From Streptomyces sp. NRRL F-2664 (GTDB taxonomy: Bacteria > Actinomycetota > Actinomycetes > Streptomycetales > Streptomycetaceae), in assembly GCF_000719345.1 (NCBI RefSeq), contig NZ_JOFX01000002.1, positions 372,001 to 436,000 on the forward strand: a DNA stretch of 64,000 nucleotides, read 5' to 3'. How positions within the stretch are numbered: position 1 is the stretch's first letter; every line of letters starts with the position of its first letter. Both the position numbers and the translations under genes were made by a program. The notes under the pieces were generated by a model. It did no database searches. It had not been told where the DNA came from and worked only from the letters and a program-made list of their open reading frames with translations. This document shows positions 1 to 64,000 of the stretch, in pieces.

Positions 1-1
1 G

Positions 2-91
2 TGGGCGGCGTGCCTGGAGTACGCCCAGCGCGACCGCCGCTTCGGCGGGGCCGTCCCCAACCAGCCGGAGGGCCCGGCCGCGTCCGGCTGA
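2..91 (+). CDS. uppS: C-terminal end of isoprenyl transferase (UppS-like), 5' end outside the window
   Basis: Only the last 29 codons are present, reading to a TGA at 89-91. The peptide contains the YAQRDRRFGG motif that closes cis-prenyltransferases (undecaprenyl diphosphate synthases), which make the polyprenyl lipid carrier for cell-wall synthesis. The Pro/Gly/Ala-rich last residues are typical of actinobacterial members. The neighbourhood supports the call: in Streptomyces this gene sits next to the zinc operon zur-znuBCA. Identification rests on a short tail and synteny, so it is probable rather than certain. Confidence 0.7.
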   Translation, partial: WAACLEYAQRDRRFGGAVPNQPEGPAASG

Positions 92-116
92 CGCCCCTGA
101 CTTAAGATCCCCGCCC

Positions 117-683
117 ATGGACACCACGGGCGGGGATCCGCTGTACCGGATACACGAGGCGGCCTCGGCGGGGCGGGCGGTCGCACTCCGCTACACGCCG
201 ACCGTCGCCGACATGGCGGACGGCCTGCGGGCCCACGGGCGGTCGAGGGCGGGCCGCCGCCAGCGACTGCCGTTCATCCTCATCGGCCTGGTGGGGCCCG
301 CGTACGCCGCCGTCATCGTGGCGCAGGAGGGCGGTTCCGCCGGGTCGGCCGCGGCGCTGGCCACCGTGGGCCTCTGCGGCTGGGCCTTCGTGCTGTTCGG
401 CCACCGGATCATGGCCGCGACGACCCGAGGGCTGCTGGCGGCGGCGGGGGAGTGCCGGGCGGTCGTCGCCGCGGAAGGCGTCACGGTCGACTCCGAGCAG
501 GGCTCCGTCCATCTGCGCTGGAGCGCGCTGTCGGACTACGCCGAGACCGGCGCGACCTTCATGCTCTTCTCCGGCGACAAGAGGATGCTCGGCGGGGTCC
601 TGCTCCCCAAGCGGGGCCTGACGGGTCCGGGCGACGCCGACGTGCTGCGGGCGGTCCTGGACGCGAACCTGAGGCGGCTCTAG
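117..683 (+). CDS. YcxB-like membrane protein
   Basis: 188 residues starting at the ATG at 117. Two hydrophobic segments (roughly residues 52-68 and 75-95) are followed by a cytosolic domain of the YcxB type, recognisable by the stretch LRWSALSDYAETGATFMLF, then a short basic end. The family is widespread in actinobacteria and firmicutes and has no assigned biochemical function; a PH-like fold for the soluble part is usually assumed. It runs toward zur on the opposite strand, and its stop codon (681-683) directly abuts the insertion-sequence-like end that begins at 684. Confidence 0.75.
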   Translation: MDTTGGDPLYRIHEAASAGRAVALRYTPTVADMADGLRAHGRSRAGRRQRLPFILIGLVGPAYAAVIVAQEGGSAGSAAALATVGLCGWAFVLFGHRIMAATTRGLLAAAGECRAVVAAEGVTVDSEQGSVHLRWSALSDYAETGATFMLFSGDKRMLGGVLLPKRGLTGPGDADVLRAVLDANLRRL

Positions 684-779
684 GGGGTGTTGCGAAAGTC
701 CTGTGCGGTGCCCGCGGTGTCCGGTGCGTGCTCTCGGCGTGCCGGGCGAAGGCCCTCGTACTGGGCGTACTCGGGGCTC
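684..779. mobile_element. Probable insertion-sequence end remnant that replaces the 3' end of zur
   Basis: Starting at 684 the sequence GGGGGTGTTGCGAAAGTCC resembles the terminal inverted repeats of IS elements common in Streptomyces, many of which carry GGGTGTTGCGAAAGT. The about 95 bases between this end and the last codon homologous to Zur (780-782) belong to neither neighbour. Read on the minus strand in one frame they give a short open peptide ending QDFRNTP and a stop inside the repeat, as in transposases whose stop lies in the IS end. No opposite end and no transposase core are visible, so this is a fragment. The IS assignment is by recollection of the motif only. Confidence 0.5.
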
Positions 780-1163
780 CGTGTGGGCGACGTTCACGTA
801 GCCGTGCTCGGCCGCGATGGACTCCGCCCACTTCTCCACGGCCGGACCCTCCACCTCGACGGCCCTGCCGCACTTGCGGCAGACCAGGTGGTGGTGGTGG
901 TCGCCGGTGGAGCAGCGGCGGTACACGGACTCGCCGTCGCTGGTGCGCAGGACGTCGACCTCCCCGGCGTCCGCGAGGGACTGCAGGGTGCGGTAGACGG
1001 TGGTCAGGCCCACCGAGTCACCGCGGTGCTTGAGCATGTCGTGGAGTTCCTGGGCGCTGCGGAACTCGTCCACCTCGTCCAGCGCAGCGGCCACTGCGGC
1101 CCGCTGGCGAGTGGATCGTCCTCGTACTGGCGCGGTATTCATCTCGCCAGGCGCAGTCGCCAC
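780..1163 (-). CDS. zur: Zinc uptake regulator Zur (Fur family), C-terminus displaced
   Basis: Zinc-sensing repressor of the Fur family. The GTG at 1161-1163 is preferred because GAGGAGG lies just upstream (about 1167-1175); an ATG at 1140-1142 is an alternative. A winged helix (SAQELHDMLKHRGDSVGLTTVYRTL) is followed by the metal-binding stretch DHHHHLVCRKC. Homology stops after NVAHT at 780: the usual ending with the second C-x2-C of the structural zinc site is absent, and the frame runs on without a stop to 102, antisense to the membrane-protein gene. The displaced tail starts at the IS-like fragment. The gene is last in znuA-znuC-znuB-zur, 42 bases after znuB. Whether the product works is doubtful because structural zinc needs both Cys pairs. 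Confidence 0.75.
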
Positions 1164-1205
1164 CGGTTCCTCCTCGTGTAGGCCTGCGGCCATTGTGCCA
1201 GCCCG

Positions 1206-2069
1206 CTAGACCTTCACATCGTCGCGCGTGCAGACCTCTTCGGCCGCCAGCGAGGCTCGGGCCCGGCGGCGGGCCAGGGGGCCCGAGAGGGCGGCCATCA
1301 CCATGAAGACGCCGATCGCGAGCAGCACGATCGTCGCGCCCGAGGGCACGTTGATGTAGTAGGTGGCCGCAGTACCGGTCAGCGAGACGGTCACGCTGAT
1401 GGTCATGGCCAGGCCCAGTGTCGTGGCGAAGCTACGGGTGAGCCGCTGGGCGGCGGCGACCGGGATCACCAGCATCGCGCTGACCAGGAGCAGGCCGACG
1501 ATGCGCATGGCGACGGTGACGGTGACGGCGGCGGTGACCGCCATCAGCAGGTTCAGGGCGCGCACCGGCAGCCCGGTGACCCGGGCGAACTCCTCGTCCT
1601 GGCAGACGGCGAAGAGCTGCCTGCGCAGACCGATCGCGACGGCGAGGACGAAGGCGGCGAGCAGGGCCATGGCGGTCACGTCCTCGGTCGCGACCGTGGT
1701 GATCGAGCCGAACATGGAGCCCAGCAGGCTGGCCGTCTGGCCGCCCCCGAGATTGATGATCATGACGCCGCCGGCGAGGCCGCCGTAGAAGAGCATCGCG
1801 AGGGCGACGTCTCCGCTGGTCCTGCCGCGGGTGCGGATCAGCTCCATGCCGACGGCGCCGACGACGGCGACGAGGGTGGCCATCCAGACGGGGCTGGTCT
1901 GCAGCACGAAGCCGAGGGCGACGCCCGTCATCGCCACGTGGCCGAGGCCGTCGCCCATGAGGGCCTGGCGGCGCTGGACGAGGTACGTACCGATGGCGGG
2001 GGCCGTGATGCCGACCAGCGCGGCCGCGATCAGCGCGCGCTGCATGAAGGCGTAGTCGAGGATGTCCAT
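1206..2069 (-). CDS. znuB: Zinc ABC transporter permease ZnuB
   Basis: 287-residue membrane permease of the ABC-3 family (zinc, manganese and iron(II) uptake). About eight to nine hydrophobic helices; the family signature is seen as QALMGDGLGHVAMTGVALG near residue 35 and RIVGLLLVSAMLVIPVAAA near 190. The start ATG (2067-2069) overlaps the znuC stop by one base (TGATG), so the two subunits are translationally coupled. Works with ZnuA (binding lipoprotein) and ZnuC (ATPase) in high-affinity Zn2+ import under zinc starvation. Confidence 0.92.
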   Translation of the reverse strand: MDILDYAFMQRALIAAALVGITAPAIGTYLVQRRQALMGDGLGHVAMTGVALGFVLQTSPVWMATLVAVVGAVGMELIRTRGRTSGDVALAMLFYGGLAGGVMIINLGGGQTASLLGSMFGSITTVATEDVTAMALLAAFVLAVAIGLRRQLFAVCQDEEFARVTGLPVRALNLLMAVTAAVTVTVAMRIVGLLLVSAMLVIPVAAAQRLTRSFATTLGLAMTISVTVSLTGTAATYYINVPSGATIVLLAIGVFMVMAALSGPLARRRARASLAAEEVCTRDDVKV

Positions 2070-2890
2070 CAGCTCAGCAGTCCCGTCCGCAGGGGCTCGG
2101 CGTCGTGCGCCGCGTGGGGGTGAACGTGGTCGTGGCCGGGCAGGGCGTGCTGGCCCACGGCCTCCGGCGGCGGCCCGTCGTGGACGACGCAGCCGTCGCG
2201 CAGGACGACGGCGCGGTCGATCAGGGGCTCCAGGGGGCCCAGCTCGTGCAGGACGAGCAGGACGGTGGAGCCGGCGGCGACCTGCGCGCGCAGGGCGCTC
2301 GCCAGGACCTCCTGGTTGGCGAGGTCCACGCCGGCCATCGGCTCGTCCATGATCAGCAGTTCGGGTTCGACGGCGAGGGCCCGGGCGATGAGGACGCGCT
2401 GGTGCTGGCCGCCGGAGAGGGCGTCCACCGAGACGTCGGCGTGGGAGTCCATGCCGACCAGGGCCAGGGCGCGCCCGATGGCGTCCTTGTCGGCCTTGCG
2501 CAGGAGCCCGAAGCGGGAGCGGGCGAGCCGGCCGGCGGAGACGACCTCGCGGACGGTGGCCGGGACGCCGCCGGCGGCGGTGGTGCGCTGGGGGACGTAC
2601 CCGACGCGCGACCAGTCGCGGAAGCGCTTGAACTCCGTGCCGAAGAGGCTGAGCGAGCCGTCGGTCAGCGGGACCTGGCCCACCACGGCGCGGACGGCCG
2701 TGGACTTGCCGGAGCCGTTGGCGCCGAGCAGGGCGACGACCTCGCCGCGGTGGACGGCGAGGTCGATTCCGCGCAGCACGGGGCGCGAGCCGAGCGAGGC
2801 CCGGGCCCCGCGCAGGGATATGACGGGCCGGTCGTCGGCCGGCCGGGGCGGGGACTGCATGGCTCGCGCCTCCGTTGCTGCTGTCATCAC
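2069..2890 (-). CDS. znuC: Zinc ABC transporter ATP-binding protein ZnuC
   Basis: 273 residues. Walker A GANGSGKST, ABC signature LSGGQHQR and Walker B LLIMDEP are all intact, so this is an active ATPase subunit. The GTG start at 2888-2890 overlaps the znuA TGA by the GTGA arrangement; the next codon is ATG and could serve instead. The last 35 residues are rich in His (GHDHVHPHAAHDAEP), a feature of zinc transporters that may help hold the metal. Partner of ZnuB and ZnuA in the same operon. Confidence 0.93.
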   Translation of the reverse strand: MMTAATEARAMQSPPRPADDRPVISLRGARASLGSRPVLRGIDLAVHRGEVVALLGANGSGKSTAVRAVVGQVPLTDGSLSLFGTEFKRFRDWSRVGYVPQRTTAAGGVPATVREVVSAGRLARSRFGLLRKADKDAIGRALALVGMDSHADVSVDALSGGQHQRVLIARALAVEPELLIMDEPMAGVDLANQEVLASALRAQVAAGSTVLLVLHELGPLEPLIDRAVVLRDGCVVHDGPPPEAVGQHALPGHDHVHPHAAHDAEPLRTGLLS

Positions 2891-3894
2891 TTGGCTCCGA
2901 GTGCCTTCTGCAGGTTCTTGAGGTTGGACCGCATGACCTCGAAGTAGTCGGCGCCCTGGGACGTGTCGGTGATGCCCTCGATCGGGTCGAGGACGTCGGT
3001 CTTCAGGCCGGTGTCCGCGGCGAGGGTCTTGGCCGTCTTGTCACTGGCCAGCGTCTCGAAGAACACGGTGGTGACATTGTCCTTCTTCGCGACCGCCTGC
3101 AGCTCCTTCATCCGGGCCGGGCTGGGCTCGGACTCGGGGTCGACGCCGGAGATGCCCTCCTGGTCGAGGCCGTAGCGCTCGGCGAGGTACCCGAAGGCGG
3201 AGTGGGTGGTGATGAAGGTCCGGGACGCCGTGTTCTTCAGGCCGTCCTTGAACTCGGTGTCCAATGCGGTCAGCTTGCCGACCAGTTCGTCGGTGTTCTT
3301 CTTGTAGTCCGCCGCGTGGTCCGGGTCGGCCTTCTCCAGGGCCGCGCCCACGCCCTTGGCGATCTCCGCGTACTTGACGGGGTCGAGCCAGACGTGCGGG
3401 TCGGTGCCGGACTCGCCGTGGCTGTCGTCGTGGCCGCCCTCGGCGTGCGCCTCGCCCTCCGCGTGCGCCTCGCCCTCGGCGTGCGGCTGTTCGGAGCCGT
3501 GGTCGTGGCCGGAGTCGCCGTGGGCCTCCAGCTCGGTGAGGGTGGCGGCGTCGACGATGCTCTTCACACCGGACTGGGCGACGGCCTTGTCGACGGCGGG
3601 CTGGAGGTTCTTCAGGTAAAGGACCACGTCGGCCTCGCCGAGCTGCGCGGTCTGCTTGGGAGTGATCTCCAGGTCGTGCGGTTCGACGCCCGGCTTGGTC
3701 AGGCCGTCGACCTTCACGTGCTCCTTGCCGATCTGCTCGGCGACGAACTGCAGGGGGTAGAAGGACGCCGTCACGCCGAGCTTGCCGTCCTTGCCGCCCA
3801 CGGCTTCCGCTCCGGAGCAGGAGGTCAGGGCCGTGGTGCCGAGGGCTACGGCGCCGGCGAGGACGGCGGTGGGTATGAGGCGTCGTACGTTCAT
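2887..3894 (-). CDS. znuA: Zinc-binding lipoprotein ZnuA
   Basis: Extracellular zinc-binding component of the ZnuABC importer (cluster A-I binding protein). The chosen ATG at 3892-3894 gives a lipoprotein signal peptide with lipobox LTSC, lipid-modified Cys about residue 26; upstream in-frame ATGs at 3903 and 3912 would overlap the operator. A His/Glu/Asp-rich loop near residues 125-165 includes three tandem EAHAEG-type repeats, the flexible zinc-collecting loop of ZnuA proteins, followed by TDPHVWLD, which contains a conserved metal-ligand His. First gene of the operon, directly downstream of the Zur-box-like site, so zinc-repressed by inference. Confidence 0.93.
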   Translation of the reverse strand: MNVRRLIPTAVLAGAVALGTTALTSCSGAEAVGGKDGKLGVTASFYPLQFVAEQIGKEHVKVDGLTKPGVEPHDLEITPKQTAQLGEADVVLYLKNLQPAVDKAVAQSGVKSIVDAATLTELEAHGDSGHDHGSEQPHAEGEAHAEGEAHAEGGHDDSHGESGTDPHVWLDPVKYAEIAKGVGAALEKADPDHAADYKKNTDELVGKLTALDTEFKDGLKNTASRTFITTHSAFGYLAERYGLDQEGISGVDPESEPSPARMKELQAVAKKDNVTTVFFETLASDKTAKTLAADTGLKTDVLDPIEGITDTSQGADYFEVMRSNLKNLQKALGAK

Positions 3895-3899
3895 GACAT

Positions 3900-3930
3900 C
3901 CATTTTCATCAAAAATGGAAACGGTTGTCA
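3900..3930. promoter_or_regulatory. Zur-box-like operator in front of znuA
   Basis: Two overlapping dyads lie at the znuA start. 3916-3930 reads TGGAAACGGTTGTCA, a 15-bp imperfect palindrome close to the actinobacterial Zur box (TGAAAATGATTTTCA type). 3900-3918 has perfect 7-bp arms CCATTTT and AAAATGG around a 5-bp centre. Position (0-36 bases before the znuA start codon) fits repression by the zur product encoded at the end of the operon. Confidence 0.6.
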
Positions 3931-4050
3931 AAAACCCAGGTGGGGGCCGGGAGCGGGCGGGGCGTGGAAGGGGAACCGATTTGAAAGGGGGGGTGCGGGC
4001 GCCGGTAACCTAGGGACTTCGCCGTTCGTCCTCGTAATGAAGAGAGCACC

Positions 4051-5433
4051 GTGGCCGCCGACAAGATCGACACCATCGTCAGCCTGAGCAAGCGCCGTGG
4101 CTTCGTTTTCCCCTGCAGTGAGATCTACGGCGGCTCCAGGGCTGCCTGGGATTACGGTCCGCTGGGTGTCGAGCTCAAGGAGAACATCAAGCGCCAGTGG
4201 TGGAAGGCGATGGTCACCGGGCGTGAGGACGTCGTCGGTCTCGACTCGTCCGTGATCCTGGCCCCCGAGGTCTGGGTGGCCTCCGGCCACGTCGCCACGT
4301 TCTCGGACCCGCTGACCGAGTGCACCTCCTGCCACAAGCGCCACCGCGCCGACCACCTGGAAGAGGCGTACGAGGCCAAGCACGGCCGACTTCCCGAGAA
4401 CGGCCTGGCCGACGTCAACTGCCCCAACTGCGGCGTGAAGGGCCAGTTCACCGAGCCCAAGCAGTTCTCCGGCATGCTGGAGACCCACCTCGGCCCGACC
4501 CAGGACACTGGCTCGAAGGCGTACCTGCGCCCCGAGACCGCCCAGGGCATCTTCACGCAGTTCGCGCAGGTCCAGGTGACCTCGCGGAAGAAGCCGCCCT
4601 TCGGCATCGCGCAGATGGGCAAGTCCTTCCGCAACGAGATCACGCCGGGCAACTTCATCTTCCGCACCCGCGAGTTCGAGCAGATGGAGATGGAGTTCTT
4701 CGTCAAGCCGGGCGAGGACGAGCAGTGGCAGGAGTACTGGATGCAGGAGCGGTGGAACTGGTACCGCGACCTGGGCATCCGCGAGGAGAACATCCGCTGG
4801 TACGAGCACCCGAAGGAGAAGCTGTCCCACTACTCGAAGCGCACCGCCGACATCGAGTACCGCTTCAACTTCGGCGGCAGCGAGTTCTCCGAGCTGGAGG
4901 GTGTCGCGAACCGCACCGACTACGACCTGAAGGCGCACTCCGCGGCCTCCGGCCAGGACCTCACCTTCTTCGACCAGGAGGCCGGTGAGCGCTACACCCC
5001 GTACGTCATCGAGCCGGCAGCCGGTGTCAACCGCGCCATGCTCGCCTTCATGCTGGACGCGTACAACGAGGACGAGGCGCCGAACGCCAAGGGCGTCATG
5101 GAGAAGCGCACCGTGATGCGCCTCGACCCGCGCCTGTCCCCGATCAAGGTCGCCGTCCTGCCGCTGTCCCGCAACGCGCAGCTGTCGCCCAAGGCCAAGG
5201 GCCTGGCCGCCGACCTGCGCAAGAACTGGAACATCGAGTTCGACGACGCGGGCGCCATCGGCCGCCGCTACCGCCGCCAGGACGAGATCGGTACGCCGTT
5301 CTGCGTCACCGTCGACTTCGACACCCTGGACGACAACGCGGTGACCGTGCGCGAGCGCGACACCATGAAGCAGGAGCGCGTCTCCCTGGACCAGATCCAG
5401 GGCTACCTCGGCAGCCGCCTGCTCGGCTGCTGA
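4051..5433 (+). CDS. glyS: Glycyl-tRNA synthetase (class II, alpha2 type)
   Basis: 460 residues, normal length for the dimeric GlyRS of actinobacteria. Starts at GTG 4051. Class II motifs are clear: motif 2 in [29 protein letters not shown] (split at about residues 190-218), motif 3 toward [16 protein letters not shown], and a C-terminal anticodon-binding domain with [20 protein letters not shown]. Four cysteines (C91, C94, C124, C127) form two C-x2-C pairs in the insertion, a likely zinc site. It charges tRNA-Gly with glycine. Monocistronic, divergent from znuA with a 138-base gap, and closed by a strong hairpin. Confidence 0.96.
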
Positions 5434-5445
5434 CCCCGCAGGACG

Positions 5446-5494
5446 AACGGCCGGTGGCCCGGCGCGCAGCCCGCGCGCCGGGCCACCGGCCGTT
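5446..5494. terminator. Terminator hairpin after glyS
   Basis: A perfect 22-bp inverted repeat (left arm 5446-5467 beginning AACGGCCGGTGG, right arm 5473-5494) with a 5-base loop starts 12 bases after the glyS stop. No U-tract follows, as is usual in Streptomyces. It lies between convergent genes and can serve both. Confidence 0.85.
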
Positions 5495-5601
5495 GCCGTC
5501 GGCCGCGCGGGCAGCCCGTCGGGGCGCCGGCCCGGGCAGCGGACGGGGCGACCCGTTCCGGATGGCCCGGCGCGGACCGGGCGGGCACAGACGGGCGGGC
5601 G

Positions 5602-6195
5602 TCAGGGGCGCAGGCCCCGGATCACCAGAGCGGTGACCGCCTCGAACTCCGCCACGATGGTCGGGGAGAACCACTCCGCCGCGAACTGGGGGTCGTGGAA
5701 CCGCCCGGTGGCGTCGAAGACCGCCCTGGCCGCGGCCGGTACGTCGGGCGCCGCGAGCGAGCCGTCGGCGACGCCCTGGGCGATGATCCGGGCCAACTGG
5801 TCGATCAGCTCGGTCAGATGCTGCTCCACCGTCCCGCTGTTCTCGGCGAGGAGCACGGTGTAGGTCGCGAACAGCTCCGGATCGTCACCCGCCTTGTGGC
5901 GCTTGGCCTCGAACAGCGCCTCCAGCCAGGCTTCCAGCTTGGACGGCGCGCTCTCGGCGGAATCCGAGGCGATCTGATCCAGCACGACGACGCTCCTGGC
6001 GAGCCAGCGGTCGGTGACGGCCTCGCGCAGTGCGGCCTTCGAGGGGAAGTGCCGGTAGACGCTGCCGTGGCTGACACCCAGCGCACGTGCCACGTCCACC
6101 ACCGTCGCCTTGGTGGGACCGAAGCGTCGCAGCACCTCCTCGGTGGTTTCGAGGATGCGCTCGGGGGTCAGGGGCTCGGCGGCAGCGGGTGGCAT
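5602..6195 (-). CDS. TetR family regulator, probable repressor of the adjacent aldo/keto reductase
   Basis: 197 residues. N-terminal helix-turn-helix is clear (ATVVDVARALGVSHGSVYRHF, split around residues 35-55, then PSKAALREAV). The C-terminal ligand domain is about 130 residues and mostly helical. The gene follows the aldo/keto reductase by 21 bases on the same strand, so the two form an operon; the only strong dyad nearby is in the promoter region of that operon (7346-7367), which suggests autoregulation. The ligand is unknown. Confidence 0.85.
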   Translation of the reverse strand: MPPAAAEPLTPERILETTEEVLRRFGPTKATVVDVARALGVSHGSVYRHFPSKAALREAVTDRWLARSVVVLDQIASDSAESAPSKLEAWLEALFEAKRHKAGDDPELFATYTVLLAENSGTVEQHLTELIDQLARIIAQGVADGSLAAPDVPAAARAVFDATGRFHDPQFAAEWFSPTIVAEFEAVTALVIRGLRP

Positions 6196-6216
6196 GGATA
6201 CGACCGTACCGCCAGC

Positions 6217-7323
6217 TCAGTGCTCGCTGTCGAGGTGGGCCATCTGCGCCGCCGGATACCGCTCGCCCGCTGCCGCCCCGACGGGCACGGCCTCCTCGAT
6301 GGCGGCCAGGTCTCCCGCGCTGAGGGCGAGGTCCATGGCACCCAGTGCCTCGGCGAGGCGGTCCCGGCGCCGGGCGCCCACCAGCGGCACGATGTCCTCG
6401 CCCCGCGAGAGCACCCAGGCGATGGCGGTCTGGGCGACGCTCACCCCCCTGTCGTCGGCGACCTTGCGCAGGGCCTCGACGAGGTCGAGGTTCCGGTCGA
6501 GGTTCTCGCCCTGGAAGCGGGGGCTCATCCCGCGGAAGTCGCCCGCAGCCAGGGCGCGGTCGCGGGTGAAGTGTCCGCTGATCAGGCCGCGGGACAGCAC
6601 CCCGTAGGCCGTGACGCCTATGCCCAGCTCGCGTGCCGTCGGCAGGATGTCCTGCTCGATCCCGCGGGATATCAGGGAGTACTCGATCTGGAGGTCGGAG
6701 ATCGGCGCCGCGGTGGCGGCCCGGCGCAGGGTCTCGGCGCCCACCTCGGAGAGGCCGATGTGGCGCACGTGCCCGGCTCGGACGGCTTCGGCGATCGCGC
6801 CGACGGTCTCCTCGATCGGCACGTCCGGGTCCACACGGGCGATCCGGTAGACGTCGATGTGGTCCCGCCCGAGCCGCTGGAGCGAGTAGGCAAGGAAGTT
6901 CCTGACGGCGTCCGGGCGCCCGTCATAGCCGGTGAAGCCGCCCTCCACCGTGCGCAGCGCGCCGAACTTGACGCTGGTCAGCGCCCGGTCGCGGGCCGCC
7001 GGGGGCGCGGTGCGCAGGGCTTCGGCGATCAGCAGTTCGTTGTGCCCCATGCCGTAGAAGTCGCCGGTGTCGAGCAACGCGCTCGCGCCCTCGGGCACGG
7101 CGTCCAGATACGCGTGGATGGTCGCGATGGACTCCGAGCGGTCGGCCTCCCCGTACAGGGCGGACATCCCCATGCAGCCCAGCCCGACCGGAAAGACCGT
7201 GGGGCCGGTGCGGCCGAGGCGCCGAGGAGGGGCGGCGGTCGTGGGCGCCGCAAGTGGTGTCGGCGTCGTAGGAGTGCCGGCGGAGCCGGCGGTGGTCGCG
7301 TCGATGCTCTCGTGCGTCGTCAT
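6217..7323 (-). CDS. Aldo/keto reductase
   Basis: 368 residues from ATG 7321-7323; an in-frame ATG 45 bases upstream would place the operator inside the gene, so it is disfavoured. A Thr/Ala-rich N-terminus of about 35 residues precedes the (beta/alpha)8 barrel with GLGCMGMSALYGEADRSES near residue 45 and IDVYRIARVDPDVPIEETVGA near 150. It resembles the AKR group of perakine or pyridoxal reductase type. One oddity is LLDTGDFYGMGHNE: the family normally has DTAxxYG-x-G-x-NE, and Asp and Tyr are kept. NADPH-dependent reduction of an unknown carbonyl is expected. Cotranscribed with the following tetR gene. Confidence 0.85.
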   Translation of the reverse strand: MTTHESIDATTAGSAGTPTTPTPLAAPTTAAPPRRLGRTGPTVFPVGLGCMGMSALYGEADRSESIATIHAYLDAVPEGASALLDTGDFYGMGHNELLIAEALRTAPPAARDRALTSVKFGALRTVEGGFTGYDGRPDAVRNFLAYSLQRLGRDHIDVYRIARVDPDVPIEETVGAIAEAVRAGHVRHIGLSEVGAETLRRAATAAPISDLQIEYSLISRGIEQDILPTARELGIGVTAYGVLSRGLISGHFTRDRALAAGDFRGMSPRFQGENLDRNLDLVEALRKVADDRGVSVAQTAIAWVLSRGEDIVPLVGARRRDRLAEALGAMDLALSAGDLAAIEEAVPVGAAAGERYPAAQMAHLDSEH

Positions 7324-7345
7324 GAAACGAGAATGGCATGGCGGA

Positions 7346-7367
7346 TGACAGATTTCAATATCTGTCA
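7346..7367. promoter_or_regulatory. Operator of the aldo/keto reductase-tetR operon
   Basis: Perfect 8-bp arms TGACAGAT (7346-7353) and ATCTGTCA (7360-7367) flank a 6-bp AT-rich centre, total 22 bp, which is the size and shape of a TetR-family operator. It lies 23 bases upstream of the reductase start. The regulator gene is second in the same operon, so a negative feedback loop is likely. Confidence 0.7.
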
Positions 7368-7517
7368 CCCGTCAGGACGGCTGCGCCGCGCCGGCGCATG
7401 TCGCCGACGCGATCAGGACATGGAACAGGGCGGAGGACGAGGACACACGGCGAGCGGCGTGAACGACGCGCGGGTCCCAGCGGCCCGGCCCTCGCGTCGT
7501 TGCACCGCCGCGAGGCC

Positions 7518-8966
7518 TCAGGGGCGGGAAGATCCCACGGTCGCCGCGGGGCCGGCCGGCTCCTGCAGGGCGCGGGCGGTGCGTTCGGCCGTCGCCCGGG
7601 CCCAGCTGCCGCTCGTCGCCGCGCCCACGACGAGGACCAGCAGCCCGCACAGGGTGATGATCCACCAGGCCGGCTGGGCCGCCCCCGAGAAGTCGGCGCC
7701 GCCCGCCAGCCCGGCCGCCAGCACCGAGCCGATGACCGCGACGCCCAGCGTGCCGCCCGTCTGCCGGCTGGTGGAGGCGATGGCCGCCGCCACACCCGCC
7801 TGCGAGCGCGGCATCCCGGACACCGCGGTGTTGGTGATCGGCGCGTTCACCATGCCGAAGCCGAGCCCGAACAGCACGTACCCGGTGAACAGGAGCGGAT
7901 TGGAGGTCTCCGCCTCGAACAGGGCGAACAGCAGCCCGCTCCCCGCCATCGCCACCCCCGCGATCAGCAGGCAGATCCGCGGCCCCCGGCTGCCCACCAG
8001 CCGCCCCGCCAGCGGCGCGAACAGCACGGTCAGGCCGGCCATCGGCAGCATGTACAGCCCCGCGTGCAGCGCGCTGAGCCCCCGTACGTCCTGGAGGTAG
8101 AGCGTGTTGAGGAAGAGGAAGCCGGCCAGTCCGGCGAAGGCGCTGATCGCGATCACCGTCGAGCCGCTGAACGGCGCGCTGCGGAAGAACCGGAGGTCGA
8201 TCAGCGGCTCTGCGCGCCGCGGCTCGTACACGAGCAGCCCCACGAAGGAGGCGAGGGCCACCACCGCGCACCCCATGATCAGCGGCGAGCGCCAGCCCGC
8301 GGCGGGAGCCTCGATGATCCCGTACGTCAGGCTGCCGAGCAGGGCGATGACCAGTACCTGACCCAGCGGGTCCGGGCGGCGCGGCCGGGCCGCCCGGGAT
8401 TCCGGGATGTGCCGCAGGGTGAGGGCGAGCGCCACCAGCCCGATCGGGATGTTGATCAGGAAGATCGAGCGCCAGCCCACGGAGTCCACCAGCGCCCCGC
8501 CGATCAGGGGGCCCGCCGCCATGGAGATGCCGCCGACCGCGCCCCACACGCCGATCGCCCGGGCCCGCTCGGCCGGGTCGGTGAAGGTGTTGGTGATGAT
8601 CGACATCGCGACCGGGTTGAGCATCGCGCCGCCGACCGCCTGCACCATCCGGAAGACGATGAGCCAGCCGAGGCTGGGCGCGAGCGCGCAGAGCAGGGAA
8701 CCCAGGCCGAAGGCCAGCAGCCCCGCGACGAACACCTTGCGGCGGCCGATCCGGTCCGCCGTGGAGCCCATGAGCATCAGCAGCGAGGCAAGGACGAGGG
8801 TGTACGCGTCGATGCTCCACTGCAGCCCCGCGACCGAGGCGTCCAGCTCGCGGCGCATCGAGGGGAGCGCGACGTTCAGCACGGTGTTGTCGAGGCTGAC
8901 GATGAGCAGGCTCATGCAGCAGATCGCCAGGACGATCGTGCGCTGCCGGTGACTCGGCTCGATCAT
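7518..8966 (-). CDS. MFS drug exporter (DHA2, EmrB/QacA type)
   Basis: 482 residues with about 14 transmembrane helices. Motif A is present (GSTADRIGRRKVFVAGL near residue 67) and the DHA2 N-terminal signature DNTVLNVALPSM lies near residue 26; motif C-like GPLIGGALVD near residue 155. Proton-driven efflux of hydrophobic compounds is expected. Divergent from dus with only about 50 bases between starts. No regulator of its own is adjacent; the tetR pair downstream ends 195 bases away. Confidence 0.9.
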   Translation of the reverse strand: MIEPSHRQRTIVLAICCMSLLIVSLDNTVLNVALPSMRRELDASVAGLQWSIDAYTLVLASLLMLMGSTADRIGRRKVFVAGLLAFGLGSLLCALAPSLGWLIVFRMVQAVGGAMLNPVAMSIITNTFTDPAERARAIGVWGAVGGISMAAGPLIGGALVDSVGWRSIFLINIPIGLVALALTLRHIPESRAARPRRPDPLGQVLVIALLGSLTYGIIEAPAAGWRSPLIMGCAVVALASFVGLLVYEPRRAEPLIDLRFFRSAPFSGSTVIAISAFAGLAGFLFLNTLYLQDVRGLSALHAGLYMLPMAGLTVLFAPLAGRLVGSRGPRICLLIAGVAMAGSGLLFALFEAETSNPLLFTGYVLFGLGFGMVNAPITNTAVSGMPRSQAGVAAAIASTSRQTGGTLGVAVIGSVLAAGLAGGADFSGAAQPAWWIITLCGLLVLVVGAATSGSWARATAERTARALQEPAGPAATVGSSRP

Positions 8967-9017
8967 GCGCCGATGCTACGTCCGCGCGACCCCCTCGGCA
9001 TGCGGGACAATGGGCGG

Positions 9018-10160
9018 ATGACCACGCTCCCCCCGCCGCTCGCGATCGGCCCGCACACCGTGCAGCCCCCGGTGGTGCTCGCCCCCATGGCCGGCATCAC
9101 CAATGCCCCGTTCCGTACCCTCTGCCGGGAGTTCTCGGGCGGCAAGGGGCTGTTCGTGAGCGAGATGATCACGACCCGCGCTCTGGTCGAGCGCAACGAG
9201 AAGACCATGCAGCTGATCCACTTCGACGAGACCGAGAAGCCCCGGTCGATTCAGCTGTACGGGGTCGACCCGGTGACGGTCGGCAAGGCGGTCCGGATGA
9301 TCGTCGAGGAGGACCGCGCCGACCACATCGACCTGAACTTCGGCTGCCCCGTCCCCAAGGTCACCCGCAAGGGTGGCGGCTCGGCGCTCCCGTACAAGCG
9401 CAACCTGCTGCGCGCGATCCTGCGCGAGGCCGTCGCCGGGGCGGGCGACCTGCCGGTGACGATGAAGATGCGCAAGGGCATCGACGACGACCACCTCACC
9501 TATCTCGACGCCGGCCGCATCGCCGTCGAGGAGGGGGTCACCGCCATCGCCCTGCACGGCCGGACCACCGCCCAGCACTACGGCGGCACCGCCGACTGGG
9601 ACGCCATCGCGCGGCTCAAGGAGCACGTGCCGGAGATACCGGTCCTCGGCAACGGCGACATCTGGTGCGCGGAGGACGCCCTGCGCATGGTCCGCGAGAC
9701 CGGCTGCGACGGCGTGGTCGTGGGCAGGGGCTGCCTGGGACGCCCCTGGCTCTTCAACGACCTGGTGGCGGCCTTCGAGGGCCGGCCGGAGGACTTCCAC
9801 CGTCCGACGCTGCGCGAGGTCGCGCAGACCATGCACCGGCACGCCCAGCTGCTGGGGGAGTGGATCGGTGACGAGACGCGCGGCGTGATCGACTTCCGTA
9901 AGCACGTCGCCTGGTACCTGAAGGGCTTCTCGGTCGGTTCGGAGATGCGCAAGAAGCTCGCGGTGACCTCGTCGCTGGTCGAGTTGAGCGCTCATCTGAG
10001 CGAGCTCGATCTGGATCAAGCCTGGCCGGAGAGTGCCGACGGTCCGCGCGGCCGGACGTCCGGAAACAACCGAGTTGTCCTGCCGGACGGCTGGCTGAAG
10101 GATCCGTACGACTGCGCCGGTGTGAGCGAGGACGCGGAACTGGACACCTCCGGAGGCTGA
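9018..10160 (+). CDS. dusB: tRNA-dihydrouridine synthase (DusB type)
   Basis: 380 residues from ATG 9018; an in-frame ATG at 9000 is possible. FMN enzyme that reduces uridine to dihydrouridine in tRNA. Conserved parts: VVLAPMAGITNAPFR at residue 19 onward, catalytic Cys110 in NFGCPVPKVTRKGGG, MKMRKGIDDDH, and the FMN phosphate region GNGDIW and GCDGVVVGRGCLGRPW. The C-terminal helical domain is followed by an actinobacterial tail of about 40 residues rich in Gly, Asp and Pro. Confidence 0.93.
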   Translation: MTTLPPPLAIGPHTVQPPVVLAPMAGITNAPFRTLCREFSGGKGLFVSEMITTRALVERNEKTMQLIHFDETEKPRSIQLYGVDPVTVGKAVRMIVEEDRADHIDLNFGCPVPKVTRKGGGSALPYKRNLLRAILREAVAGAGDLPVTMKMRKGIDDDHLTYLDAGRIAVEEGVTAIALHGRTTAQHYGGTADWDAIARLKEHVPEIPVLGNGDIWCAEDALRMVRETGCDGVVVGRGCLGRPWLFNDLVAAFEGRPEDFHRPTLREVAQTMHRHAQLLGEWIGDETRGVIDFRKHVAWYLKGFSVGSEMRKKLAVTSSLVELSAHLSELDLDQAWPESADGPRGRTSGNNRVVLPDGWLKDPYDCAGVSEDAELDTSGG

Positions 10161-10170
10161 CAAATCGCCC

Positions 10171-10197
10171 TGCGTGGTGCGTGATATACACCACGCA
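10171..10197. terminator. Dyad after dus (terminator or operator)
   Basis: Perfect 9-bp arms TGCGTGGTG (10171-10179) and CACCACGCA (10189-10197) with a 9-base centre containing GTGATATA, 10 bases after the dus stop. It could be the first of two terminators or an operator for the ppdK promoter region. Confidence 0.45.
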
Positions 10198-10246
10198 TGG
10201 GAGAGGTTTCGCTCAGATGAGCAGATAAGTCACGGGTAAGACTTTC

Positions 10247-10273
10247 AAAGGGTGGCACTGGGTGCCACCCTTT
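10247..10273. terminator. Terminator hairpin between dus and ppdK
   Basis: Perfect 11-bp stem, AAAGGGTGGCA (10247-10257) and TGCCACCCTTT (10263-10273), 5-base loop, followed by TTG. This is the more convincing terminator of the dus transcript. Confidence 0.75.
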
Positions 10274-10434
10274 GTGCGTTCAAGACTTGAACGCAAATGT
10301 ATCGATGATCGCTCATCCGAGCGTGAACAAGCCTCACGAGCCCCTTCCTCCTTCGGGACCTGAACGCTGATCGGCCTTTCTGGTTACCCTTGAGTTACTT
10401 TCGATCTGCTGGCGCACGGGTGGTTACAGCCGTA

Positions 10435-10491
10435 TGACGGCCAAGTGGACGTACCCAGAAGCCTTCGATCTGGGTATGTTCCTGGCCGTCA
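10435..10491 (+). promoter_or_regulatory. Nested hairpin leader upstream of ppdK
   Basis: Outer 9-bp arms TGACGGCCA (10435-10443) and TGGCCGTCA (10483-10491) enclose an inner 6-bp stem CCCAGA (10454-10459) and TCTGGG (10469-10474) with loop AGCCTTCGA. It ends 33 bases before the ppdK GTG. The segment TCTGGGTATGTTCC also offers TATGTT as a -10 element, so the element may be a promoter region, a structured leader, or both. An ATG at 10434 opens a frame through the whole element, but it has no ribosome site. Confidence 0.45.
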
Positions 10492-10524
10492 GGGCAGCCA
10501 CCGAGCCTCGAGGAGTCGAGACCC

Positions 10525-13233
<2,709 letters not shown>

Positions 13234-13342
13234 CTCCGCCGGGCCCCCAGGGGCCCCACAGACCGCGCTCGTCCCCGGGTTCCCTGACTGCCCGGGGGCG
13301 GGCGCGCCTCATTTGTTTGTTCAACAAGTCTTAACGCCAGCA

Positions 13343-13374
13343 GGCGGTGGACGGATCCCCACCCGTCCACCGCC
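13343..13374. terminator. Terminator hairpin after ppdK
   Basis: Perfect 12-bp stem GGCGGTGGACGG (13343-13354) and CCGTCCACCGCC (13363-13374) with an 8-base loop, about 110 bases after the ppdK stop. The other bases between 13234 and 13619 hold a second GC-rich dyad near 13242-13255 (GGGCCCCCAGGGGCCC) and an AT-richer stretch near 13310-13335; I see no gene there. Confidence 0.7.
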
Positions 13375-13619
13375 GCTGTCATTCTGCCGGGCACGTCGGC
13401 GCTTCCCAGTGCGACCGACCGCCAGGCCCCGCAAAGCCCCCCACGGCCTTCGCGGAGCGTTTCGGTCGCACCGGAGTGTGCCCGGCGGAGTACAGGATTT
13501 CGGTTGTCACGCCCCTGCCGAAAGGGGTTTCAACTGTGGCCGAAAGGGCGTGGTGACCACGTGTGACTGCGTGCATACTCATGGGGCGGGGGGATTGCGG
13601 TTGCACAGGTGGGGGTTCG

Positions 13620-14618
13620 GTGCTGCGTATCCATTTCACTGGAGTGGACCTGGCACGTGTACGGATGGCAGGGCGTCCCGATGCGTTGTGGGAAACCATT
13701 CTCAGCTTTCACCGCTTAAGAGACCGGCGTGACGCCCGGTTGTTCGGTGAATGGCGTACTGAAACCCGGAGCAGGTTGAATAGTGAAACACGCACGCTCG
13801 GTATGCTCATACCGAGTCGTGGTTATTTCCCGGATTTCCTGACCCCTGTGGAGGGGCAGTACGGGTGGGACGTGGGCCTCGACGCGCTGCGCGGGATCCG
13901 TCCCGAGCGGATGCGCCGCGAGCTCCAGCTCCTCGGTGCCGGGGCGCCCACAACGCCGCGGCTGCGGGACTTCATGGAGGGCGGCACCAAGCAGCTGCCC
14001 CGGCTCATGGGCGAGCTGCGCGCCTACCACCGGGCCGCCGTGGAGCCGTACTGGACCCACATACAGGCCCAGATAGAAGCCGAACGGGCGGCACGCGGCC
14101 GCGCGTTGCTCGACGGCGGCGCCGACGAGCTGCTGGCCTCGCTGCCGCCCATGCTGCGCTGGCGGGCCCCGGTGCTGGAGTGCGACTACCCGGTGGACCG
14201 GGACGTCCGGCTGCGCGGGCGCGGGCTGCTGCTCCAGCCGTCCTTCTTCTGCCGGCGCACCGCGGTGACCCTGCACGACCCGGAGCTGCCCCCGGTGCTG
14301 GTCTACCCCGCCGCCGCGCAGCTCGCCTCCGCCCCCGGCAGCGGCGAGGCGGCCCGGCCGGCGGAGGAGCAGCGCCACAGGACCCTCGGCAAGCTGGTCG
14401 GGCACACCCGCTCGGTGGTGCTGCGGGCCATCGGGGACGGCGCCACCACCAGCGAGCTGGCGCGCCGTGCGGGTGTCTCGCTGGCCTCCGCGAGCCAGCA
14501 CGCCTGCGTGATGCGCGAAGCGGGCCTGGTCACCACCCTGCGCCGCGGCAATGCCGTCCTGCACACCGTGACCCCGCTGGGGGCGGCCCTCCTCAAGGGC
14601 GGGGCGGTGGCCTCCTGA
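13620..14618 (+). CDS. ArsR-like winged-helix transcriptional regulator
   Basis: 332 residues from the GTG at 13620, which has AGGTGGGGG upstream; an earlier ATG at 13581 is possible. The N-terminal 190 residues (IHFTGVDLARVRM, ALWETILSFHRLRDRR) match a Streptomyces regulator type in which a DUF5937-like domain precedes an ArsR-like winged helix. The helix-turn-helix lies near the C-terminus: TTSELARRAGVSLASASQHACVMREAGLV (split, residues about 282-310), followed by wing TTLRRGNAVLHTVTPLG. No metal-binding Cys cluster is visible, so it is probably not a metal sensor. Target unknown. Confidence 0.8.
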   Translation: MLRIHFTGVDLARVRMAGRPDALWETILSFHRLRDRRDARLFGEWRTETRSRLNSETRTLGMLIPSRGYFPDFLTPVEGQYGWDVGLDALRGIRPERMRRELQLLGAGAPTTPRLRDFMEGGTKQLPRLMGELRAYHRAAVEPYWTHIQAQIEAERAARGRALLDGGADELLASLPPMLRWRAPVLECDYPVDRDVRLRGRGLLLQPSFFCRRTAVTLHDPELPPVLVYPAAAQLASAPGSGEAARPAEEQRHRTLGKLVGHTRSVVLRAIGDGATTSELARRAGVSLASASQHACVMREAGLVTTLRRGNAVLHTVTPLGAALLKGGAVAS

Positions 14619-14623
14619 GACGC

Positions 14624-14660
14624 CGGCGGCCCCCGGCCCTGGAGGGGTCGGGGGCCGCCG
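14624..14660. terminator. Bidirectional terminator between convergent genes
   Basis: 12-bp stem CGGCGGCCCCCG (14624-14635) and CGGGGGCCGCCG (14649-14660), 13-base loop, placed between the stop of the regulator (14618) and the stop of the PhoX-like gene (14672). Confidence 0.8.
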
Positions 14661-14671
14661 GGAGCCGTCCG

Positions 14672-15832
14672 TCAGGTCCGGAACGGACCGGTCACCTCGT
14701 AGGTGATGCCGCCGGAGGAGCTGCCGCTCGTACCGCGCTGACTGGAGAAGTAGAGGCGGTTGCCGGCGGGGGAGAAGGCCGGGCCGCAGATCTCCGAGGA
14801 GGACTGTCCGGTGATCCGCAGGAACGGCGCGACCACGTCGTCCGGGGTGATCACGCAGATCTCCATGGTGCCGCCGTCCTCGGCGACGTACAGGTCGCCG
14901 TACGAGGAGCCGGTGACGTTGTCGACGCCCGTCAGCGGGGCGGCGCCGCCGGGCACGAGCGAGTCGTCATAGGCGAGCTCGTAGGTGCTGTTCGTGAGGT
15001 TGAGCTGCCAGACCCGGTTGTCGCCCTTGGTGGTGAACCAGACGGTGTCGTTGGCGTAGTGGCAGCCCTCGCCGCCGCTGAACCTCTTGGCGCCGGAGAC
15101 CTGGCTGCGGGTCACGGTCGGCGAGCCGTCCGGGTCCGGGACGTTCTGCCAGGTGAAGGAGCCGGAGGTGCCCGTTCCGGCCTTGAGGACCTGGAGGGTG
15201 CCGGAGGAGAGGTTGCCCCACGTGGTGGGCACGAAGCGGTATAAGCAGCCGTCCGACTCGTCCTCGGTCAGGTAGACGACCTTGCGCACCGGGTCCGCCG
15301 CGGCGGCCTCGTGCTTGAAGCGGCCCATCGCCGGGCGCCGCACCGCCGCGTTCACGCCGTACGGGTCGGTCTCGTAGACGTAGCCGAGGCTGACCTCCTC
15401 GCAGGACAGCCAGGTGTTCCACGGGGTCCGGCCGCCGGCGCAGTTCTGCCGGGTGCCCGAGAGGATCCGGTAGGCACCGGTGACGGTGCCGGAGGAGTTG
15501 AACTTCACCGCGCTCGCGCCGCCGGAGGGGTTGATCTCCGAGTTGGACACGTAGATCCAGCCCGAGCCGTCGGCGAAACAGGCCCCGCCGTCCGGGGCGT
15601 TGTGCCAGGTGTACGAAGTACCGCTGACGGTCTGGCCCGAGCGGGCGATCACCCGGCTGGTGAAGCCGCTGGGGAGCATGATGCCGTTGGCGTCGGCGGC
15701 GCCGAGCGCCCCGTACGGACCGGCGCCGGGCTGGGCGGGCGCCGCGTAGGCCGCCCCGTGCATCAACGTGCCGCCGAAGGCGGCCGCCGACGATCCGATC
15801 ACTGCGCCGCGCAGGAAGGTACGACGTTCCAC
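14672..15832 (-). CDS. Tat-exported PhoX/DUF839 family protein
   Basis: 386 residues from the GTG at 15830-15832, which has AGGAG five bases upstream (a GTG six bases earlier is an alternative). Twin-arginine signal RRTFLRGAVIGSSAAAFGG at residues 3-21, cleavage expected after AAYA near residue 34. The body is a beta-propeller of the PhoX type: WHNAPDGGACFADGSGW, SCEEV, GRFKHEAAAADP, GGEGCHYANDTVWFTTKGDN, then PDDVVAPFLR and GPAFSPAGNRLYFSSQRG. PhoX enzymes are Ca/Fe-dependent phosphatases, but several residues of the DUF839 family vary and some members may not be phosphatases. Stands alone on the minus strand. Confidence 0.82.
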   Translation of the reverse strand: MERRTFLRGAVIGSSAAAFGGTLMHGAAYAAPAQPGAGPYGALGAADANGIMLPSGFTSRVIARSGQTVSGTSYTWHNAPDGGACFADGSGWIYVSNSEINPSGGASAVKFNSSGTVTGAYRILSGTRQNCAGGRTPWNTWLSCEEVSLGYVYETDPYGVNAAVRRPAMGRFKHEAAAADPVRKVVYLTEDESDGCLYRFVPTTWGNLSSGTLQVLKAGTGTSGSFTWQNVPDPDGSPTVTRSQVSGAKRFSGGEGCHYANDTVWFTTKGDNRVWQLNLTNSTYELAYDDSLVPGGAAPLTGVDNVTGSSYGDLYVAEDGGTMEICVITPDDVVAPFLRITGQSSSEICGPAFSPAGNRLYFSSQRGTSGSSSGGITYEVTGPFRT

Positions 15833-16350
15833 GGTCACTCCTGTGGGAGGAAGGCCCCGCGGCCGGTCGGACGCGGGGTCGCACGCGTCGAGGAACCTAG
15901 GAGGCGCCAGTTGCCGTGGCGCCAAATCCTCATTACGCCCGGGCGACCGGTCGGCGTTCAATCCCGCTGCATGAGTTTTCCGCGCCCCGCGGCTTTCGCA
16001 GCCCGAAGCCCGCCGGAAGCAGGACGCATAGGTCCCGCGCCGATTCCCCGGACCGCGGAGGGCGTTCGCACAGCGCCGCGTCCGCGAAGACCCCCGCCGT
16101 CCGGCGCCGGCGGCACCGGACGCCCGGTGGTCCGCACCGGCCAGTTCCGGCCTGTCTCGGCGGCCGGCGTTTGGGGCGCCGAGCGGCCGGGGACGAGGTG
16201 GAGCCGCAGCCGTGGGCACCGCTCTGACCTGCACATTCGCCGGTCCGCCAGAAAAGTTCCAAAAAAGTTCGCGCACGGCGATGAGTTGTCCGCAGCCTCC
16301 CGGTCTACCTCTCGACAGCACCGACCGAGCAAGCAGAGAGAAGGACCTCG
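15833..16350. other. Intergenic region between the PhoX-like and VOC genes
   Basis: 518 bases between two divergent starts, no gene seen. It contains the dyad 15903-15923 (arms GGCGCCA and TGGCGCC, 7-base centre) 71-91 bases upstream of the PhoX-like start, a candidate operator. Near the VOC gene there is an A-rich stretch (16250-16275) and a good ribosome site AGAGAAGG at 16337-16344. I could not assign a clear -35/-10 pair, and no PHO-box repeats (GTTCACC) are seen. Confidence 0.5.
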
Positions 16351-16764
16351 ATGTCCGCGACCATGATCTTCGTCAACCTGCCCGTCAAGGACCTGGACGC
16401 CAGCAAGGCCTTCTGGGGCAAGCTGGGCTACGGCTTCAACGCCCAGTTCACCGACGAGAACTGCGCCTCCATGGTCATCAGCGACACCATCGTCGCGATG
16501 CTCCTCACCGAGGCCCGCTACAAGGACTTCACCCACAAGGAGATCGCGGACGCCACGAAGACGTCCGAGGTGCTCCTGTGCCTGAGCGCCGAGAGCCGCA
16601 CCGCGGTCGACCGGCTGGTGGACGCGGCCGTCGCGGCCGGCGCCACCGAACCCCGTCCGGCCCAGGACCACGGCGTCATGTACGGCCGTGCCTTCGACGA
16701 CCTGGACGGCCACACCTGGGAGATCATGTGGATGGACCCGGCCGTCGTCCAGAAGCAGGACTGA
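16351..16764 (+). CDS. VOC family protein (glyoxalase/extradiol dioxygenase-like)
   Basis: 137 residues, one complete VOC unit of two beta-alpha-beta-beta-beta repeats: MIFVNLPVKDLDASKAFWGKLG at the start and GRAFDDLDGHTWEIMWMD at the end. Glu in WEIMW is the usual metal-ligand position. It resembles the lactoylglutathione-lyase-like stand-alone proteins of Streptomyces whose substrate is unknown. Ribosome site GAAGGA is 6 bases before the ATG. The stop lies 26 bases from the nirD stop on the other strand. Confidence 0.85.
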   Translation: MSATMIFVNLPVKDLDASKAFWGKLGYGFNAQFTDENCASMVISDTIVAMLLTEARYKDFTHKEIADATKTSEVLLCLSAESRTAVDRLVDAAVAAGATEPRPAQDHGVMYGRAFDDLDGHTWEIMWMDPAVVQKQD

Positions 16765-16790
16765 CGACCGGGCCCCTCTCCCCCTGCCGG

Positions 16791-17123
16791 TCAGGAGGTC
16801 GCGGCGGTCCGCACCGGGTAGGTGCGGACCACCACCTCCTCGTCGTCCAGGCAGCGCCCCGTCTCCAGGTCGAAGCGCTGCTTGAGCAGCGGGGAGGCCA
16901 CGAAGGGCCGGCCCGCCGCCGCCCCGACCAGGCCCCGCGAGAGGACCTGCGCCCCCGTGAAGGGGTCCTGGTTGCCGATGGCGTACGCACGCCCCGCGCG
17001 GTCGACGAACACCGCGGCCTGGCTGCCGTCCGGCAGCAGCGCCGCGACCCCTCGCCCGGGGACGAGGGCCGACAGCTCGCACACCGTCAGCCAGCCCTGC
17101 GCCACTTGCAGTTCCACGGTCAT
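16791..17123 (-). CDS. nirD: Nitrite reductase (NADH) small subunit NirD
   Basis: 110 residues with the Rieske-like fold of NirD: WLTVCELSALVPGRGVAALLPDG, AIGNQDPFTGAQVLSRGLVG, PFVASPLLKQRFDLETGRCLDDEE. The Rieske C-x-H and C-x2-H iron ligands are absent, as in other NirD proteins, which keep the fold without the cluster. ATG at 17121-17123 follows AGGAGGTG by six bases and overlaps the nirB stop as ATGA. Partner of NirB in assimilatory nitrite reduction. Confidence 0.93.
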   Translation of the reverse strand: MTVELQVAQGWLTVCELSALVPGRGVAALLPDGSQAAVFVDRAGRAYAIGNQDPFTGAQVLSRGLVGAAAGRPFVASPLLKQRFDLETGRCLDDEEVVVRTYPVRTAATS

Positions 17124-19645
17124 CGGACGGCACCTCCTATGGTCAGGACGGCCAGGTCGGGCTTGACCTGGTCGCGCTCGGGGACGAACCGCACGGTCGG
17201 GTCGGGGGCGCCGGGCGCGTTCACGAAGGACACGAACCGGCGCAGGCGCTCCGGGTCCTGGAGCGTCTCGGCCCACTCGTCGCGGTAATGGGCCACGTGG
17301 TCGGCCATCAAGGACTCCAGCTCGGCGCACAGCCCCAGCGAGTCGTGCACGACCACGTCCCGCAGGTGGTCGAGGCCGCCCTCCAGCCGCTCCAGCCAGG
17401 TGGAGGTCCGCTCCAGCCGGTCGGCGGTGCGGATGTAGAACATCAGGAACCGGTCGATGAGCCGGACCAGTTCCGCGTCGGACAGGTCCTGGGCCAGCAG
17501 GTCGGCGTGGCGCGGTGTGGCCCCGCCGTTGCCGCCCACGTACAGGTTCCAGCCGCTCGCGGTCGCGATGACCCCGAAGTCCTTGCTCTGCGCCTCCGCG
17601 CACTCGCGGGCGCAGCCCGACACCGCCGACTTGAGCTTGTGCGGGGCGCGCAGGCCCCGGTAGCGCAGCTCCAGGTCGATGGCCATGCGGACGCTGTCCT
17701 GGACGCCGTAGCGGCACCAGGTCTGCCCGACGCAGGACTTCACCGTGCGCAGCGCCTTGCCGTAGGCGTGCCCCGACTCGAAGCCCGCGTCGACGAGGCG
17801 CGCCCAGATACGCGGGAGCTGGTCCACGCTCGCGCCGAACAGGTCGATGCGCTGACCGCCGGTGATCTTCGTGTAGAGCCCGAAATCACGGGCCACCTCG
17901 CCGATCACGATCAGCTTGTCGGGGGTGATCTCCCCGCCCGGGATGCGCGGGACGACCGAGTAGGAGCCGTTGCGCTGCATGTTCGCGAGGAAGTGGTCGT
18001 TGGTGTCCTGCAGGGCCGCCTGTGCGCCGTCCAGGACGTAGCCGCTCGCGCCGAGCGTCGCCGCGAGCGAGGCGATGATCGAGCCGATCGCCGGCTTGCA
18101 GACCTCGCAGCCGTCGCCGCCGCGGGCCTCGGGGCGGCCGTGGCCGTCGAGGATCTCCTCGTAGGAGGTCAGCCGGCGGGTGCGGACGATCTCGTAGAGC
18201 TCGGCGCGGGTGTAGGGGAAGCAGCCGCACAGCCCCTTGTCGGCGGAGGCCGGGAGCAGCTGGCCGATCACCTTGATGCAGCTGCCGCAGCCGGTGCCCG
18301 CCTTCGTGCACTTCTTGACCTCGGGCAGGGTGGCGCAGGCGGTGATGGCCTTCTTCGTGACGTTGTGGCAGGAGCAGATCACCGCGTCGTCCGGGAGGGC
18401 GGACGGGCCGAGTGCGACGGGTGCACCGACGCCCGCGGGCAGGACCAGCTGCTCGGGCGCGACGGGCGGGACGCTGCCGGTCAGCGGCCGCAGCAGTCCG
18501 TACGCGTCGGCGTCGCCGACCAGGACCCCGCCGAGGAGGACCCCCTCGGGGGAGACCACGAGCTTCTTGTAGACGCCGGAGCGGGAGTCCGACCAGACGA
18601 CGTCCAGGCTGTCGGGGGCGTTGCCGTGGGCGTCGCCGAAGGAGGCCACGTCCACGCCGAGCAGCTTGAGCTTGGTGGAGAGGTCGGCGCCGGTGAACTC
18701 CTTCTCCCGGCCCAGCAGGTCGTCGGCGGCGGTCTCGGCCATCTCGTAGCCGGGGGCGACCAGGCCGTAGACGCGGCCGTCGACGGCGAGGGCGCACTCG
18801 CCGATGGCGTAGACGTGGGGGTCGGAGGTGCGGCAGCGGGCGTCGACCGCGATACCGCCGCGCTCACCGACGTCCAGGCCGGCGTCGCGGGCCAGTTGGT
18901 CGCGGGGGCGGACGCCGGCCGAGAAGACCACGAGGTCGGTGTCGACGGCGGAGCCGTCGGAGAGCCGCATTCCGCTGACCCGGCCGTCCTCGCCGGTCAC
19001 CACTTCCTGGGTGCCGACACCGGTGTGGACGGTGAGGCCCATGGACTCGATGGTGCGCAGCAGCGCCGCGCCGCCGCCCTCGTCGACCTGGACCGGCATC
19101 AGGCGCGGGGCGAACTCGACGATGCGGGTGGTGAGACCGAGCCCCTGGAGGGCGCCCGCGGCCTCCAGCCCGAGCAGACCGCCGCCGACGACCGCGCCGG
19201 CGGTCCTGCCCTTCGCGTACTCCTCGATGGCGAGGAGGTCCTCGATGGTGCGGTAGACGAAGCAGCCGGGGGCGTCCTTGCCGGGGACGGGCGGGACGAA
19301 GGGGTAGCTGCCGGTGGCCAGGACCAGGACGTCGTACGGGAACACCCGCCCGGAGCGGGAGGTGACCGTGCGGGCCGCCCGGTCGATGTGCTCGGCCGGG
19401 TCGTCGAGGTGGAGGGAGATGCCGTGCTCCTCCATGAACCCGGCGGGCGTCATGGACAGGTCCTCGGGGGTGCTGCCGGAGAAGTACGAGGTCAGGTGCA
19501 CACGGTCGTAGGCGGGCCGGGGCTCTTCGCAGAGCACGGTGATCCGGTGCGTGGCGGTGACCCCGCGCTCGGCGAGCGCTTCGAGGTAGCGCTGGCCGAC
19601 CATGCCGTGCCCGATGAGCACGATCGTGGGCGAGGGCTCGGTCAT
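17120..19645 (-). CDS. nirB: Assimilatory nitrite reductase (NADH) large subunit NirB
   Basis: 841 residues. Reduces nitrite to ammonium with six electrons from NAD(P)H. Domains: FAD/NADH oxidoreductase (residues 1-300, GHGMVGQRYLE and a second Rossmann GGGLLGLEAAGAL), BFD-like [2Fe-2S] domain (CSCHNVT ... CGSC, about residues 423-457), ferredoxin-like half domain, and siroheme/[4Fe-4S] domain with C-x5-C (CVGQTWC, about 637) and C-x3-C (GCARECAEA, about 678). ATG at 19643-19645 with GGAGG upstream, one base after the stop of the preceding flavoprotein. Siroheme can come from the chelatase encoded at 28837-29559. Confidence 0.95.
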   Translation of the reverse strand: MTEPSPTIVLIGHGMVGQRYLEALAERGVTATHRITVLCEEPRPAYDRVHLTSYFSGSTPEDLSMTPAGFMEEHGISLHLDDPAEHIDRAARTVTSRSGRVFPYDVLVLATGSYPFVPPVPGKDAPGCFVYRTIEDLLAIEEYAKGRTAGAVVGGGLLGLEAAGALQGLGLTTRIVEFAPRLMPVQVDEGGGAALLRTIESMGLTVHTGVGTQEVVTGEDGRVSGMRLSDGSAVDTDLVVFSAGVRPRDQLARDAGLDVGERGGIAVDARCRTSDPHVYAIGECALAVDGRVYGLVAPGYEMAETAADDLLGREKEFTGADLSTKLKLLGVDVASFGDAHGNAPDSLDVVWSDSRSGVYKKLVVSPEGVLLGGVLVGDADAYGLLRPLTGSVPPVAPEQLVLPAGVGAPVALGPSALPDDAVICSCHNVTKKAITACATLPEVKKCTKAGTGCGSCIKVIGQLLPASADKGLCGCFPYTRAELYEIVRTRRLTSYEEILDGHGRPEARGGDGCEVCKPAIGSIIASLAATLGASGYVLDGAQAALQDTNDHFLANMQRNGSYSVVPRIPGGEITPDKLIVIGEVARDFGLYTKITGGQRIDLFGASVDQLPRIWARLVDAGFESGHAYGKALRTVKSCVGQTWCRYGVQDSVRMAIDLELRYRGLRAPHKLKSAVSGCARECAEAQSKDFGVIATASGWNLYVGGNGGATPRHADLLAQDLSDAELVRLIDRFLMFYIRTADRLERTSTWLERLEGGLDHLRDVVVHDSLGLCAELESLMADHVAHYRDEWAETLQDPERLRRFVSFVNAPGAPDPTVRFVPERDQVKPDLAVLTIGGAVR

Positions 19646-19646
19646 G

Positions 19647-20954
19647 TCAGTGGCCTCCGTCGTCGGTGAGCAGGTGGAACAGGTCGTGCGGTGCTTCTCC
19701 GCCCTCCCAGGTACGGGCGAGGGCGCCCACCGTGGACAGCTCGCCGAGCAGCACCCCGCCGACGAGGCGGTCGCCGCGCAGGACGACCTTGCGGTAGGTG
19801 CGCCGGGTGCCGTCGGCGAGACGGACCACGTCGTCGCCGGGGCGGGGGGTGGTCTCGCCGAAGGCGGCGAGGTCAAGGGAGCCCTGTCCGGCTCCGCCGA
19901 GGGTGAGGCGGGTGAGGGCGCGGGTGCCCGTGTAGGGGGCGGAGCCGCCCGTCAGGACCGCGGCGAGCGCGTCGGCCTGCTCCAGGGCGGCGCCCGCGAG
20001 CCCGTAGACGTGGCCGGCGTGCTCGGCGCAGTCGCCGATGGCGTGGATGTGCGGGTCACTGGTGCGCAAGTGGTCGTCGACCACGATGCCGGTGCGCACG
20101 TCCAGGCCGGCGGCCTTGGCGAGACCGGTGCGGGGGCGTACGCCGCATGCCAGCACCACGAGTTCGGCCTCCAGCCGGTAGCCGTCGGCGAGCTCGACGC
20201 CGGTGACCTTGCGCGGGGTGTCGTCGCCGCGCCGGATCCCGGCCTCCGCCCGGCCGGTGCGCCGGGCAGGGGATGTGAGGCGCAGTCCCGGCAGCCGGGC
20301 TGTGGGTGATCCCGTGGTGACGAGGCCGCGGACCCGGCACTCGGTGTGGATCTCCACGCCCAGCTCGGTCAGGTGTGTCGCCAGCAGGGTGGAGGCCTCG
20401 GCGTCCAGGTGGCGCTCCATCAGGCGCTCGCCCTGCTGGGCGAGGACCACCACGGCGCCGCGTGCGGCGAGCGCCCGGGCGGCCGAGACGCCCAGCAGGC
20501 CCCCGCCGATCACCACCGCCCGCACCCCGGGGCGTACGGCCGCGGAGAGGGCCAGGCAGTCGTCCATCGTGCGGAACGCATGCACCCCGTCGGGCAGTTC
20601 CCGGCCCTCCGGCTCGAACAGCCCGCGCAGCGGCGGGAGCACTGCGTTCGAGCCGGTGGCCAGGACCAGCGTGTCGTACGGGGCCACCGTGCCGTCGTCG
20701 CAGTGCACGGCCCGTTCCGCCCGGTCGACGCGCACCGCCCGGACTCCGCGCCGCAGCGCCTGCCCGGGAGCCGGGAGGGCGGTCACCACCGGCGCGTACC
20801 GGCCCGCCAGGACCTCCGCGAGCAGGACCCGGTTGTACGGGACGTGGGACTCCTCGCCGAGGACGGTCACCGTCGCGGCCGGGCCCAGCCGGTCCGCGAG
20901 CCGCAGGCCCGCGAGGCCGCCGCCGATCACCACCACACGCTGTTCCGAGGTCAT
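19647..20954 (-). CDS. Stand-alone NirB-like FAD/NAD(P)H oxidoreductase
   Basis: 435 residues corresponding to the flavoprotein part of NirB only: GGGLAGLRLADRLG at the N-terminus, NAD-binding IGGGLLGVSAARALAARG near residue 172, FAD-closing TSDPHIHAIGDCAEHAG near 305, and the NirB/rubredoxin-reductase C-terminal part (KVVLRGDRLVGGVLLG). Iron-sulfur and siroheme domains are absent. It is first in a three-gene operon with nirB and nirD. Likely an electron-transfer partner in nitrite or nitrate reduction, for instance supplying electrons to the nitrate reductase at 31680-33773; this is inference from context. Confidence 0.85.
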   Translation of the reverse strand: MTSEQRVVVIGGGLAGLRLADRLGPAATVTVLGEESHVPYNRVLLAEVLAGRYAPVVTALPAPGQALRRGVRAVRVDRAERAVHCDDGTVAPYDTLVLATGSNAVLPPLRGLFEPEGRELPDGVHAFRTMDDCLALSAAVRPGVRAVVIGGGLLGVSAARALAARGAVVVLAQQGERLMERHLDAEASTLLATHLTELGVEIHTECRVRGLVTTGSPTARLPGLRLTSPARRTGRAEAGIRRGDDTPRKVTGVELADGYRLEAELVVLACGVRPRTGLAKAAGLDVRTGIVVDDHLRTSDPHIHAIGDCAEHAGHVYGLAGAALEQADALAAVLTGGSAPYTGTRALTRLTLGGAGQGSLDLAAFGETTPRPGDDVVRLADGTRRTYRKVVLRGDRLVGGVLLGELSTVGALARTWEGGEAPHDLFHLLTDDGGH

Positions 20955-20976
20955 GCCACGAGGGTGCGCGGCCGCT

Positions 20977-21014
20977 GTTTCCCCGCCGCATCGCTCCTGT
21001 TACCCGGACGGAAC
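20977..21014. promoter_or_regulatory. GlnR-like box upstream of the nir operon
   Basis: On the minus strand four pentamers recur with exact 11-bp spacing: GTTCC (21014-21010), GTAAC (21003-20999), GATGC (20992-20988) and GAAAC (20981-20977). Spacing and composition match the GlnR operator pattern gTnAC-n6-GaAAC-n6. The site lies 23-60 bases before the start of the first nir gene. The first and third units are poor matches. Confidence 0.5.
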
Positions 21015-21224
21015 GCCGACCTCAGCGTCCGGTGCACGGGCCGGTGAGGCCTCCCCCGCGGCCCTCGACGCGGCCCGGTGTGCTCTGCGCCGCGCCTCTC
21101 CCGTGCGGTCCGTGCCGGCCGCTGCGGTGGCCCGGACCGGGTCCGGCCGGGCGAAGCTCAACCTTTGCGCAAGTTTCCGAAGATTGCATGGCGAGTGCAC
21201 CCGACAGCTCCATAAGGTCAGTAC

Positions 21225-22001
21225 GTGCCTGACATATCAACGACCATGATCATCGTGCTGTGCGTGGCGGCCGCTGCGGCGGGCTGGATCGACGCGGTGG
21301 TGGGCGGCGGCGGCCTGCTGCTCCTGCCCGCCCTCCTGCTCGGCGTGCCCAACGCCCATCCCGCCACCGTCCTCGGCACCAACAAGGCGGTGGCCATCGT
21401 CGGGACGGCCGGTGCAGCCGTCACCTACGTCCGCAAGGCCCCCGTGGACGTGAAGCTCGCCGTCCGCATCGGTCTGGCCGCGCTCGCCGGGTCCATGGGC
21501 GGCGCCGCGCTCGCGGGCGGTATCAGCAAGGACGCCCTCCGGCCGATGATCATGGTCGTGCTGGTGGTCGTCGCAGGCTTCGTGCTCTTCCGGCCGGGCT
21601 TCGGCACCGTCCCCTCCGCCTCGCCCGTCAGCCGTGCCCGGGTGCTGCTCGCCATCGCTCTCGCCGGACTGGGCATCGGCTTCTACGACGGCCTCATCGG
21701 GCCGGGCACCGGCACCTTCCTGGTGCTCGCCCTGACCGCCCTGCTCCACCTCGACCTGGTGACGGCCTCCGCCACCGCCAAGATCGTCAACTGCTGCACC
21801 AACGCGGGGGCGCTCGCAATGTTCGCCCACCAGGGCATGGTGCTGTGGCAGCTGGCCGCGCTGATGGCGGTGTTCAACCTGGCCGGCGGCATGATCGGTG
21901 CGCGGATGGCACTCAAGAAGGGCAGCGGCTTCGTCCGCGGTGTCCTGCTGACGGTGGTCGGCGCGCTGGTGGTCAAGCTCGGCCTGGAGCAGTGGGGCTG
22001 A
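21225..22001 (+). CDS. TSUP family transporter (TauE/SafE)
   Basis: 258 residues with about eight transmembrane helices in two halves, each with the TSUP signature: AAGWIDAVVGGGGLLLLPALL near residue 12 (split) and GFYDGLIGPGTGTFLVLAL near 148. The family exports sulfite, sulfonates or organosulfur anions, or takes up related anions. GTG start at 21225. It is divergent from the nir operon, sharing a 270-base promoter region; a link to sulfite or nitrite homeostasis is possible, not shown. Confidence 0.9.
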   Translation: MPDISTTMIIVLCVAAAAAGWIDAVVGGGGLLLLPALLLGVPNAHPATVLGTNKAVAIVGTAGAAVTYVRKAPVDVKLAVRIGLAALAGSMGGAALAGGISKDALRPMIMVVLVVVAGFVLFRPGFGTVPSASPVSRARVLLAIALAGLGIGFYDGLIGPGTGTFLVLALTALLHLDLVTASATAKIVNCCTNAGALAMFAHQGMVLWQLAALMAVFNLAGGMIGARMALKKGSGFVRGVLLTVVGALVVKLGLEQWG

Positions 22002-22015
22002 CCGGCCGGAGCCGC

Positions 22016-22645
22016 TCAGTACGTGCCGGTGAGGTGGGCGAAGACGACCACGTTGCCGCGGTAGCCCGTACGCGGTGAGAACCCGCCGCCGCAGGTGATC
22101 ACCCGCAGCTCGGCACGGGACGAAGGGCCGTACACACGGGTGTCGGGGAAGGTCCTGGCGTCGTGGACCTCGACCGCGTGGACCGTGAACACGGCCGTGC
22201 GGCCGTCCGCGCGCAGGACCTCGATGGAGGCGCCGCGGCGCAGCGCGCCCAGGTGGTAGAAGACCGCCGGCCCGGCGGTGTCGTCCACGTGCCCTGCGAT
22301 CACGGCGGTGCCGGTGGCGCCCGGGGTGGTGCCCTCGCGGTACCAGCCGGCCAGGTCGCGCCGGTCGGGCGGGGGGACCTCAAGGTGCCCGGCCCGGTCC
22401 AGCCCGAGTCCGATCAGAGGGGCGTCCACCCGGATGGAGGGGATCCTGATCCGCCCGGGCGGCGAGCCGGGCAGCGGGGCGATGCCGGGGCCCACGGTGC
22501 CGGCGGCGGTCAGGGCCTCGGCGGGGGAGGGCAGCGGAGGCCCGACCGGCTCACGGGAACCACTGGTGACGAGCCAGATGCCGATGCAGGCGGCGAGTGC
22601 GAGGAGTCCCCCGTGGCGGGCGGTGGGGCGGAAGTCGCCGGCCAT
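22016..22645 (-). CDS. Class F sortase
   Basis: 209 residues. An N-terminal transmembrane anchor (residues 13-26) and a Pro-rich linker precede the sortase barrel. The catalytic triad is visible: His119 (AGHVDD), Cys185 (VITCGGGF) and Arg196 (GYRGN). Class F sortases of actinobacteria are small and are often encoded with a secreted partner, as here with the gene at 22777-23319. No LPxTG-type protein is visible next to it, so substrates are elsewhere or the enzyme has another role. Confidence 0.9.
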   Translation of the reverse strand: MAGDFRPTARHGGLLALAACIGIWLVTSGSREPVGPPLPSPAEALTAAGTVGPGIAPLPGSPPGRIRIPSIRVDAPLIGLGLDRAGHLEVPPPDRRDLAGWYREGTTPGATGTAVIAGHVDDTAGPAVFYHLGALRRGASIEVLRADGRTAVFTVHAVEVHDARTFPDTRVYGPSSRAELRVITCGGGFSPRTGYRGNVVVFAHLTGTY

Positions 22646-22776
22646 GCGTACCCCCTCCGCGTCTCGTCCGAAGTCAGTGGCCGTCGCCCGGCCCCGCGAA
22701 CGGGGGGGACCTCGCGGGGGCGGGCGACGGGGGACGGTACCGGTCGGACCGCGGCCGGAGCCGCGGTGGGCGTCCG

Positions 22777-23319
22777 TCAGCTCCGCGTGCCGCTCGCCCG
22801 GCGACGCAGGAGCCAGGTACCGCCGACGGCGGTCGCGGCCAGTACGGCCGCTCCCGCCGCGATCTTGGCGGGGTCGGTGGTGGTGGTCGTGCCACCGCCC
22901 ACCCCGGTGTTGACGTGGCCCTGCGGGCCGCGTTCGGTGACCACCAGGTCGCCGGTGGCGAACTTGCCGTTCGCGCAGGTCGCACCGATGCCGTAAGTGC
23001 CGGGCCGGGTGCCGCGGGCCACCTGGAACTGGCCCACGACGACCTCCTTGTGGGTGCCCCGGACCAGCTTGAACCGGCCGCCGCCGACCGTGGTGGCATC
23101 GCCGTCGGCGTGGCCCCCGGGGCCGCAGGCCGTGGTGTTCACGGTGACGGTCGCGCCGGGGGCGGCGGACTTCGGCCAGACCTCCAGCGCGGCGAAGTCT
23201 CCGGGCGCGAAGCCCACCACGCCGAGGTCCGCGGCGGCGACCACGCCGGCGACCGGGCCGGTGAACGCGACGAGGGTCAGCGTGGTCGCGGTCAGCACGT
23301 GGGCGGTACGTCGGCGCAT
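22777..23319 (-). CDS. Secreted membrane-anchored protein, partner of the sortase
   Basis: 180 residues. Signal peptide at residues 1-29 (cleavage near VVAAA), then a beta-rich domain with VWPKSAAPGATVTVNTTACGPGG (split, about residues 48-70) and two cysteines (TTACG and GATCA), likely a disulfide. A Gly/Thr linker leads to one C-terminal membrane helix (AAGAAVLAATAVGGTWLL) and the basic tail RRRASGTRS. This looks like a sortase substrate layout, but no LPxTG-like motif lies before the helix. It precedes the sortase by 131 bases on the same strand. Function unknown. Confidence 0.75.
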   Translation of the reverse strand: MRRRTAHVLTATTLTLVAFTGPVAGVVAAADLGVVGFAPGDFAALEVWPKSAAPGATVTVNTTACGPGGHADGDATTVGGGRFKLVRGTHKEVVVGQFQVARGTRPGTYGIGATCANGKFATGDLVVTERGPQGHVNTGVGGGTTTTTDPAKIAAGAAVLAATAVGGTWLLRRRASGTRS

Positions 23320-23649
23320 GGGACTCTCCCTGAAGACACGGGGTCGTGCTCTCCGAGGAAACCCGGCCCGGCCGCCGCCCGCCTGCTGATGTCCCGTCAG
23401 GTCCGCCGCGCTGCCCGCCCTCGGGAATTGTCGGCGCAGGTCAGAAAGGGGTCGGAGCCGTCAGGGCCGCCCGCGCCGTCCGGGTGACCGGATGCTCCGG
23501 ACGGCCGATGGCAGGGTGCCCGCGGCCGCCGCACCCCGGCCGGTCGGGTTCGCCAGGAACAGCCGTGCGTACCGTGGTGGGGCGCAGCGGAGGAGCCGGG
23601 ACCTTCGGCCCGGCCGCGGAGCGCTGCGCCATACCCGAGGGAGGGCTCC
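23320..23649. other. Intergenic region without a gene
   Basis: 330 bases between the divergent starts of the secreted protein and the gamma-glutamylcyclotransferase-like gene. Open frames here are short or antisense-type with Arg/Pro/Ala bias and no ribosome sites. No clear terminator, operator or promoter pair could be assigned. Confidence 0.4.
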
Positions 23650-24123
23650 GTGACATCGGTCGAACGGCCGCAGGAGACGACCACCGCCGCGCTCCCGTTC
23701 TTCGTGTACGGGACCCTGCGCCCCGGCGAGGTCAACCACGCCCTGTTCCTGCGGGGCCGCACCGCCTCCGAGGAGCCCGCCCGGCTGCCGGACGCGGCCC
23801 TCTACGACGGACCGGGCTACCCCTACGCGGTCCACCGGCCGGGCGCCACCGTCGTCGGGGAGCTGATCACGGCGGCGGCCGGCGGCTACGCGGAGCTGCT
23901 CGCCGCCCTGGACCAGCTGGAGGAGTACGAGGGGCCGGGCCGGCCGGGGAACGTCTACGACCGGATGGCCCGTGACGCCGTGCGACCGGACGGCACCGCG
24001 GTGCGCGCCTGGGTGTACCTCGCCTCCCCTCTGATCGCCCGCGACTTGCGGGAACGCGGGACCGAGATACCCGGCGGAGACTGGTTCAACCGGTCCGCCG
24101 CGCCCTCCAGGCACGAGGCCTGA
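23650..24123 (+). CDS. Gamma-glutamylcyclotransferase family protein (AIG2-like)
   Basis: 157 residues with the family signature FFVYGTLRPGEVNH at residue 17 and the conserved acidic residue in LDQLEEYEGPG near 95, the position of the catalytic Glu in gamma-glutamylcyclotransferases. These release 5-oxoproline from gamma-glutamyl compounds; many bacterial members have no proven substrate. GTG start at 23650. The gene ends 11 bases from the dnaG stop on the opposite strand. Confidence 0.88.
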   Translation: MTSVERPQETTTAALPFFVYGTLRPGEVNHALFLRGRTASEEPARLPDAALYDGPGYPYAVHRPGATVVGELITAAAGGYAELLAALDQLEEYEGPGRPGNVYDRMARDAVRPDGTAVRAWVYLASPLIARDLRERGTEIPGGDWFNRSAAPSRHEA

Positions 24124-24134
24124 GTGCCTGAGGC

Positions 24135-26072
24135 CTACAGCCCTTCGGCACCGCGGTTGCGCAGGCGCTGGCCGTACTGCTGGAGGACCCACAGCTCCTC
24201 CTGCACGGCCGCCAGTTGCTCGGGCGGGGCATGCGGGCCCAGCCGGGACAGCGTGCCCTGGATCTCGTGGACCCGGCGGTCGACGGCGCGCAGCCGTACC
24301 TGGACGAGCTGGACCCCGGCGTAGACCTCGTCCACCGTCTTCGCGTGGATGGCCTCGACCGCCAGCTCCGTGACGAGGGCGCGCACGGTGTCGTTGGGGG
24401 CGGCCTCGCGGACCCGGGCCAGATAGTCCTCCGTGCCGAGCGCGGCGCCGCCCGCGTCCAGGATCGCCTGGCGCACGGCGGCGTAGGGCGGAGCGGTGAA
24501 CTCGTCCATCCCGTACGCGTCGAAGGCCGGGGAGACCAGGGCCGGCCGCTGGAGGGCCAGCTTCAGCAGCTCGCGCTCGGTGCGGTGGGCGGGGCTGCGC
24601 AGGTTCAGCGCGGGACCCCCGGCCGGCTGCGGAGCCGGGGCCTCCACGGCCTCGTAGGAGGATCGGCCGCGCTGGGGGCCGCCCCGCTGCGGACCGCCGT
24701 GCTGCCCGCCCTGCGGTCCGCCGCCCTGGCCGCGCTCGCGCGCCCACCGGGCGAGCTGGGCGACCCGCTTGACCACGAACTGCTCGTCGCGGATGCCCAG
24801 CATGCCCGCCAGCTGGACCGCCGACTCGTGTTGGATGGCGATGTTCTTGATGTTGGCGACCACCGGAGCCGCCTCGTCCAGGGCGGCGGCCCGCCCCGCC
24901 GGGTTCTCCAGGTTGTGCCGGGCGACGATGTGTCGCAGGGCGAACTCGAACAGCGGCGTACGGGACTCCACCAGGGCGGCCACCGCCGCGTCCCCCTGCG
25001 CCAGGCGCAGGTCGCAGGGGTCCATCCCGCCCGGGGTGATCGCGATGGAGGTCTCGGCCGCGAACTTCTGGTCGTCCTCGAAGGCGCGCAGGGCGGCCTT
25101 CTGCCCGGCCGCGTCGCCGTCGAACGTGAAGATCACCTCGGCGGTGGCGTTGTCCATCAGCAGCCGGCGCAGGATCTTGATGTGGTCGCCGCCGAAGGCG
25201 GTGCCACAGGTCGCGATCGCGGTGGTGACGCCGGCCAGGTGGCAGGCCATCACGTCCGTGTAGCCCTCGACGACCACGGCCCGGGAGGTCTTCGCGATCT
25301 CCTTCTTCGCCAGATCGATGCCGTACAGGACCTGGGACTTCTTGTAGATCGCCGTCTCGGGGGTGTTCAGGTACTTGGGCCCGTTGTCGTCGTCGCGCAG
25401 CTTGCGCGCGCCGAAGCCGACCACCTCGCCGCTGATGTCGCGGATCGGCCACATCAGGCGGCCGCGGAAGCGGTCGATCGGCTTGCCGCTGCGGCTGTCC
25501 TGGGCGAGCCCCGAGGTGATCAGTTCCTTGTCGGTGAAGCCCTTGCCGCGCAGGAAGCGGGTCAGGTGGTCCCAGCCGGCCGGGCTGTACCCGACGCCGA
25601 AGTGGGCGGCCGCGGCCTGGTCGAAGCCGCGCTCCGCCAGGAACTTGCGGCCGATCTCGGCCTCGGGGCCCTCCAGCTGGCCGACGTAGAAGCGGGCGGC
25701 CTCCCGGTGGGCCTCGACCAGCCGGATGCGCTCACCGCGGCCGCTGGTGCCGGCGGTGTAGCCGCCCTCCTCGTACCGCAGGGTGATCCCGGCCAGGCCT
25801 GCCAGGCGTTCGACCGCCTCGGAGAAGGAGAGGTGGTCGATCTTCATGACGAAGTCGAGGGTGTCCCCGCCCGCCTGGCAGCCGAAGCAGTGGTAGAGGC
25901 CCTTGCTGGGGCTGACCTGGAAGGAGGGGGACTTCTCGTCGTGGAAGGGGCACAGGCCCTTGAGGTTGCCGCCGCCGGCGTTGCGCAGTTGGAGGTAGTC
26001 GGAGACCACGGCGTCGATCGGGACCGCGTCCCGTACCGCCTTCACGTCGTCGTCGTTGATCCGTCCTGCCAC
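24135..26072 (-). CDS. dnaG: DNA primase DnaG
   Basis: 645 residues, GTG start. CHC2 zinc finger C41-x2-H44-x17-C62-x2-C65 at the N-terminus, then the catalytic core with the TOPRIM domain ([16 protein letters not shown] near residue 265 and [13 protein letters not shown] near 315), and a C-terminal DnaB-interacting domain. A Gly/Gln/Arg-rich linker (about residues 445-470, repeats of GGPQRG) separates core and C-terminal domain; a low-complexity linker here is common in actinobacteria. Synthesises RNA primers at replication forks. Confidence 0.95.
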
Positions 26073-26106
26073 CCGTGAAGTCTACGGCCGGGCGCGGACA
26101 AACCCG

Positions 26107-27381
26107 TCAGGCCCCCTCCACCGGAACCAGCGAGGCAAGCGGAACCGACGGGTCCGAAAGGGCTTCGCGGTCCACGGCGGTCTTGGACCTGATCAGGGCC
26201 TGGATGTGCTCGGTGACGTCCCACACGTTCACGTTCATTCCGGCGAGGACGCGTCCCTCCGACAACCAGAACGCGATGAACTCCCGCTTGCCCACGTCCC
26301 CCCGGATCAGCACCTGGTCGTAGCCGCCCGGCGGGGCGTAGCCCGAGTACTCCAGGCCCACGTCGTACTGGTCGGAGAAGAAGTACGGCACCCGGTCGTA
26401 GCTGACCGGGTGGCCCAGCATCGCGCGGGCGGCGGCCGGGCCGCCGTTCAGCGCGTTCGCCCAGTGCTCCACGCGCAGCCGGGTCCCCACGGCGGGGTGG
26501 TGGGCGGCCGCCACGTCGCCCACGGCGTAGATGTCGGGGTCCGACGTGCACAGGGAGGCGTCCACGGCGATGCCGCCACCGTGCTCCCGGTCGACGAGGG
26601 CCAGTCCCGAGGTCTCCGCGAGCGCCGTCCGCGGCGCGGCCCCGATCGCGGCGAGCACCGCGTGCGCGGGGTGCTCCTCCCCGTCGTCCGTACGGGCGGC
26701 CAGCACCATGCCGTCCTGGCCGATGATCTCGGTCAGCCGGGCACCGAAGTGGAAGCGGACCCCGTGGTCGGCGTGGAGGTCGCCGAAGAGCCGGCCGATC
26801 TCGGGGCCGAGCACGGCGTGCAGCGCGGTGGCCTCCGGCTCGACGACGGTCACCTCGGCGCCGTACCCGCGGGCCGCGGCGGCGACCTCCAGGCCGATCC
26901 AGCCGGCGCCGGCGATCAGCAGATGGCCGTTGTCCCTGCCGAGGCCCGCCAGGACGTGGCGCAGCCGCTCGGCGTGCGCGAGCCGGCGCAGGTGGTGCAC
27001 CCCGGCCAGCCCGGTGCCGGGGATGTCCAGGCGGCGCGGCTCGGCACCGGTGGCCAGCAGCAGCTTGTCGTAGTGCACGACCGTGCCGTCACCGAGGACC
27101 ACCCGCTTGGCCTCCCGGTCGAGGTGGACCGCGGGCTGGCCGAGGTGCAGCTCGATGTCGGACGCCGCGTACCAGGACGGCTCGTGGACGAAGACGCTCT
27201 CGCGCTCCTCCTTGCCGGTCAGGTAGCCCTTGGACAGCGGGGGGCGCTCGTACGGATGGTCACGCTCGTCGCCGATCAGGATCACCCGCCCCGTGAACCC
27301 CTCGGACCTCAGCGTTTCGGCCGCCTTCGCCCCGGCGAGCCCCGCGCCGACGATGACGAACGTCCGGTGTGCGTCGACCAC
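26107..27381 (-). CDS. NAD(P)/FAD-dependent ferredoxin reductase
   Basis: 424 residues from the GTG at 27379-27381, which has AGGAGG six bases upstream; an ATG 15 bases earlier is possible. FAD motif FVIVGAGLAGAKAAETLR, NAD motif LIAGAGWIGLEVAAAARG near residue 150, and C-terminal FAD-contact TSDPDIYAVGDVAAAHHP near 275 with a reductase C-domain after it. It belongs to the rhodocoxin/putidaredoxin/BphA4 reductase type, passing electrons from NAD(P)H to ferredoxins, often for P450s. No ferredoxin or P450 is adjacent. Confidence 0.9.
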   Translation of the reverse strand: MVDAHRTFVIVGAGLAGAKAAETLRSEGFTGRVILIGDERDHPYERPPLSKGYLTGKEERESVFVHEPSWYAASDIELHLGQPAVHLDREAKRVVLGDGTVVHYDKLLLATGAEPRRLDIPGTGLAGVHHLRRLAHAERLRHVLAGLGRDNGHLLIAGAGWIGLEVAAAARGYGAEVTVVEPEATALHAVLGPEIGRLFGDLHADHGVRFHFGARLTEIIGQDGMVLAARTDDGEEHPAHAVLAAIGAAPRTALAETSGLALVDREHGGGIAVDASLCTSDPDIYAVGDVAAAHHPAVGTRLRVEHWANALNGGPAAARAMLGHPVSYDRVPYFFSDQYDVGLEYSGYAPPGGYDQVLIRGDVGKREFIAFWLSEGRVLAGMNVNVWDVTEHIQALIRSKTAVDREALSDPSVPLASLVPVEGA

Positions 27382-27474
27382 CTGATGCCTCCTCATAACC
27401 TCTGCGCCACATGCGAGCACATGCGAGCGTCCCGCACTGAGCCTGCCGCGTGAAGGGGGAGTGGCTCGATCGGC

Positions 27475-28800
27475 TCACCCCTCGGCGCGTCGGGTGCGCC
27501 GGGTGAGACGCGCGTGCAGGGAACGGGCGGAAGCGTCGGTGAGGCACGCGATCTGGTCGATGACCGCCCGCTTCCTGGCCTTGTCGTCGCCGGCGGCGTC
27601 GAAGATGGCGCGGAACTGCGGGTCCAGGCCCTCGGGGGCGCGGGCGCTGAGCGCCTCGGCCAGTTCGGCCAGGACGATGCGCTGGTCGGCGCGGATGCGC
27701 TCCTGCTCCTCACGCTGCATGACATACAGGTCGGCGACGGCCTTGAGGACCGCGCACTCCTGGCGCGCCTCGCGCGGGACCACCAGCTCGGCGCCGTACC
27801 GGGTGAGGCGGCCCGAGCCGTACGCCTCCCGGGTGGCGCCCTCCGCCGCCAGGCAGAACCGGCCGATCAGCTGGCTCGTGGCGTCCTTCAGCCGGGCCTG
27901 GGCGACGGCGGAACCGTCGTACCCGTGCGGCCACCACTCCTGCTCCATCAGCCGGTCGAGGGCGGCGCGCAGTTCCTCGGGGGAGGTGTCGGCGGGGACG
28001 TACCGGCCGATGGCGACCTGCCAGATCGCGGCCCGTTCGGGCTCGGCGAAGAGGAGGTTGGGATCGAGGTGCCCGGCGTGCAGGCCGTCCTCGAAGTCGT
28101 GGACGGAGTAGGCGACGTCGTCCGCCCAGTCCATGACCTGGGCCTCGAAGCACTTGCGGTCGGCGGGCGCGCCGCGGCGCAGCCACTCGAAGACCGGCAG
28201 GTCGTCCTCGTACGCGCCGAACTTGACCGAGTCGGGGTCGGTCGGGTGGCCGCCGCGCGCCCACGGGTACTTGGTGGCGGCGTCCAGGCAGGCCCGGGTG
28301 AGGTTGAGGCCGACGCTGACCGGCTGCCCGCTCGCCGGGTCGGGCACGAAGCGCTTCGGCTCCAGCCGCGTCAGCAGGCGCAGCGACTGGGCGTTGCCCT
28401 CGAATCCGCCGCAGTCCTTGGCGAACTCGTTGAGCGCCTCCTCGCCGTTGTGGCCGAAGGGCGGGTGGCCCATGTCGTGCGAGAGGCAGGCGGCCTCCAC
28501 GAGGTCGGGGTCGCAGCCGAGGGCGGCGCCGAGCTCGCGTCCGACCTGGGCGCACTCCAGCGAGTGCGTGAGGCGGGTGCGGGGGCTGGCGTCCCAGTCG
28601 TAGGAGCGGGTGCCGGGGGTGACCACCTGGGTCTTTCCGGCGAGGCGGCGCAGCGCGGCGGAGTGCAGAACGCGGGCGCGGTCGCGCTGGAAGGCGGTGC
28701 GCCCGGGCCGTTTGTCGGGCTCGGCGGCGAAGCGCTCGGTGTCGGCCGGGTCGTAGGGCGAGTAGAGGTCGTCTGCGGGGGCGTGCGCGGTGCCTTCCAT
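27475..28800 (-). CDS. dgt: Deoxyguanosinetriphosphate triphosphohydrolase
   Basis: 441 residues. HD-domain dNTPase: metal ligands His79 (RLTHSLE) and His108-Asp109 ([14 protein letters not shown]) followed by the third Asp in [17 protein letters not shown]. Splits dGTP or other dNTPs into the nucleoside and triphosphate, controlling nucleotide pools. In actinobacterial core genomes it lies near dnaG, as here (dnaG, oxidoreductase and dgt in the same direction), which fits a role with replication. Confidence 0.93.
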
Positions 28801-28836
28801 GACAAGACGGTAACCGCAACGACTGACAAACCGGGA

Positions 28837-29559
28837 TCAGGCGGAGACGAGTTCCGGCCGGAGGCGGGCCGCGGGACGGCCCAGGGCCTCGTCGTAGCGG
28901 CGCAGCAGCAGCCGGGCCAGGGCCGGATGGTCGCCCAGCGGGGCGGCGGCGAGGGCGGGCGAGGCCGCGGCGGTCTGGGTGGCGAAGCGGCCGGGAGCGG
29001 CGAAGTACGAGGCCACGGCGATCCGGTGGTGGCCGCGGGCGGCGAGCGCCCGGACCGCCTCGGGCGCGCTGGGCGCGGCGGCCGAGGCGTAGGCCGGCAC
29101 CACGGGGACGCCGCCGAGACGGCCGGAGAGCAGCGCGGCGGTGCGGCGGGTGTCGGCCGCCGAGTCGGGGTCGCGGGAGCCGGCGGCGGCCAGCACCACG
29201 GCGGTGCCGGCGCTCCAGCCGGCCTCCACGAGCCGGTCGCGCAGCGCCTCGGCGAGCAGGGGGTGGGGGCCCAGTGGGGAAGCCACGCGGATGCGCAGGT
29301 GGGGGGCCCGGGCGGCGGCCGCGGGAAGGTCGTGCTTGACGTGGTGCCCGCGGCCGAGCAGCAGCGGGACGAGCACGGCCGCGCCGGACGTCGCGCGCAG
29401 CGTGTCGTCGAGCAGCGGCTCGTTCAGCTCGATGTGGCCGAGCCGGACGTCGAGCCGCGGGCGGAGCTCGCGGACCCGTTCGAGGAGGGCGAGGGCGGTG
29501 CGCAGGGCGCGCGGGTCGCGGCTGCCGTGGGCCACGGCGACGAGGGTGGGCTGCTGCAT
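28837..29559 (-). CDS. Sirohydrochlorin chelatase (CbiX type)
   Basis: 240 residues made of two related halves, VAVAHGSRDPRALR at residue 7 and VVLAAAGSRDPDSAAD near 121. The metal-binding His of the first half is His11; the second half has Ala in its place but carries HH further on. Inserts Fe2+ (or Co2+) into sirohydrochlorin. The need for siroheme in NirB, and the nitrate reductase gene close by, make ferrochelation for siroheme the likely job. ATG at 29557-29559 with GGAGA upstream. Confidence 0.88.
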   Translation of the reverse strand: MQQPTLVAVAHGSRDPRALRTALALLERVRELRPRLDVRLGHIELNEPLLDDTLRATSGAAVLVPLLLGRGHHVKHDLPAAAARAPHLRIRVASPLGPHPLLAEALRDRLVEAGWSAGTAVVLAAAGSRDPDSAADTRRTAALLSGRLGGVPVVPAYASAAAPSAPEAVRALAARGHHRIAVASYFAAPGRFATQTAAASPALAAAPLGDHPALARLLLRRYDEALGRPAARLRPELVSA

Positions 29560-29702
29560 GGGTGGTCTCCGAGGGGGCGGGTGCGGGGCGGTCGCAGTCC
29601 GCTGAGCTGCGTGCCGAGTTGGGTGGTGATCCGGGTCAGCAGCTCGGCCGCGCTGCCGAACGGGAGGGAGGGGATGTCGGGAGGGTGCACCGGCTCCGTC
29701 AT
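29424..29702 (-). CDS. Possible small protein gene overlapping the chelatase start
   Basis: 92 codons from ATG 29702. The first 47 codons, upstream of the chelatase, read MTEPVHPPDIPSLPFGSAAE and onward with strong G/C bias at third positions, as in real Streptomyces genes, while the rest runs out of frame inside the chelatase gene. It could be a small upstream gene or a leader reading frame. No family recognised. Confidence 0.3.
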   Translation of the reverse strand: MTEPVHPPDIPSLPFGSAAELLTRITTQLGTQLSGLRPPRTRPLGDHPCSSPPSSPWPTAAATRAPCAPPSPSSNGSASSARGSTSGSATSS

Positions 29703-29882
29703 GGACCGATCCTGCGGGGTGGACGTTGCCGCTGCGTTGCGCGGGGGTGACGGGTGTTTGCCGGGTGCTCACTCGGTCGTTCGTACGAGTGAAAGGGGGC
29801 GGGAACGGAACTCCGCGCCGGGCGGTGATCGTCAATGTGTGCGAACGGTGTGTGGTCCGGGCGGTGTGCGGGAGGGGCGGTC

Positions 29883-30716
29883 ATGGAGATCAAGAGCCGG
29901 GTGGGGGCACGGGTGCTGGTGCCGGCGCTGGTGCGGATCCGGGTGGGCGTGCTGGTGCGGGCGCGGGCTGTGGTGGGCGCGGTGGGTGCCGTGGGGGAGT
30001 GGCGGCCGGAGCGATCGAGGCGGTCGGGGCGGCCGGAACGGCCGCGGTGGCCGAGACGGCCGCGCGGGGTACGGGGCAGGCGGCTGGCGGTGCAGGCGGT
30101 CATGGCGGGCTGCGTGCTGGCGCTGCTCCCGTCGGCGTGGACGCACGCGTCGGCCGCCGACCGGCTGCGGACGACGGCCGACGCGCCCGCCGCCGACGTG
30201 GCGGTGGTGTTCGGGGCCGGCCTGTGGCGCGGGCGGCCCACCCCCTACCTCGCCGACCGGCTGGACGCCGCCGCCGAGTTGTACCGCACCGGCAAGGTCA
30301 AGGTCGTCCTGGTCACGGGGGACAACAGCCGCCGGGAGTACGACGAGCCCGACGCCATGCGCACGTACCTGACGGGGAAGGGGGTCCCGGACGGGCGGAT
30401 CGTCAGCGACTATGCGGGCTTCGACACCTGGGACTCCTGCGTGCGGGCCAAGGAGATCTTCGGGGTCGACCGGGCCGTGCTGGTCACCCAGGGCTTCCAC
30501 ATACGCAGGGCCGTCGCCCTGTGCCGGGCGGCCGGCCTGGACCCCTACGGCGTCGGAGTCGCCGATGTGCACGACTCCACGTGGTACTACGGCCAGGCGC
30601 GCGAGTTCTTCGCCTCGGGGAAGGCGGCTCTGGACGCCGCCTTCAAGCCGGCCCCGCACTTCCTGGGGCCGAAGGAACAAGGGGTGTCGCGGGCGCTGGC
30701 GGCTCTGGCAGACTGA
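29883..30716 (+). CDS. SanA/YdcF family membrane protein (DUF218)
   Basis: 277 residues from ATG 29883 (GGAGGGG 6 bases upstream). A basic Arg-rich N-terminus and one transmembrane helix (LAVQAVMAGCVLALLPSAW) lead to an extracytoplasmic DUF218 domain: VAVVFGAGLWRGRPTPYLADRLDAAAELY (split), VTGDNSRREYDEPDAM, DYAGFDTWDSCVRAKEIFG and VTQGFHIRRAVALC. These residues are typical of SanA/vancomycin-resistance-like envelope proteins; biochemical role unknown. Followed on the same strand by SDR remnants. Confidence 0.88.
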   Translation: MEIKSRVGARVLVPALVRIRVGVLVRARAVVGAVGAVGEWRPERSRRSGRPERPRWPRRPRGVRGRRLAVQAVMAGCVLALLPSAWTHASAADRLRTTADAPAADVAVVFGAGLWRGRPTPYLADRLDAAAELYRTGKVKVVLVTGDNSRREYDEPDAMRTYLTGKGVPDGRIVSDYAGFDTWDSCVRAKEIFGVDRAVLVTQGFHIRRAVALCRAAGLDPYGVGVADVHDSTWYYGQAREFFASGKAALDAAFKPAPHFLGPKEQGVSRALAALAD

Positions 30717-31103
<387 letters not shown>

Positions 31104-31247
31104 CCGCTGGACGGCTGCCGCTGCCGTGGTGGCTGCCGGCCGCTGCCGCACCGGCGGCCGGTGGGCACCGCATCTCCGGCGGTCTCGGTCCGTAGGGGCC
31201 GTGAAAGGGGCGCGCCGCGGACGGGGGTGCCGGGTTACGGTCGGCCC

Positions 31248-31610
31248 GTGCACCAGGACGACCACACCGCCGCACCCCTCATGCGCGACGTCCTCCCCGG
31301 GCTGAGCGCCGAACTCGTGCGGCTGCTGGAGGAGGAGGGCGAACGCGATCTCGCCGTCTGCGCCCACGACCTCCGGCTCGTCGCCGACTGCGGCTGCGGC
31401 GACGACTTCTGCCAGAGCTTCCGCACCGCACCCCACCCGGCGGGGACGCCGTACGGGCCGGGCCACCGCTGCGTGCAGCTGCTCCCGGACCGGGGACACC
31501 TGATCCTCGACGTCGTCCACGGCCGGATCGTGTTCGTGGAAATCCTCGACCGGCCCGAGCTGCGGCCGGCTCTCACCGCAGCCCTCACCGGCGGCGGCGC
31601 ACCGCGCTGA
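31248..31610 (+). CDS. Conserved hypothetical protein with CGCGDDFC motif
   Basis: 120 residues from GTG 31248. Short soluble protein with the motif ADCGCGDDFCQSF near residue 50, followed by a histidine-containing stretch and the beta-rich end HLILDVVHGRIVFVEILDRPEL. The Cys cluster could bind metal. I recognise it as a conserved Streptomyces type but not its function. It lies 69 bases upstream of the nitrate reductase gene on the same strand. Confidence 0.7.
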   Translation: MHQDDHTAAPLMRDVLPGLSAELVRLLEEEGERDLAVCAHDLRLVADCGCGDDFCQSFRTAPHPAGTPYGPGHRCVQLLPDRGHLILDVVHGRIVFVEILDRPELRPALTAALTGGGAPR

Positions 31611-31679
31611 GGTGCAGCACCCCCATCCGTAACGCGGCAGTGGCGGCGGGCGTAACACCGCCGACGCACGCTGGACCGC

Positions 31680-33773
31680 ATGCACACGCCGGAAGCCACC
31701 GCCACCGCCACGCACTGCCCCTACTGCGCGCTGCAGTGCGGGATGAACCTGCGCCCCCAGCCGGGCGGCACGGGCGTGACGGTGGAGGAGCGCGCCGACT
31801 TCCCGGTCAACCGGGGCGCGCTGTGCGGCAAGGGCCGCACCGCCCCCGCCGTGCTCTCCTCCCGGGTGCGCCTGACCGAGCCGCTCGTCCGCACCCACGC
31901 AGGGCGGCTCGAACCCGCCACCTGGGAGGAGGCCCTCGACGCGGTCGCCGCGGGACTCGCCCGCACGGCCCACGTGCACGGGCCGGACGCGGTCGGGGTC
32001 TTCGGCGGCGGCGGCCTCACCAACGAGAAGGCGTACGCGCTCGGCAAGTTCGCCCGCGTCGCCCTGCGCACCTCGCAGATCGACTACAACGGCCGCTTCT
32101 GCATGTCCTCGGCCGCCGCCGCCCACCAGAAGGCCTTCGGGCTGGACCGCGGCCTGCCCTTCCCGCTGGAGGACATCCCCCGTACCGGCTGCGTGATCCT
32201 CGTCGGCTCGAACCCGGCCGAAACCATGCCGCCCGCCCTGCGCTTCCTCACCGAGCTCAAGGCGAACGGCGGCACCCTCATCGTCGTGGACCCGCGCCGC
32301 ACCCGCACCGCCGAACAGGCCGACCTGCACCTGGCTCCGCGCCCCGGCACCGACCTCGCCCTCGCCCTGGGGCTGCTGCACCTCGTGGTCGCCGACGGCC
32401 GCACCGACGAGGAGTTCATCGCCGCCCGCACCACCGGGTGGGAGGAGGCCCGGGCCGCCGCCATGGCCCACTGGCCCGAGCTGGTGGAACGCATCACCGG
32501 CGTCCCGGTCCCGGCCCTGCGCGAGGCGGTCGGCCTCTTCTGCGCCCCCGAGTCCGCGATGGTCCTGACCGCCCGCGGTCCGGAGCAGCAGTCCAAGGGC
32601 ACCGACACAGTCGGCGCCTGGATCAACCTGTGCCTGGCCACCGGCCGGGCCGGCCGCCTCCACTCCGGCTACGGCTGCCTCACCGGCCAGGGCAACGGCC
32701 AGGGCGGACGCGAGCACGGCCAGAAGGCCGACCAGCTCCCCGGCTACCGCAAGCTCACCGACCCCGCCGCGCGGGCGCACGTCGCCGAGGTCTGGGGCGT
32801 CGACCCGGACGCCCTCCCCGGTCCCGGCCGCAGCGCCTACGAACTCCTCGACGCCCTCGGCACCGACGTGAAGTCCCTGCTGCTGATGGGCTCCAACCCG
32901 GTGGTCTCCGCCCCGCGCGCCGCCCACGTCGAGGACCGGATCCGCTCCCTGGACTTCCTCGCCGTGGCCGACGTCGTGCTCTCCGAGACGGCCGCCCTCG
33001 CCGACGTCGTCCTGCCCGTCACCCAGTGGGCGGAGGAGACCGGCACCACCACCAACCTGGAGGGCCGCGTCCTGCTGCGGCGCCGCGCCCTCACCCCGCC
33101 CCCGGGCGTCCGCAGCGACCTGGAAGTCCTGCACGGGCTCGCCGCCCGCCTGGGCGTGGAGAAGGGCTTCCCCACCGACCCCGAAGAGGTCTTCGGTGAA
33201 CTGCGCCGTGCCTCGGCCGGCGGCCCCGCGGACTACTCGGGTATCACCTACGACCGCATCGTGTCCGAACAGGGCGTCTTCTGGCCGTGCCCGGAAGGGT
33301 CGCCCGGCACCGAGCGGCTCTTCCTGGACCGCTTCGCCACCGACGACGGCCGGGCCCGCTTCGTCCCCGTCGTCCACCGCGACGCCGCCGAGGTCCCCGA
33401 CGCGGACTACCCGCTCCTGCTCACCACCGGCCGCGTGGTCGCCCAGTACCAGTCCGGTGCACAGACCCGCCGGGTGGACGAGCTCAACGAGGCCGCTCCC
33501 GGTGCCTTCGTGGAACTCCACCCGCGCCTCGCCGCCCGCATCGGTGCGGTCGACGGCAGCCCCCTGGCGGTCGTCTCCCGCCGCGGCCGCGCCGTGGCAC
33601 CGGCGCGCATCACGGACGCCATCCGCGCGGACACGGTCTTCATGCCCTTCCACTGGCCGGGCGAGGGCCGCGCCAACACCCTGACCAACCCGGCCCTCGA
33701 CCCCACTTCCCGCATGCCGGAGTTCAAGGTCTGCGCGGTCCGCATCGAGCCCGTCCAGCCGGACACCGTCTGA
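31680..33773 (+). CDS. Molybdopterin oxidoreductase, assimilatory nitrate reductase
   Basis: 697 residues. N-terminal [4Fe-4S] cysteines C13, C16, C20 and C49 (HCPYCALQCGM and GALCGKGRT). Mo-ligand Cys at about residue 140 in YNGRFCMSSA as in NarB/NasA rather than Asp or SeCys. bis-MGD contacts: [69 protein letters not shown] and FHWPGEGRANTLTNPALDP. Nitrate reduction for assimilation is the likely reaction, feeding NirBD. No NAD(P)H domain is fused, so ferredoxin or the flavoprotein at 19647-20954 may donate electrons. Two GTAAC repeats (31629 and 31652) precede it. Confidence 0.9.
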   Translation: MHTPEATATATHCPYCALQCGMNLRPQPGGTGVTVEERADFPVNRGALCGKGRTAPAVLSSRVRLTEPLVRTHAGRLEPATWEEALDAVAAGLARTAHVHGPDAVGVFGGGGLTNEKAYALGKFARVALRTSQIDYNGRFCMSSAAAAHQKAFGLDRGLPFPLEDIPRTGCVILVGSNPAETMPPALRFLTELKANGGTLIVVDPRRTRTAEQADLHLAPRPGTDLALALGLLHLVVADGRTDEEFIAARTTGWEEARAAAMAHWPELVERITGVPVPALREAVGLFCAPESAMVLTARGPEQQSKGTDTVGAWINLCLATGRAGRLHSGYGCLTGQGNGQGGREHGQKADQLPGYRKLTDPAARAHVAEVWGVDPDALPGPGRSAYELLDALGTDVKSLLLMGSNPVVSAPRAAHVEDRIRSLDFLAVADVVLSETAALADVVLPVTQWAEETGTTTNLEGRVLLRRRALTPPPGVRSDLEVLHGLAARLGVEKGFPTDPEEVFGELRRASAGGPADYSGITYDRIVSEQGVFWPCPEGSPGTERLFLDRFATDDGRARFVPVVHRDAAEVPDADYPLLLTTGRVVAQYQSGAQTRRVDELNEAAPGAFVELHPRLAARIGAVDGSPLAVVSRRGRAVAPARITDAIRADTVFMPFHWPGEGRANTLTNPALDPTSRMPEFKVCAVRIEPVQPDTV

Positions 33774-34248
33774 GGCGCGCCCGGGGGCCGGACCGGGCAT
33801 ACCGGGCATACCGGCAGACCATGGGCCGGGGGGCCGGCCCGGCCGGTCACCAGCGCCGCCCGGTCGAAGTACGCGGGCCGCACCAGTGCGAGGCGGCGCT
33901 CGACGCCGCTCATGGCCGTGCGGTCCCGCAGGGCCGGCATCGGCTGCGACACCAGCCGCCCCGCGCCGACCGGATGCGGGTGACCGCCAACTCCCTTGCA
34001 GGACACCGACGTCGCGTCGCACGGGCTTCGCCGCGTCCACGCCGCGCACCGGCAGGCGGGTTGCGTACCCGCGCCTGAAGACGATCATCTCGGACATGCG
34101 TCCGAGCCGCATCGGGGTTCCCGGGCGGGGGTAACCATCGGTCACGCGCCGGACTCAGAAAGTGCTCGCACGCCCCTCGTGGCAGCGATGTGTCTTACCC
34201 CACACTGAATGCGGTGCCCCCGTCCTCGGAGCCCTGGAGGTCGCCCCC
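33774..34248. other. Intergenic region before hrdA, possibly with gene debris
   Basis: 475 bases with no convincing gene. Minus-strand frames contain two protein-like stretches (about 34002-34100 and 33840-33990) in different frames, such as MIVFRRGYATRLPVRGVDAA and AMSGVERRLALVRPAYFD, which might be a frameshifted remnant; no family recognised. A tandem GGGCATACC repeat lies at 33797-33814. The hrdA promoter must be at the right end but no certain elements were assigned. Confidence 0.3.
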
Positions 34249-35301
34249 GTGCAGACCCGGACCCTGACCGTGAACGCGAGCGAGTCCTCGGAGGCCGAAG
34301 CCGTGGACGAAGAGCCCGAGGTACTGGAGCTCATCGAGCCCGTGCCCGTGCAGCGCAGCCGGGACAGCGGCGACAACGCGGGCGGAGCGGGACCCTCCGC
34401 CGACCTGTTCCGCCAGTACCTGCGCGAGATAGGCAGGATCCCGCTGCTCACCGCCGCGGAGGAGGTCGACCTCGCGCGGCGCGTCGAAGCCGGGCTGTTC
34501 GCCGAGGAGAAGCTCGGCTCCACCCCGGACCTGGACTCCCAGCTCGCCCTCGACCTCGACCGGCTCGTCGTCATGGGACGCATGGCCAAACGGCGCCTCA
34601 TCGAGTCGAACCTGCGCCTCGTCGTCTCGGTCGCGAAGCGGTACGTGGGCCGCGGACTCACCATGCTCGACCTGGTGCAGGAGGGGAACCTGGGGCTGAT
34701 CCGGGCCGTTGAGAAGTTCGACTACGCCCGCGGGTACAAGTTCTCCACCTACGCCACCTGGTGGATCCGGCAGGCGATGTCCCGGGCCCTCGCCGACCAG
34801 GCCCGGACCATCCGCGTGCCCGTCCACGTCGTCGAGCTCATCAACCGCGTCGTGCGCGTCCAGCGCCGCATGCTCCAGGAACGCGGCTACGAACCCACCG
34901 CCGAAGAAGTCGCCGTCCACCTGGAGCTGACCCCCGAGCGGGTCCTGGAGGTACTGCGCCTCGCCCAGGAGCCGGTCTCCCTGCACGCCCCCGTCGGCGA
35001 GGAGGACGACGTCGCGCTCGGCGACCTCATCGAGGACGGGGACGCAGCGTCCCCCGTGGAGTCCGCCGCCTTCTTCCTGCTGCGCGAGCACCTGGAAGCG
35101 GTCCTGTCGACCCTCGGCGAACGCGAGCGCAAGGTCGTGCAGTTGCGGTACGGACTCGTGGACGGACGGCCGCGCACCCTGGAGGAGATCGGCCGGATCT
35201 TCGGCGTGACGCGCGAGCGGATCCGGCAGATCGAGTCCAAGACCCTCAACAAGCTGCGCGACCACGCCTTCGCCGACCAGCTGCGCGGGTACCTCGACTG
35301 A
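34249..35301 (+). CDS. hrdA: RNA polymerase principal-type sigma factor HrdA
   Basis: 350 residues from GTG 34249 with GGAGG 8 bases upstream. Group 1/2 sigma-70: acidic N-terminus, region 1.2 [21 protein letters not shown] near residue 50 (split), regions 2.1-2.4 from [20 protein letters not shown] through [19 protein letters not shown] and [16 protein letters not shown], region 3, and region 4.2 [20 protein letters not shown] near residue 315. It lacks the long N-terminal extension of the housekeeping HrdB, which with its place beside the ABC pair indicates HrdA. Such Hrd paralogues are dispensable in Streptomyces. Confidence 0.88.
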
Positions 35302-35448
35302 GACCGGTCGGGCCACGGCGCAGCGGACGGGAGAGGGGCGCCCCGCAGGACGCCCCCCGCCCCCTCGGGCCCCATCCGCTCGGGCCCTGCCCGCTCGCCC
35401 CCACCCCCCCGGCCGGCATGCGCTCGCGCTCCCATGCCGCCGCCGCGG

Positions 35449-37371
35449 TCAGTCGACCTCGGCGACCGCCTGGGCGAACTGCGCCGCGTACAGCCGGGCG
35501 TAGGCGCCGTCCGACGCCAGCAGCTCCTCGTGCGTGCCCTGCTCCACGATCGAGCCGCTCTCCATCACCAGGATCAGGTCGGCGTCGCGGATCGTGGAGA
35601 GCCGGTGCGCGATCACGAACGACGTGCGGCCGTGCGCGAGCCGCGCCATCGCCTTCTGGATCAGCACCTCGGTCCGGGTGTCCACCGAACTCGTCGCCTC
35701 GTCGAGGACCAGGATCACCGGGTCCGACAGGAACGCCCGCGCGATGGTGATCAGCTGCTTCTCGCCCGCGCTGACGCCCGAGCCCTCGTCGTCCAACACG
35801 GTGTCGTAGCCGTCCGGCAGGGTCCGGATGAACCGGTCCGCGTGCGCGGCCCGCGCCGCCTCCTCCACCTCGGCCCGCGTGACCTCGCGCGCAGCACCGT
35901 AGGCGATGTTCTCCGCGATGGTGCCCCCGAACAGCCACGTGTCCTGGAGCACCATGCCGATGCCGCCGCGCAGTTCCTCGCGGGTCATCTTGGCGATGTC
36001 GACCCCGTCCAGGGCGATCTCCCCGCCCGTGACCTCGTAGAACCGCATGAGCAGGTTCACCAGGGTGGTCTTGCCGGCGCCCGTCGGGCCCACGATCGCG
36101 ACCGTGTGGCCCGGCTCCACCGACAGCGACAGGTTCTCGATGAGCGGCCGGTCGGGCTCGTAGCGGAAGGCCACCTTGTCGAAGGTGACCCGGCCGCGCA
36201 GCTCCTGCGGGCGCTCCGGCACGTCGGCGTCGCGCTCCTGCTCCGGAGCGTCGAGCAGCTCGTAGACCCGCTCCGCCGAGGCGACGCCGGACTGCACGAG
36301 GTTCGCCATCGACGCGACCTGGGTCAGCGGCATCGAGAACTGCCGCGAGTACTGGATGAAGGCCTGCACGTCACCGATCGACAGGGTGCCGGAGGCGACC
36401 CGGAGCCCGCCGACCACGGCGATCAGCACGTAGTTGATGTTCGAGATGAAGAACATCACCGGCTGCATGATGCCGCTGACCAGCTGCGCCTTGAACGAGG
36501 CCCGGTACAGCGCCTCGTTCTGCTCGGCGAAGACCGCCGCGGACTCCTTCTGCCGGCCGAACACCTTCACCAGGGTGTGCCCGGAGTACATCTCCTCGAT
36601 GTGGGCGTTCAAGGCGCCGGTCGTCTTCCACTGCTCCACGAACTGCGGCTGCGACTTCTTGCCGATCTTCGCGGCCACGTACACCGAGACCGGGACGGTC
36701 CCGACCGCGACCAGCGCCAGCAGCGGCGAGATCCAGAACATCATCGCGAGCACACCGACGATCGTCAGCAGGGAGTTGAGCAGCTGCCCCATCGTCTGCT
36801 GGAGCGTCTGGCCGATGTTGTCGATGTCGTTCGTGGCCCGGCTCAGCACCTCGCCGCGCTTCTGCTGGTCGAAGTACGACAGCGGCAGGCGCGACAGCTT
36901 TGCCTGGAGCTCCTCGCGCATCCGGTACAGGGTGCCGTTCATGACGTGGTTCGACAGCCTGGTCGCGACCAGCATCAGCAGGCCGGCCAGGGTGAAGACC
37001 ACCAGCGCCCAGACCGCCACCACGCCGACCGCGCCGAAGTCGATGCCCCGGCCCGGAGTGAAGTCGGTGCCCGACAGCATGTCCGCCATGCCCTCGTCGC
37101 CGCGGGCGCGCATCGCGTCCAGTGCCTGCTGCTTGGTGACACCGGCCGGCATCTCCCGGCCGACGATCCCCGCGAAGACCAGGTCGGTCGCGTCGCCGAG
37201 GATCTTCGGCCCCACGACGGCGCAGGCGACGCTGCCGACGACGGCGAGGACCATGCCCCACAGCTTGGCCCGGTCCTGCGCGAGCTGGGCCAGCAGCCGT
37301 TTGCCCGACCCCTTGAAGTCCAGGGACCGCTGGGCCGGCCCCATCATCATCCGTCCTCCGGGCCCGCTCAT
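35449..37371 (-). CDS. ABC exporter half-transporter with canonical Walker B
   Basis: 640 residues: six-helix transmembrane domain then ATPase domain with Walker A GPTGAGKTTLVN (about residue 420), signature VSAGEKQLITIAR and Walker B VILVLDEATSSVD with the catalytic Glu. The signature deviates from LSGGQ (SAGEK). A 40-residue insertion after the first helix pair (MPAGVTKQQALDAMRARGDE) is unusual. Its start overlaps the stop of the preceding ABC gene as ATGA. With that gene it makes a heterodimeric exporter in which only one of two ATP sites is consensus. Substrate unknown. Confidence 0.93.
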   Translation of the reverse strand: MSGPGGRMMMGPAQRSLDFKGSGKRLLAQLAQDRAKLWGMVLAVVGSVACAVVGPKILGDATDLVFAGIVGREMPAGVTKQQALDAMRARGDEGMADMLSGTDFTPGRGIDFGAVGVVAVWALVVFTLAGLLMLVATRLSNHVMNGTLYRMREELQAKLSRLPLSYFDQQKRGEVLSRATNDIDNIGQTLQQTMGQLLNSLLTIVGVLAMMFWISPLLALVAVGTVPVSVYVAAKIGKKSQPQFVEQWKTTGALNAHIEEMYSGHTLVKVFGRQKESAAVFAEQNEALYRASFKAQLVSGIMQPVMFFISNINYVLIAVVGGLRVASGTLSIGDVQAFIQYSRQFSMPLTQVASMANLVQSGVASAERVYELLDAPEQERDADVPERPQELRGRVTFDKVAFRYEPDRPLIENLSLSVEPGHTVAIVGPTGAGKTTLVNLLMRFYEVTGGEIALDGVDIAKMTREELRGGIGMVLQDTWLFGGTIAENIAYGAAREVTRAEVEEAARAAHADRFIRTLPDGYDTVLDDEGSGVSAGEKQLITIARAFLSDPVILVLDEATSSVDTRTEVLIQKAMARLAHGRTSFVIAHRLSTIRDADLILVMESGSIVEQGTHEELLASDGAYARLYAAQFAQAVAEVD

Positions 37372-39101
37372 GCGGCCTCCGCCTCCGTCAGCTGGGAGAG
37401 CACGATCTCCCGGTAGGTCTCGTTGCCGGCCATCAGCTCGTGGTGGCGTCCCTCGCCCACGACCTGCCCCTCGTCCAGGACGATGATCCGGTCGGCGTCG
37501 CGGATCGTCGCGACCCGCTGGGCGACGATGACCACGGTCGCGTCCTCCGTCTCGCGGGCGAGCGCCGCGCGCAGCGCCGCGTCCGTCGCGTAGTCCAGGG
37601 CCGAGAAGGAGTCGTCGAAGAGGTAGATCTCCGGGCGCTGCACCAGGGTGCGGGCGATGGCCAGGCGCTGGCGCTGGCCGCCGGAGACGTTCGTGCCGCC
37701 CTGGGTGACGGGGGCGGCCAGGCCGCCCTCCAGCGCCGAGACGAACTCCTTGGCCTGGGCGACCTCCAGGGCCCGCCACAACTCCTCGTCGGTGGCGTCG
37801 GGGCGTCCGTAGCGCAGGTTGGAGGCAATGGTTCCGGAGAACAGGTAGGGCTTCTGCGGGACCATGCCCACCGTCTTGGCCAGGAGGTCGGGGTCGAGGC
37901 GCTGTACGTCCTCGCCGTCGACCAGCACCTGGCCGCCGGTCGCGTCGAAGAGCCGCGGCACCAGGCCCAGCAGGGTGGACTTCCCACTGCCGGTGGAGCC
38001 GATGACCGCCGTGGTCTCGCCCGGACGGGCCACCAGGTCCACGCCGCGCAGCACCGGAGCCTCGGCGCCCGGGTAGCGGAAGTCGGCGCCGCGCAGCTCC
38101 AGGACCCCTCGGCGGCCGAGCTCGCGCACCGGGTCGGCGGGCGGGACGACGCTGGACGCGGTGTCCAGCACCTCCTGGATGCGTTCGGCGCAGACCTCGG
38201 CGCGCGGCACCATCATGAACATGAAGGTGGCCATCATCACCGACATGACGATCTGCATCAGGTAGGCGAGGAAGGCCGTCAGCTGGCCGATCTCCATGCC
38301 GCCGCTGTCGACGCGCATGGCACCGAACCAGATGACGGCGACGCTGGAGATGTTCACGACCACGATCACGGTCGGGAACATCAGCGCCAGCAACTTGCCG
38401 GAGGCCAGCGAGACGCCGGTGAGGTCGGCGTTGGCCTCCCGGAAGCGGTCCTTCTCGTAGTCGTCGCGGACGAAGGCGCGGATCACGCGGTTGCCGGTGA
38501 TCTGCTCGCGCAGCACCCGGTTCACGGTGTCCAGGCGGTCCTGCATCTGGCGGAACAGCGGCCGCGTCCTGAGGACGACGGCGCCGACCGAGACCCCGAG
38601 CACGGGGACGACGGCCAGCAGGACGCCCGACAGCTGCACGTCCAGCGAGAGCGCCATGGCGATGCCGCCGATGCACATGATCGGGGCCGAGACCATCAGG
38701 GTGAAGGTCATCAGCACCAGCATCTGGACCTGCTGGACGTCGTTCGTCGTACGGGTGATCAGCGACGGGGCGCCGAACTGGCCGAGCTCCCTGGCGGAGA
38801 AGCTCTGCACCCGGTCGAAGACGGCGGCGCGGACGTCGCGGCCGACGGCGGCGGCGGTGCGGGCGCCGTAGTAGACGGCTCCGACGTTGCAGACGAGCTG
38901 GACGAGCGAGACGCCGAGCATCAGCGCACCGAAGCGCAGGATGTAGCCGGTGTCGCCGTGGACGACACCGTTGTCGATGATGTCGGCGTTCAGGGTGGGC
39001 AGGTAGAGGCTGGCGCTGGTCTGCAGCAGTTGCAGCAGGATCAGCGCCGCGATGGGTTTCCGGTACGGACCCAGGTGGGTCCGCAGAAGTCGTATGAGCA
39101 C
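37368..39101 (-). CDS. ABC exporter half-transporter with degenerate Walker B
   Basis: 577 residues: transmembrane domain, Walker A GSTGSGKSTLLG near residue 370, signature VSGGQRQRLAIAR, Walker B EIYLFDDSFSALD, where the catalytic Glu is Asp. This residue pattern complements the downstream partner (canonical Glu but SAGEK signature), the known layout of asymmetric heterodimers such as TM287/288. First gene of the pair. Regulator and substrate are not evident; hrdA is convergent at 35301. Confidence 0.93.
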   Translation of the reverse strand: MLIRLLRTHLGPYRKPIAALILLQLLQTSASLYLPTLNADIIDNGVVHGDTGYILRFGALMLGVSLVQLVCNVGAVYYGARTAAAVGRDVRAAVFDRVQSFSARELGQFGAPSLITRTTNDVQQVQMLVLMTFTLMVSAPIMCIGGIAMALSLDVQLSGVLLAVVPVLGVSVGAVVLRTRPLFRQMQDRLDTVNRVLREQITGNRVIRAFVRDDYEKDRFREANADLTGVSLASGKLLALMFPTVIVVVNISSVAVIWFGAMRVDSGGMEIGQLTAFLAYLMQIVMSVMMATFMFMMVPRAEVCAERIQEVLDTASSVVPPADPVRELGRRGVLELRGADFRYPGAEAPVLRGVDLVARPGETTAVIGSTGSGKSTLLGLVPRLFDATGGQVLVDGEDVQRLDPDLLAKTVGMVPQKPYLFSGTIASNLRYGRPDATDEELWRALEVAQAKEFVSALEGGLAAPVTQGGTNVSGGQRQRLAIARTLVQRPEIYLFDDSFSALDYATDAALRAALARETEDATVVIVAQRVATIRDADRIIVLDEGQVVGEGRHHELMAGNETYREIVLSQLTEAEAA

Positions 39102-39200
39102 GCGCAGGCTCCGGTCGGCACGATCGAGGGGTTCAACCCATCTTCGGCCAATCGGCTCTGCGACCCCACCCGATTTCGCAAAGGCCGGTCAAAAGGACGA

Positions 39201-39250
39201 GGCCCGGGCCGGGGACCGGGGCGGGGGTCCTACGACCCCGGCCCGGGGCC
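39201..39250. terminator. Terminator hairpin after the sugar kinase
   Basis: Long GC stem GGCCCGGGCCGGGG (39201-39214) pairing with CCCCGGCCCGGGGCC (39236-39250), with an internal small hairpin. It lies 13 bases past the kinase stop (minus strand) and upstream of the ABC operon. Confidence 0.7.
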
Positions 39251-39262
39251 GGGCCGTACCGC

Positions 39263-40711
39263 TCAGAACGCCCCGGGGTGGATCTGCTCGCGCGTCGCGA
39301 CGTACTGCTGCCGCACGCCCTGCCAGGCTGCGAAGTCCTCGTCCGGCTCGAACACCTGCGCCGCGGGGGCGGGCCAGACCGGCGGGGTGTGCGGAGCCAG
39401 AGTGCCCTGAGCCACACCGAGCGCCCAGGCGGCCTGGCGGGCCGCGCCCAGCGCCGCGTAGGCGGCCGGCGCCGGTACGACGATCTGCGTACCGAACAGC
39501 CCGGGGGCCGCGGCCTGCACGGCGGGCAGCTCGGCGGCCGCGCCGAGCAGGAACACCCGGCGAATCTCGACCCCGCGCGAACGCAGCACGTCGAGGGCGT
39601 CCACCAGGCCGCACAGCATGCCCTCGAAAGCCGCGCGGGCCAGGTGCTCCGGCTTCATCGAATCCCGGCGCAGCCCGGTGAGGGTCCCGGCGGCCAGCGG
39701 CAGGTTCGGGGTCCGCTCACCCTCCAGGTACGGCAGGAGGACGAGGCCGTGCGCGCCCGGCGTCGACTTCAGCGCCAGCTCGGACAGCCCCTCCAGGTCA
39801 GTGCCCAGCAACTCGGCGGTGCCGCGCAGGGCCCGTACGGCGTTGGAGGTGTTCACCACGGGCAGGTGCATCCCGGTGGCGTCGGCCAGGGAGGTGATCA
39901 GCCCGCCCGGCTCCGACAGCGCCTCATGGTGCACCGCCATGACCGAACCGGAGGCCCCGAGGGACACCACCGCGTCGCCGGGGCCCAGCCCCAGGCCGAG
40001 GGCGGCGGCCATCGTCTCGCCGGTGCCGGCGGATATCAGCAGCCCCTCGGGCGTGGTCCCGGCCGCGTCGGCCGGGCCGAGCACCTCGGGCAGCAGCGCC
40101 CGGTGCCCGAGCGCCAGTTCGACCAGGTCGGGCCGCCAGGCCCCGGCGGCCGCCGACCAGAAACCGGTGCCGGACGCGCCGCCGCGGTCGGTCGTCCGCC
40201 GCGCCGGGCGGCCCAGCAGCTGCCAGACGAGCCAGTCGTGCGGGGACATCAGCACCGCCACCCGGCGGGCCGCCTCGGGCTCGGTGCGGGCCAGCCAGGC
40301 CAGCTTGGCGACCGGCTGCGCGGAGTGCGGGACCGAGCCCACGGCCTCGGCCCAGGCGTGCCGCCCGCCGAGGGCCTCGGTGAGGTCGGCGGCCGCGACC
40401 TGGCCGCGCTTGTCGTTGCCGACGAGGGCCGGGCGGACCAGGGCGCCCTGCGGGTCCAGCGGCAGCAGGCCGTGCTGCTGCGCGGACACGCCGATGGCCT
40501 GGACCCCCTCCAGGATCCCGCCGCCGGCTGCCTCGCCGAGCGAGAGCAGCCAGGCCTGCGGGTCGGCCTCGTGGGGACTGGCGCCGTCCGGTTCGCCCAC
40601 GGGCTGCGGATGGGGCGCGTACCCCTGGCGCAGCACCGCGCCGGTGTCGGTGTCACAGACGACGATGCGTGTGAACGCGGAAGAGCTGTCCAGCCCGGCG
40701 ACTATCCCCAT
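39263..40711 (-). CDS. FGGY carbohydrate kinase (xylulokinase type)
   Basis: 482 residues from ATG 40709-40711. Typical FGGY layout: MGIVAGLDSSSAFTRIVVCD phosphate loop at the start, VSAQQHGLLPLDPQG near residue 75, SPHDWLVWQLLG and DRGGASGTGFW in the sugar-binding part, adenosine motifs SLGASGSVMAV near 250 and FLLGAAAELPAVQ near 415. DRGGASGTGFW matches xylulokinases (D-xylulose to xylulose 5-phosphate). No xylose isomerase is nearby, so the exact sugar is uncertain. Confidence 0.88.
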   Translation of the reverse strand: MGIVAGLDSSSAFTRIVVCDTDTGAVLRQGYAPHPQPVGEPDGASPHEADPQAWLLSLGEAAGGGILEGVQAIGVSAQQHGLLPLDPQGALVRPALVGNDKRGQVAAADLTEALGGRHAWAEAVGSVPHSAQPVAKLAWLARTEPEAARRVAVLMSPHDWLVWQLLGRPARRTTDRGGASGTGFWSAAAGAWRPDLVELALGHRALLPEVLGPADAAGTTPEGLLISAGTGETMAAALGLGLGPGDAVVSLGASGSVMAVHHEALSEPGGLITSLADATGMHLPVVNTSNAVRALRGTAELLGTDLEGLSELALKSTPGAHGLVLLPYLEGERTPNLPLAAGTLTGLRRDSMKPEHLARAAFEGMLCGLVDALDVLRSRGVEIRRVFLLGAAAELPAVQAAAPGLFGTQIVVPAPAAYAALGAARQAAWALGVAQGTLAPHTPPVWPAPAAQVFEPDEDFAAWQGVRQQYVATREQIHPGAF

Positions 40712-40750
40712 GCGGAGAATTCTGCCGCACGCGGCACAGGTGTCGCCCGT

Positions 40751-40791
40751 CCCGGAGCCCCTGGAACCGCAGGGGTCCCAGGGGCTCCGGG
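40751..40791. terminator. Hairpin between the YtxH and kinase genes
   Basis: 14-bp stem CCCGGAGCCCCTGG (40751-40764) and CCAGGGGCTCCGGG (40778-40791), 13-base loop. Sits between two minus-strand genes and likely ends the YtxH transcript. Confidence 0.75.
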
Positions 40792-40806
40792 CGCGGCCGG
40801 TGCGCG

Positions 40807-41112
40807 TCAGGTGTTGCTGGTGCCCCAGTCGTCCTCGACGGCCTGGCCGTTGCTGCGACCGCGCAGCCCGCGCACCCGTCCGGCGAGCGACTCCGGCACG
40901 GCGTCGCCCACCTTCTCGCTCACCACGGCGAACGCCTTCCCGGCGTACTCGCGCCCGGTGTGGCCCGCGGTCTCGGCGGCGTTGCGCACCGCCGGATTCT
41001 GCGCGACCTGCCGGGCGGACTTCTTCAGCTTCTCGTAGCGCTCGCGTCCGGCCCGTGTTCCGAGCACGTACCCGAGAGCCAGTCCGACCACGAACGTGAC
41101 CTTGTACCGCAT
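40807..41112 (-). CDS. YtxH domain-containing protein
   Basis: 101 residues from ATG 41110-41112 (an in-frame GTG nine bases earlier is possible). One N-terminal membrane helix (VTFVVGLALGYVLGTRAG) with the YtxH-type GYxxGxxxGRxRYEK end, then a charged helical part likely to form a coiled coil (KKSARQVAQNPAVRNAAETAG). Stress-related envelope protein family without a defined biochemical role. Confidence 0.82.
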   Translation of the reverse strand: MRYKVTFVVGLALGYVLGTRAGRERYEKLKKSARQVAQNPAVRNAAETAGHTGREYAGKAFAVVSEKVGDAVPESLAGRVRGLRGRSNGQAVEDDWGTSNT

Positions 41113-41257
41113 GCCTGTCACCCTTCGTCGTGTGGTGCCCGGCCTGCTGTCGATACCGATTGGCGGAGCACCCCCCTGCTTGCGCTAATCTATGTCTCGC
41201 AACGGGCGCTCGCCCCCCGGCAAGGCCGGAGGTGGGCTGTTCGATGCACCGCAGCAA

Positions 41258-41330
41258 TCCCCTGTAGCTCAATTGGCAGAGCAGCCGGCTGTTAACCGGC
41301 AGGTTACTGGTTCGAGTCCAGTCGGGGGAG
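41258..41330 (+). tRNA. tRNA-Asn (GTT)
   Basis: 73-base cloverleaf: acceptor TCCCCTG with CGGGGGA and discriminator G, D-arm GCTC...GAGC, anticodon loop CTGTTAA (anticodon GTT), T-arm CTGG-TTCGAGT-CCAG. CCA is not encoded. First of a tandem pair. Confidence 0.96.
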
Positions 41331-41335
41331 CGCAG

Positions 41336-41408
41336 TCCCCTGTAGCTCAATTGGCAGAGCATTCGGCTGTTAACCGGAGGGTTGCTGGTTCGAGTCCAGC
41401 CGGGGGAG
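41336..41408 (+). tRNA. tRNA-Asn (GTT), second copy
   Basis: 73 bases, starting five bases after the first copy; same acceptor, D-arm and anticodon loop (CTGTTAA). Differences are confined to the anticodon stem, variable region and T-stem (GCTGG/CCAGC). Cotranscribed with the first. Confidence 0.96.
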
Positions 41409-41418
41409 CAAGGAAGAC

Positions 41419-41450
41419 AAGAGGGCCCCACGGGGCCCTCTTCTTTCTTT
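41419..41450. terminator. Intrinsic terminator of the tRNA-Asn pair
   Basis: Stem AAGAGGGCCC (41419-41428) and GGGCCCTCTT (41433-41442), loop CACG, followed by CTTTCTTT. A classical rho-independent terminator with a T-tract, uncommon in this GC-rich window. Confidence 0.9.
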
Positions 41451-41594
41451 GCCGCCCCGTCCGGGAACCGGGCAGCCTTCAGCGCGGTCTCACTGAGCAG
41501 GCGAAGCCGATCATGCGGGGCATCCGAAGCAGGAGATCGTATGAGCGGCTATGCTGCGGCAGACGGCGCGCACAGGTGTACGCGCCACGCCGTG

Positions 41595-41668
41595 AAGGGG
41601 CGGTAGCTCAGCCGGTTAGAGCAGCGGACTCATAATCCGTCGGCCGTGGGTTCGAGTCCCACCCGCCC
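41595..41668 (+). tRNA. tRNA with CAT anticodon (elongator Met or Ile2)
   Basis: 74 bases. Acceptor GGGGCGG with CCGCCCC and discriminator A, D-arm GCTC...GAGC, anticodon stem GCGGA/TCCGT with loop CTCATAA, T-arm GTGGG-TTCGAGT-CCCAC. The G1-C72 pair excludes initiator Met. Whether C34 is modified to lysidine (Ile) or stays Met cannot be told from DNA alone. Its 3' end directly borders an integrase remnant. Confidence 0.92.
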
Positions 41669-41673
41669 CACCG

Positions 41674-41707
41674 CAAGCCGCAGGTGCAGAAACGTTCGCA
41701 CCTGCGG
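41674..41707. terminator. Hairpin after the CAT-anticodon tRNA
   Basis: 12-bp arms AGCCGCAGGTGC (41674-41685) and GCACCTGCGGCT (41696-41707) with a 10-base loop; the downstream bases include GCGTTTTCC. The same two arms recur at 44062-44093 on the far side of the atypical region. Confidence 0.75.
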
Positions 41708-41732
41708 CTCCGGCGTTTTCCGGGGCTATCGC

Positions 41733-41864
41733 GCCGTCGGCGCGCACGAGGGACGCAGCCTTCCCGGCCGCGTCGCGCCCGACTCCACCCAGCAGGCGGG
41801 AGCACAGGTCTGTGGTGATCGTCACCGCGGAGTGCCCGTGGCGCTTCGGCACGTCGGCCGCCCA
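41733..41864 (-). pseudogene. C-terminal remnant of a phage/plasmid-type tyrosine integrase
   Basis: Minus-strand reading gives HGHSAVTITTDLCSRLLGG followed by VGRDAAGKAASLV, which aligns with the end of tyrosine recombinases (typically LGHSSVTITLDxYxHLLPG and onward). The GHS box is kept, the catalytic Tyr position is Cys, and the Arg-bearing upstream parts are missing, so it is dead. Integrases of actinobacterial integrative elements sit with their 3' end against the tRNA used as attachment site, exactly the place and orientation found here (65 bases from the tRNA end). Confidence 0.7.
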
Positions 41865-42550
41865 GGTGGGGTCCTGGACGGTGGTTGGCAGCGCCTGGCG
41901 GCAGTGCGGCGGCACAGACAGCCGAGCAGGCGTTGACCAGCAGCGGCAGGACGTCGGTAGCGACGGTGAGTGAGATCCACCGCTAGTGAAGTTCCTGCCC
42001 CTCCACCGGACCGTCGCAGACACTGCATGTGCTGATGGCTGTCGTGCCCCATTTCTTGGGGTCCAGCGCAGCGAGTGGCTGCCAGGAGCGATGTCACCCG
42101 TACTCCGGAGTCGGGGGAAGGGAGGGCGCAGCCTGAAGTTGCCGAACAGCGAGCGGGTGCTGACCGTGCTTCTCACCAGCTTTGAGCAGCGGGTGAGGCC
42201 GGCGTCAGGCCCGTTGACTCAGGCCATCGGTTCGGAAGCGGGGTGGGATCGGGGCGGGCGGCATCCATACGGTCACGACAGAAAACTGGCAGGGCGATCC
42301 CACCTGCGGCTCCGGCCTTTTCGGCCGAGGGGGTCGGGATCCGGTCGGCGGGGGCGGTCCGCCCGTCCGGTCCGGGGGATGTCCGAGGAGAGGTTCCGGG
42401 TGCTGACGTGTCGTCAGTGCAGTGAGGGTCACCGCCCGGGGAGGGGGCGAGCAGGAGACGGCGATGATCCCGACCGCCCTTCGCGGTCGGTGCTCCCTTG
42501 GTACGCTCGAACGGCCGCATGGGGGTACGGAGCCGGCGATGGAGTCCTGA
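41865..42550. other. Non-coding stretch of the decayed element, with repeats
   Basis: No intact gene. Composition is less biased than in the core genes around it. The 16-base string CACCTGCGGCTCCGGC at 42301-42316 is an exact copy of 41697-41712 (the right arm of the tRNA hairpin plus four bases), both followed by n-TTTTC. A hairpin with arms CCGACCGC (42470-42477) and GCGGTCGG (42483-42490) lies 61 bases before the BTAD-macro gene. GGAG at 42541-42544 is its likely ribosome site. Confidence 0.55.
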
Positions 42551-43929
42551 TTGACGGACGTTTACGTGAGCGTGCTCGGGGCCACCACGCTCGAACGGGG
42601 AGGCGCCCGCATCCGGCTCACCCCCCTCACGGCCAAACTGCTGTTACGCCTGGTCGCGGCGGAGGGCGAGGCCGTCGCCTCCGGGGAGCTGTACGCGGAC
42701 CTCTGGGGCAGGCCGGAGCGGGGCCGGATCACCCGGGCCCACCGGACCGAGGTGCAAAAGCGCGTCCTTCAGCTGCGCCGGGCGCTGGAGCCGGCCCCCG
42801 GCGGCCCGGACGAGCCCGTGCTGCGGACCGAGAGCTCCTGACCTGCGGCGGCCAGGAGTCGGCCTACCGGCTGGTGCTCGGCCCGGACCGGCTCGACGCC
42901 CTGCAGTTCACCGAACTCTTCCACCGGGCCGCCCACACCGGCTCGGCCACGGCGACGATGCTCCTCAACCGGGCGCTCGGGCTGTGGCGGGGACGCCCGC
43001 TGGGCGAGGTGGCCGACGCGGAGTTCGCCCGGCCCCTCGTGCGGCGGCTGGCGGGGATGTACGAAGCGGCCTGCGCCGAATTGATCCGGACCCACACCCG
43101 GTGGGACCGGCCCGAGCTCGCCCTGCCCGTCGCGGAGCGGCTGGTGGCGCAGCGGCCCGACGACGAGGCGGCGCTTGCGACGCTCCGGGGCCTGTGGGCG
43201 CAGCTGCGCGAACGCGACGGCGCCGAGCTGCTGCGCCAGGAGTTCCCCCGGCTGCGGACCACGGTCGTCGTCAAGAGCGGCGACCTCTTCGAGGAGACCG
43301 ACGCGAGCCTGGTCGCCGGCTTCGGGGACACCTTCGACACGGCCGTCGAGGACGGCCTCGACATCAGCCGGGGCAGCGTGCAGGGACAACTGCTGCGCCG
43401 GGTCTTCGGCGGCGACCGGGCGTTGCTCGACCGGGAACTCCGCAAGGGGCTGCGATCGGTGCAGCCGGTCGGGCGGGAGAGCGCCCGGGACAAACCGAGG
43501 GGCAAACGCCTGCGCTACCCGATCGGGACGGTGGTCCCGGTGCCGCTGGCCGAGCCCGGCCGCAGGGTGTTCGCGGTCGCCCACGGCAGACGGGGGCAGG
43601 ACCTGATCGCCCGGTCGAGCTCGGACGCCCTGCGGGTCGCCCTGGACCGGCTGTGGGAGTCCGTCTCCGTCCACGGCCTGCTCAGACCGGTCGCGCTCCC
43701 TCTGGTGGGGTCCGGGCCGGCGGGGGTCACCGCTCTCCCGGGCCACGAGTTGATCGCCCTGATCGCGGACACCTTCCTGCGTGCCTGCCGGGACCGGCCG
43801 GTCACTCCGGAACTACGGGTCGTCGTACGGCCGGAGGAGCTGCGCGGGATCGGCCTCCCCGACGTCGCACGCTACTTCCAGGGACTCGACGGCGACGGGC
43901 TCCGCTCGCAGGAGGCGGCACCGCGATGA
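42551..43929 (+). pseudogene. BTAD transcription-regulator domain fused to a macro-like domain, frameshifted
   Basis: TTG start at 42551 with GGAG six bases upstream. Frame 1 (42551-42841) encodes a SARP-type winged helix (LTPLTAKLLLRLVAAEGEAV, RAHRTEVQKRVLQLRRAL) and stops at 42839. The sequence goes on in another frame from about 42832 (LLTCGGQESAYRLVLGPDRL) through a BTAD helical-repeat domain to TGA 43927. Removing one AG of GAGAG (42830-42834) restores a 458-codon frame. From LRTTVVVKSGDLFEETDA (about 43252) a macro-like DUF6430-type domain follows: GDTFDTAVEDG, SVQGQLLRRVFGGDRALLDREL, DKPRGKRLRYPIGTV, LVGSGPAG. No ATPase domain, unlike SARP/STAND regulators. Could be a real 2-bp duplication, an assembly error or recoding. 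Confidence 0.75.
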
Positions 43930-44059
43930 TCCTCGACCAGCAGTCCGATCCCGGGTGACCCTGCGCCGCCACCACATCGCGCTCCTGCTGTCCCGTCATC
44001 GCCGTGCATCGTCGCGGCACCGGCTTCCCGTTGTCTCGTTCCCCGCCCCCGGCGGCCTT

Positions 44060-44095
44060 GCAGCCGCAGGTGCGGGCGGCGGCACCTGCGGCTGC
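44060..44095. terminator. Hairpin at the right edge of the accessory region
   Basis: 14-bp arms GCAGCCGCAGGTGC (44060-44073) and GCACCTGCGGCTGC (44082-44095), 8-base loop. The inner 12 bases of each arm are identical to those of the hairpin behind the tRNA (41674-41707). It separates the BTAD-macro gene from the convergent ligase gene and could end both transcripts. Confidence 0.75.
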
Positions 44096-44140
44096 GGCGT
44101 ACCCGGGTGCCGTCGGGGCGCCGGCCGGGTCGCGGGTGGG

Positions 44141-45298
44141 TCAGAAGTCCTCCGTTTCGTCCACCAGGTGGCGCAGGACGTCCGTCAGGTCCTGGCGGCG
44201 GGCGTAGGCCGCGCGTTGGCGGTGGGCGCCCGAGCCGTCGCGCAGGAGGGCGGCCAGGGTCTTGGCCGCGTGGTCCAGGTCGCCGGAGGCGGCCAGTTCC
44301 GGTGCGACATGGTCGAGCAGGGCCTCCGCGAGGTCGGCCGCCGGCAGCTCCGTGCCGGTGTACGGGTCGAGGCCGAAGCCCTCCAGGCCGTCGTGGGCCG
44401 CCCGCCAGCGCGCCAGGCGCAGTACGTCGTCCCGTACGGCCGGCTCCGGGATCCGCTCGGCGGACTCGCGCAGCGCCGTGGCGACCAGTGCGCGGGCCAG
44501 TTCGGCCTGGAGGACCGCGCAGTCCACGCCCGGGGACATGTCCGGCGCCCGGAACTCCAGCGTCGGCCAGTGGCCGGAGGGGCGGAGGTCCCAGTAGACC
44601 ATCTTGGTGTCCAGGGCCGCCCCGGAGCCGAGCAGGGTCTGCACGGAGCGCCGGAAGTGGGCCGTGGACGTGAAGTGCGGGGGCGGGCCCGCCGAGGGCC
44701 AGCCCGACCAGGCCATCGCCCGCCAGCTGGAGTGGCCGGTGTCACGGCCGCCCCAGAAAGGCGAGTTCGCGGCCAGCGCGATCAGCGTGGGCAGCCATGG
44801 TCTGATCCGGTTGGACACCGCCACCGCCGCGTCCACGTCGAGCGTGCCGATGTGGACGTGGCGGCCGCAGCTGACCAGGGTGTCGGTGAGCGCGCCGAAG
44901 CGGCGGTGCTGCTCGCGCTGGCGCGGCAGGTCGTCCGTCAGGTGCAGCGGCCCCTCCAGTGCGACGACCGGAGAGGGAGCGGCCAGCAGCCGGCAGCCGT
45001 GGGCGCGGGCGGCCCGTCCGAGCGTGCGCCGCAGCGCGACGAGTTCGGCGCGCAGCGAGGCCGCCGAGTCGGCGACCGGGGTGGATATCTCCACCTGGTA
45101 GCGGGTGCCTTCGGGGTGCATCTCGCCCGGCAGGCCGGCGGCCGTCGCCAGGACCAGCGGGGCGGCGGGGACCACCCGGAGGGTGCGGGCGTCGACGAGC
45201 AGGAACTCCTCCTCGACGCCGACGGTGAGGGGCACGGTGGGGCGCACCGTGTTCTGCGTCGTGCCGGTGCTCGCGGTGCTGTTGCCAGGTTCGATCAC
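44141..45298 (-). CDS. Carboxylate-amine ligase, YbdK type (GCS2 family)
   Basis: 385 residues, GTG start with GGGAGG upstream. Glutamate-cysteine ligase type 2 fold: TVGVEEEFLLVD at residue 24, MHPEGTRYQVEISTP near 60, SCGRHVHIG near 142, HFTSTAHFRRSVQTLLGSGA near 205 and TLEFRAPDMSPG near 245. YbdK-like enzymes ligate glutamate with an amino compound with ATP; cysteine is a weak substrate for E. coli YbdK. Actinobacteria often carry several paralogues of unknown acceptor. Divergent from the MFS gene with 217 bases between, which include the palindrome TTACCGGTAA at 45395-45404. Confidence 0.9.
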   Translation of the reverse strand: MIEPGNSTASTGTTQNTVRPTVPLTVGVEEEFLLVDARTLRVVPAAPLVLATAAGLPGEMHPEGTRYQVEISTPVADSAASLRAELVALRRTLGRAARAHGCRLLAAPSPVVALEGPLHLTDDLPRQREQHRRFGALTDTLVSCGRHVHIGTLDVDAAVAVSNRIRPWLPTLIALAANSPFWGGRDTGHSSWRAMAWSGWPSAGPPPHFTSTAHFRRSVQTLLGSGAALDTKMVYWDLRPSGHWPTLEFRAPDMSPGVDCAVLQAELARALVATALRESAERIPEPAVRDDVLRLARWRAAHDGLEGFGLDPYTGTELPAADLAEALLDHVAPELAASGDLDHAAKTLAALLRDGSGAHRQRAAYARRQDLTDVLRHLVDETEDF

Positions 45299-45515
45299 TA
45301 CGCCTCCCTGGACATACGAGTCTTTTCATCATGAGCTGAACACGTAGGGAGGAGCGCACGTCGAATCAGTCAAATGTCCGGTGATAGTGGCGAGTTACCG
45401 GTAATGCGCCGCCCGCGCCGGGAGCCCGGAGCAGGATGGGGCGACTGGTGCCGGTGGGTGGCGCAGGCGGGCCGGGGCCCTGGGAGCGCCGACGGGCCGA
45501 TGCTTATCATCCGAT

Positions 45516-46778
45516 GTGACTCGTACCAGCGCGCCGACCCGCCCCCGGCGGCGGATATTCGCCGACCTCACTCCGCTCCGTACGTCCCCGGACTACCGCA
45601 GGCTGTGGTTCGGCGGAACGATCTCCTGGGTCGGCCAGGCGATGACCGCCCTCGCGATCTCGCTCCAGGTCTACGACATCACCCGGTCCAGTTTCGCGGT
45701 CGGGCTGGTGGGGCTCTTCACCCTCGTCCCGCTGATCGTCTTCGGCCTCTACGGCGGGGCCATCGCCGACACCGTCGACCGGCGCAAGCTCGGCCTGTAC
45801 AGCTCCCTCGGCGCCGCCGCGCTGTCGGTCGCGCTCGCCGCGGCCGCACTGCTCGGCCACCACCGGTTGTGGCAGCTGTACACCGTCGTCGCGCTCCAGG
45901 CCGTCTGCGGGGCGTTGACCGGACCGGCGCGGTCAGCCATGATCCCGCGGCTGCTGCCGACGGAGCAGCTGCCCGCCGCGAACGCCCTGAACTCCGTGTC
46001 CATGACCTTCGGCACGATGGTCGGCCCCGCCCTGGGCGGGCTGATCGTCGCCGTCGGGGGCTACGCGTGGGCCTACGCGATCGACGCCGTCACCTTCACC
46101 GCCGCGCTGTACGCGATGTGGCGGCTGCCGTCGATGAAGCCGGACCGGGCCGAGGGCGCGCGGGGGAGGGCCTCGGTCGCCGACGGGCTGCGCTTCCTCG
46201 GGACCCGGCCCAACATCCGCATGACCTTCTTCACGGACCTGGCCGCCATGGTGCTGGCCCAGCCCAAGGCGCTGTTCCCGGCCATCGCCGTGCTGCGGTA
46301 CGGGGACGACGCCAGGACGGTCGGCCTGATGGTGGCCGCGATCGCCGCCGGGGCGCTGCTGGGCGGGCTGTTCTCCGGCTGGCAGGCGCGGATCCGGCGG
46401 CACGGGTTGGCGATCCTGCTCGCCGTCACCGGATGGGGGCTGGCCATCGCCGTGTTCGGCCTCACCCGGAACCTGTGGCTGGGGCTGTTCTTCCTGGCCC
46501 TGGCCGGGTACGCGGACACCGTCTCGATGGTGTTCCGCACCACCATGCTGCAGGCCGCCACCCCCGACGACATGCGCGGACGCCTCCAGGGCGTCTTCAT
46601 CGTGGTCGTCGCGGGCGGGCCACGGCTCGGGGACTTCCTCGCGGGCAGTGCCGCCGACCTGACCTCCCCGCCGGTCGCCGTCACCTGCGGGGGACTGGCG
46701 TGCGTCCTGGTGGTGGTCCTGCTCGCGCTGCGCTGGCGCAACTTCGCCCGCTACGACGCCCACCACCCCCAGGCCTGA
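45516..46778 (+). CDS. MFS transporter (DHA3, EntS-like)
   Basis: 420 residues, twelve helices predicted. DHA3/enterobactin-exporter signatures: SPDYRRLWFGGTISWVGQAM near residue 24, FAVGLVGLFTLVPLIVFGLYGG followed by motif A GAIADTVDRRKL near 80, and PARSAMIPRLLPTEQLPAANALNS near 130 (split). Exports small molecules such as siderophores or drugs. GTG start at 45516. No siderophore genes nearby. Convergent with the carboxyltransferase gene. Confidence 0.9.
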   Translation: MTRTSAPTRPRRRIFADLTPLRTSPDYRRLWFGGTISWVGQAMTALAISLQVYDITRSSFAVGLVGLFTLVPLIVFGLYGGAIADTVDRRKLGLYSSLGAAALSVALAAAALLGHHRLWQLYTVVALQAVCGALTGPARSAMIPRLLPTEQLPAANALNSVSMTFGTMVGPALGGLIVAVGGYAWAYAIDAVTFTAALYAMWRLPSMKPDRAEGARGRASVADGLRFLGTRPNIRMTFFTDLAAMVLAQPKALFPAIAVLRYGDDARTVGLMVAAIAAGALLGGLFSGWQARIRRHGLAILLAVTGWGLAIAVFGLTRNLWLGLFFLALAGYADTVSMVFRTTMLQAATPDDMRGRLQGVFIVVVAGGPRLGDFLAGSAADLTSPPVAVTCGGLACVLVVVLLALRWRNFARYDAHHPQA

Positions 46779-46833
46779 CCGACCCGGCCCGACCGGCCGG
46801 CCGCGGCACGCGCCCCCCGGCCGGCCGCCGGCG

Positions 46834-48183
46834 TCAGGCGGTGTCCGGGCCGACGATGCCGCGGGCCACGCCCAGCGCCACCAGGTCCTGGGGGCGGATG
46901 CGCAGCTGGTCCGCGGTGGCGGGGGCGGCCGACGGAGGGCGTTTGAGGATGGCCGCGGCCAGTTCCGGGGCGATGACGGAGAAGTAGCTGTCCGGGGTCA
47001 CCCAGGTGTTGCCGGGCGCGGCCAGCGCGAGGGCGCCGCCCGAACCGCCCTCGCCGATCAGGAGGGTGGTGACGGGGACGGTGGCCGCGGCCAGCGCGGC
47101 GAAGGTGTCGGCGATGGCGGGGCCCGCTCCCGCGCGTTCGGCGTCCGCGTCGTTGGCCGCGCCCGGGGTGTCCACGAGGGTGAGGACCGGGATGCCGAGC
47201 CGGTCGGCGAGGCGGACCACGCGAGCGGCCGTGCGGTAGCCCGCCGGGCGGGTGGCGGTGCCGCACTGGGCGGCGTACGCCACGGCTCGGCCCCGCCGCA
47301 GTCCGAAGCCGCACAGCATCCCCGGATCCCTGCCGCCCGCCCGGTCCCCGGAGAGGTGCAGCCGGATGTCGAAGTACGCGTCCAGGTACGCCTCGGCGTG
47401 CGGCCGGCCCGGATCGCGGGCCAGCCGCACCGCGTCCCAGCCGGTCGTGGGCGGGGGTACGCGGGCCGGCGCGCCCGGGGGCTCGACCGGGTCGCCGGAG
47501 CGGGGCGCCGCCAGGACGCGGAGCCAGTTCGCGAGGGTGCCCGGCAGCCGGTCGGGCGGGACCACGGCGTCCACGTGCCCGGCGGCGTACTGCCCCTCGG
47601 CGGTGTAGGCCGCCGGGTCCGCGTCCGCCGGCCGTACCCGGGACCCGGCGAAGCCGACCTGGGCGCCGGGCAGCGCGAGGACCACGTCGGCCCCGGCGCC
47701 CAAGGTGGCCCAGCCGCCGCCGGTGGTCGGATCGCGCAGGACGGCGAGCTGGGGGAGCCCGGCGGCCCGGGTCAGCACGCTCTGGCGGGCCACGCGCTGC
47801 AGCTGGGTCAGCGCGAGCATGCCCTCCTGCATGCGGGATCCGCCCGTGGCGATCAGCGAGACCAGGGGGAGGCGCTGCGCGCGGGCGTGCGTGTACGCGG
47901 CTTCGAGCCGGTCCCCGGTGCGTCCGCCCAGCGAGCCGCCGAGGAAGCCGAACTCGAAGGAGACCAGGACCGCTTCGTGACCGCCGATGCGGCCGGTGCC
48001 GGTGACCACGGACTCCTGCTCGCCGGTGCGCTCGGTGGCACGGGCGCGGGAGTCGTCGTAACCGGCCCAGGCCAGCGGGCCGTCGGCGGGGGACTGCGCA
48101 CCGGGGGCGGGCAGTTCGGTGAAGCTGCCCGGATCGGTCACGGAGGCGATGGCCGCGCGGGCCGAGAGGCGGGTCGTCGTCAC
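46834..48183 (-). CDS. Fused carboxyltransferase (acetyl-CoA carboxylase AccD-AccA type)
   Basis: 449 residues containing both carboxyltransferase halves: beta part with GGSLGGRTGDRLEAAYTHAR and LVSLIATGGSRMQEGMLAL (about residues 82-125), alpha part with GIPVLTLVDTPGAANDADAE near 335 and LLIGEGGSGGALALA near 375. The N-terminal zinc finger of AccD is absent, which is normal for fused actinobacterial forms. Transfers CO2 from carboxybiotin to an acyl-CoA. No biotin carboxylase or biotin carrier is adjacent, so it must pair with subunits encoded elsewhere. Confidence 0.88.
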   Translation of the reverse strand: MTTTRLSARAAIASVTDPGSFTELPAPGAQSPADGPLAWAGYDDSRARATERTGEQESVVTGTGRIGGHEAVLVSFEFGFLGGSLGGRTGDRLEAAYTHARAQRLPLVSLIATGGSRMQEGMLALTQLQRVARQSVLTRAAGLPQLAVLRDPTTGGGWATLGAGADVVLALPGAQVGFAGSRVRPADADPAAYTAEGQYAAGHVDAVVPPDRLPGTLANWLRVLAAPRSGDPVEPPGAPARVPPPTTGWDAVRLARDPGRPHAEAYLDAYFDIRLHLSGDRAGGRDPGMLCGFGLRRGRAVAYAAQCGTATRPAGYRTAARVVRLADRLGIPVLTLVDTPGAANDADAERAGAGPAIADTFAALAAATVPVTTLLIGEGGSGGALALAAPGNTWVTPDSYFSVIAPELAAAILKRPPSAAPATADQLRIRPQDLVALGVARGIVGPDTA

Positions 48184-48252
48184 GGGTTCACCCCAGGTCG
48201 GATCGTTCGAAACGGTGTCCGGGCGACAGTACTTCGGCCGGGCCGGCGGTGG

Positions 48253-49071
48253 TCAGCGCAGGAACGGGACGACGTAGAGCGTGCCCACTCCCGCGGCCAG
48301 GGTGCCGAGCAGGAGGCGGAGCGCGTTTTCGGGCAGGCGGGGTTGGAGCCGGGCGCCGAGGTGTCCGCCGAGCAGGCCGCCCAGCCCGCAGCACAGCCCG
48401 AGGAGCCAGTCCGGGGCGACCGCGCCCGTGGCGGCGAGGGAGAGCAGCCCGTAGGTGGCCGCGCCGACGACCGAGGTGACGAAGGTCGCGGCCAGCGCGG
48501 CGGGTGCGACGGCGGCGACCGGTGCTCCGCGGCCGACCAGGATCGGCCCGAGGAGGGAGCCGCCGCCGATCCCGTAGACGCCTCCGACCACGCCGACGGC
48601 CAGGGCCGTCGCCCTGGTGGTGCGGGGCGAGGGCGGGCGGGGCGCGCGGTCGGGCGCCGGGCGCAGCGTGCGCAGCAGCAGCCACAGGCCGAGGGGCAGC
48701 AGCAGGGCGGCGACGAGGAGCCGGAAGACCTGCGGGCCGGGGACGGCGAACACGCGCACCACCGCGCCGAGGACGACGCCCGGCACGGTGCCGGCGAGGA
48801 GCAGGCGGGTGAGCGGCCCCCGCAGACGTCCGGTCCTGTGGTGGCGCAGCAGGGCGCCGGGGCCGGCCACGACGTTGTAGAGGAGGTTGGTCGGTGTCAC
48901 CGCCGGGCTGGGCACCCCCAGGACGCTGACCTGCACGGGCAGCAGGAAGACCGCCCCGGACACCCCGACGGGCGCGGTGACCGCGGAGATCAGCAGCCCG
49001 GCGGCGAACCCGAGCAGCCCTTGCGGCCACGTCACGCCCGCCCCCGTACGCGTTCCTCGTTCACCGTCCAC
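48253..49071 (-). CDS. TSUP family transporter (TauE/SafE), second in the window
   Basis: 272 residues, about eight transmembrane helices: GLLISAVTAPVGVSGAVFLLPVQ near residue 24 (split) and VGVVGGVYGIGGGSLLGPIL near 155, the two halves typical of TSUP. Exports sulfite, organosulfonates or similar anions. Residues 1-12 are hydrophilic and a GTG at residue 13 (VTWPQG) may be the true start. Unrelated in detail to the TSUP protein at 21225-22001. Confidence 0.88.
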   Translation of the reverse strand: MDGERGTRTGAGVTWPQGLLGFAAGLLISAVTAPVGVSGAVFLLPVQVSVLGVPSPAVTPTNLLYNVVAGPGALLRHHRTGRLRGPLTRLLLAGTVPGVVLGAVVRVFAVPGPQVFRLLVAALLLPLGLWLLLRTLRPAPDRAPRPPSPRTTRATALAVGVVGGVYGIGGGSLLGPILVGRGAPVAAVAPAALAATFVTSVVGAATYGLLSLAATGAVAPDWLLGLCCGLGGLLGGHLGARLQPRLPENALRLLLGTLAAGVGTLYVVPFLR

Positions 49072-49238
49072 CCTTCACCGGCCCAGGATCGCGCATCGCG
49101 TGCAGGCCGTACGTGACGATCTCGTGAACGCAGGCGGGGCGCGGGCCGGTGGCGGACGTGGTCCGGCGGGGCAGGGACCCGGCCGGGGTGGAGCCCGTTA
49201 CGCGGCTGTCGGTGCCGTGCGGTGCCGGAGGTCTCCGT

Positions 49239-49910
49239 TCACGGCAGCGGCAGGGCGATCCTGACCGCGTAGGCGGCGACCAGGCCGTAGCCCAGGCGGA
49301 AGGTCCACAGGCGGGCCGTCGGGGAGATGCGCCCGCCCGCGAGGGAGCCGAGGGCGACCAGGGACTGCTGCCACACGAGGGAGGCCGCGCCGACACCGAC
49401 GAGGAAGGCGGCACCCGCCGGGCCGGAGTCGAGGCCGGCGCCCTGGGCGGTGGTGAGCGCGGCGAAGTAGAGGGCGGTGGTGGGGTTGACGGCGGTCAGC
49501 GCCACGTAGCGGGCGAAGGCCCTGGAGGGGCGGAGTGCGGTGGCGGTCGGGGCGCCCCCCGCACGGCCGGCGGCAGCGCCCGGGCCGTCGGCCCCGGGGG
49601 ACGGCGGGGCCGCAGCTCCGCGGCGGGCTCCGGCGAGGCCGTGGGCCGCGATGGCCAGCAGGATCGCGGCCGAGGCCAGCCGGACCCACGCCTCCACCGG
49701 CGTGACGTGGGAGGCCACCCAGGGGCCCACGGCCGTGGCGAGGGCGGCGTAGCCCAGGTCGACCACCGCGACCCCGGCGGCCGCGGCGACCGCCGTGCGG
49801 CGGTGCCGCATCGCCTCCTGGAGCAGCAGCACGCTCATCGCGCCCATCGGCATCGCCACGCCCAGACCGGCGGCGGCGCCCGCCACGGCCGGTGACATCA
49901 GATCGCTCAT
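49239..49910 (-). CDS. LysE family amino-acid exporter
   Basis: 223 residues with about six helices. LysE/RhtB features: GLGVAMPMGAMSVLLLQEAM near residue 15 (normally PGP, here PMG) and ARYVALTAVNPTTALYFAAL near 132 (NP-T motif), separated by a Gly/Ala/Pro-rich cytosolic loop (about residues 95-120). Exports basic or neutral amino acids. Divergent from an Lrp/AsnC regulator 70 bases away, a classic exporter-regulator pair. Confidence 0.88.
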   Translation of the reverse strand: MSDLMSPAVAGAAAGLGVAMPMGAMSVLLLQEAMRHRRTAVAAAAGVAVVDLGYAALATAVGPWVASHVTPVEAWVRLASAAILLAIAAHGLAGARRGAAAPPSPGADGPGAAAGRAGGAPTATALRPSRAFARYVALTAVNPTTALYFAALTTAQGAGLDSGPAGAAFLVGVGAASLVWQQSLVALGSLAGGRISPTARLWTFRLGYGLVAAYAVRIALPLP

Positions 49911-49980
49911 AGGGGGCAGCGTCCGCCCTCACCCCCGCGGTCCGCGCACGAATACCGGGCCGGACTGCGAGAATCGCGGT

Positions 49981-50421
49981 ATGGACCGCCTCGACAGGGA
50001 AATCCTCGGCATCCTGCAGCTGGATGCGCGGATCTCGTACCGCGATCTCGGCGTTCGCGTCGGCCTCAGCGCCAACGCCACCGCCGACCGGGTGCGGCGG
50101 ATGCGCCGCGAGGGAGTGATCCGCGGGTTCACCGTCGTGGTGGACCCGGCCGCCGACACCGGGGGCGGTCTCGTCGTCTTCATCGACGTCACCCTGCGCC
50201 AGGACACCACCAACGAGGAGTTCGAACGCCGGGTCGCCGGACTCCCCGGGATCACCGAGGTCGTGCACGTCACGGGCGCGCACGATTACCTCGTCCGCGC
50301 CCGGGCAGCCGATCCCGCCGCCCTCGACGCACTGCTGCGCCGCCTGAAGCGTGAGGCCGGGGTGGCGCAGTCCAACACCCGCATCGCCCTGCGCGCCGCC
50401 GACCGCCCCGGCCAGCCCTGA
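49981..50421 (+). CDS. Lrp/AsnC family regulator
   Basis: 146 residues from ATG 49981. Lrp layout: DRLDREILGILQLDARISYRDLG and VGLSANATADRVRRMRREGVI (helix-turn-helix, residues 2-43), linker, then the amino-acid-binding RAM domain (VVFIDVTLRQDT, ITEVVHVTGAHDYLVRARAAD). The divergent LysE-type exporter is its likely target, induced by an amino acid; the 70-base gap has no perfect dyad I could find. Confidence 0.92.
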   Translation: MDRLDREILGILQLDARISYRDLGVRVGLSANATADRVRRMRREGVIRGFTVVVDPAADTGGGLVVFIDVTLRQDTTNEEFERRVAGLPGITEVVHVTGAHDYLVRARAADPAALDALLRRLKREAGVAQSNTRIALRAADRPGQP

Positions 50422-50444
50422 CGCGGTCCGGGTTCGGCACAGGG

Positions 50445-52046
50445 TCAGAGCGCCGACTCCCACGTCACCGTCGCGCCCCGGCCGCCCGACTCCGTGCGGC
50501 CGTCGTCCGTGACCGTCAGGCGGACCCGACCGGGGGACGCGTCCACCAGTACCTCGATGGAGGTGACCCCGCTGCGCCGGTGCGCCGCGGCCAGGGCGCC
50601 GCGCAGGGCCGTCAGCACGCCGCCCGCCACGGCGGCCGGGAGCAGGGCGTCCACCGCACCCGTGAACTGCACCGACGGCTGGAAGCCGAGCAGCACCGCC
50701 GCGCCTCCCGTCTCGCGCAGGACCCGGCCCCGGAAGGTGGTCGGCGCCTCGCTCGGCGGCTGCTGGAGGGCGAAGATGGCCGTGCGGACCTCCTGGATCG
50801 TGGAATCCAGCTCGTCGACGGCACGGGTGAGTTCATCGCCGACGGTGTCCCCGCAGGGGGCCTTCTCGGCGCGCCGCCGGGTGCTCTCCAGCATCATCTC
50901 GGTGGCGAACAGCCGCTGGACCACGAGGTCGTGCAGGTCCCGCGCGATCCGGTCGCGGTCCTCGTACACGGCGAGCTGCTCGCGGTCGTGCTGGGCGTCC
51001 GCCAGGACGAGGGCCAGCGCGGCCTGGGAGGCGAACTGCGAGGCGAGCAGCCGGTCCACGGCGTCGTACGCCGGACCGCCCCGGGCGCGCGGCAGGGCCA
51101 GGGTGCCGATCAGCCGGCCGCCGCTCTGGAGCGGCAGCATCATGCTGGGCCCGAACCGTTCGCGGACGGGGGTGGTCATCCGGGGATCGGTGGCCGAGTC
51201 GTCGACGAAGACGGGCTCGCCGCCGAGGAGCTGCTCCAGGACCGGTGATCCGGGGGCGATCGCCGTTCCCACCAGGTCCCCGGGATCGCCGTGGGTGGAG
51301 GCGGCCACGATCTCCATGCCGCCCTCGGGGGTCGGCTGGAGCACCACGCCGGCCGCGGCGTCGGCGAGGAGCCGGGCCCGTTCGGCCACGCACCTCAGGG
51401 CGTCCGCCGCCGGACTTCCCGCCAGCAGGCTCGTCGTCACGGCGGCGGCCCCGTCGATCCAGCGCTCCCGGCGGCGCGCGGTCTCGTACAGCCTGGCGTT
51501 GCCGATCGCGATGCCCGCCTGCGCGGCCAGGACGCGGACCAGGGCGAGGTCCTCCTCCGTGAAGGGGCCGCCCCCGCGCTTCTCGGTGAGGTAGAGGTTG
51601 CCGAAGACCTCGCTGTGGACCCGGACGGGGACGCCCAGGAAGCTGTGCATGGGCGGATGGCCGGGTGGGAAGCCGGCGGCCCGCGGATCCTGGGTGAGGT
51701 CGGCCAGCAGCAGCGCCCGTGGGTCCTCGACCAGGACCCCGAGGAGGCCCGAGCGGCCGTCGGGCAGATGAGGGACGGCCGCCCGCTGCTCCTCGGTCAG
51801 CCCCGCCGTGAACAGCTCGGTCACCAGGACGCGCTCGGGATCGACGATCCCGAGCGCGCCGTAGCGGGCCGAGCACAGCTCGGCCGCCGAATCCACGATG
51901 TGCTGGAGGGTGGCGTGCAGTTCGAGCTCGGAACCGACGCTCAGCACCGCCTCCAGCAGCACCGGGAGGCTCGCCGCGTCCTCGTCGGGCCGGTGGGCGG
52001 GCCTCCCGTCGGGTTCCTCGGCCGGTTGCCGTGCGGCGTCCGTCAT
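50445..52046 (-). CDS. GAF-domain sensor kinase with degenerate ATPase domain
   Basis: 533 residues from ATG 52044-52046, overlapping the mbl stop (ATGA). Two GAF domains (about residues 35-185 and 195-345) resemble DevS/DosT-type sensors; the dimerisation part carries the phosphoacceptor His in IARDLHDLVVQRLF near 370. The C-terminal HATPase domain is abnormal: the N-box Asn is absent (TALRGALAAAHRRSGVTSIE), and after VTDDGRTE the sequence goes straight to SGGRGATVTW, lacking the ATP lid and G2 region. No response regulator follows. Autokinase activity is doubtful; a binding or scaffolding role linked to Mbl is possible. Confidence 0.85.
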   Translation of the reverse strand: MTDAARQPAEEPDGRPAHRPDEDAASLPVLLEAVLSVGSELELHATLQHIVDSAAELCSARYGALGIVDPERVLVTELFTAGLTEEQRAAVPHLPDGRSGLLGVLVEDPRALLLADLTQDPRAAGFPPGHPPMHSFLGVPVRVHSEVFGNLYLTEKRGGGPFTEEDLALVRVLAAQAGIAIGNARLYETARRRERWIDGAAAVTTSLLAGSPAADALRCVAERARLLADAAAGVVLQPTPEGGMEIVAASTHGDPGDLVGTAIAPGSPVLEQLLGGEPVFVDDSATDPRMTTPVRERFGPSMMLPLQSGGRLIGTLALPRARGGPAYDAVDRLLASQFASQAALALVLADAQHDREQLAVYEDRDRIARDLHDLVVQRLFATEMMLESTRRRAEKAPCGDTVGDELTRAVDELDSTIQEVRTAIFALQQPPSEAPTTFRGRVLRETGGAAVLLGFQPSVQFTGAVDALLPAAVAGGVLTALRGALAAAHRRSGVTSIEVLVDASPGRVRLTVTDDGRTESGGRGATVTWESAL

Positions 52047-53080
52047 CCGGCCAGCGGGTCGAGGACCATGGGGGCGATCTTCCCTTCGAGCATCGCGCCG
52101 AGGCCCATGACGGCGCACACGTCCGGCCGTTCGGCGATGGCGACGGGCATTCCGGTGGCGTCGCGCAGCATCTGGTCCAGCCCGGGCAGCAGGGCGCTGC
52201 CGCCCACCATCATGATTCCCCGGTCCGTCAGGTCGGCCACGAGGTCGGGCGGGCAGTCCCGCAGGACCTTGCCGATGCCGTCGAGGACGGCGGTGAGCGG
52301 CGTGTGGATCGCGTCCCGCACGGCAGCGGTGTCGACGTGGACGGAACGAGCCAGTCCGGTGGCGACGTCGCGGCCGTGGATGAGGGTGGAGGCCGGCCCG
52401 CCGTCGGTGAGGCCGTTGCCGTGCAGGGCCAGCTGGAGCGGCCGGACGGCCTGGCTGGGCAGCATCAGCTCGTGGGCGTGGCGCAGGTGCTGGACGACGG
52501 CGTGGTCGATGGCCTCGCCGCCGACGGGGATCCGCTGGGCGGTGACGATCGAGCCGAGGGAGAGCACGGCGACCTGGGTGGCGGCGGCGCCGCACACCAT
52601 GATCATCGTCGCGGTCGGCTGCTCCACGGGCAGTCCGCAGCCGACGGCCGCCGCGATCAGGGTGTCGACCAGTTCGACGCGGCGGGCGCCGAGCCCGACC
52701 AGGGTCTCCACCGCCGCCCGCTGGGCGAGCGGGTCCGCGTCGTGGGGGGTGCAGGCGGCGGCCCGCAGCCGCGGCTTGCGCCGCAGGGCGCGCCGCAGCT
52801 TCTCGCCGAGGAGGTGGCGCAGCATGCGCTGGGCCATCTCGATGTCGACGACGGTGCCGCCGGAGACGGGGCGCACGACCCGGATGTAGTCGGGGGTGCG
52901 GCCGGTCATGCGCTCGGCGAAGGTCCCGACGGCGATGAGGGCGCCGGTGCGGGTGTTGACCGCGGCGACGCTGGGTTCGTCGACCACGAGGCCGGCGCCC
53001 TTGACGTACACGCGGGTCCGGGCCGCCCCCAGGTCGACGGCGACGTGGCAGCGGCGCAACTGCTCAAGACTGACGGTCAC
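52043..53080 (-). CDS. mbl: MreB-like actin homologue Mbl
   Basis: 345 residues from the GTG at 53078-53080 (GGGAGG seven bases upstream). MreB fold: phosphate-1 loop HVAVDLGAARTRVYVKG at residue 11, EPSVAAVN, phosphate-2 region MIMVCGAAATQVAVLSLG near 160, IPVGGEAIDHAVVQHLR, adenosine region GIMMVGGSALLPGLDQML near 290. Several positions differ from standard MreB (ACTPHDADPLAQRAAVE in place of CVPSG-x-TxVE; GAAATQ instead of GGGTT), as known for Streptomyces Mbl, which acts with MreB in spore-wall assembly. Confidence 0.88.
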   Translation of the reverse strand: MTVSLEQLRRCHVAVDLGAARTRVYVKGAGLVVDEPSVAAVNTRTGALIAVGTFAERMTGRTPDYIRVVRPVSGGTVVDIEMAQRMLRHLLGEKLRRALRRKPRLRAAACTPHDADPLAQRAAVETLVGLGARRVELVDTLIAAAVGCGLPVEQPTATMIMVCGAAATQVAVLSLGSIVTAQRIPVGGEAIDHAVVQHLRHAHELMLPSQAVRPLQLALHGNGLTDGGPASTLIHGRDVATGLARSVHVDTAAVRDAIHTPLTAVLDGIGKVLRDCPPDLVADLTDRGIMMVGGSALLPGLDQMLRDATGMPVAIAERPDVCAVMGLGAMLEGKIAPMVLDPLAG

Positions 53081-53291
53081 GGCAGAACCTCCCGAGAGCG
53101 CTGACGCAAGAGAACCGGCGGAAGTGCCGGTTGCTTGTCCTATCATCGCGGGCATTTCGGACTATTCGCCCGCTGGAATGCTCCGGCCGTGGGTGTGTCG
53201 CGGCTGCATGGGGGTGGATTTCTGTACCGACAGGCAGCAGCATGCCCGCACTGCACGCGCTACTCGCGCGTAACAAGGTAAGGGGGGACCC

Positions 53292-54002
53292 ATGCTGACG
53301 GCCCGACAGGGACTGGCCGCGCTCCTGACGCTCTGCCTGGCGTTCATGGCGCCCGCCGCGGCCCACGCCGCCGGACGAGGTCCGGCCGCCGCCCCTGACC
53401 GGGCATCACCGCGCACCCCGGTGGTCCTCGTGCACGGCTACAACGCGGACCCGGGCGTCTGGGGGTCCCTCCGCGCCGATCTGCGCGCGGACGGGTACAC
53501 CGACGGGGAGCTCTTCTCCTTCGGCTACGACACCCACCAGTCCGTCAACGAGGTCCTCGCCGGCCGGCTCGCCGCGTACGTCGAGCAGGTCCGCCGGGAG
53601 ACCGGCGCGGCCAGGGTCGACGTCGTCGCGCACTCCTTCGGCTCGCTGGTCAGCCGCTGGTACATCACGTTCGGCGGGGGCGCGGCCGTCGTCGACCACT
53701 GGGTCTCGCTCGCCGGGCCCAACCGGGGCACCTCCACCGCATGGGCCTGCGCCCTGTGGGACCAGGCATGCCGGGACATGACCCCGGGGTCGTACGTGGT
53801 GAAGAACCTGGGCAGCGGGGACCCGACCCCGGGCGCGGTGAAGTACGCGACCTTCTGGTCGAACTGCGACGAGGTGATCAACCCCGACGACAGCGTCCCG
53901 CTCACGGGCGCCACCAACACCCCGGTCGGCTGCCTGGCCCACAACGACCTGCTCGGCGACGACGCCGCCTCGGCCGGAGTGCGGGCCTTCCTCGCCTCGT
54001 AG
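53292..54002 (+). CDS. Secreted lipase/esterase (alpha/beta hydrolase)
   Basis: 236 residues. Signal peptide residues 1-27 (cleavage after AHA), then VVLVHGYNADPGVW (oxyanion His48-Gly49), nucleophile Ser115 in VVAHSFGSLVSRWY, likely acid in NPDDSVPL and catalytic His in AHNDLLGDD near the end. Four cysteines after residue 150 suggest disulfides. It matches the LipA/EstA-type class 2 lipases of Streptomyces. Ribosome site AAGGTAAGGGGGG precedes the ATG. Confidence 0.9.
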   Translation: MLTARQGLAALLTLCLAFMAPAAAHAAGRGPAAAPDRASPRTPVVLVHGYNADPGVWGSLRADLRADGYTDGELFSFGYDTHQSVNEVLAGRLAAYVEQVRRETGAARVDVVAHSFGSLVSRWYITFGGGAAVVDHWVSLAGPNRGTSTAWACALWDQACRDMTPGSYVVKNLGSGDPTPGAVKYATFWSNCDEVINPDDSVPLTGATNTPVGCLAHNDLLGDDAASAGVRAFLAS

Positions 54003-54034
54003 GGGTGCCTTGCCGCTCGGGTCGCCCGTGCCGC

Positions 54035-54589
54035 CTACCGCTGAACGCTGACGCGCTGGAGGAGGCCGTAGGTGAACTCCGCCAGGCAGGGGCGGCCCCC
54101 GGCGGTGAAGGCGAGGCGCCAGCGCGTCGGCGCGGTCCCCTCCATCGGCCGGACCGGCGCGAAGGCCCGCGCCACCTCGTCGACCGTCGCCGACCAGGGC
54201 CGCAGGTCGTCCGCCGACCCCAGTACGGGCCCCGGCGCGCCCGGAGCCCGTACGAGCCATTCGTTCCACACCGCCCCGTCCGGTGCGGCCAGCACCTCGA
54301 AGCGCAGGTCCGGCCAGAGCGGCAGCGGCCACAGCAGTGCCTCGCACGTGAGGTCGCCGATCGTGCGGGGCTCGGCGGACTCCGGCGCCCCGAGCACCGA
54401 GCGGTACCGGGCCAGCGCCCCGCGGGAGCGCGGCGAGCGCACCATCGCCTGCCAGCGCTTGTTCGCCTCCCGCTGGTCAGCGAGCGAGGCGCCCAGCCGG
54501 TGCCGGGCCTCGTCGGCGAGGTCGGGCTGGAAGTCGGCCATCCGCCGCAACAGCACCAACTGGAACGCGGCCGGCCCGAAAAACGTCAT
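54035..54589 (-). CDS. Conserved hypothetical protein
   Basis: 184 residues from ATG 54587-54589. No family recognised. A short hydrophobic start (FFGPAAFQLVLLRRM) is followed by a charged helix and a mixed alpha/beta body (ALLWPLPLWPDLRFEVLAAPDG, RWRLAFTAGGRPCLAEFTYG). No signal peptide, no repeats. Third-position GC bias supports coding. Divergent from the zinc-ribbon gene, 78 bases apart. Confidence 0.6.
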   Translation of the reverse strand: MTFFGPAAFQLVLLRRMADFQPDLADEARHRLGASLADQREANKRWQAMVRSPRSRGALARYRSVLGAPESAEPRTIGDLTCEALLWPLPLWPDLRFEVLAAPDGAVWNEWLVRAPGAPGPVLGSADDLRPWSATVDEVARAFAPVRPMEGTAPTRWRLAFTAGGRPCLAEFTYGLLQRVSVQR

Positions 54590-54667
54590 GGAGCGAACGA
54601 TTCCACACAGGATCCTTACGTTCTCGGGATCCTGATGTTGCCGGTCACGGCGTAGCCTGCGGGCGCC

Positions 54668-55402
54668 ATGAACTATTGCCATGCCTGCCGGAGGCACCTC
54701 AACGGCGCGCTGGCGTGCGCCGGATGCGGAACGCCTGCCGAGTACCTGATACCCGCCGCGCCCGCCCCCGGGCCGCCCCGGCCGCCCGTCGTCGGGGGGC
54801 CGGCCGCGGATCCGCCGGCCGCCCTGGCCGACGTGTTCGCGGACTCGCTCGTGGTGCTCTCCGCCCCGGAGGGGCGCAGGGCCGGCGCCCGCCGCCGGGG
54901 CGCGAACCGGCGCCGTCGCCGGACCGTGGTGACCCTCTCCCTGGGGGTGCTGCTCGCGGCCGCGGGCTCCCTGATGGTGGCGGGCATGGCGGCCGACGGG
55001 GAGCCCACCGACCGGGCCTCCGCGGTGGTGCTGACCGATGACGGCCCCCAGCAGCCCGACCCGCTGCCGGACATGCCCACGGCCGGTGCGCCCACCGGCT
55101 CCGGCAAGGCCACGGCGAAGACCGGCGGCGGGGCGGCGAAGAAGTCCGGGACCGGCGCGCCCACCGCGGGCGCCGCTGGGCCGGGGCCGGACGAGGCCGT
55201 CCCCGACCCCGCCCCCTCCGCGTCCGGCCGCGCCTCCCGCAGCCCGGGCCCGAGGCCCTCCCTCCAAGGCGGCGGTTCCGGCTCGCCCTCACCCGGCGGG
55301 ACCCGGGGCGGTCAGAGCCCGACGTCGACCCCGACCGGCGGCACCACCCCCTCGCCGACGCCGACGCCGACCAAGGACTGCTGGCTGTTCTGCTGGTTCT
55401 GA
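54668..55402 (+). CDS. Zinc-ribbon membrane protein with Pro/Thr-rich tail
   Basis: 244 residues. N-terminal zinc ribbon C4-x2-C7 and C17-x2-C20 (NYCHACRRHLNG, CAGCGTPAEY), basic stretch RRAGARRRGANRRRRR, one membrane helix (VVTLSLGVLLAAAGSLMVAG, about residues 87-106) and a long low-complexity extracellular part rich in Gly, Pro, Ser and Thr, ending in DCWLFCWF. This build (ribbon, helix, disordered tail) matches a Streptomyces-specific family I know as SCO2400-like; role unknown. Confidence 0.78.
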   Translation: MNYCHACRRHLNGALACAGCGTPAEYLIPAAPAPGPPRPPVVGGPAADPPAALADVFADSLVVLSAPEGRRAGARRRGANRRRRRTVVTLSLGVLLAAAGSLMVAGMAADGEPTDRASAVVLTDDGPQQPDPLPDMPTAGAPTGSGKATAKTGGGAAKKSGTGAPTAGAAGPGPDEAVPDPAPSASGRASRSPGPRPSLQGGGSGSPSPGGTRGGQSPTSTPTGGTTPSPTPTPTKDCWLFCWF

Positions 55403-55417
55403 GGAGCGCCCGTGCGC

Positions 55418-55840
55418 TCAGGCCAGCATCCGCTTGAGCAGGTCCCTCAGCACGGCCCGCTCCGCCGGGGACAGCCCGGCCAGGGGCTCGCGCGCGAAGT
55501 CCAGCGACTCGCGCAGCCGCTCGGCCGTCCGCAGGCCCTCCTCGGTGGGGGCGGCCAGCTTGACCCGGCGGTCGGCGGGGTCCGGACGGCGCTCCACCAG
55601 CCCGCGCCCCTCCAGCCGGTCGATGATGCCGGTCACGTTCGAGGGCTCGCAGCGCAGCTTCTGCGCAATGCGCCGCATGGGTGTGGGCTCCGTCGCCAGC
55701 AGGTTCAGCACCTTCGCCTGGGCTCCGGTCAGCTGATGGCTGGCGGCCGCGTGCTCGTACTCCGCGTGGTAGCGGCTCACGACGTCACCGATGAGTTCGA
55801 CGACTTCGACGGTCACTGGGTCTGCGCGACGAGTGGGCAT
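55418..55840 (-). CDS. MarR family regulator
   Basis: 140 residues from ATG 55838-55840. Winged helix: LTGAQAKVLNLLATEPTPMRRIAQKL, SNVTGIIDRLEGRGLVERR and wing DPADRRVKLAAPTEEG. One Cys (KLRCEPSN, about residue 64) lies in the DNA-recognition part; the N-terminal redox Cys of OhrR is absent, so it is not an obvious peroxide sensor even though ohr lies nearby. Divergent from the oxidoreductase gene with a 95-base shared promoter region, its likely target. Confidence 0.88.
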   Translation of the reverse strand: MPTRRADPVTVEVVELIGDVVSRYHAEYEHAAASHQLTGAQAKVLNLLATEPTPMRRIAQKLRCEPSNVTGIIDRLEGRGLVERRPDPADRRVKLAAPTEEGLRTAERLRESLDFAREPLAGLSPAERAVLRDLLKRMLA

Positions 55841-55864
55841 GGGCCCAGCGTACCCATTTGCTTG

Positions 55865-55907
55865 ACAACATGAAATATCCAGGCGCATGGTTGTTTCACC
55901 CAGTGAA
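55865..55907. promoter_or_regulatory. Candidate MarR operators between marR and the oxidoreductase gene
   Basis: Two dyads: ACAACATG (55865-55872) opposed to CATGGTTGT (55886-55894), imperfect by one base, and the perfect TTCAC-CCA-GTGAA at 55895-55907. TTGACA at 55862-55867 is a good -35 box for the oxidoreductase. Operators here would repress both divergent genes. Confidence 0.45.
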
Positions 55908-55935
55908 GCATTCCGTTCTGACCAGGAGCGCCGTC

Positions 55936-56958
55936 ATGTCTGAGATTCCCGCCGTGAGCCGCGAGTGGCACCTCGTCCGTCGCCCGCAGGGCTGGCCCGT
56001 CGCCGAGGACTTCGCCCTGCGCGAGGTGCCCGTGTCCGCCGAGCCCGCCGCCGGCCGGATCCTCGTGCGCAACCTGCACATGTCCGTCGACCCGTACATG
56101 CGCGGCCGGATGAACGACGTGAAGTCCTACATCCCGCCCTTCCAGCTCGACCGCCCGATGGAGGGCGGCGCGGTCGGCGAGGTCGTCGCCTCCGGCGCCG
56201 AGGGCTTCGCCGTCGGCGACCACGTCCTGCACGGCCTGGGCTGGCGCGAGTACGCCGAGGTCGACGCCCGGCACGCCACGAAGGTCGACGCCTCCCTCGC
56301 CCCGCTCTCCGCCTACCTCGGCGTCCTGGGCATGCCGGGCCTGACCGCCTACGCGGGCCTCTTCGAGGTCGCCTCCTTCAAGGAGGGCGACGCCGTCTTC
56401 GTCTCCGGCGCCGCGGGCGCGGTCGGCGGCCTCGTCGGCCAGTTCGCGAAGATCAAGGGCGCCTCCCGGGTCGTGGGCTCCGCCGGCTCGGACGAGAAGG
56501 TGACGCTCCTCACGGAGAAGTACGGCTTCGACGCCGCCTTCAACTACAAGAACGGCCCCGTCGCCGAGCAGCTGCCGGCCGCCGCCCCCGACGGCATCGA
56601 CGTCTACTTCGACAACGTCGGCGGCGACCACCTGGAGGCGGCCATCTCGTCCATGAAGGTGGGCGGCCGCGCCACCCTCTGCGGCGCGATCGCCCACTAC
56701 AACGACACCGAGGCCGCCCCCGGCCCGCGCAACCTGATGCAGGTCATCGGCAAGCGCCTGCGCCTGCAGGGCATCCTCGTCAACGACCACGCCGGGCTCC
56801 AGCAGCAGTTCGTCCAGGACGTCGCCGGATGGCTGCGTTCCGGCGAGCTGCGCTACGACGAGACGGTCGTCGAGGGCGTCGAGAACGCCGCCTCCGCCTT
56901 CCTCGGCATGCTCCGCGGGGAGAACACCGGAAAGATGATCGTTTCCTTCACCGGTTAG
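55936..56958 (+). CDS. NADP-dependent oxidoreductase (MDR, leukotriene B4 dehydrogenase/alkenal reductase type)
   Basis: 340 residues from ATG 55936 (AGGAG eight bases upstream); upstream in-frame codons overlap the operator. Zinc-free medium-chain reductase: LVRNLHMSVDPYMRGRMND at residue 43, GGAVGEVVASGAEGFAVGD near 77, NADP-binding FVSGAAGAVGGLVGQFAKI near 155 and DVYFDNVGGDHLEAAI near 223. Reduces alpha,beta-unsaturated aldehydes or ketones with NADPH. Sits between its probable MarR repressor and ohr, a small electrophile/peroxide stress group. Confidence 0.93.
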   Translation: MSEIPAVSREWHLVRRPQGWPVAEDFALREVPVSAEPAAGRILVRNLHMSVDPYMRGRMNDVKSYIPPFQLDRPMEGGAVGEVVASGAEGFAVGDHVLHGLGWREYAEVDARHATKVDASLAPLSAYLGVLGMPGLTAYAGLFEVASFKEGDAVFVSGAAGAVGGLVGQFAKIKGASRVVGSAGSDEKVTLLTEKYGFDAAFNYKNGPVAEQLPAAAPDGIDVYFDNVGGDHLEAAISSMKVGGRATLCGAIAHYNDTEAAPGPRNLMQVIGKRLRLQGILVNDHAGLQQQFVQDVAGWLRSGELRYDETVVEGVENAASAFLGMLRGENTGKMIVSFTG

Positions 56959-57024
56959 GCTCACCCCACGACCGTCGTGACCCGTGGGCGCGAGTCGCGG
57001 CGATTACCAGGAGGAACATTCTTC

Positions 57025-57447
57025 ATGTCCATCCAGCAGTCCGACGTCGCGTACACCGCCGTGGCCACCGCCGAGAACGGCCGCGACGGCCGCGTCGCCA
57101 CCGACGACGGCAAGCTCGACGTCGTCGTGAACCCGCCCAAGGAACTCGGCGGCAGCGGCGCCGGCACCAACCCGGAGCAGCTCTTCGCCGCCGGCTACAG
57201 CGCCTGCTTCCAGGGCGCCCTGGGTGTCGTCGCCAAGAACGTGAACGCCGACATCTCCGGCTCCACGGTCACCGCCGAGGTCGGCATCGGCAAGAACGAC
57301 GAGGGCTTCGGCCTGATCGTCAAGATCTCCGCCGTGATCCCGAACGTGGACGCCGCCACCGCCAAGGAGCTCATCGAGAAGGCCCACGAGGTCTGCCCGT
57401 ACTCCAAGGCCACCCGCGGCAACATCACCGTCGAGCTCGCCGTCTGA
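57025..57447 (+). CDS. ohr: Organic hydroperoxide resistance protein Ohr
   Basis: 140 residues from ATG 57025 with AGGAGG at 57010. Ohr/OsmC fold; redox pair Cys61 (GYSACFQGAL) and Cys124 (HEVCPYSKATRGN) are both present, with NPEQLFAAGY ahead of the first. Thiol-dependent peroxidase for organic hydroperoxides, lipoyl-dependent in other bacteria. It follows the alkenal reductase by 66 bases; no OhrR-like gene with the sensing Cys is adjacent. Confidence 0.93.
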   Translation: MSIQQSDVAYTAVATAENGRDGRVATDDGKLDVVVNPPKELGGSGAGTNPEQLFAAGYSACFQGALGVVAKNVNADISGSTVTAEVGIGKNDEGFGLIVKISAVIPNVDAATAKELIEKAHEVCPYSKATRGNITVELAV

Positions 57448-57462
57448 TCCGGCAGCCGTACA

Positions 57463-57498
57463 GCGAGGGCCGCACCCCGATCGGGGTGCGGCCCTCGC
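57463..57498. terminator. Terminator after ohr
   Basis: A perfectly self-complementary 36-base stretch, arms GCGAGGGCCGCACCCC and GGGGTGCGGCCCTCGC, begins 15 bases after the ohr stop. Its end is only 15 bases before the next ATG. Confidence 0.85.
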
Positions 57499-57512
57499 CG
57501 TAGACTGGCGCC

Positions 57513-58313
57513 ATGCACGATCTTGCGGGGGGCTTCCGGTACCTGTTGGCCGGACAGCGATGGGTGTTGCGCCACGGCCGGTGGCTGGGCTTCGGGCTGC
57601 TGCCCGGGCTGGTCTCGCTCGCCCTGTACGCCGGAGCCCTCATCGGGCTCGGATACGGGGCCGACGACCTGACCGCCTGGGCGACCCCCTTCGCCGACGA
57701 CTGGGCCGCCCCCTGGCTCGGCCTCTTCCGCGGTTTCCTCACCGCGCTGTTCTTCGGACTCGGCCTCTTCCTCGCGGTGATCACCTTCACCGCCGTCACC
57801 CTGCTGATCGGCCAGCCCTTCTACGAGTCCCTCTCGGAGCAGGTCGACCGCAGCGAAGGCGGCGAGGTCCCCGAGTCCGGCCTCCCGCTCTGGCGCGAGC
57901 TGTGGATCTCGGCCCGGGACAGCCTGAAGGTGCTGGGGCGGGTCGTGCTCTACGGCGCCGGGCTCTTCGTCCTCGGCTTCGTCCCGGTGGTCGGCCAGAC
58001 CGTCGTCCCGGTGCTCGGGTTCTGTGTCTCCGGGTACTTCCTGACCCAGGAACTCACCGCCGTCGCCCTCCAGCGCCGCAAGATGGAGCTGCCCGAGCGG
58101 CTGGTGCTGCTGCGGTCCCGGCGGCTGCTGGTGCTGGGCTTCGGCGTGCCGCTGGTGCTGGCGTTCCTGGTACCGCTCGTCGCGGTGTTCCTGATGCCGG
58201 GCGCCGTCGCCGGAGCCACGCTGATGGCACGCGACCTGATGCGCAGCGACGAGCAGCCGGCCCCCGACGCCACCCCCGCGGGCTTCGGACCGCCGCCGCC
58301 GGCCTTCCCGTAG
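57513..58313 (+). CDS. EI24 domain membrane protein (CysZ-like)
   Basis: 266 residues, four to six transmembrane helices: FGLLPGLVSLALYAGALIG, LTALFFGLGLFLAVITFTAV, VVLYGAGLFVLGFVPVVGQT and VLGFGVPLVLAFLVPLVAVF. The characteristic amphipathic stretch LLIGQPFYESLSEQVDR near residue 97 is the EI24/CysZ hallmark. CysZ imports sulfate in enterobacteria; actinobacterial members are of unknown function. The C-terminus is Pro/Ala-rich. Confidence 0.88.
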   Translation: MHDLAGGFRYLLAGQRWVLRHGRWLGFGLLPGLVSLALYAGALIGLGYGADDLTAWATPFADDWAAPWLGLFRGFLTALFFGLGLFLAVITFTAVTLLIGQPFYESLSEQVDRSEGGEVPESGLPLWRELWISARDSLKVLGRVVLYGAGLFVLGFVPVVGQTVVPVLGFCVSGYFLTQELTAVALQRRKMELPERLVLLRSRRLLVLGFGVPLVLAFLVPLVAVFLMPGAVAGATLMARDLMRSDEQPAPDATPAGFGPPPPAFP

Positions 58314-58357
58314 GCCCGGCCCCGCCGGCCTTCCCTCAGACCCGGCCCGGCGGGCTG

Positions 58358-59245
58358 CTAGCTCTTCAGCAGCAGGATGGCGCCCGCCGTGTCCTCCCCG
58401 CCGTGGGCGGCCGGGTCCGCCGTCAGCCGCCGGCGCATCAGGTCCAGGTACGGGGAGATCAGCTCGGCACTGACCCCCTGCTCCTGCGCGGTGCGCAGCA
58501 GGGTGCCGCTCGCCGCCACCTGCATCGCGAGGTTGGACACCACCCCGGTGGTGAAGTCCCGCGACGTGAGCCGCTCGGCTGCGTTGCCCACGAAGAAGCC
58601 CATCGCCCCCAGCCACTCGGACAGCAGCGGAGCCAGGTCCTTGGGGGCGACGTCCTCGCCCTCGGTCAGCGCGTAGGCGTGCGAGATGCCGGCGAACAGG
58701 CCGTACCTCGCGCTGAGCAGCGCCACGTCGTGCAGGGCGGCGTGCCCGGGGTCCTCTCCGACGAAACGCGCCCCGGCCGGGACCTCCAGCGTCGAGCGGT
58801 GGGTGTCGAAGGCGGCGCGCGAGCCGCTGTAGAAGACGTACCCGCCGGCCTCCGGGACGCCGATCATGTCCGGCGTGGCCATGATCCCGCCGTCCGTGTA
58901 CCGGGCGCCGCGGGCCTCGGCCCAGGCGGCCCGGGCGCGTGCCTCGGCAGGGGTGCCGGTGGTGAGGTCGACGAGGTCCTTGCCGGCGAGGTCGGTGCCC
59001 TCCAGGGTGGAGCGGACGCTGGCGTCGTCCAGCAGACAGGTCACGACCAGCCGGTTGGCCGCGACCGCGGCCGCGGCGCTCGCGGCGACGTCGGCACCCT
59101 CGGCGGCGAGCGGCCCGGCCTTGGCGGGCGTGCGGTTCCAGACGGTCAGATCGTGCCCGGCGGCGAGCCAGGTGCGGGCGAGGGCGGTGCCCATGTCGCC
59201 GAGTCCGAGCAGGGTGAGGGAAGTGCGTGATGTGGTGTCGGTCAT
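58358..59245 (-). CDS. NAD(P)-dependent oxidoreductase, imine reductase-like
   Basis: 295 residues from ATG 59243-59245. Rossmann N-terminus LTLLGLGDMGTALARTWL with WNRTPAK (NADPH preference), then helical C-terminal dimer domain. GGIMATPDMIGVPEAGGYVFYSG matches the imine reductase/reductive aminase branch of the beta-hydroxyacid dehydrogenase family; the family Lys near 170 is replaced (HAALHDVALLSARYG, with Asp), as in many imine reductases that use Asp or Tyr. Divergent from an HxlR regulator, its probable controller. Confidence 0.88.
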   Translation of the reverse strand: MTDTTSRTSLTLLGLGDMGTALARTWLAAGHDLTVWNRTPAKAGPLAAEGADVAASAAAAVAANRLVVTCLLDDASVRSTLEGTDLAGKDLVDLTTGTPAEARARAAWAEARGARYTDGGIMATPDMIGVPEAGGYVFYSGSRAAFDTHRSTLEVPAGARFVGEDPGHAALHDVALLSARYGLFAGISHAYALTEGEDVAPKDLAPLLSEWLGAMGFFVGNAAERLTSRDFTTGVVSNLAMQVAASGTLLRTAQEQGVSAELISPYLDLMRRRLTADPAAHGGEDTAGAILLLKS

Positions 59246-59279
59246 GCCGTTTAGCCTGGTGGCAGGCAATGGGGGCGCT

Positions 59280-59293
59280 CAAGTACGCACTTG
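59280..59293. promoter_or_regulatory. Candidate HxlR operator
   Basis: Dyad CAAGT (59280-59284) and ACTTG (59289-59293) around ACGC, centred between the divergent reductase and hxlR-type starts. HxlR proteins bind short palindromes in such intergenic regions. Confidence 0.45.
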
Positions 59294-59342
59294 GGAGTGG
59301 GTGGTTACCCCCAGGTGAGCGAGCAGGTCGGGAGGGTGCGCG

Positions 59343-59738
59343 ATGGCGGTGACACGGAGGCCCGGTGCGGATCACTGCGGGATCGCCGCGGCGATGTCCG
59401 TGATCGACGGCAAGTGGAAGGTGTCGCTCCTGTGGGAGCTGGAGCAGTGTCCGCGCCGCTTCGGTGAACTGCGCCGGCTGGTCCCCGGCGTCTCCGAGAA
59501 GGTGCTCGCCGCCCAGCTGCGCGAGCTGGAGGCCGACGGCATCGTGCACCGCGAGGTGTACGAGGAGGTCCCACCGCGCGTCGAGTACTCGCTGACGCCG
59601 CTGGGCCAGGAGCTGAACGCAGCCCTGGAACCCCTCGGGCAGTGGGGATCCCGGCACCTCCTCCCGGATTCGGCCCGGCCCGCGGGGCCCGTAGGATGCA
59701 TGGCAACACATGCCAAGGCTGTCACTCGCTGCCCTTGA
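59343..59738 (+). CDS. HxlR family transcriptional regulator
   Basis: 131 residues from ATG 59343 (GGGAGG nine bases upstream). Winged helix with the HxlR signature: MSVIDGKWKVSLLWELEQCP, RRFGELRRLVPGVSEKVLAAQLRELEADGIV (split) and VEYSLTPLGQELNAAL. Cys12 in ADHCGI is the conserved N-terminal Cys used by redox- or electrophile-sensing members (HypR, YodB), so thiol sensing is plausible. Likely controls the divergent imine-reductase-like gene. Confidence 0.9.
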   Translation: MAVTRRPGADHCGIAAAMSVIDGKWKVSLLWELEQCPRRFGELRRLVPGVSEKVLAAQLRELEADGIVHREVYEEVPPRVEYSLTPLGQELNAALEPLGQWGSRHLLPDSARPAGPVGCMATHAKAVTRCP

Positions 59739-59841
59739 GTCCGCCCTGGCCCGCAGCCGCGGCGGGGGCCGGAGTCGCGCAGCGGCTTGCGCGCCACGAG
59801 CGGCCACGGGCCGAGGACCGACCAGCAGTAGGGACCCAGCA

Positions 59842-61536
59842 GTGACAGTCAGTACCGAGGGCACGGCCACCGTGCTGCCCCCGGGCGGGCCGGCCGCGTC
59901 CGCCCGCCGCATACCGGCCGCCCGGCGCGGGCTCGGCTCACGCGGCACGCTCCTGTTCCTCGAAGCCGCCGTCGCCTTCGCCGCGGCGCTCGTGCTCCCG
60001 CTGCTGGCACGCGGCTTCAACTTCAACCCCCTCGACCGCATCGCGCAGGTCAGCGGCCTCGCCGCGATCCAGCTGCGGTTCGCGCTCATCGGCCTGGTCT
60101 GCATCGGAGCGGTCGGCCTGGCCGTGCGGCTGCGCCGGGGCCGGCACTTCGACCTGGCCACCCGGTTCGCCTCCGCCGCCCTCGCCGGCCTGGCCAGCGG
60201 CTTCGTCGCCGCCGGTGCGGTCGTCGCCCTGCACGGAACCCCCTGGCCGATGTTCGGCCTCAACGGCGACAGCGGCCGCATCGTCGAGTGGGCCCACGCG
60301 CTCGCCAACGGCCGTCCCTCCGGCTCGCCGGTCTACCCGCCCGCGCCCCTGTACACCCTCGGCCACTACGCCGAGTGGTTCCGCGGCGGAAACACCGCGT
60401 ACGCCTTCAAGGACCTGCAGATCCTCGGCGCCGCCGCGTTCGGACCGCTGGTCTACCTCGCGTGGCGCATGCTGCTCGGCCCGGTCCGGGCCCTCGCCTT
60501 CGGCGTGGCCCCCGCCTTCGCGCTGATCGACGCGTACAAGCCGTACAGCCAGACCGTCCTCGTGGTGCTCGTCCCCGTCCTGGTGGCGATGGTGGTGTCG
60601 CTGAGCCGCAGCGCCTCGCAGAGCTGGCGTCCGCTCCTGCTCAAGGGCGCGGGATTCGGCGCACTCCTCGGCGTGCTCTTCCTCACCTACTCGGGCTGGT
60701 TCCTGTGGAGCGCGGCGGGCGTGCTGTTCGCCGCACTGCTGTACTTTCCGTGGCGCGACGGCCGGCTCGGCCGGCTCAAGGGCGCGGGATTCCTCGGGGC
60801 CTCCCTGGCGGCGTTCCTCGTGGTCGCCGGGCGCTACCTGATGGTCATGCTGACCGAGGGGCAGACCACCAAGGACTACAACTTCCGGTTCGACAACTTC
60901 ACCGACCCGGCGTACTACCTCATGTGGCGCACCGACATGCCCGGCAAGGTCGGTGAGTGGCCGCTGCCCGGCGAGTACGGCGGGGTCGGGCTGTTCGCGC
61001 TGGTCACCTTCGCCGGCCTCGGCGCCGCGATCTGGCTCGGCATGCGCAAGCCGCTGGTCGTCACGATCGCCGCCATGTTCATCAGCGCGTGGGTGATGCG
61101 CATGTACATCGCCTCGCACATGTACGAGACGCAGACCGTGCAGCTCTACACCCGCACCAACAACCAGCTGCTCTACTGCGGGCTGCTGCTGTGCGCGCTG
61201 GTCGTCCACCTGGTCTCGCAGCGGATGGCCGGGCGCCGGGAGGCGCAGAGCGCGGCCGGCGCCGAGCCCGCCCCGGCGGGTGCGGCTGCCGCGGGCCCGG
61301 GTTTCCCGGGCCGCGAAGGCGCGGTCATCGGGACCATGTGCGCTCTGCTGCTGCTCCTCGGTACCGTCTCCTCCTCGATGGCCGACCGCTACATGCCGGC
61401 CAAGGAGAACACGTACCGGATCCTGCCGTGGGTGTCGCACACCATCACCGAGCAGGACGGCAGCTGCCCGAAGTACGCGCCCGGCGGCACGTGCTCCAAG
61501 GACGGCGACCAGAGCTGGCTCAGCTTCATCCGATGA
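59842..61536 (+). CDS. Multi-spanning membrane glycosyltransferase-like protein (AftA/GT-C type)
   Basis: 564 residues from GTG 59842. About 11-13 membrane helices with a large loop after the third: NGDSGRIVEWAHALANGRPS and VYPPAPLYTLGHYAEWF, where acidic residues could be the catalytic site of a GT-C polyprenyl-phosphate-sugar transferase. The build resembles galactan 5-O-arabinofuranosyltransferases (AftA), but true AftA partners are not in view. The C-terminus is an extracytoplasmic segment with DGSCPKYAPGGTCSKDGD, likely a disulfide. 13 bases separate it from the next gene, so the two form an operon. Confidence 0.75.
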   Translation: MTVSTEGTATVLPPGGPAASARRIPAARRGLGSRGTLLFLEAAVAFAAALVLPLLARGFNFNPLDRIAQVSGLAAIQLRFALIGLVCIGAVGLAVRLRRGRHFDLATRFASAALAGLASGFVAAGAVVALHGTPWPMFGLNGDSGRIVEWAHALANGRPSGSPVYPPAPLYTLGHYAEWFRGGNTAYAFKDLQILGAAAFGPLVYLAWRMLLGPVRALAFGVAPAFALIDAYKPYSQTVLVVLVPVLVAMVVSLSRSASQSWRPLLLKGAGFGALLGVLFLTYSGWFLWSAAGVLFAALLYFPWRDGRLGRLKGAGFLGASLAAFLVVAGRYLMVMLTEGQTTKDYNFRFDNFTDPAYYLMWRTDMPGKVGEWPLPGEYGGVGLFALVTFAGLGAAIWLGMRKPLVVTIAAMFISAWVMRMYIASHMYETQTVQLYTRTNNQLLYCGLLLCALVVHLVSQRMAGRREAQSAAGAEPAPAGAAAAGPGFPGREGAVIGTMCALLLLLGTVSSSMADRYMPAKENTYRILPWVSHTITEQDGSCPKYAPGGTCSKDGDQSWLSFIR

Positions 61537-61549
61537 CCCCGGGGGACCG

Positions 61550-63136
61550 ATGACTTCCGCACTGACGCGGCTGGCCGAGCGGTCGGCCAGGACACCCAAG
61601 CGGCTCTGGCTGATCTCGTTCGCGCTGTTCTTCACGCTCACGGGTGCCTGGGCGGCCGCCAGCCCCCTGGGCAGCTCCCCCGACGAGCACGCGCACTTCA
61701 TCCGCGCCGCCGCCGTCGCCCGGGGCCAGATCGGCGGCACCGAGGTGATGGTCCCGCACACCGTGGCGGGCATCGAGGGCCACTTCGCCGAGACCGGCGT
61801 GCAGCTCCCGGAGTGGTACCGCAACCTGCCCACCGTGCACGAGTGCTACTCGTGGCGGCAGGCGCAGCCCGCGTCCTGCGCGCCGTCCCTCGGCAACTCC
61901 GGGAAGACCGCGCAGGCCACCACCGCCGCAGGCCGCTACCACCCCGGCTACTACCTGGTGACCGGCTGGCCGAGCCTGCTCGTCGACGGCCCCAAGGGGC
62001 TGTACCTGATGCGTTTCATGGCGGCGCTGCTGTGCTCGGCCCTGCTCGCGAGCGCGGTGGTCACGGCCGCCGAATGGCGTCGCCGCTCGCTGGCGATGCT
62101 CGGCGTGTTCGCCGCGGCCACGCCGATGACGCTCTACATGGCCGGCATGGTCAACCCCAGCGGCGGCGAGATCGCGGCCGGGATCCTGGTGTGGACGGCC
62201 CTGCTGTCGATCGTCCTGTCTCCCGACCCGGTGCTGCTGAACCGCCGGCTGGCCAGGCTCGGCGTCGGCGGTCTGGTACTGATCAACATCCGGCCGCTGG
62301 GACTGATCTGGTTCGGCGGGGCGGTCGTCTTCTGCCTGCTGCTGGCGCAGCGCCGCGGGGTGCTGGGGCAGGTGCTGCGCCGCAAGGCGCTGTGGCTGTG
62401 GACGGGCCTGCTGGGCCTGGCGACCGCCGGTGCGCTGCTCTGGGCGGCGCGGCACCCCGACAACTCGAAGATAGACATCCCCGACACGCTGACCACGGGC
62501 GTCGCGGCGAAGAAGACCCTGGGCAACACCGAGGTCTACATCAAGCAGATGCTCGGCTTCTTCGGTTGGCTGGACACTCCCGCCCCGGCCCTCACGTACC
62601 TGGTGTGGACGGCGGTCCTCGCGGCCCTCGTCGCGCTGGCCCTGGCGTACGGCCGCGGGCGCGACGTGGTGGCGGTGCTCGGCATGCTCGTCGCCGTCGT
62701 GATGGTGCCGGTCGTCGCGCAGGCCTCCCAGGCGGAGCGGATCGGCATGGTGTGGCAGGGCCGCTATCTGCTGCCCTTCGCCGTCGGCCTGCCGCTCATG
62801 GCCGTGCTGATCTGCGCCACTCGCGCCCCCGCGCAGGGCTTCCCCTGGCGGCGGCTGGCCGGCTTCGCCGTCGCCGGCCTCGCCCTGGCCGACGTGGCGG
62901 CCTTCTACTGGACGCTGCGCCGGTTCGCCGTCGGCACCAAGGGTTCGTGGGTGGCGACCTCCGCGCACTGGGCCCCGCCGGGCGGCTGGGCCCTGTGGAC
63001 CTGCGTGTACGCGCTGGCCGCGGTCGCCGTCGTCCTGCCGGCCCTGCTCCCGGACCGCAAGGACGCGGGTGCGCAGCTGCCCGGTCCGGCCGCCCCGCGC
63101 CCGGACCGCCACCCCCGGGTGCCCGAGCCGGCCTGA
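61550..63136 (+). CDS. DUF2142 family membrane protein
   Basis: 528 residues from ATG 61550. About 10-12 membrane helices; the first loop carries SPLGSSPDEHAHFIRAAAVA (the DUF2142/PMT-like D-E pair) and RYHPGYYLVTGWPSLL, then NPSGGEIAAGILVW, IRPLGLIWFGGAVVF and VWQGRYLLPFAVGLPL. These motifs are shared by mannosyltransferase-like envelope proteins, for which a GT-C role is suspected. Translationally close to the preceding gene, suggesting one surface polysaccharide modification unit. Confidence 0.85.
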   Translation: MTSALTRLAERSARTPKRLWLISFALFFTLTGAWAAASPLGSSPDEHAHFIRAAAVARGQIGGTEVMVPHTVAGIEGHFAETGVQLPEWYRNLPTVHECYSWRQAQPASCAPSLGNSGKTAQATTAAGRYHPGYYLVTGWPSLLVDGPKGLYLMRFMAALLCSALLASAVVTAAEWRRRSLAMLGVFAAATPMTLYMAGMVNPSGGEIAAGILVWTALLSIVLSPDPVLLNRRLARLGVGGLVLINIRPLGLIWFGGAVVFCLLLAQRRGVLGQVLRRKALWLWTGLLGLATAGALLWAARHPDNSKIDIPDTLTTGVAAKKTLGNTEVYIKQMLGFFGWLDTPAPALTYLVWTAVLAALVALALAYGRGRDVVAVLGMLVAVVMVPVVAQASQAERIGMVWQGRYLLPFAVGLPLMAVLICATRAPAQGFPWRRLAGFAVAGLALADVAAFYWTLRRFAVGTKGSWVATSAHWAPPGGWALWTCVYALAAVAVVLPALLPDRKDAGAQLPGPAAPRPDRHPRVPEPA

Positions 63137-63158
63137 CGCACGCCGGGCGGCGGCTTCG

Positions 63159-63482
63159 CTAGTCGATGCGGAGCTCGCCCATCCGGCTCCAGCCGTTCGC
63201 GCCCTGGATGGTGGTGCTGACGATCTCGGGCGTACGGGTCACCATCGGGCGCATGGTCTCCAGTGCGGCCTTGAAGTGATCGGAGGTGACGTGCGCTTCG
63301 GCGGCGTCGTCCTGGAAGGCCTCGACCAGGACGTAGGTGTCCGGCTCCTCCAGGCTGCGCGACCACTCGAACCAGAGGTTGCCGGGTTCGGCGCGGGTGG
63401 CTCGGGTGAAGGGCGCGACCTTGTCGGGCCACGCGTCGACGTATTCGGGCTTGACGGGGAATTTCACCACAATGAAGATCAC
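63159..63482 (-). CDS. Putative quinol monooxygenase (ABM superfamily)
   Basis: 107 residues forming one ferredoxin-like ABM domain: MIFIVVKFPVKPEYVDAWPD, TRAEPGNLWFEWSRSLEEPDTYVLVEAFQ (split) and SDHFKAALETM. Resembles YgiN-type cofactor-free monooxygenases acting on quinols or polyphenols. It is encoded nine bases downstream of a tetR-type gene on the same strand, so the two are probably one operon and co-regulated. Confidence 0.88.
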   Translation of the reverse strand: MIFIVVKFPVKPEYVDAWPDKVAPFTRATRAEPGNLWFEWSRSLEEPDTYVLVEAFQDDAAEAHVTSDHFKAALETMRPMVTRTPEIVSTTIQGANGWSRMGELRID

Positions 63483-63491
63483 ACCGGCATT

Positions 63492-64000
63492 TTATGCAGG
63501 TCGGTCCGCACCGCGGGAGGACTGAGGGGTGTCCGGCCCCCGCAGCAGGGTCAGGAAGGCGCGGAAGGCGGCCGGCATGTCCACGGACTCGGGGGACAGC
63601 AGCCACTGGTACTGGAGGCCGTCCATCACCGCCGTCAGCAGCGGGGCCGCCTGCTCCGGGGTGAGGCCCGAGGGCAGGCGGTCGCCGAACTCGGCGCGCA
63701 GCACCGCCGCCATCTCCGCGCGGACCTGCGCGTAGCGCTCGGTGAAGAACTCCCGCGCCGGGTGCCCGTCGGTGACGCTCTCGCCCAGCAGCGCCGAGAA
63801 GGTCTGCACGATGCCCGGGCGCATGGCGTTGTACTCCACCAGCGAGGCCAGCAGGTCGAGCCGCCAGGAGTCCGCCGCGGCGCGCGAGCCGCCGCCCGTG
63901 TCCCAGCGGTCGCGCTCCTCCAGTACCGCGACGAGCAGCGCCTCCTTGGTCGGGAAGTAGTGCAGCAGCCCCTGCTGGGTCAGGCCCACGCGCTCGGCGA
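63492..64000 (-). CDS. TetR family regulator, 5' end beyond the window
   Basis: The C-terminal about 168 residues. The helix-turn-helix end is visible (AERVGLTQQGLLHYFPTKEALLVAVLEERD); the first two helices lie beyond 64000. The ligand domain contains ESVTDGHPAREFFTERYAQVR and LTAVMDGLQYQWLLSP, as in TetR_C-type regulators of Streptomyces. Upstream of the ABM monooxygenase and probably its repressor. An internal GTG at 63989 is not the true start. Confidence 0.88.
   Translation of the reverse strand, partial: AERVGLTQQGLLHYFPTKEALLVAVLEERDRWDTGGGSRAAADSWRLDLLASLVEYNAMRPGIVQTFSALLGESVTDGHPAREFFTERYAQVRAEMAAVLRAEFGDRLPSGLTPEQAAPLLTAVMDGLQYQWLLSPESVDMPAAFRAFLTLLRGPDTPQSSRGADRPA

Follow-up and report, generated by a model that had tools for sequence, protein, structure and literature searches.

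The window, by which we mean the whole stretch of 64,000 nucleotides of Streptomyces sp. NRRL F-2664 DNA that was analysed, contains a split gene for a regulator that joins a BTAD domain to a macro domain (BTAD-macro). With moderate confidence we read this gene as a decaying, orphaned copy of a transcription factor that is gated by a signal and belongs to TIR-based, Thoeris-like loci. The reading is built on the domains of the gene, the predicted fold of an intact homologue, the near-constant TIR neighbour in relatives and the loss of TIR here. What is new is that intact copies of BTAD-macro sit beside a TIR gene.

Domains and fold of the split gene

Two open pieces in different frames of the + strand, spanning 42551-43929, together encode one protein family. 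The N-terminal piece (42551..42841, +, 96 aa) begins at a TTG and carries a winged helix, with a match to Trans_reg_C (PF00486) at E 7.6e-6 and 26.3 bits against a cut-off of 26.2. The C-terminal piece (P0002; 42838..43929, +, 363 aa) lies in the other frame and carries BTAD (PF03704; 42895..43185, +, residues 20-116, E 7.3e-8) followed by ThsA_Macro (PF20016; 43264..43830, +, residues 143-331, E 2.4e-44); it also matches the PADLOC ThsA macro model PDLC00415 at E 3e-51. The frame changes near 42840, splitting the gene. A 647-aa open frame at 41986-43929 was ruled out as the gene, as codon scores and homologues set the start at 42551, and the nearest of the listed homologues, P0003 (459 aa, Streptomyces sp. 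NBC_00853, 90% identity to the window copy), starts at the residue corresponding to the window TTG.

The sequence-only reading had described a repaired protein of 458 residues, which we analysed as the two pieces of 96 aa and 363 aa, with a winged helix and BTAD directly before a macro-like DUF6430-type domain. The three Pfam matches bear this build out, and both of the peptide strings it quoted lie in the macro part. DUF6430 is presumably the older name of PF20016, which fits the source labels among the homologue matches. It was also right that the NB-ARC/STAND ATPase is missing: that family matched neither window piece and neither of the two intact relatives scanned.

Intact homologues do exist, with 225 one-frame proteins of the same domain order found at E <= 0.001. 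Because the homologues are in one frame, a programmed frameshift in the window gene seems unlikely. Among the best 120 of the 225, lengths run from 350 to 509 aa, and PF20016 is accompanied by BTAD and/or Trans_reg_C in 116 and listed alone for 4. The order of winged helix then BTAD is present both in the window, across its two pieces, and in intact relatives.

In the predicted fold of an intact homologue, the structures closest to the macro half are ThsA macros, and the DNA-binding half matches AfsR in the initiation complex. The C-terminal half is thus a macro domain, as had been claimed, and of the ThsA kind by sequence as well as by predicted fold; in Pfam family and closest known fold it is like the TM-macro ThsA of Thoeris. 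Where BTAD-macro has a ThsA-type macro domain, AfsR has a STAND ATPase and EmbR has an FHA domain. The joining of a nucleotide-sensing domain to a DNA-binding domain is familiar from the CARF-HTH regulators of type III CRISPR (Csa3) and from NrtR, which we regard as work-alikes; their sensor and DNA-binding folds differ from those of BTAD-macro and no homology is claimed.

Many macro domains, such as those of MacroD type, hydrolyse ADP-ribosyl bonds, according to passages of PMC11204291. The macro half might accordingly be an enzyme or a sponge, hydrolysing or soaking up ADP-ribose on DNA, on protein or as the free signal and so guarding the cell, with the DNA-binding half merely aiming it. 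We consider this very unlikely, as the closest structures are ThsA macros and passages of the same paper report that EcThsA showed no deacetylase or glycohydrolase activity.

TIR neighbours in relatives

Stretches from relatives' genomes (13 + 40) gave 48 distinct loci after removal of five duplicates (L081, L088, L094, L095 and L104, equal to L001, L002, L005, L006 and L008). Neighbours were called with profiles built from the first loci and with a codon-based gene caller; in L009 and L013 the caller overlooked the TM-macro gene, which profile searches of open frames recovered. In 47 of the 48 loci BTAD-macro has a PF10137 TIR gene no more than 3.8 kb away, at a median gap of 1.0 kb, this and the other locus counts coming from related loci and not from independent events. 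In the 48th, L002, the contig runs out shortly after the TM-macro gene. A TM-macro ThsA-like gene is found in 38/48 loci, and CATRA-TIR with CHAT in 6/48.

The loci fall into three layouts. Layout A consists of a ~200-aa membrane protein, a ~525-aa membrane protein, the TIR, a divergent TM-macro ThsA-like gene and BTAD-macro; all five genes are present in 35 loci, and TIR with TM-macro in 37. The TM-macro gene of L003 matches PADLOC ThsA1 at E 8e-77. Layout B (L001, L077, L078, L079, L082 and L108) pairs BTAD-macro with CATRA-TIR, with CHAT in 6/6 and CATASP in 5/6; the L001 partners comprise CATRA-N, CATRA-C, TIR, CATASP and CHAT. It has the look of a TIR plus caspase-like layout with its own regulator (L001:9185-15877). 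Layout C (L073, L080, L090 and L101) has the TIR and the ~525-aa protein, without TM-macro. Two of these four loci appear damaged: the TIR of L101 looks broken, and the BTAD-macro of L080 was called as two genes.

The partners in relatives are of ThsA, CAP12/Pycsar-TIR, CATRA and CHAT types. The TIRs of L001 and L003 match PADLOC PDC-S35, and neither matches the ThsB models of PADLOC at E <= 0.01.

The sign of control has to be weighed against these layouts. BTAD-macro could be a repressor, a brake on the dangerous genes for TIR and TM-macro that keeps them silent and is released by a rise in the nucleotide. The divergent layout, with the regulator beside TM-macro, suits either sign, and L073 and L090 have kept regulator and TIR though TM-macro is gone. 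Repression nevertheless seems unlikely to us, since AfsR and other SARP-type BTAD proteins are known to activate transcription and it is AfsR in an initiation complex that the predicted fold matches.

The association between BTAD-macro and TIR holds for whole genomes. In a set of 199 Streptomyces genomes, 23 carry PF10137 (27 matches) and 15 carry BTAD-macro, the latter including the split copy of the window's own genome and a partial copy in G118. PF10137 is present in 14/15 of the BTAD-macro genomes vs 9/184 of those without (Fisher p 1e-14, on genomes that are related and not independent events), and in the 14 BTAD-macro genomes other than our own it adjoins BTAD-macro by coordinates. We also examined 37 of the 44 carrier genomes besides our own (G183, G020, G111, G125, G594, G595 and G601 were left out); ten of the carriers also belong to the set of 199. 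PF10137 was found in 37/37, as one copy in 36 and two in G807, and in every one of them a copy adjoins BTAD-macro, the farthest at ~5.3 kb domain to domain (G718). That intact BTAD-macro is nearly always beside a TIR gene suggests, short of proof, that it works inside an immune-type signalling system.

Distribution

BTAD-macro is patchy, with the family present in 36/391 genomes of the order, and its carriers are mainly Streptomyces chromosomes. At E <= 1e-70 our own genome is the sole carrier among 396 genomes drawn across the phylum; names among the listed homologues show further actinobacterial orders. Two peptide patterns gave 42 pattern matches in viral contigs, of which tblastn confirmed 0 as relatives, and the four plasmid records that matched did so through the macro half only, at 33-39% identity. 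The flanking genes are unlike between clades and in several clades are common to many strains. As they vary by clade, the block occupies several chromosomal sites. Six Streptomyces genomes (L029-L034) have a ThsA-type macro gene and no BTAD-macro.

This distribution bears on whether the system is immune at all. Carriage mainly on Streptomyces chromosomes, flanks shared by many strains in several clades, as for a settled chromosomal circuit, and the lack of any BTAD-macro on viral contigs by the two peptide patterns would all suit a stress or developmental circuit of Streptomyces that uses TIR-made nucleotides and does not involve phages. We think such a role improbable in view of the patchy presence in the order, the ThsA-, CAP12/Pycsar-TIR-, CATRA- and CHAT-type partners and the decay in the window strain. 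An immune role remains our preferred reading, and the homologues are not all housekeeping genes without island context; nor was the C-terminal half predicted to fold as something other than a macro domain.

A motif shared by the membrane protein and its TIR

In layouts A and C a short Gly/Asn-rich motif is found both at the C-terminus of the ~525-aa membrane protein and at the N-terminus of the TIR beside it, the two proteins being otherwise different (for example L003:6304-8615). Both proteins were present in 40 loci, of which 37 could be scored, three being dropped where the TIR anchor was not found. Local alignments of own pairs scored 70-129; letter shuffles reached at most 60, with a 99th percentile of 48.6, and 37/37 pairs exceeded both values. 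Pairs taken from different loci had a median score of 43 and a top score of 133, and the own TIR ranked first in 12/37. The motif varies from clade to clade in both proteins.

Bacterial amyloid signalling sequences (BASS) work in pairs on collocated genes, as described in part of PMC12261475, and judged by its sequence the shared motif resembles them. The ~525-aa protein itself matched no Pfam family above cut-off, and its model (pLDDT 71) gave no PDB match at E <= 0.001.

The macro pocket

ThsA binds ADPR and IAD and self-associates in a ligand-driven manner, as reported in passages of PMC11204291, from which we took the EcThsA contacts as the pocket reference. Of 94 macro domains 6 were dropped by a motif filter, and the 45 BTAD-macro rows include two over-long open frames of TM-macro genes (L009 and L013). 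In these rows D83 is kept in 45, D100 in 45, S175 in 43 and G218 in 44, while Gln stands for N114 in 45 and Arg for H259 in 43. The BTAD-macro pocket differs from that of EcThsA at N114, T220, H259 and K262, and because these contacts are replaced across the family its ligand may differ from that of EcThsA.

The partner TM-macros share Gln114 (35/35) and Arg259 (35/35). TM-macros from the genomes without BTAD-macro (L029-L034) also have Gln114 but keep His259 (6/6). BTAD-macro and the partner TM-macro are sister clades with a joint support of 0.989. The shared pocket changes and the sister relationship, read from sequence, would fit one ligand with two outputs, and would equally fit plain common descent. 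Matching of positions 217 and 220 together within loci was not above chance: it was seen in 4/33, and shuffles gave 2.8 with a maximum of 6. For position 217 by itself the agreement is 27/33 loci, a raw count taken without shuffles, and pocket identity is 82% vs 46% for the whole domain, again a raw figure that includes general conservation.

A possible mechanism

In published Thoeris a TIR-made signal is the switch for killing proteins, as passages of PMC11204291 set out; they place Thoeris with TM-macro ThsA in E. coli CFT073, P. corrugata and B. amyloliquefaciens, and part of the discussion gives His-ADPR as the signal of another Thoeris system. The relatives' loci are like Thoeris in that a TIR gene adjoins BTAD-macro, with a TM-macro protein as well in 38 of the 48. 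They are unlike it in having a second macro protein, in which a SARP-type DNA-binding half replaces the membrane helices, and in a TIR that is PF10137-type and, in L001 and L003, has no PADLOC ThsB match.

The sequence-only reading had proposed that the fusion couples an NAD-derived signal to transcription. Because the macro is of the ThsA kind and a NADase-type TIR is its neighbour in 47/48 loci, this is the natural reading of the intact family. Ligand class, DNA target, activation rather than repression and the anti-phage or immune role are what we infer beyond it. In intact systems a trigger would activate the TIR enzyme, which would turn NAD+ into an ADP-ribose-type nucleotide, either ADPR or an adenine dinucleotide such as His-ADPR. 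The nucleotide would bind the macro half and probably draw subunits together, by analogy with ThsA. The SARP-type half, with its winged helix and BTAD, would then step up transcription of the locus, perhaps along with other genes. The divergent TM-macro protein present in most loci would respond to this signal too, making the regulator the inducible arm of a Thoeris-like system whose other arm kills. For the window's subclade, L001 suggests a CATRA-TIR protein with a CHAT protease as the partner.

We put forward a wider picture tentatively, as possible but somewhat short of probable. TIR immunity in Streptomyces may have an inducible arm: BTAD-macro, whose sister is the sensor of the killing protein, would respond to the same TIR-made ADP-ribose-type signal by raising the immune locus and perhaps many genes, much as happens with interferon. 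Where the layout is the commonest one, the trigger may pass from membrane protein to TIR through the shared short amyloid-like motif. If so, the TIR signal would also reprogram gene expression, and cells could prepare rather than only die. BTAD-macro would then supply a ready module for converting an ADP-ribose-type messenger into a promoter read-out.

We found no description of a BTAD-macro regulator in open-licence PMC papers. For BTAD with a macro domain, 'btad' is an article number in the matched parts of open-licence PMC text (PMC13071891, PMC10849187), and none of the matches listed pairs BTAD or SARP with Thoeris, anti-phage or TIR domain. CATRA ternary conflict systems are named in sections of PMC8195603 and PMC12657218, and the passages of the open-licence CATRA papers searched contain no mention of BTAD or SARP.

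The window copy

Judged against Thoeris, the window has the ThsA-type macro, and the TIR and the membrane-helix ThsA are absent from its genome: a whole-genome search gave no PF10137 TIR, and no other PF20016 at E <= 0.001. Single-sequence models of CATRA, CATASP and CHAT gave no match in the window. What is left of a CATRA-TIR-type gene is its beginning (43926..43943, +), which overlaps the BTAD-macro stop and has 17/18 bases as in L001, where the CATRA-TIR gene overlaps the BTAD-macro end and begins MILDQQ; similarity stops after 43943, so that the partner gene ends past its sixth codon. L001, which belongs to the window's subclade, is like the CATRA systems in having CATRA-N/CATRA-C-TIR, CATASP and CHAT, and the window is unlike them in retaining merely these first codons, 18 bases. 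In the midpoint-rooted tree the window groups with P0003 (0.998), then with P0004-P0006 and CATRA-type L001 (0.993), then with P0007, P0015 and CATRA-type L082 (0.981); the CATRA-type loci are not one clade.

In the window the gene is probably an orphan undergoing decay. Its branch is longer than that of P0003, and it has changes in pocket loops, S346G, L390P and R392G (P0003 numbering). Glycine stands at the EcThsA S175 position, and beside S217-G218 two loop residues that are conserved at >= 95% are changed. There is no working NADase-based system of the BTAD-macro/TIR kind left in this genome, because it has no PF10137 TIR, the gene is frame-split and glycine stands at the S175 position; the coupling that seems natural for intact relatives does not extend to the window.

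For the window alone, it might be argued that an error in sequencing or assembly produced the frame change, and that the regulator is intact and kept as an orphan with another source of signal. The genome is an 8.0 Mb draft of 672 contigs. A promoter-like element of extended -10 shape, TTGGTACGCT (42498..42507, +), is kept upstream of the gene. Across 86 columns conserved at >= 95% the window copy shows 3 departures; intact relatives show 1.2 on average and up to 9, so that it falls within their range. We still find an error somewhat unlikely, given the missing PF10137 TIR, the partner gene cut after its sixth codon, the position of the three changes in pocket loops and the longer branch; L080 also looks split, so broken copies exist.

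Decay of an orphan thus remains our reading of the window gene. TTGGTACGCT or a similar element occurs in 42/49 regions upstream of BTAD-macro, by a pattern set after viewing the regions. SARP regulators are associated with heptamer direct repeats ahead of the promoters they act on; in the 49 related upstream regions an 11-bp period scored 5.53 vs 5.21 (sd 0.10), and a 10-bp period was raised too.

The gene sits between a tRNA-Met (41597..41672, +) and what we take, from its sequence, to be a glutamate-cysteine-ligase-like gene (interval 41597-44141). A hairpin follows the tRNA (41676..41709, no strand), and a second copy with the same arms lies on the other side of the locus (44062..44093, no strand). 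At the same spot L118 has other genes; ARAGORN found no whole tRNA there, and the genes are bounded by a copy each of this hairpin and of the 3' end of the tRNA. The mobile element once proposed for this locus is weakened by the absence of viral-contig relatives and by plasmid matches confined to the macro half; in its favour, the tRNA-Met spot looks variable between two strains, as integration spots can look.
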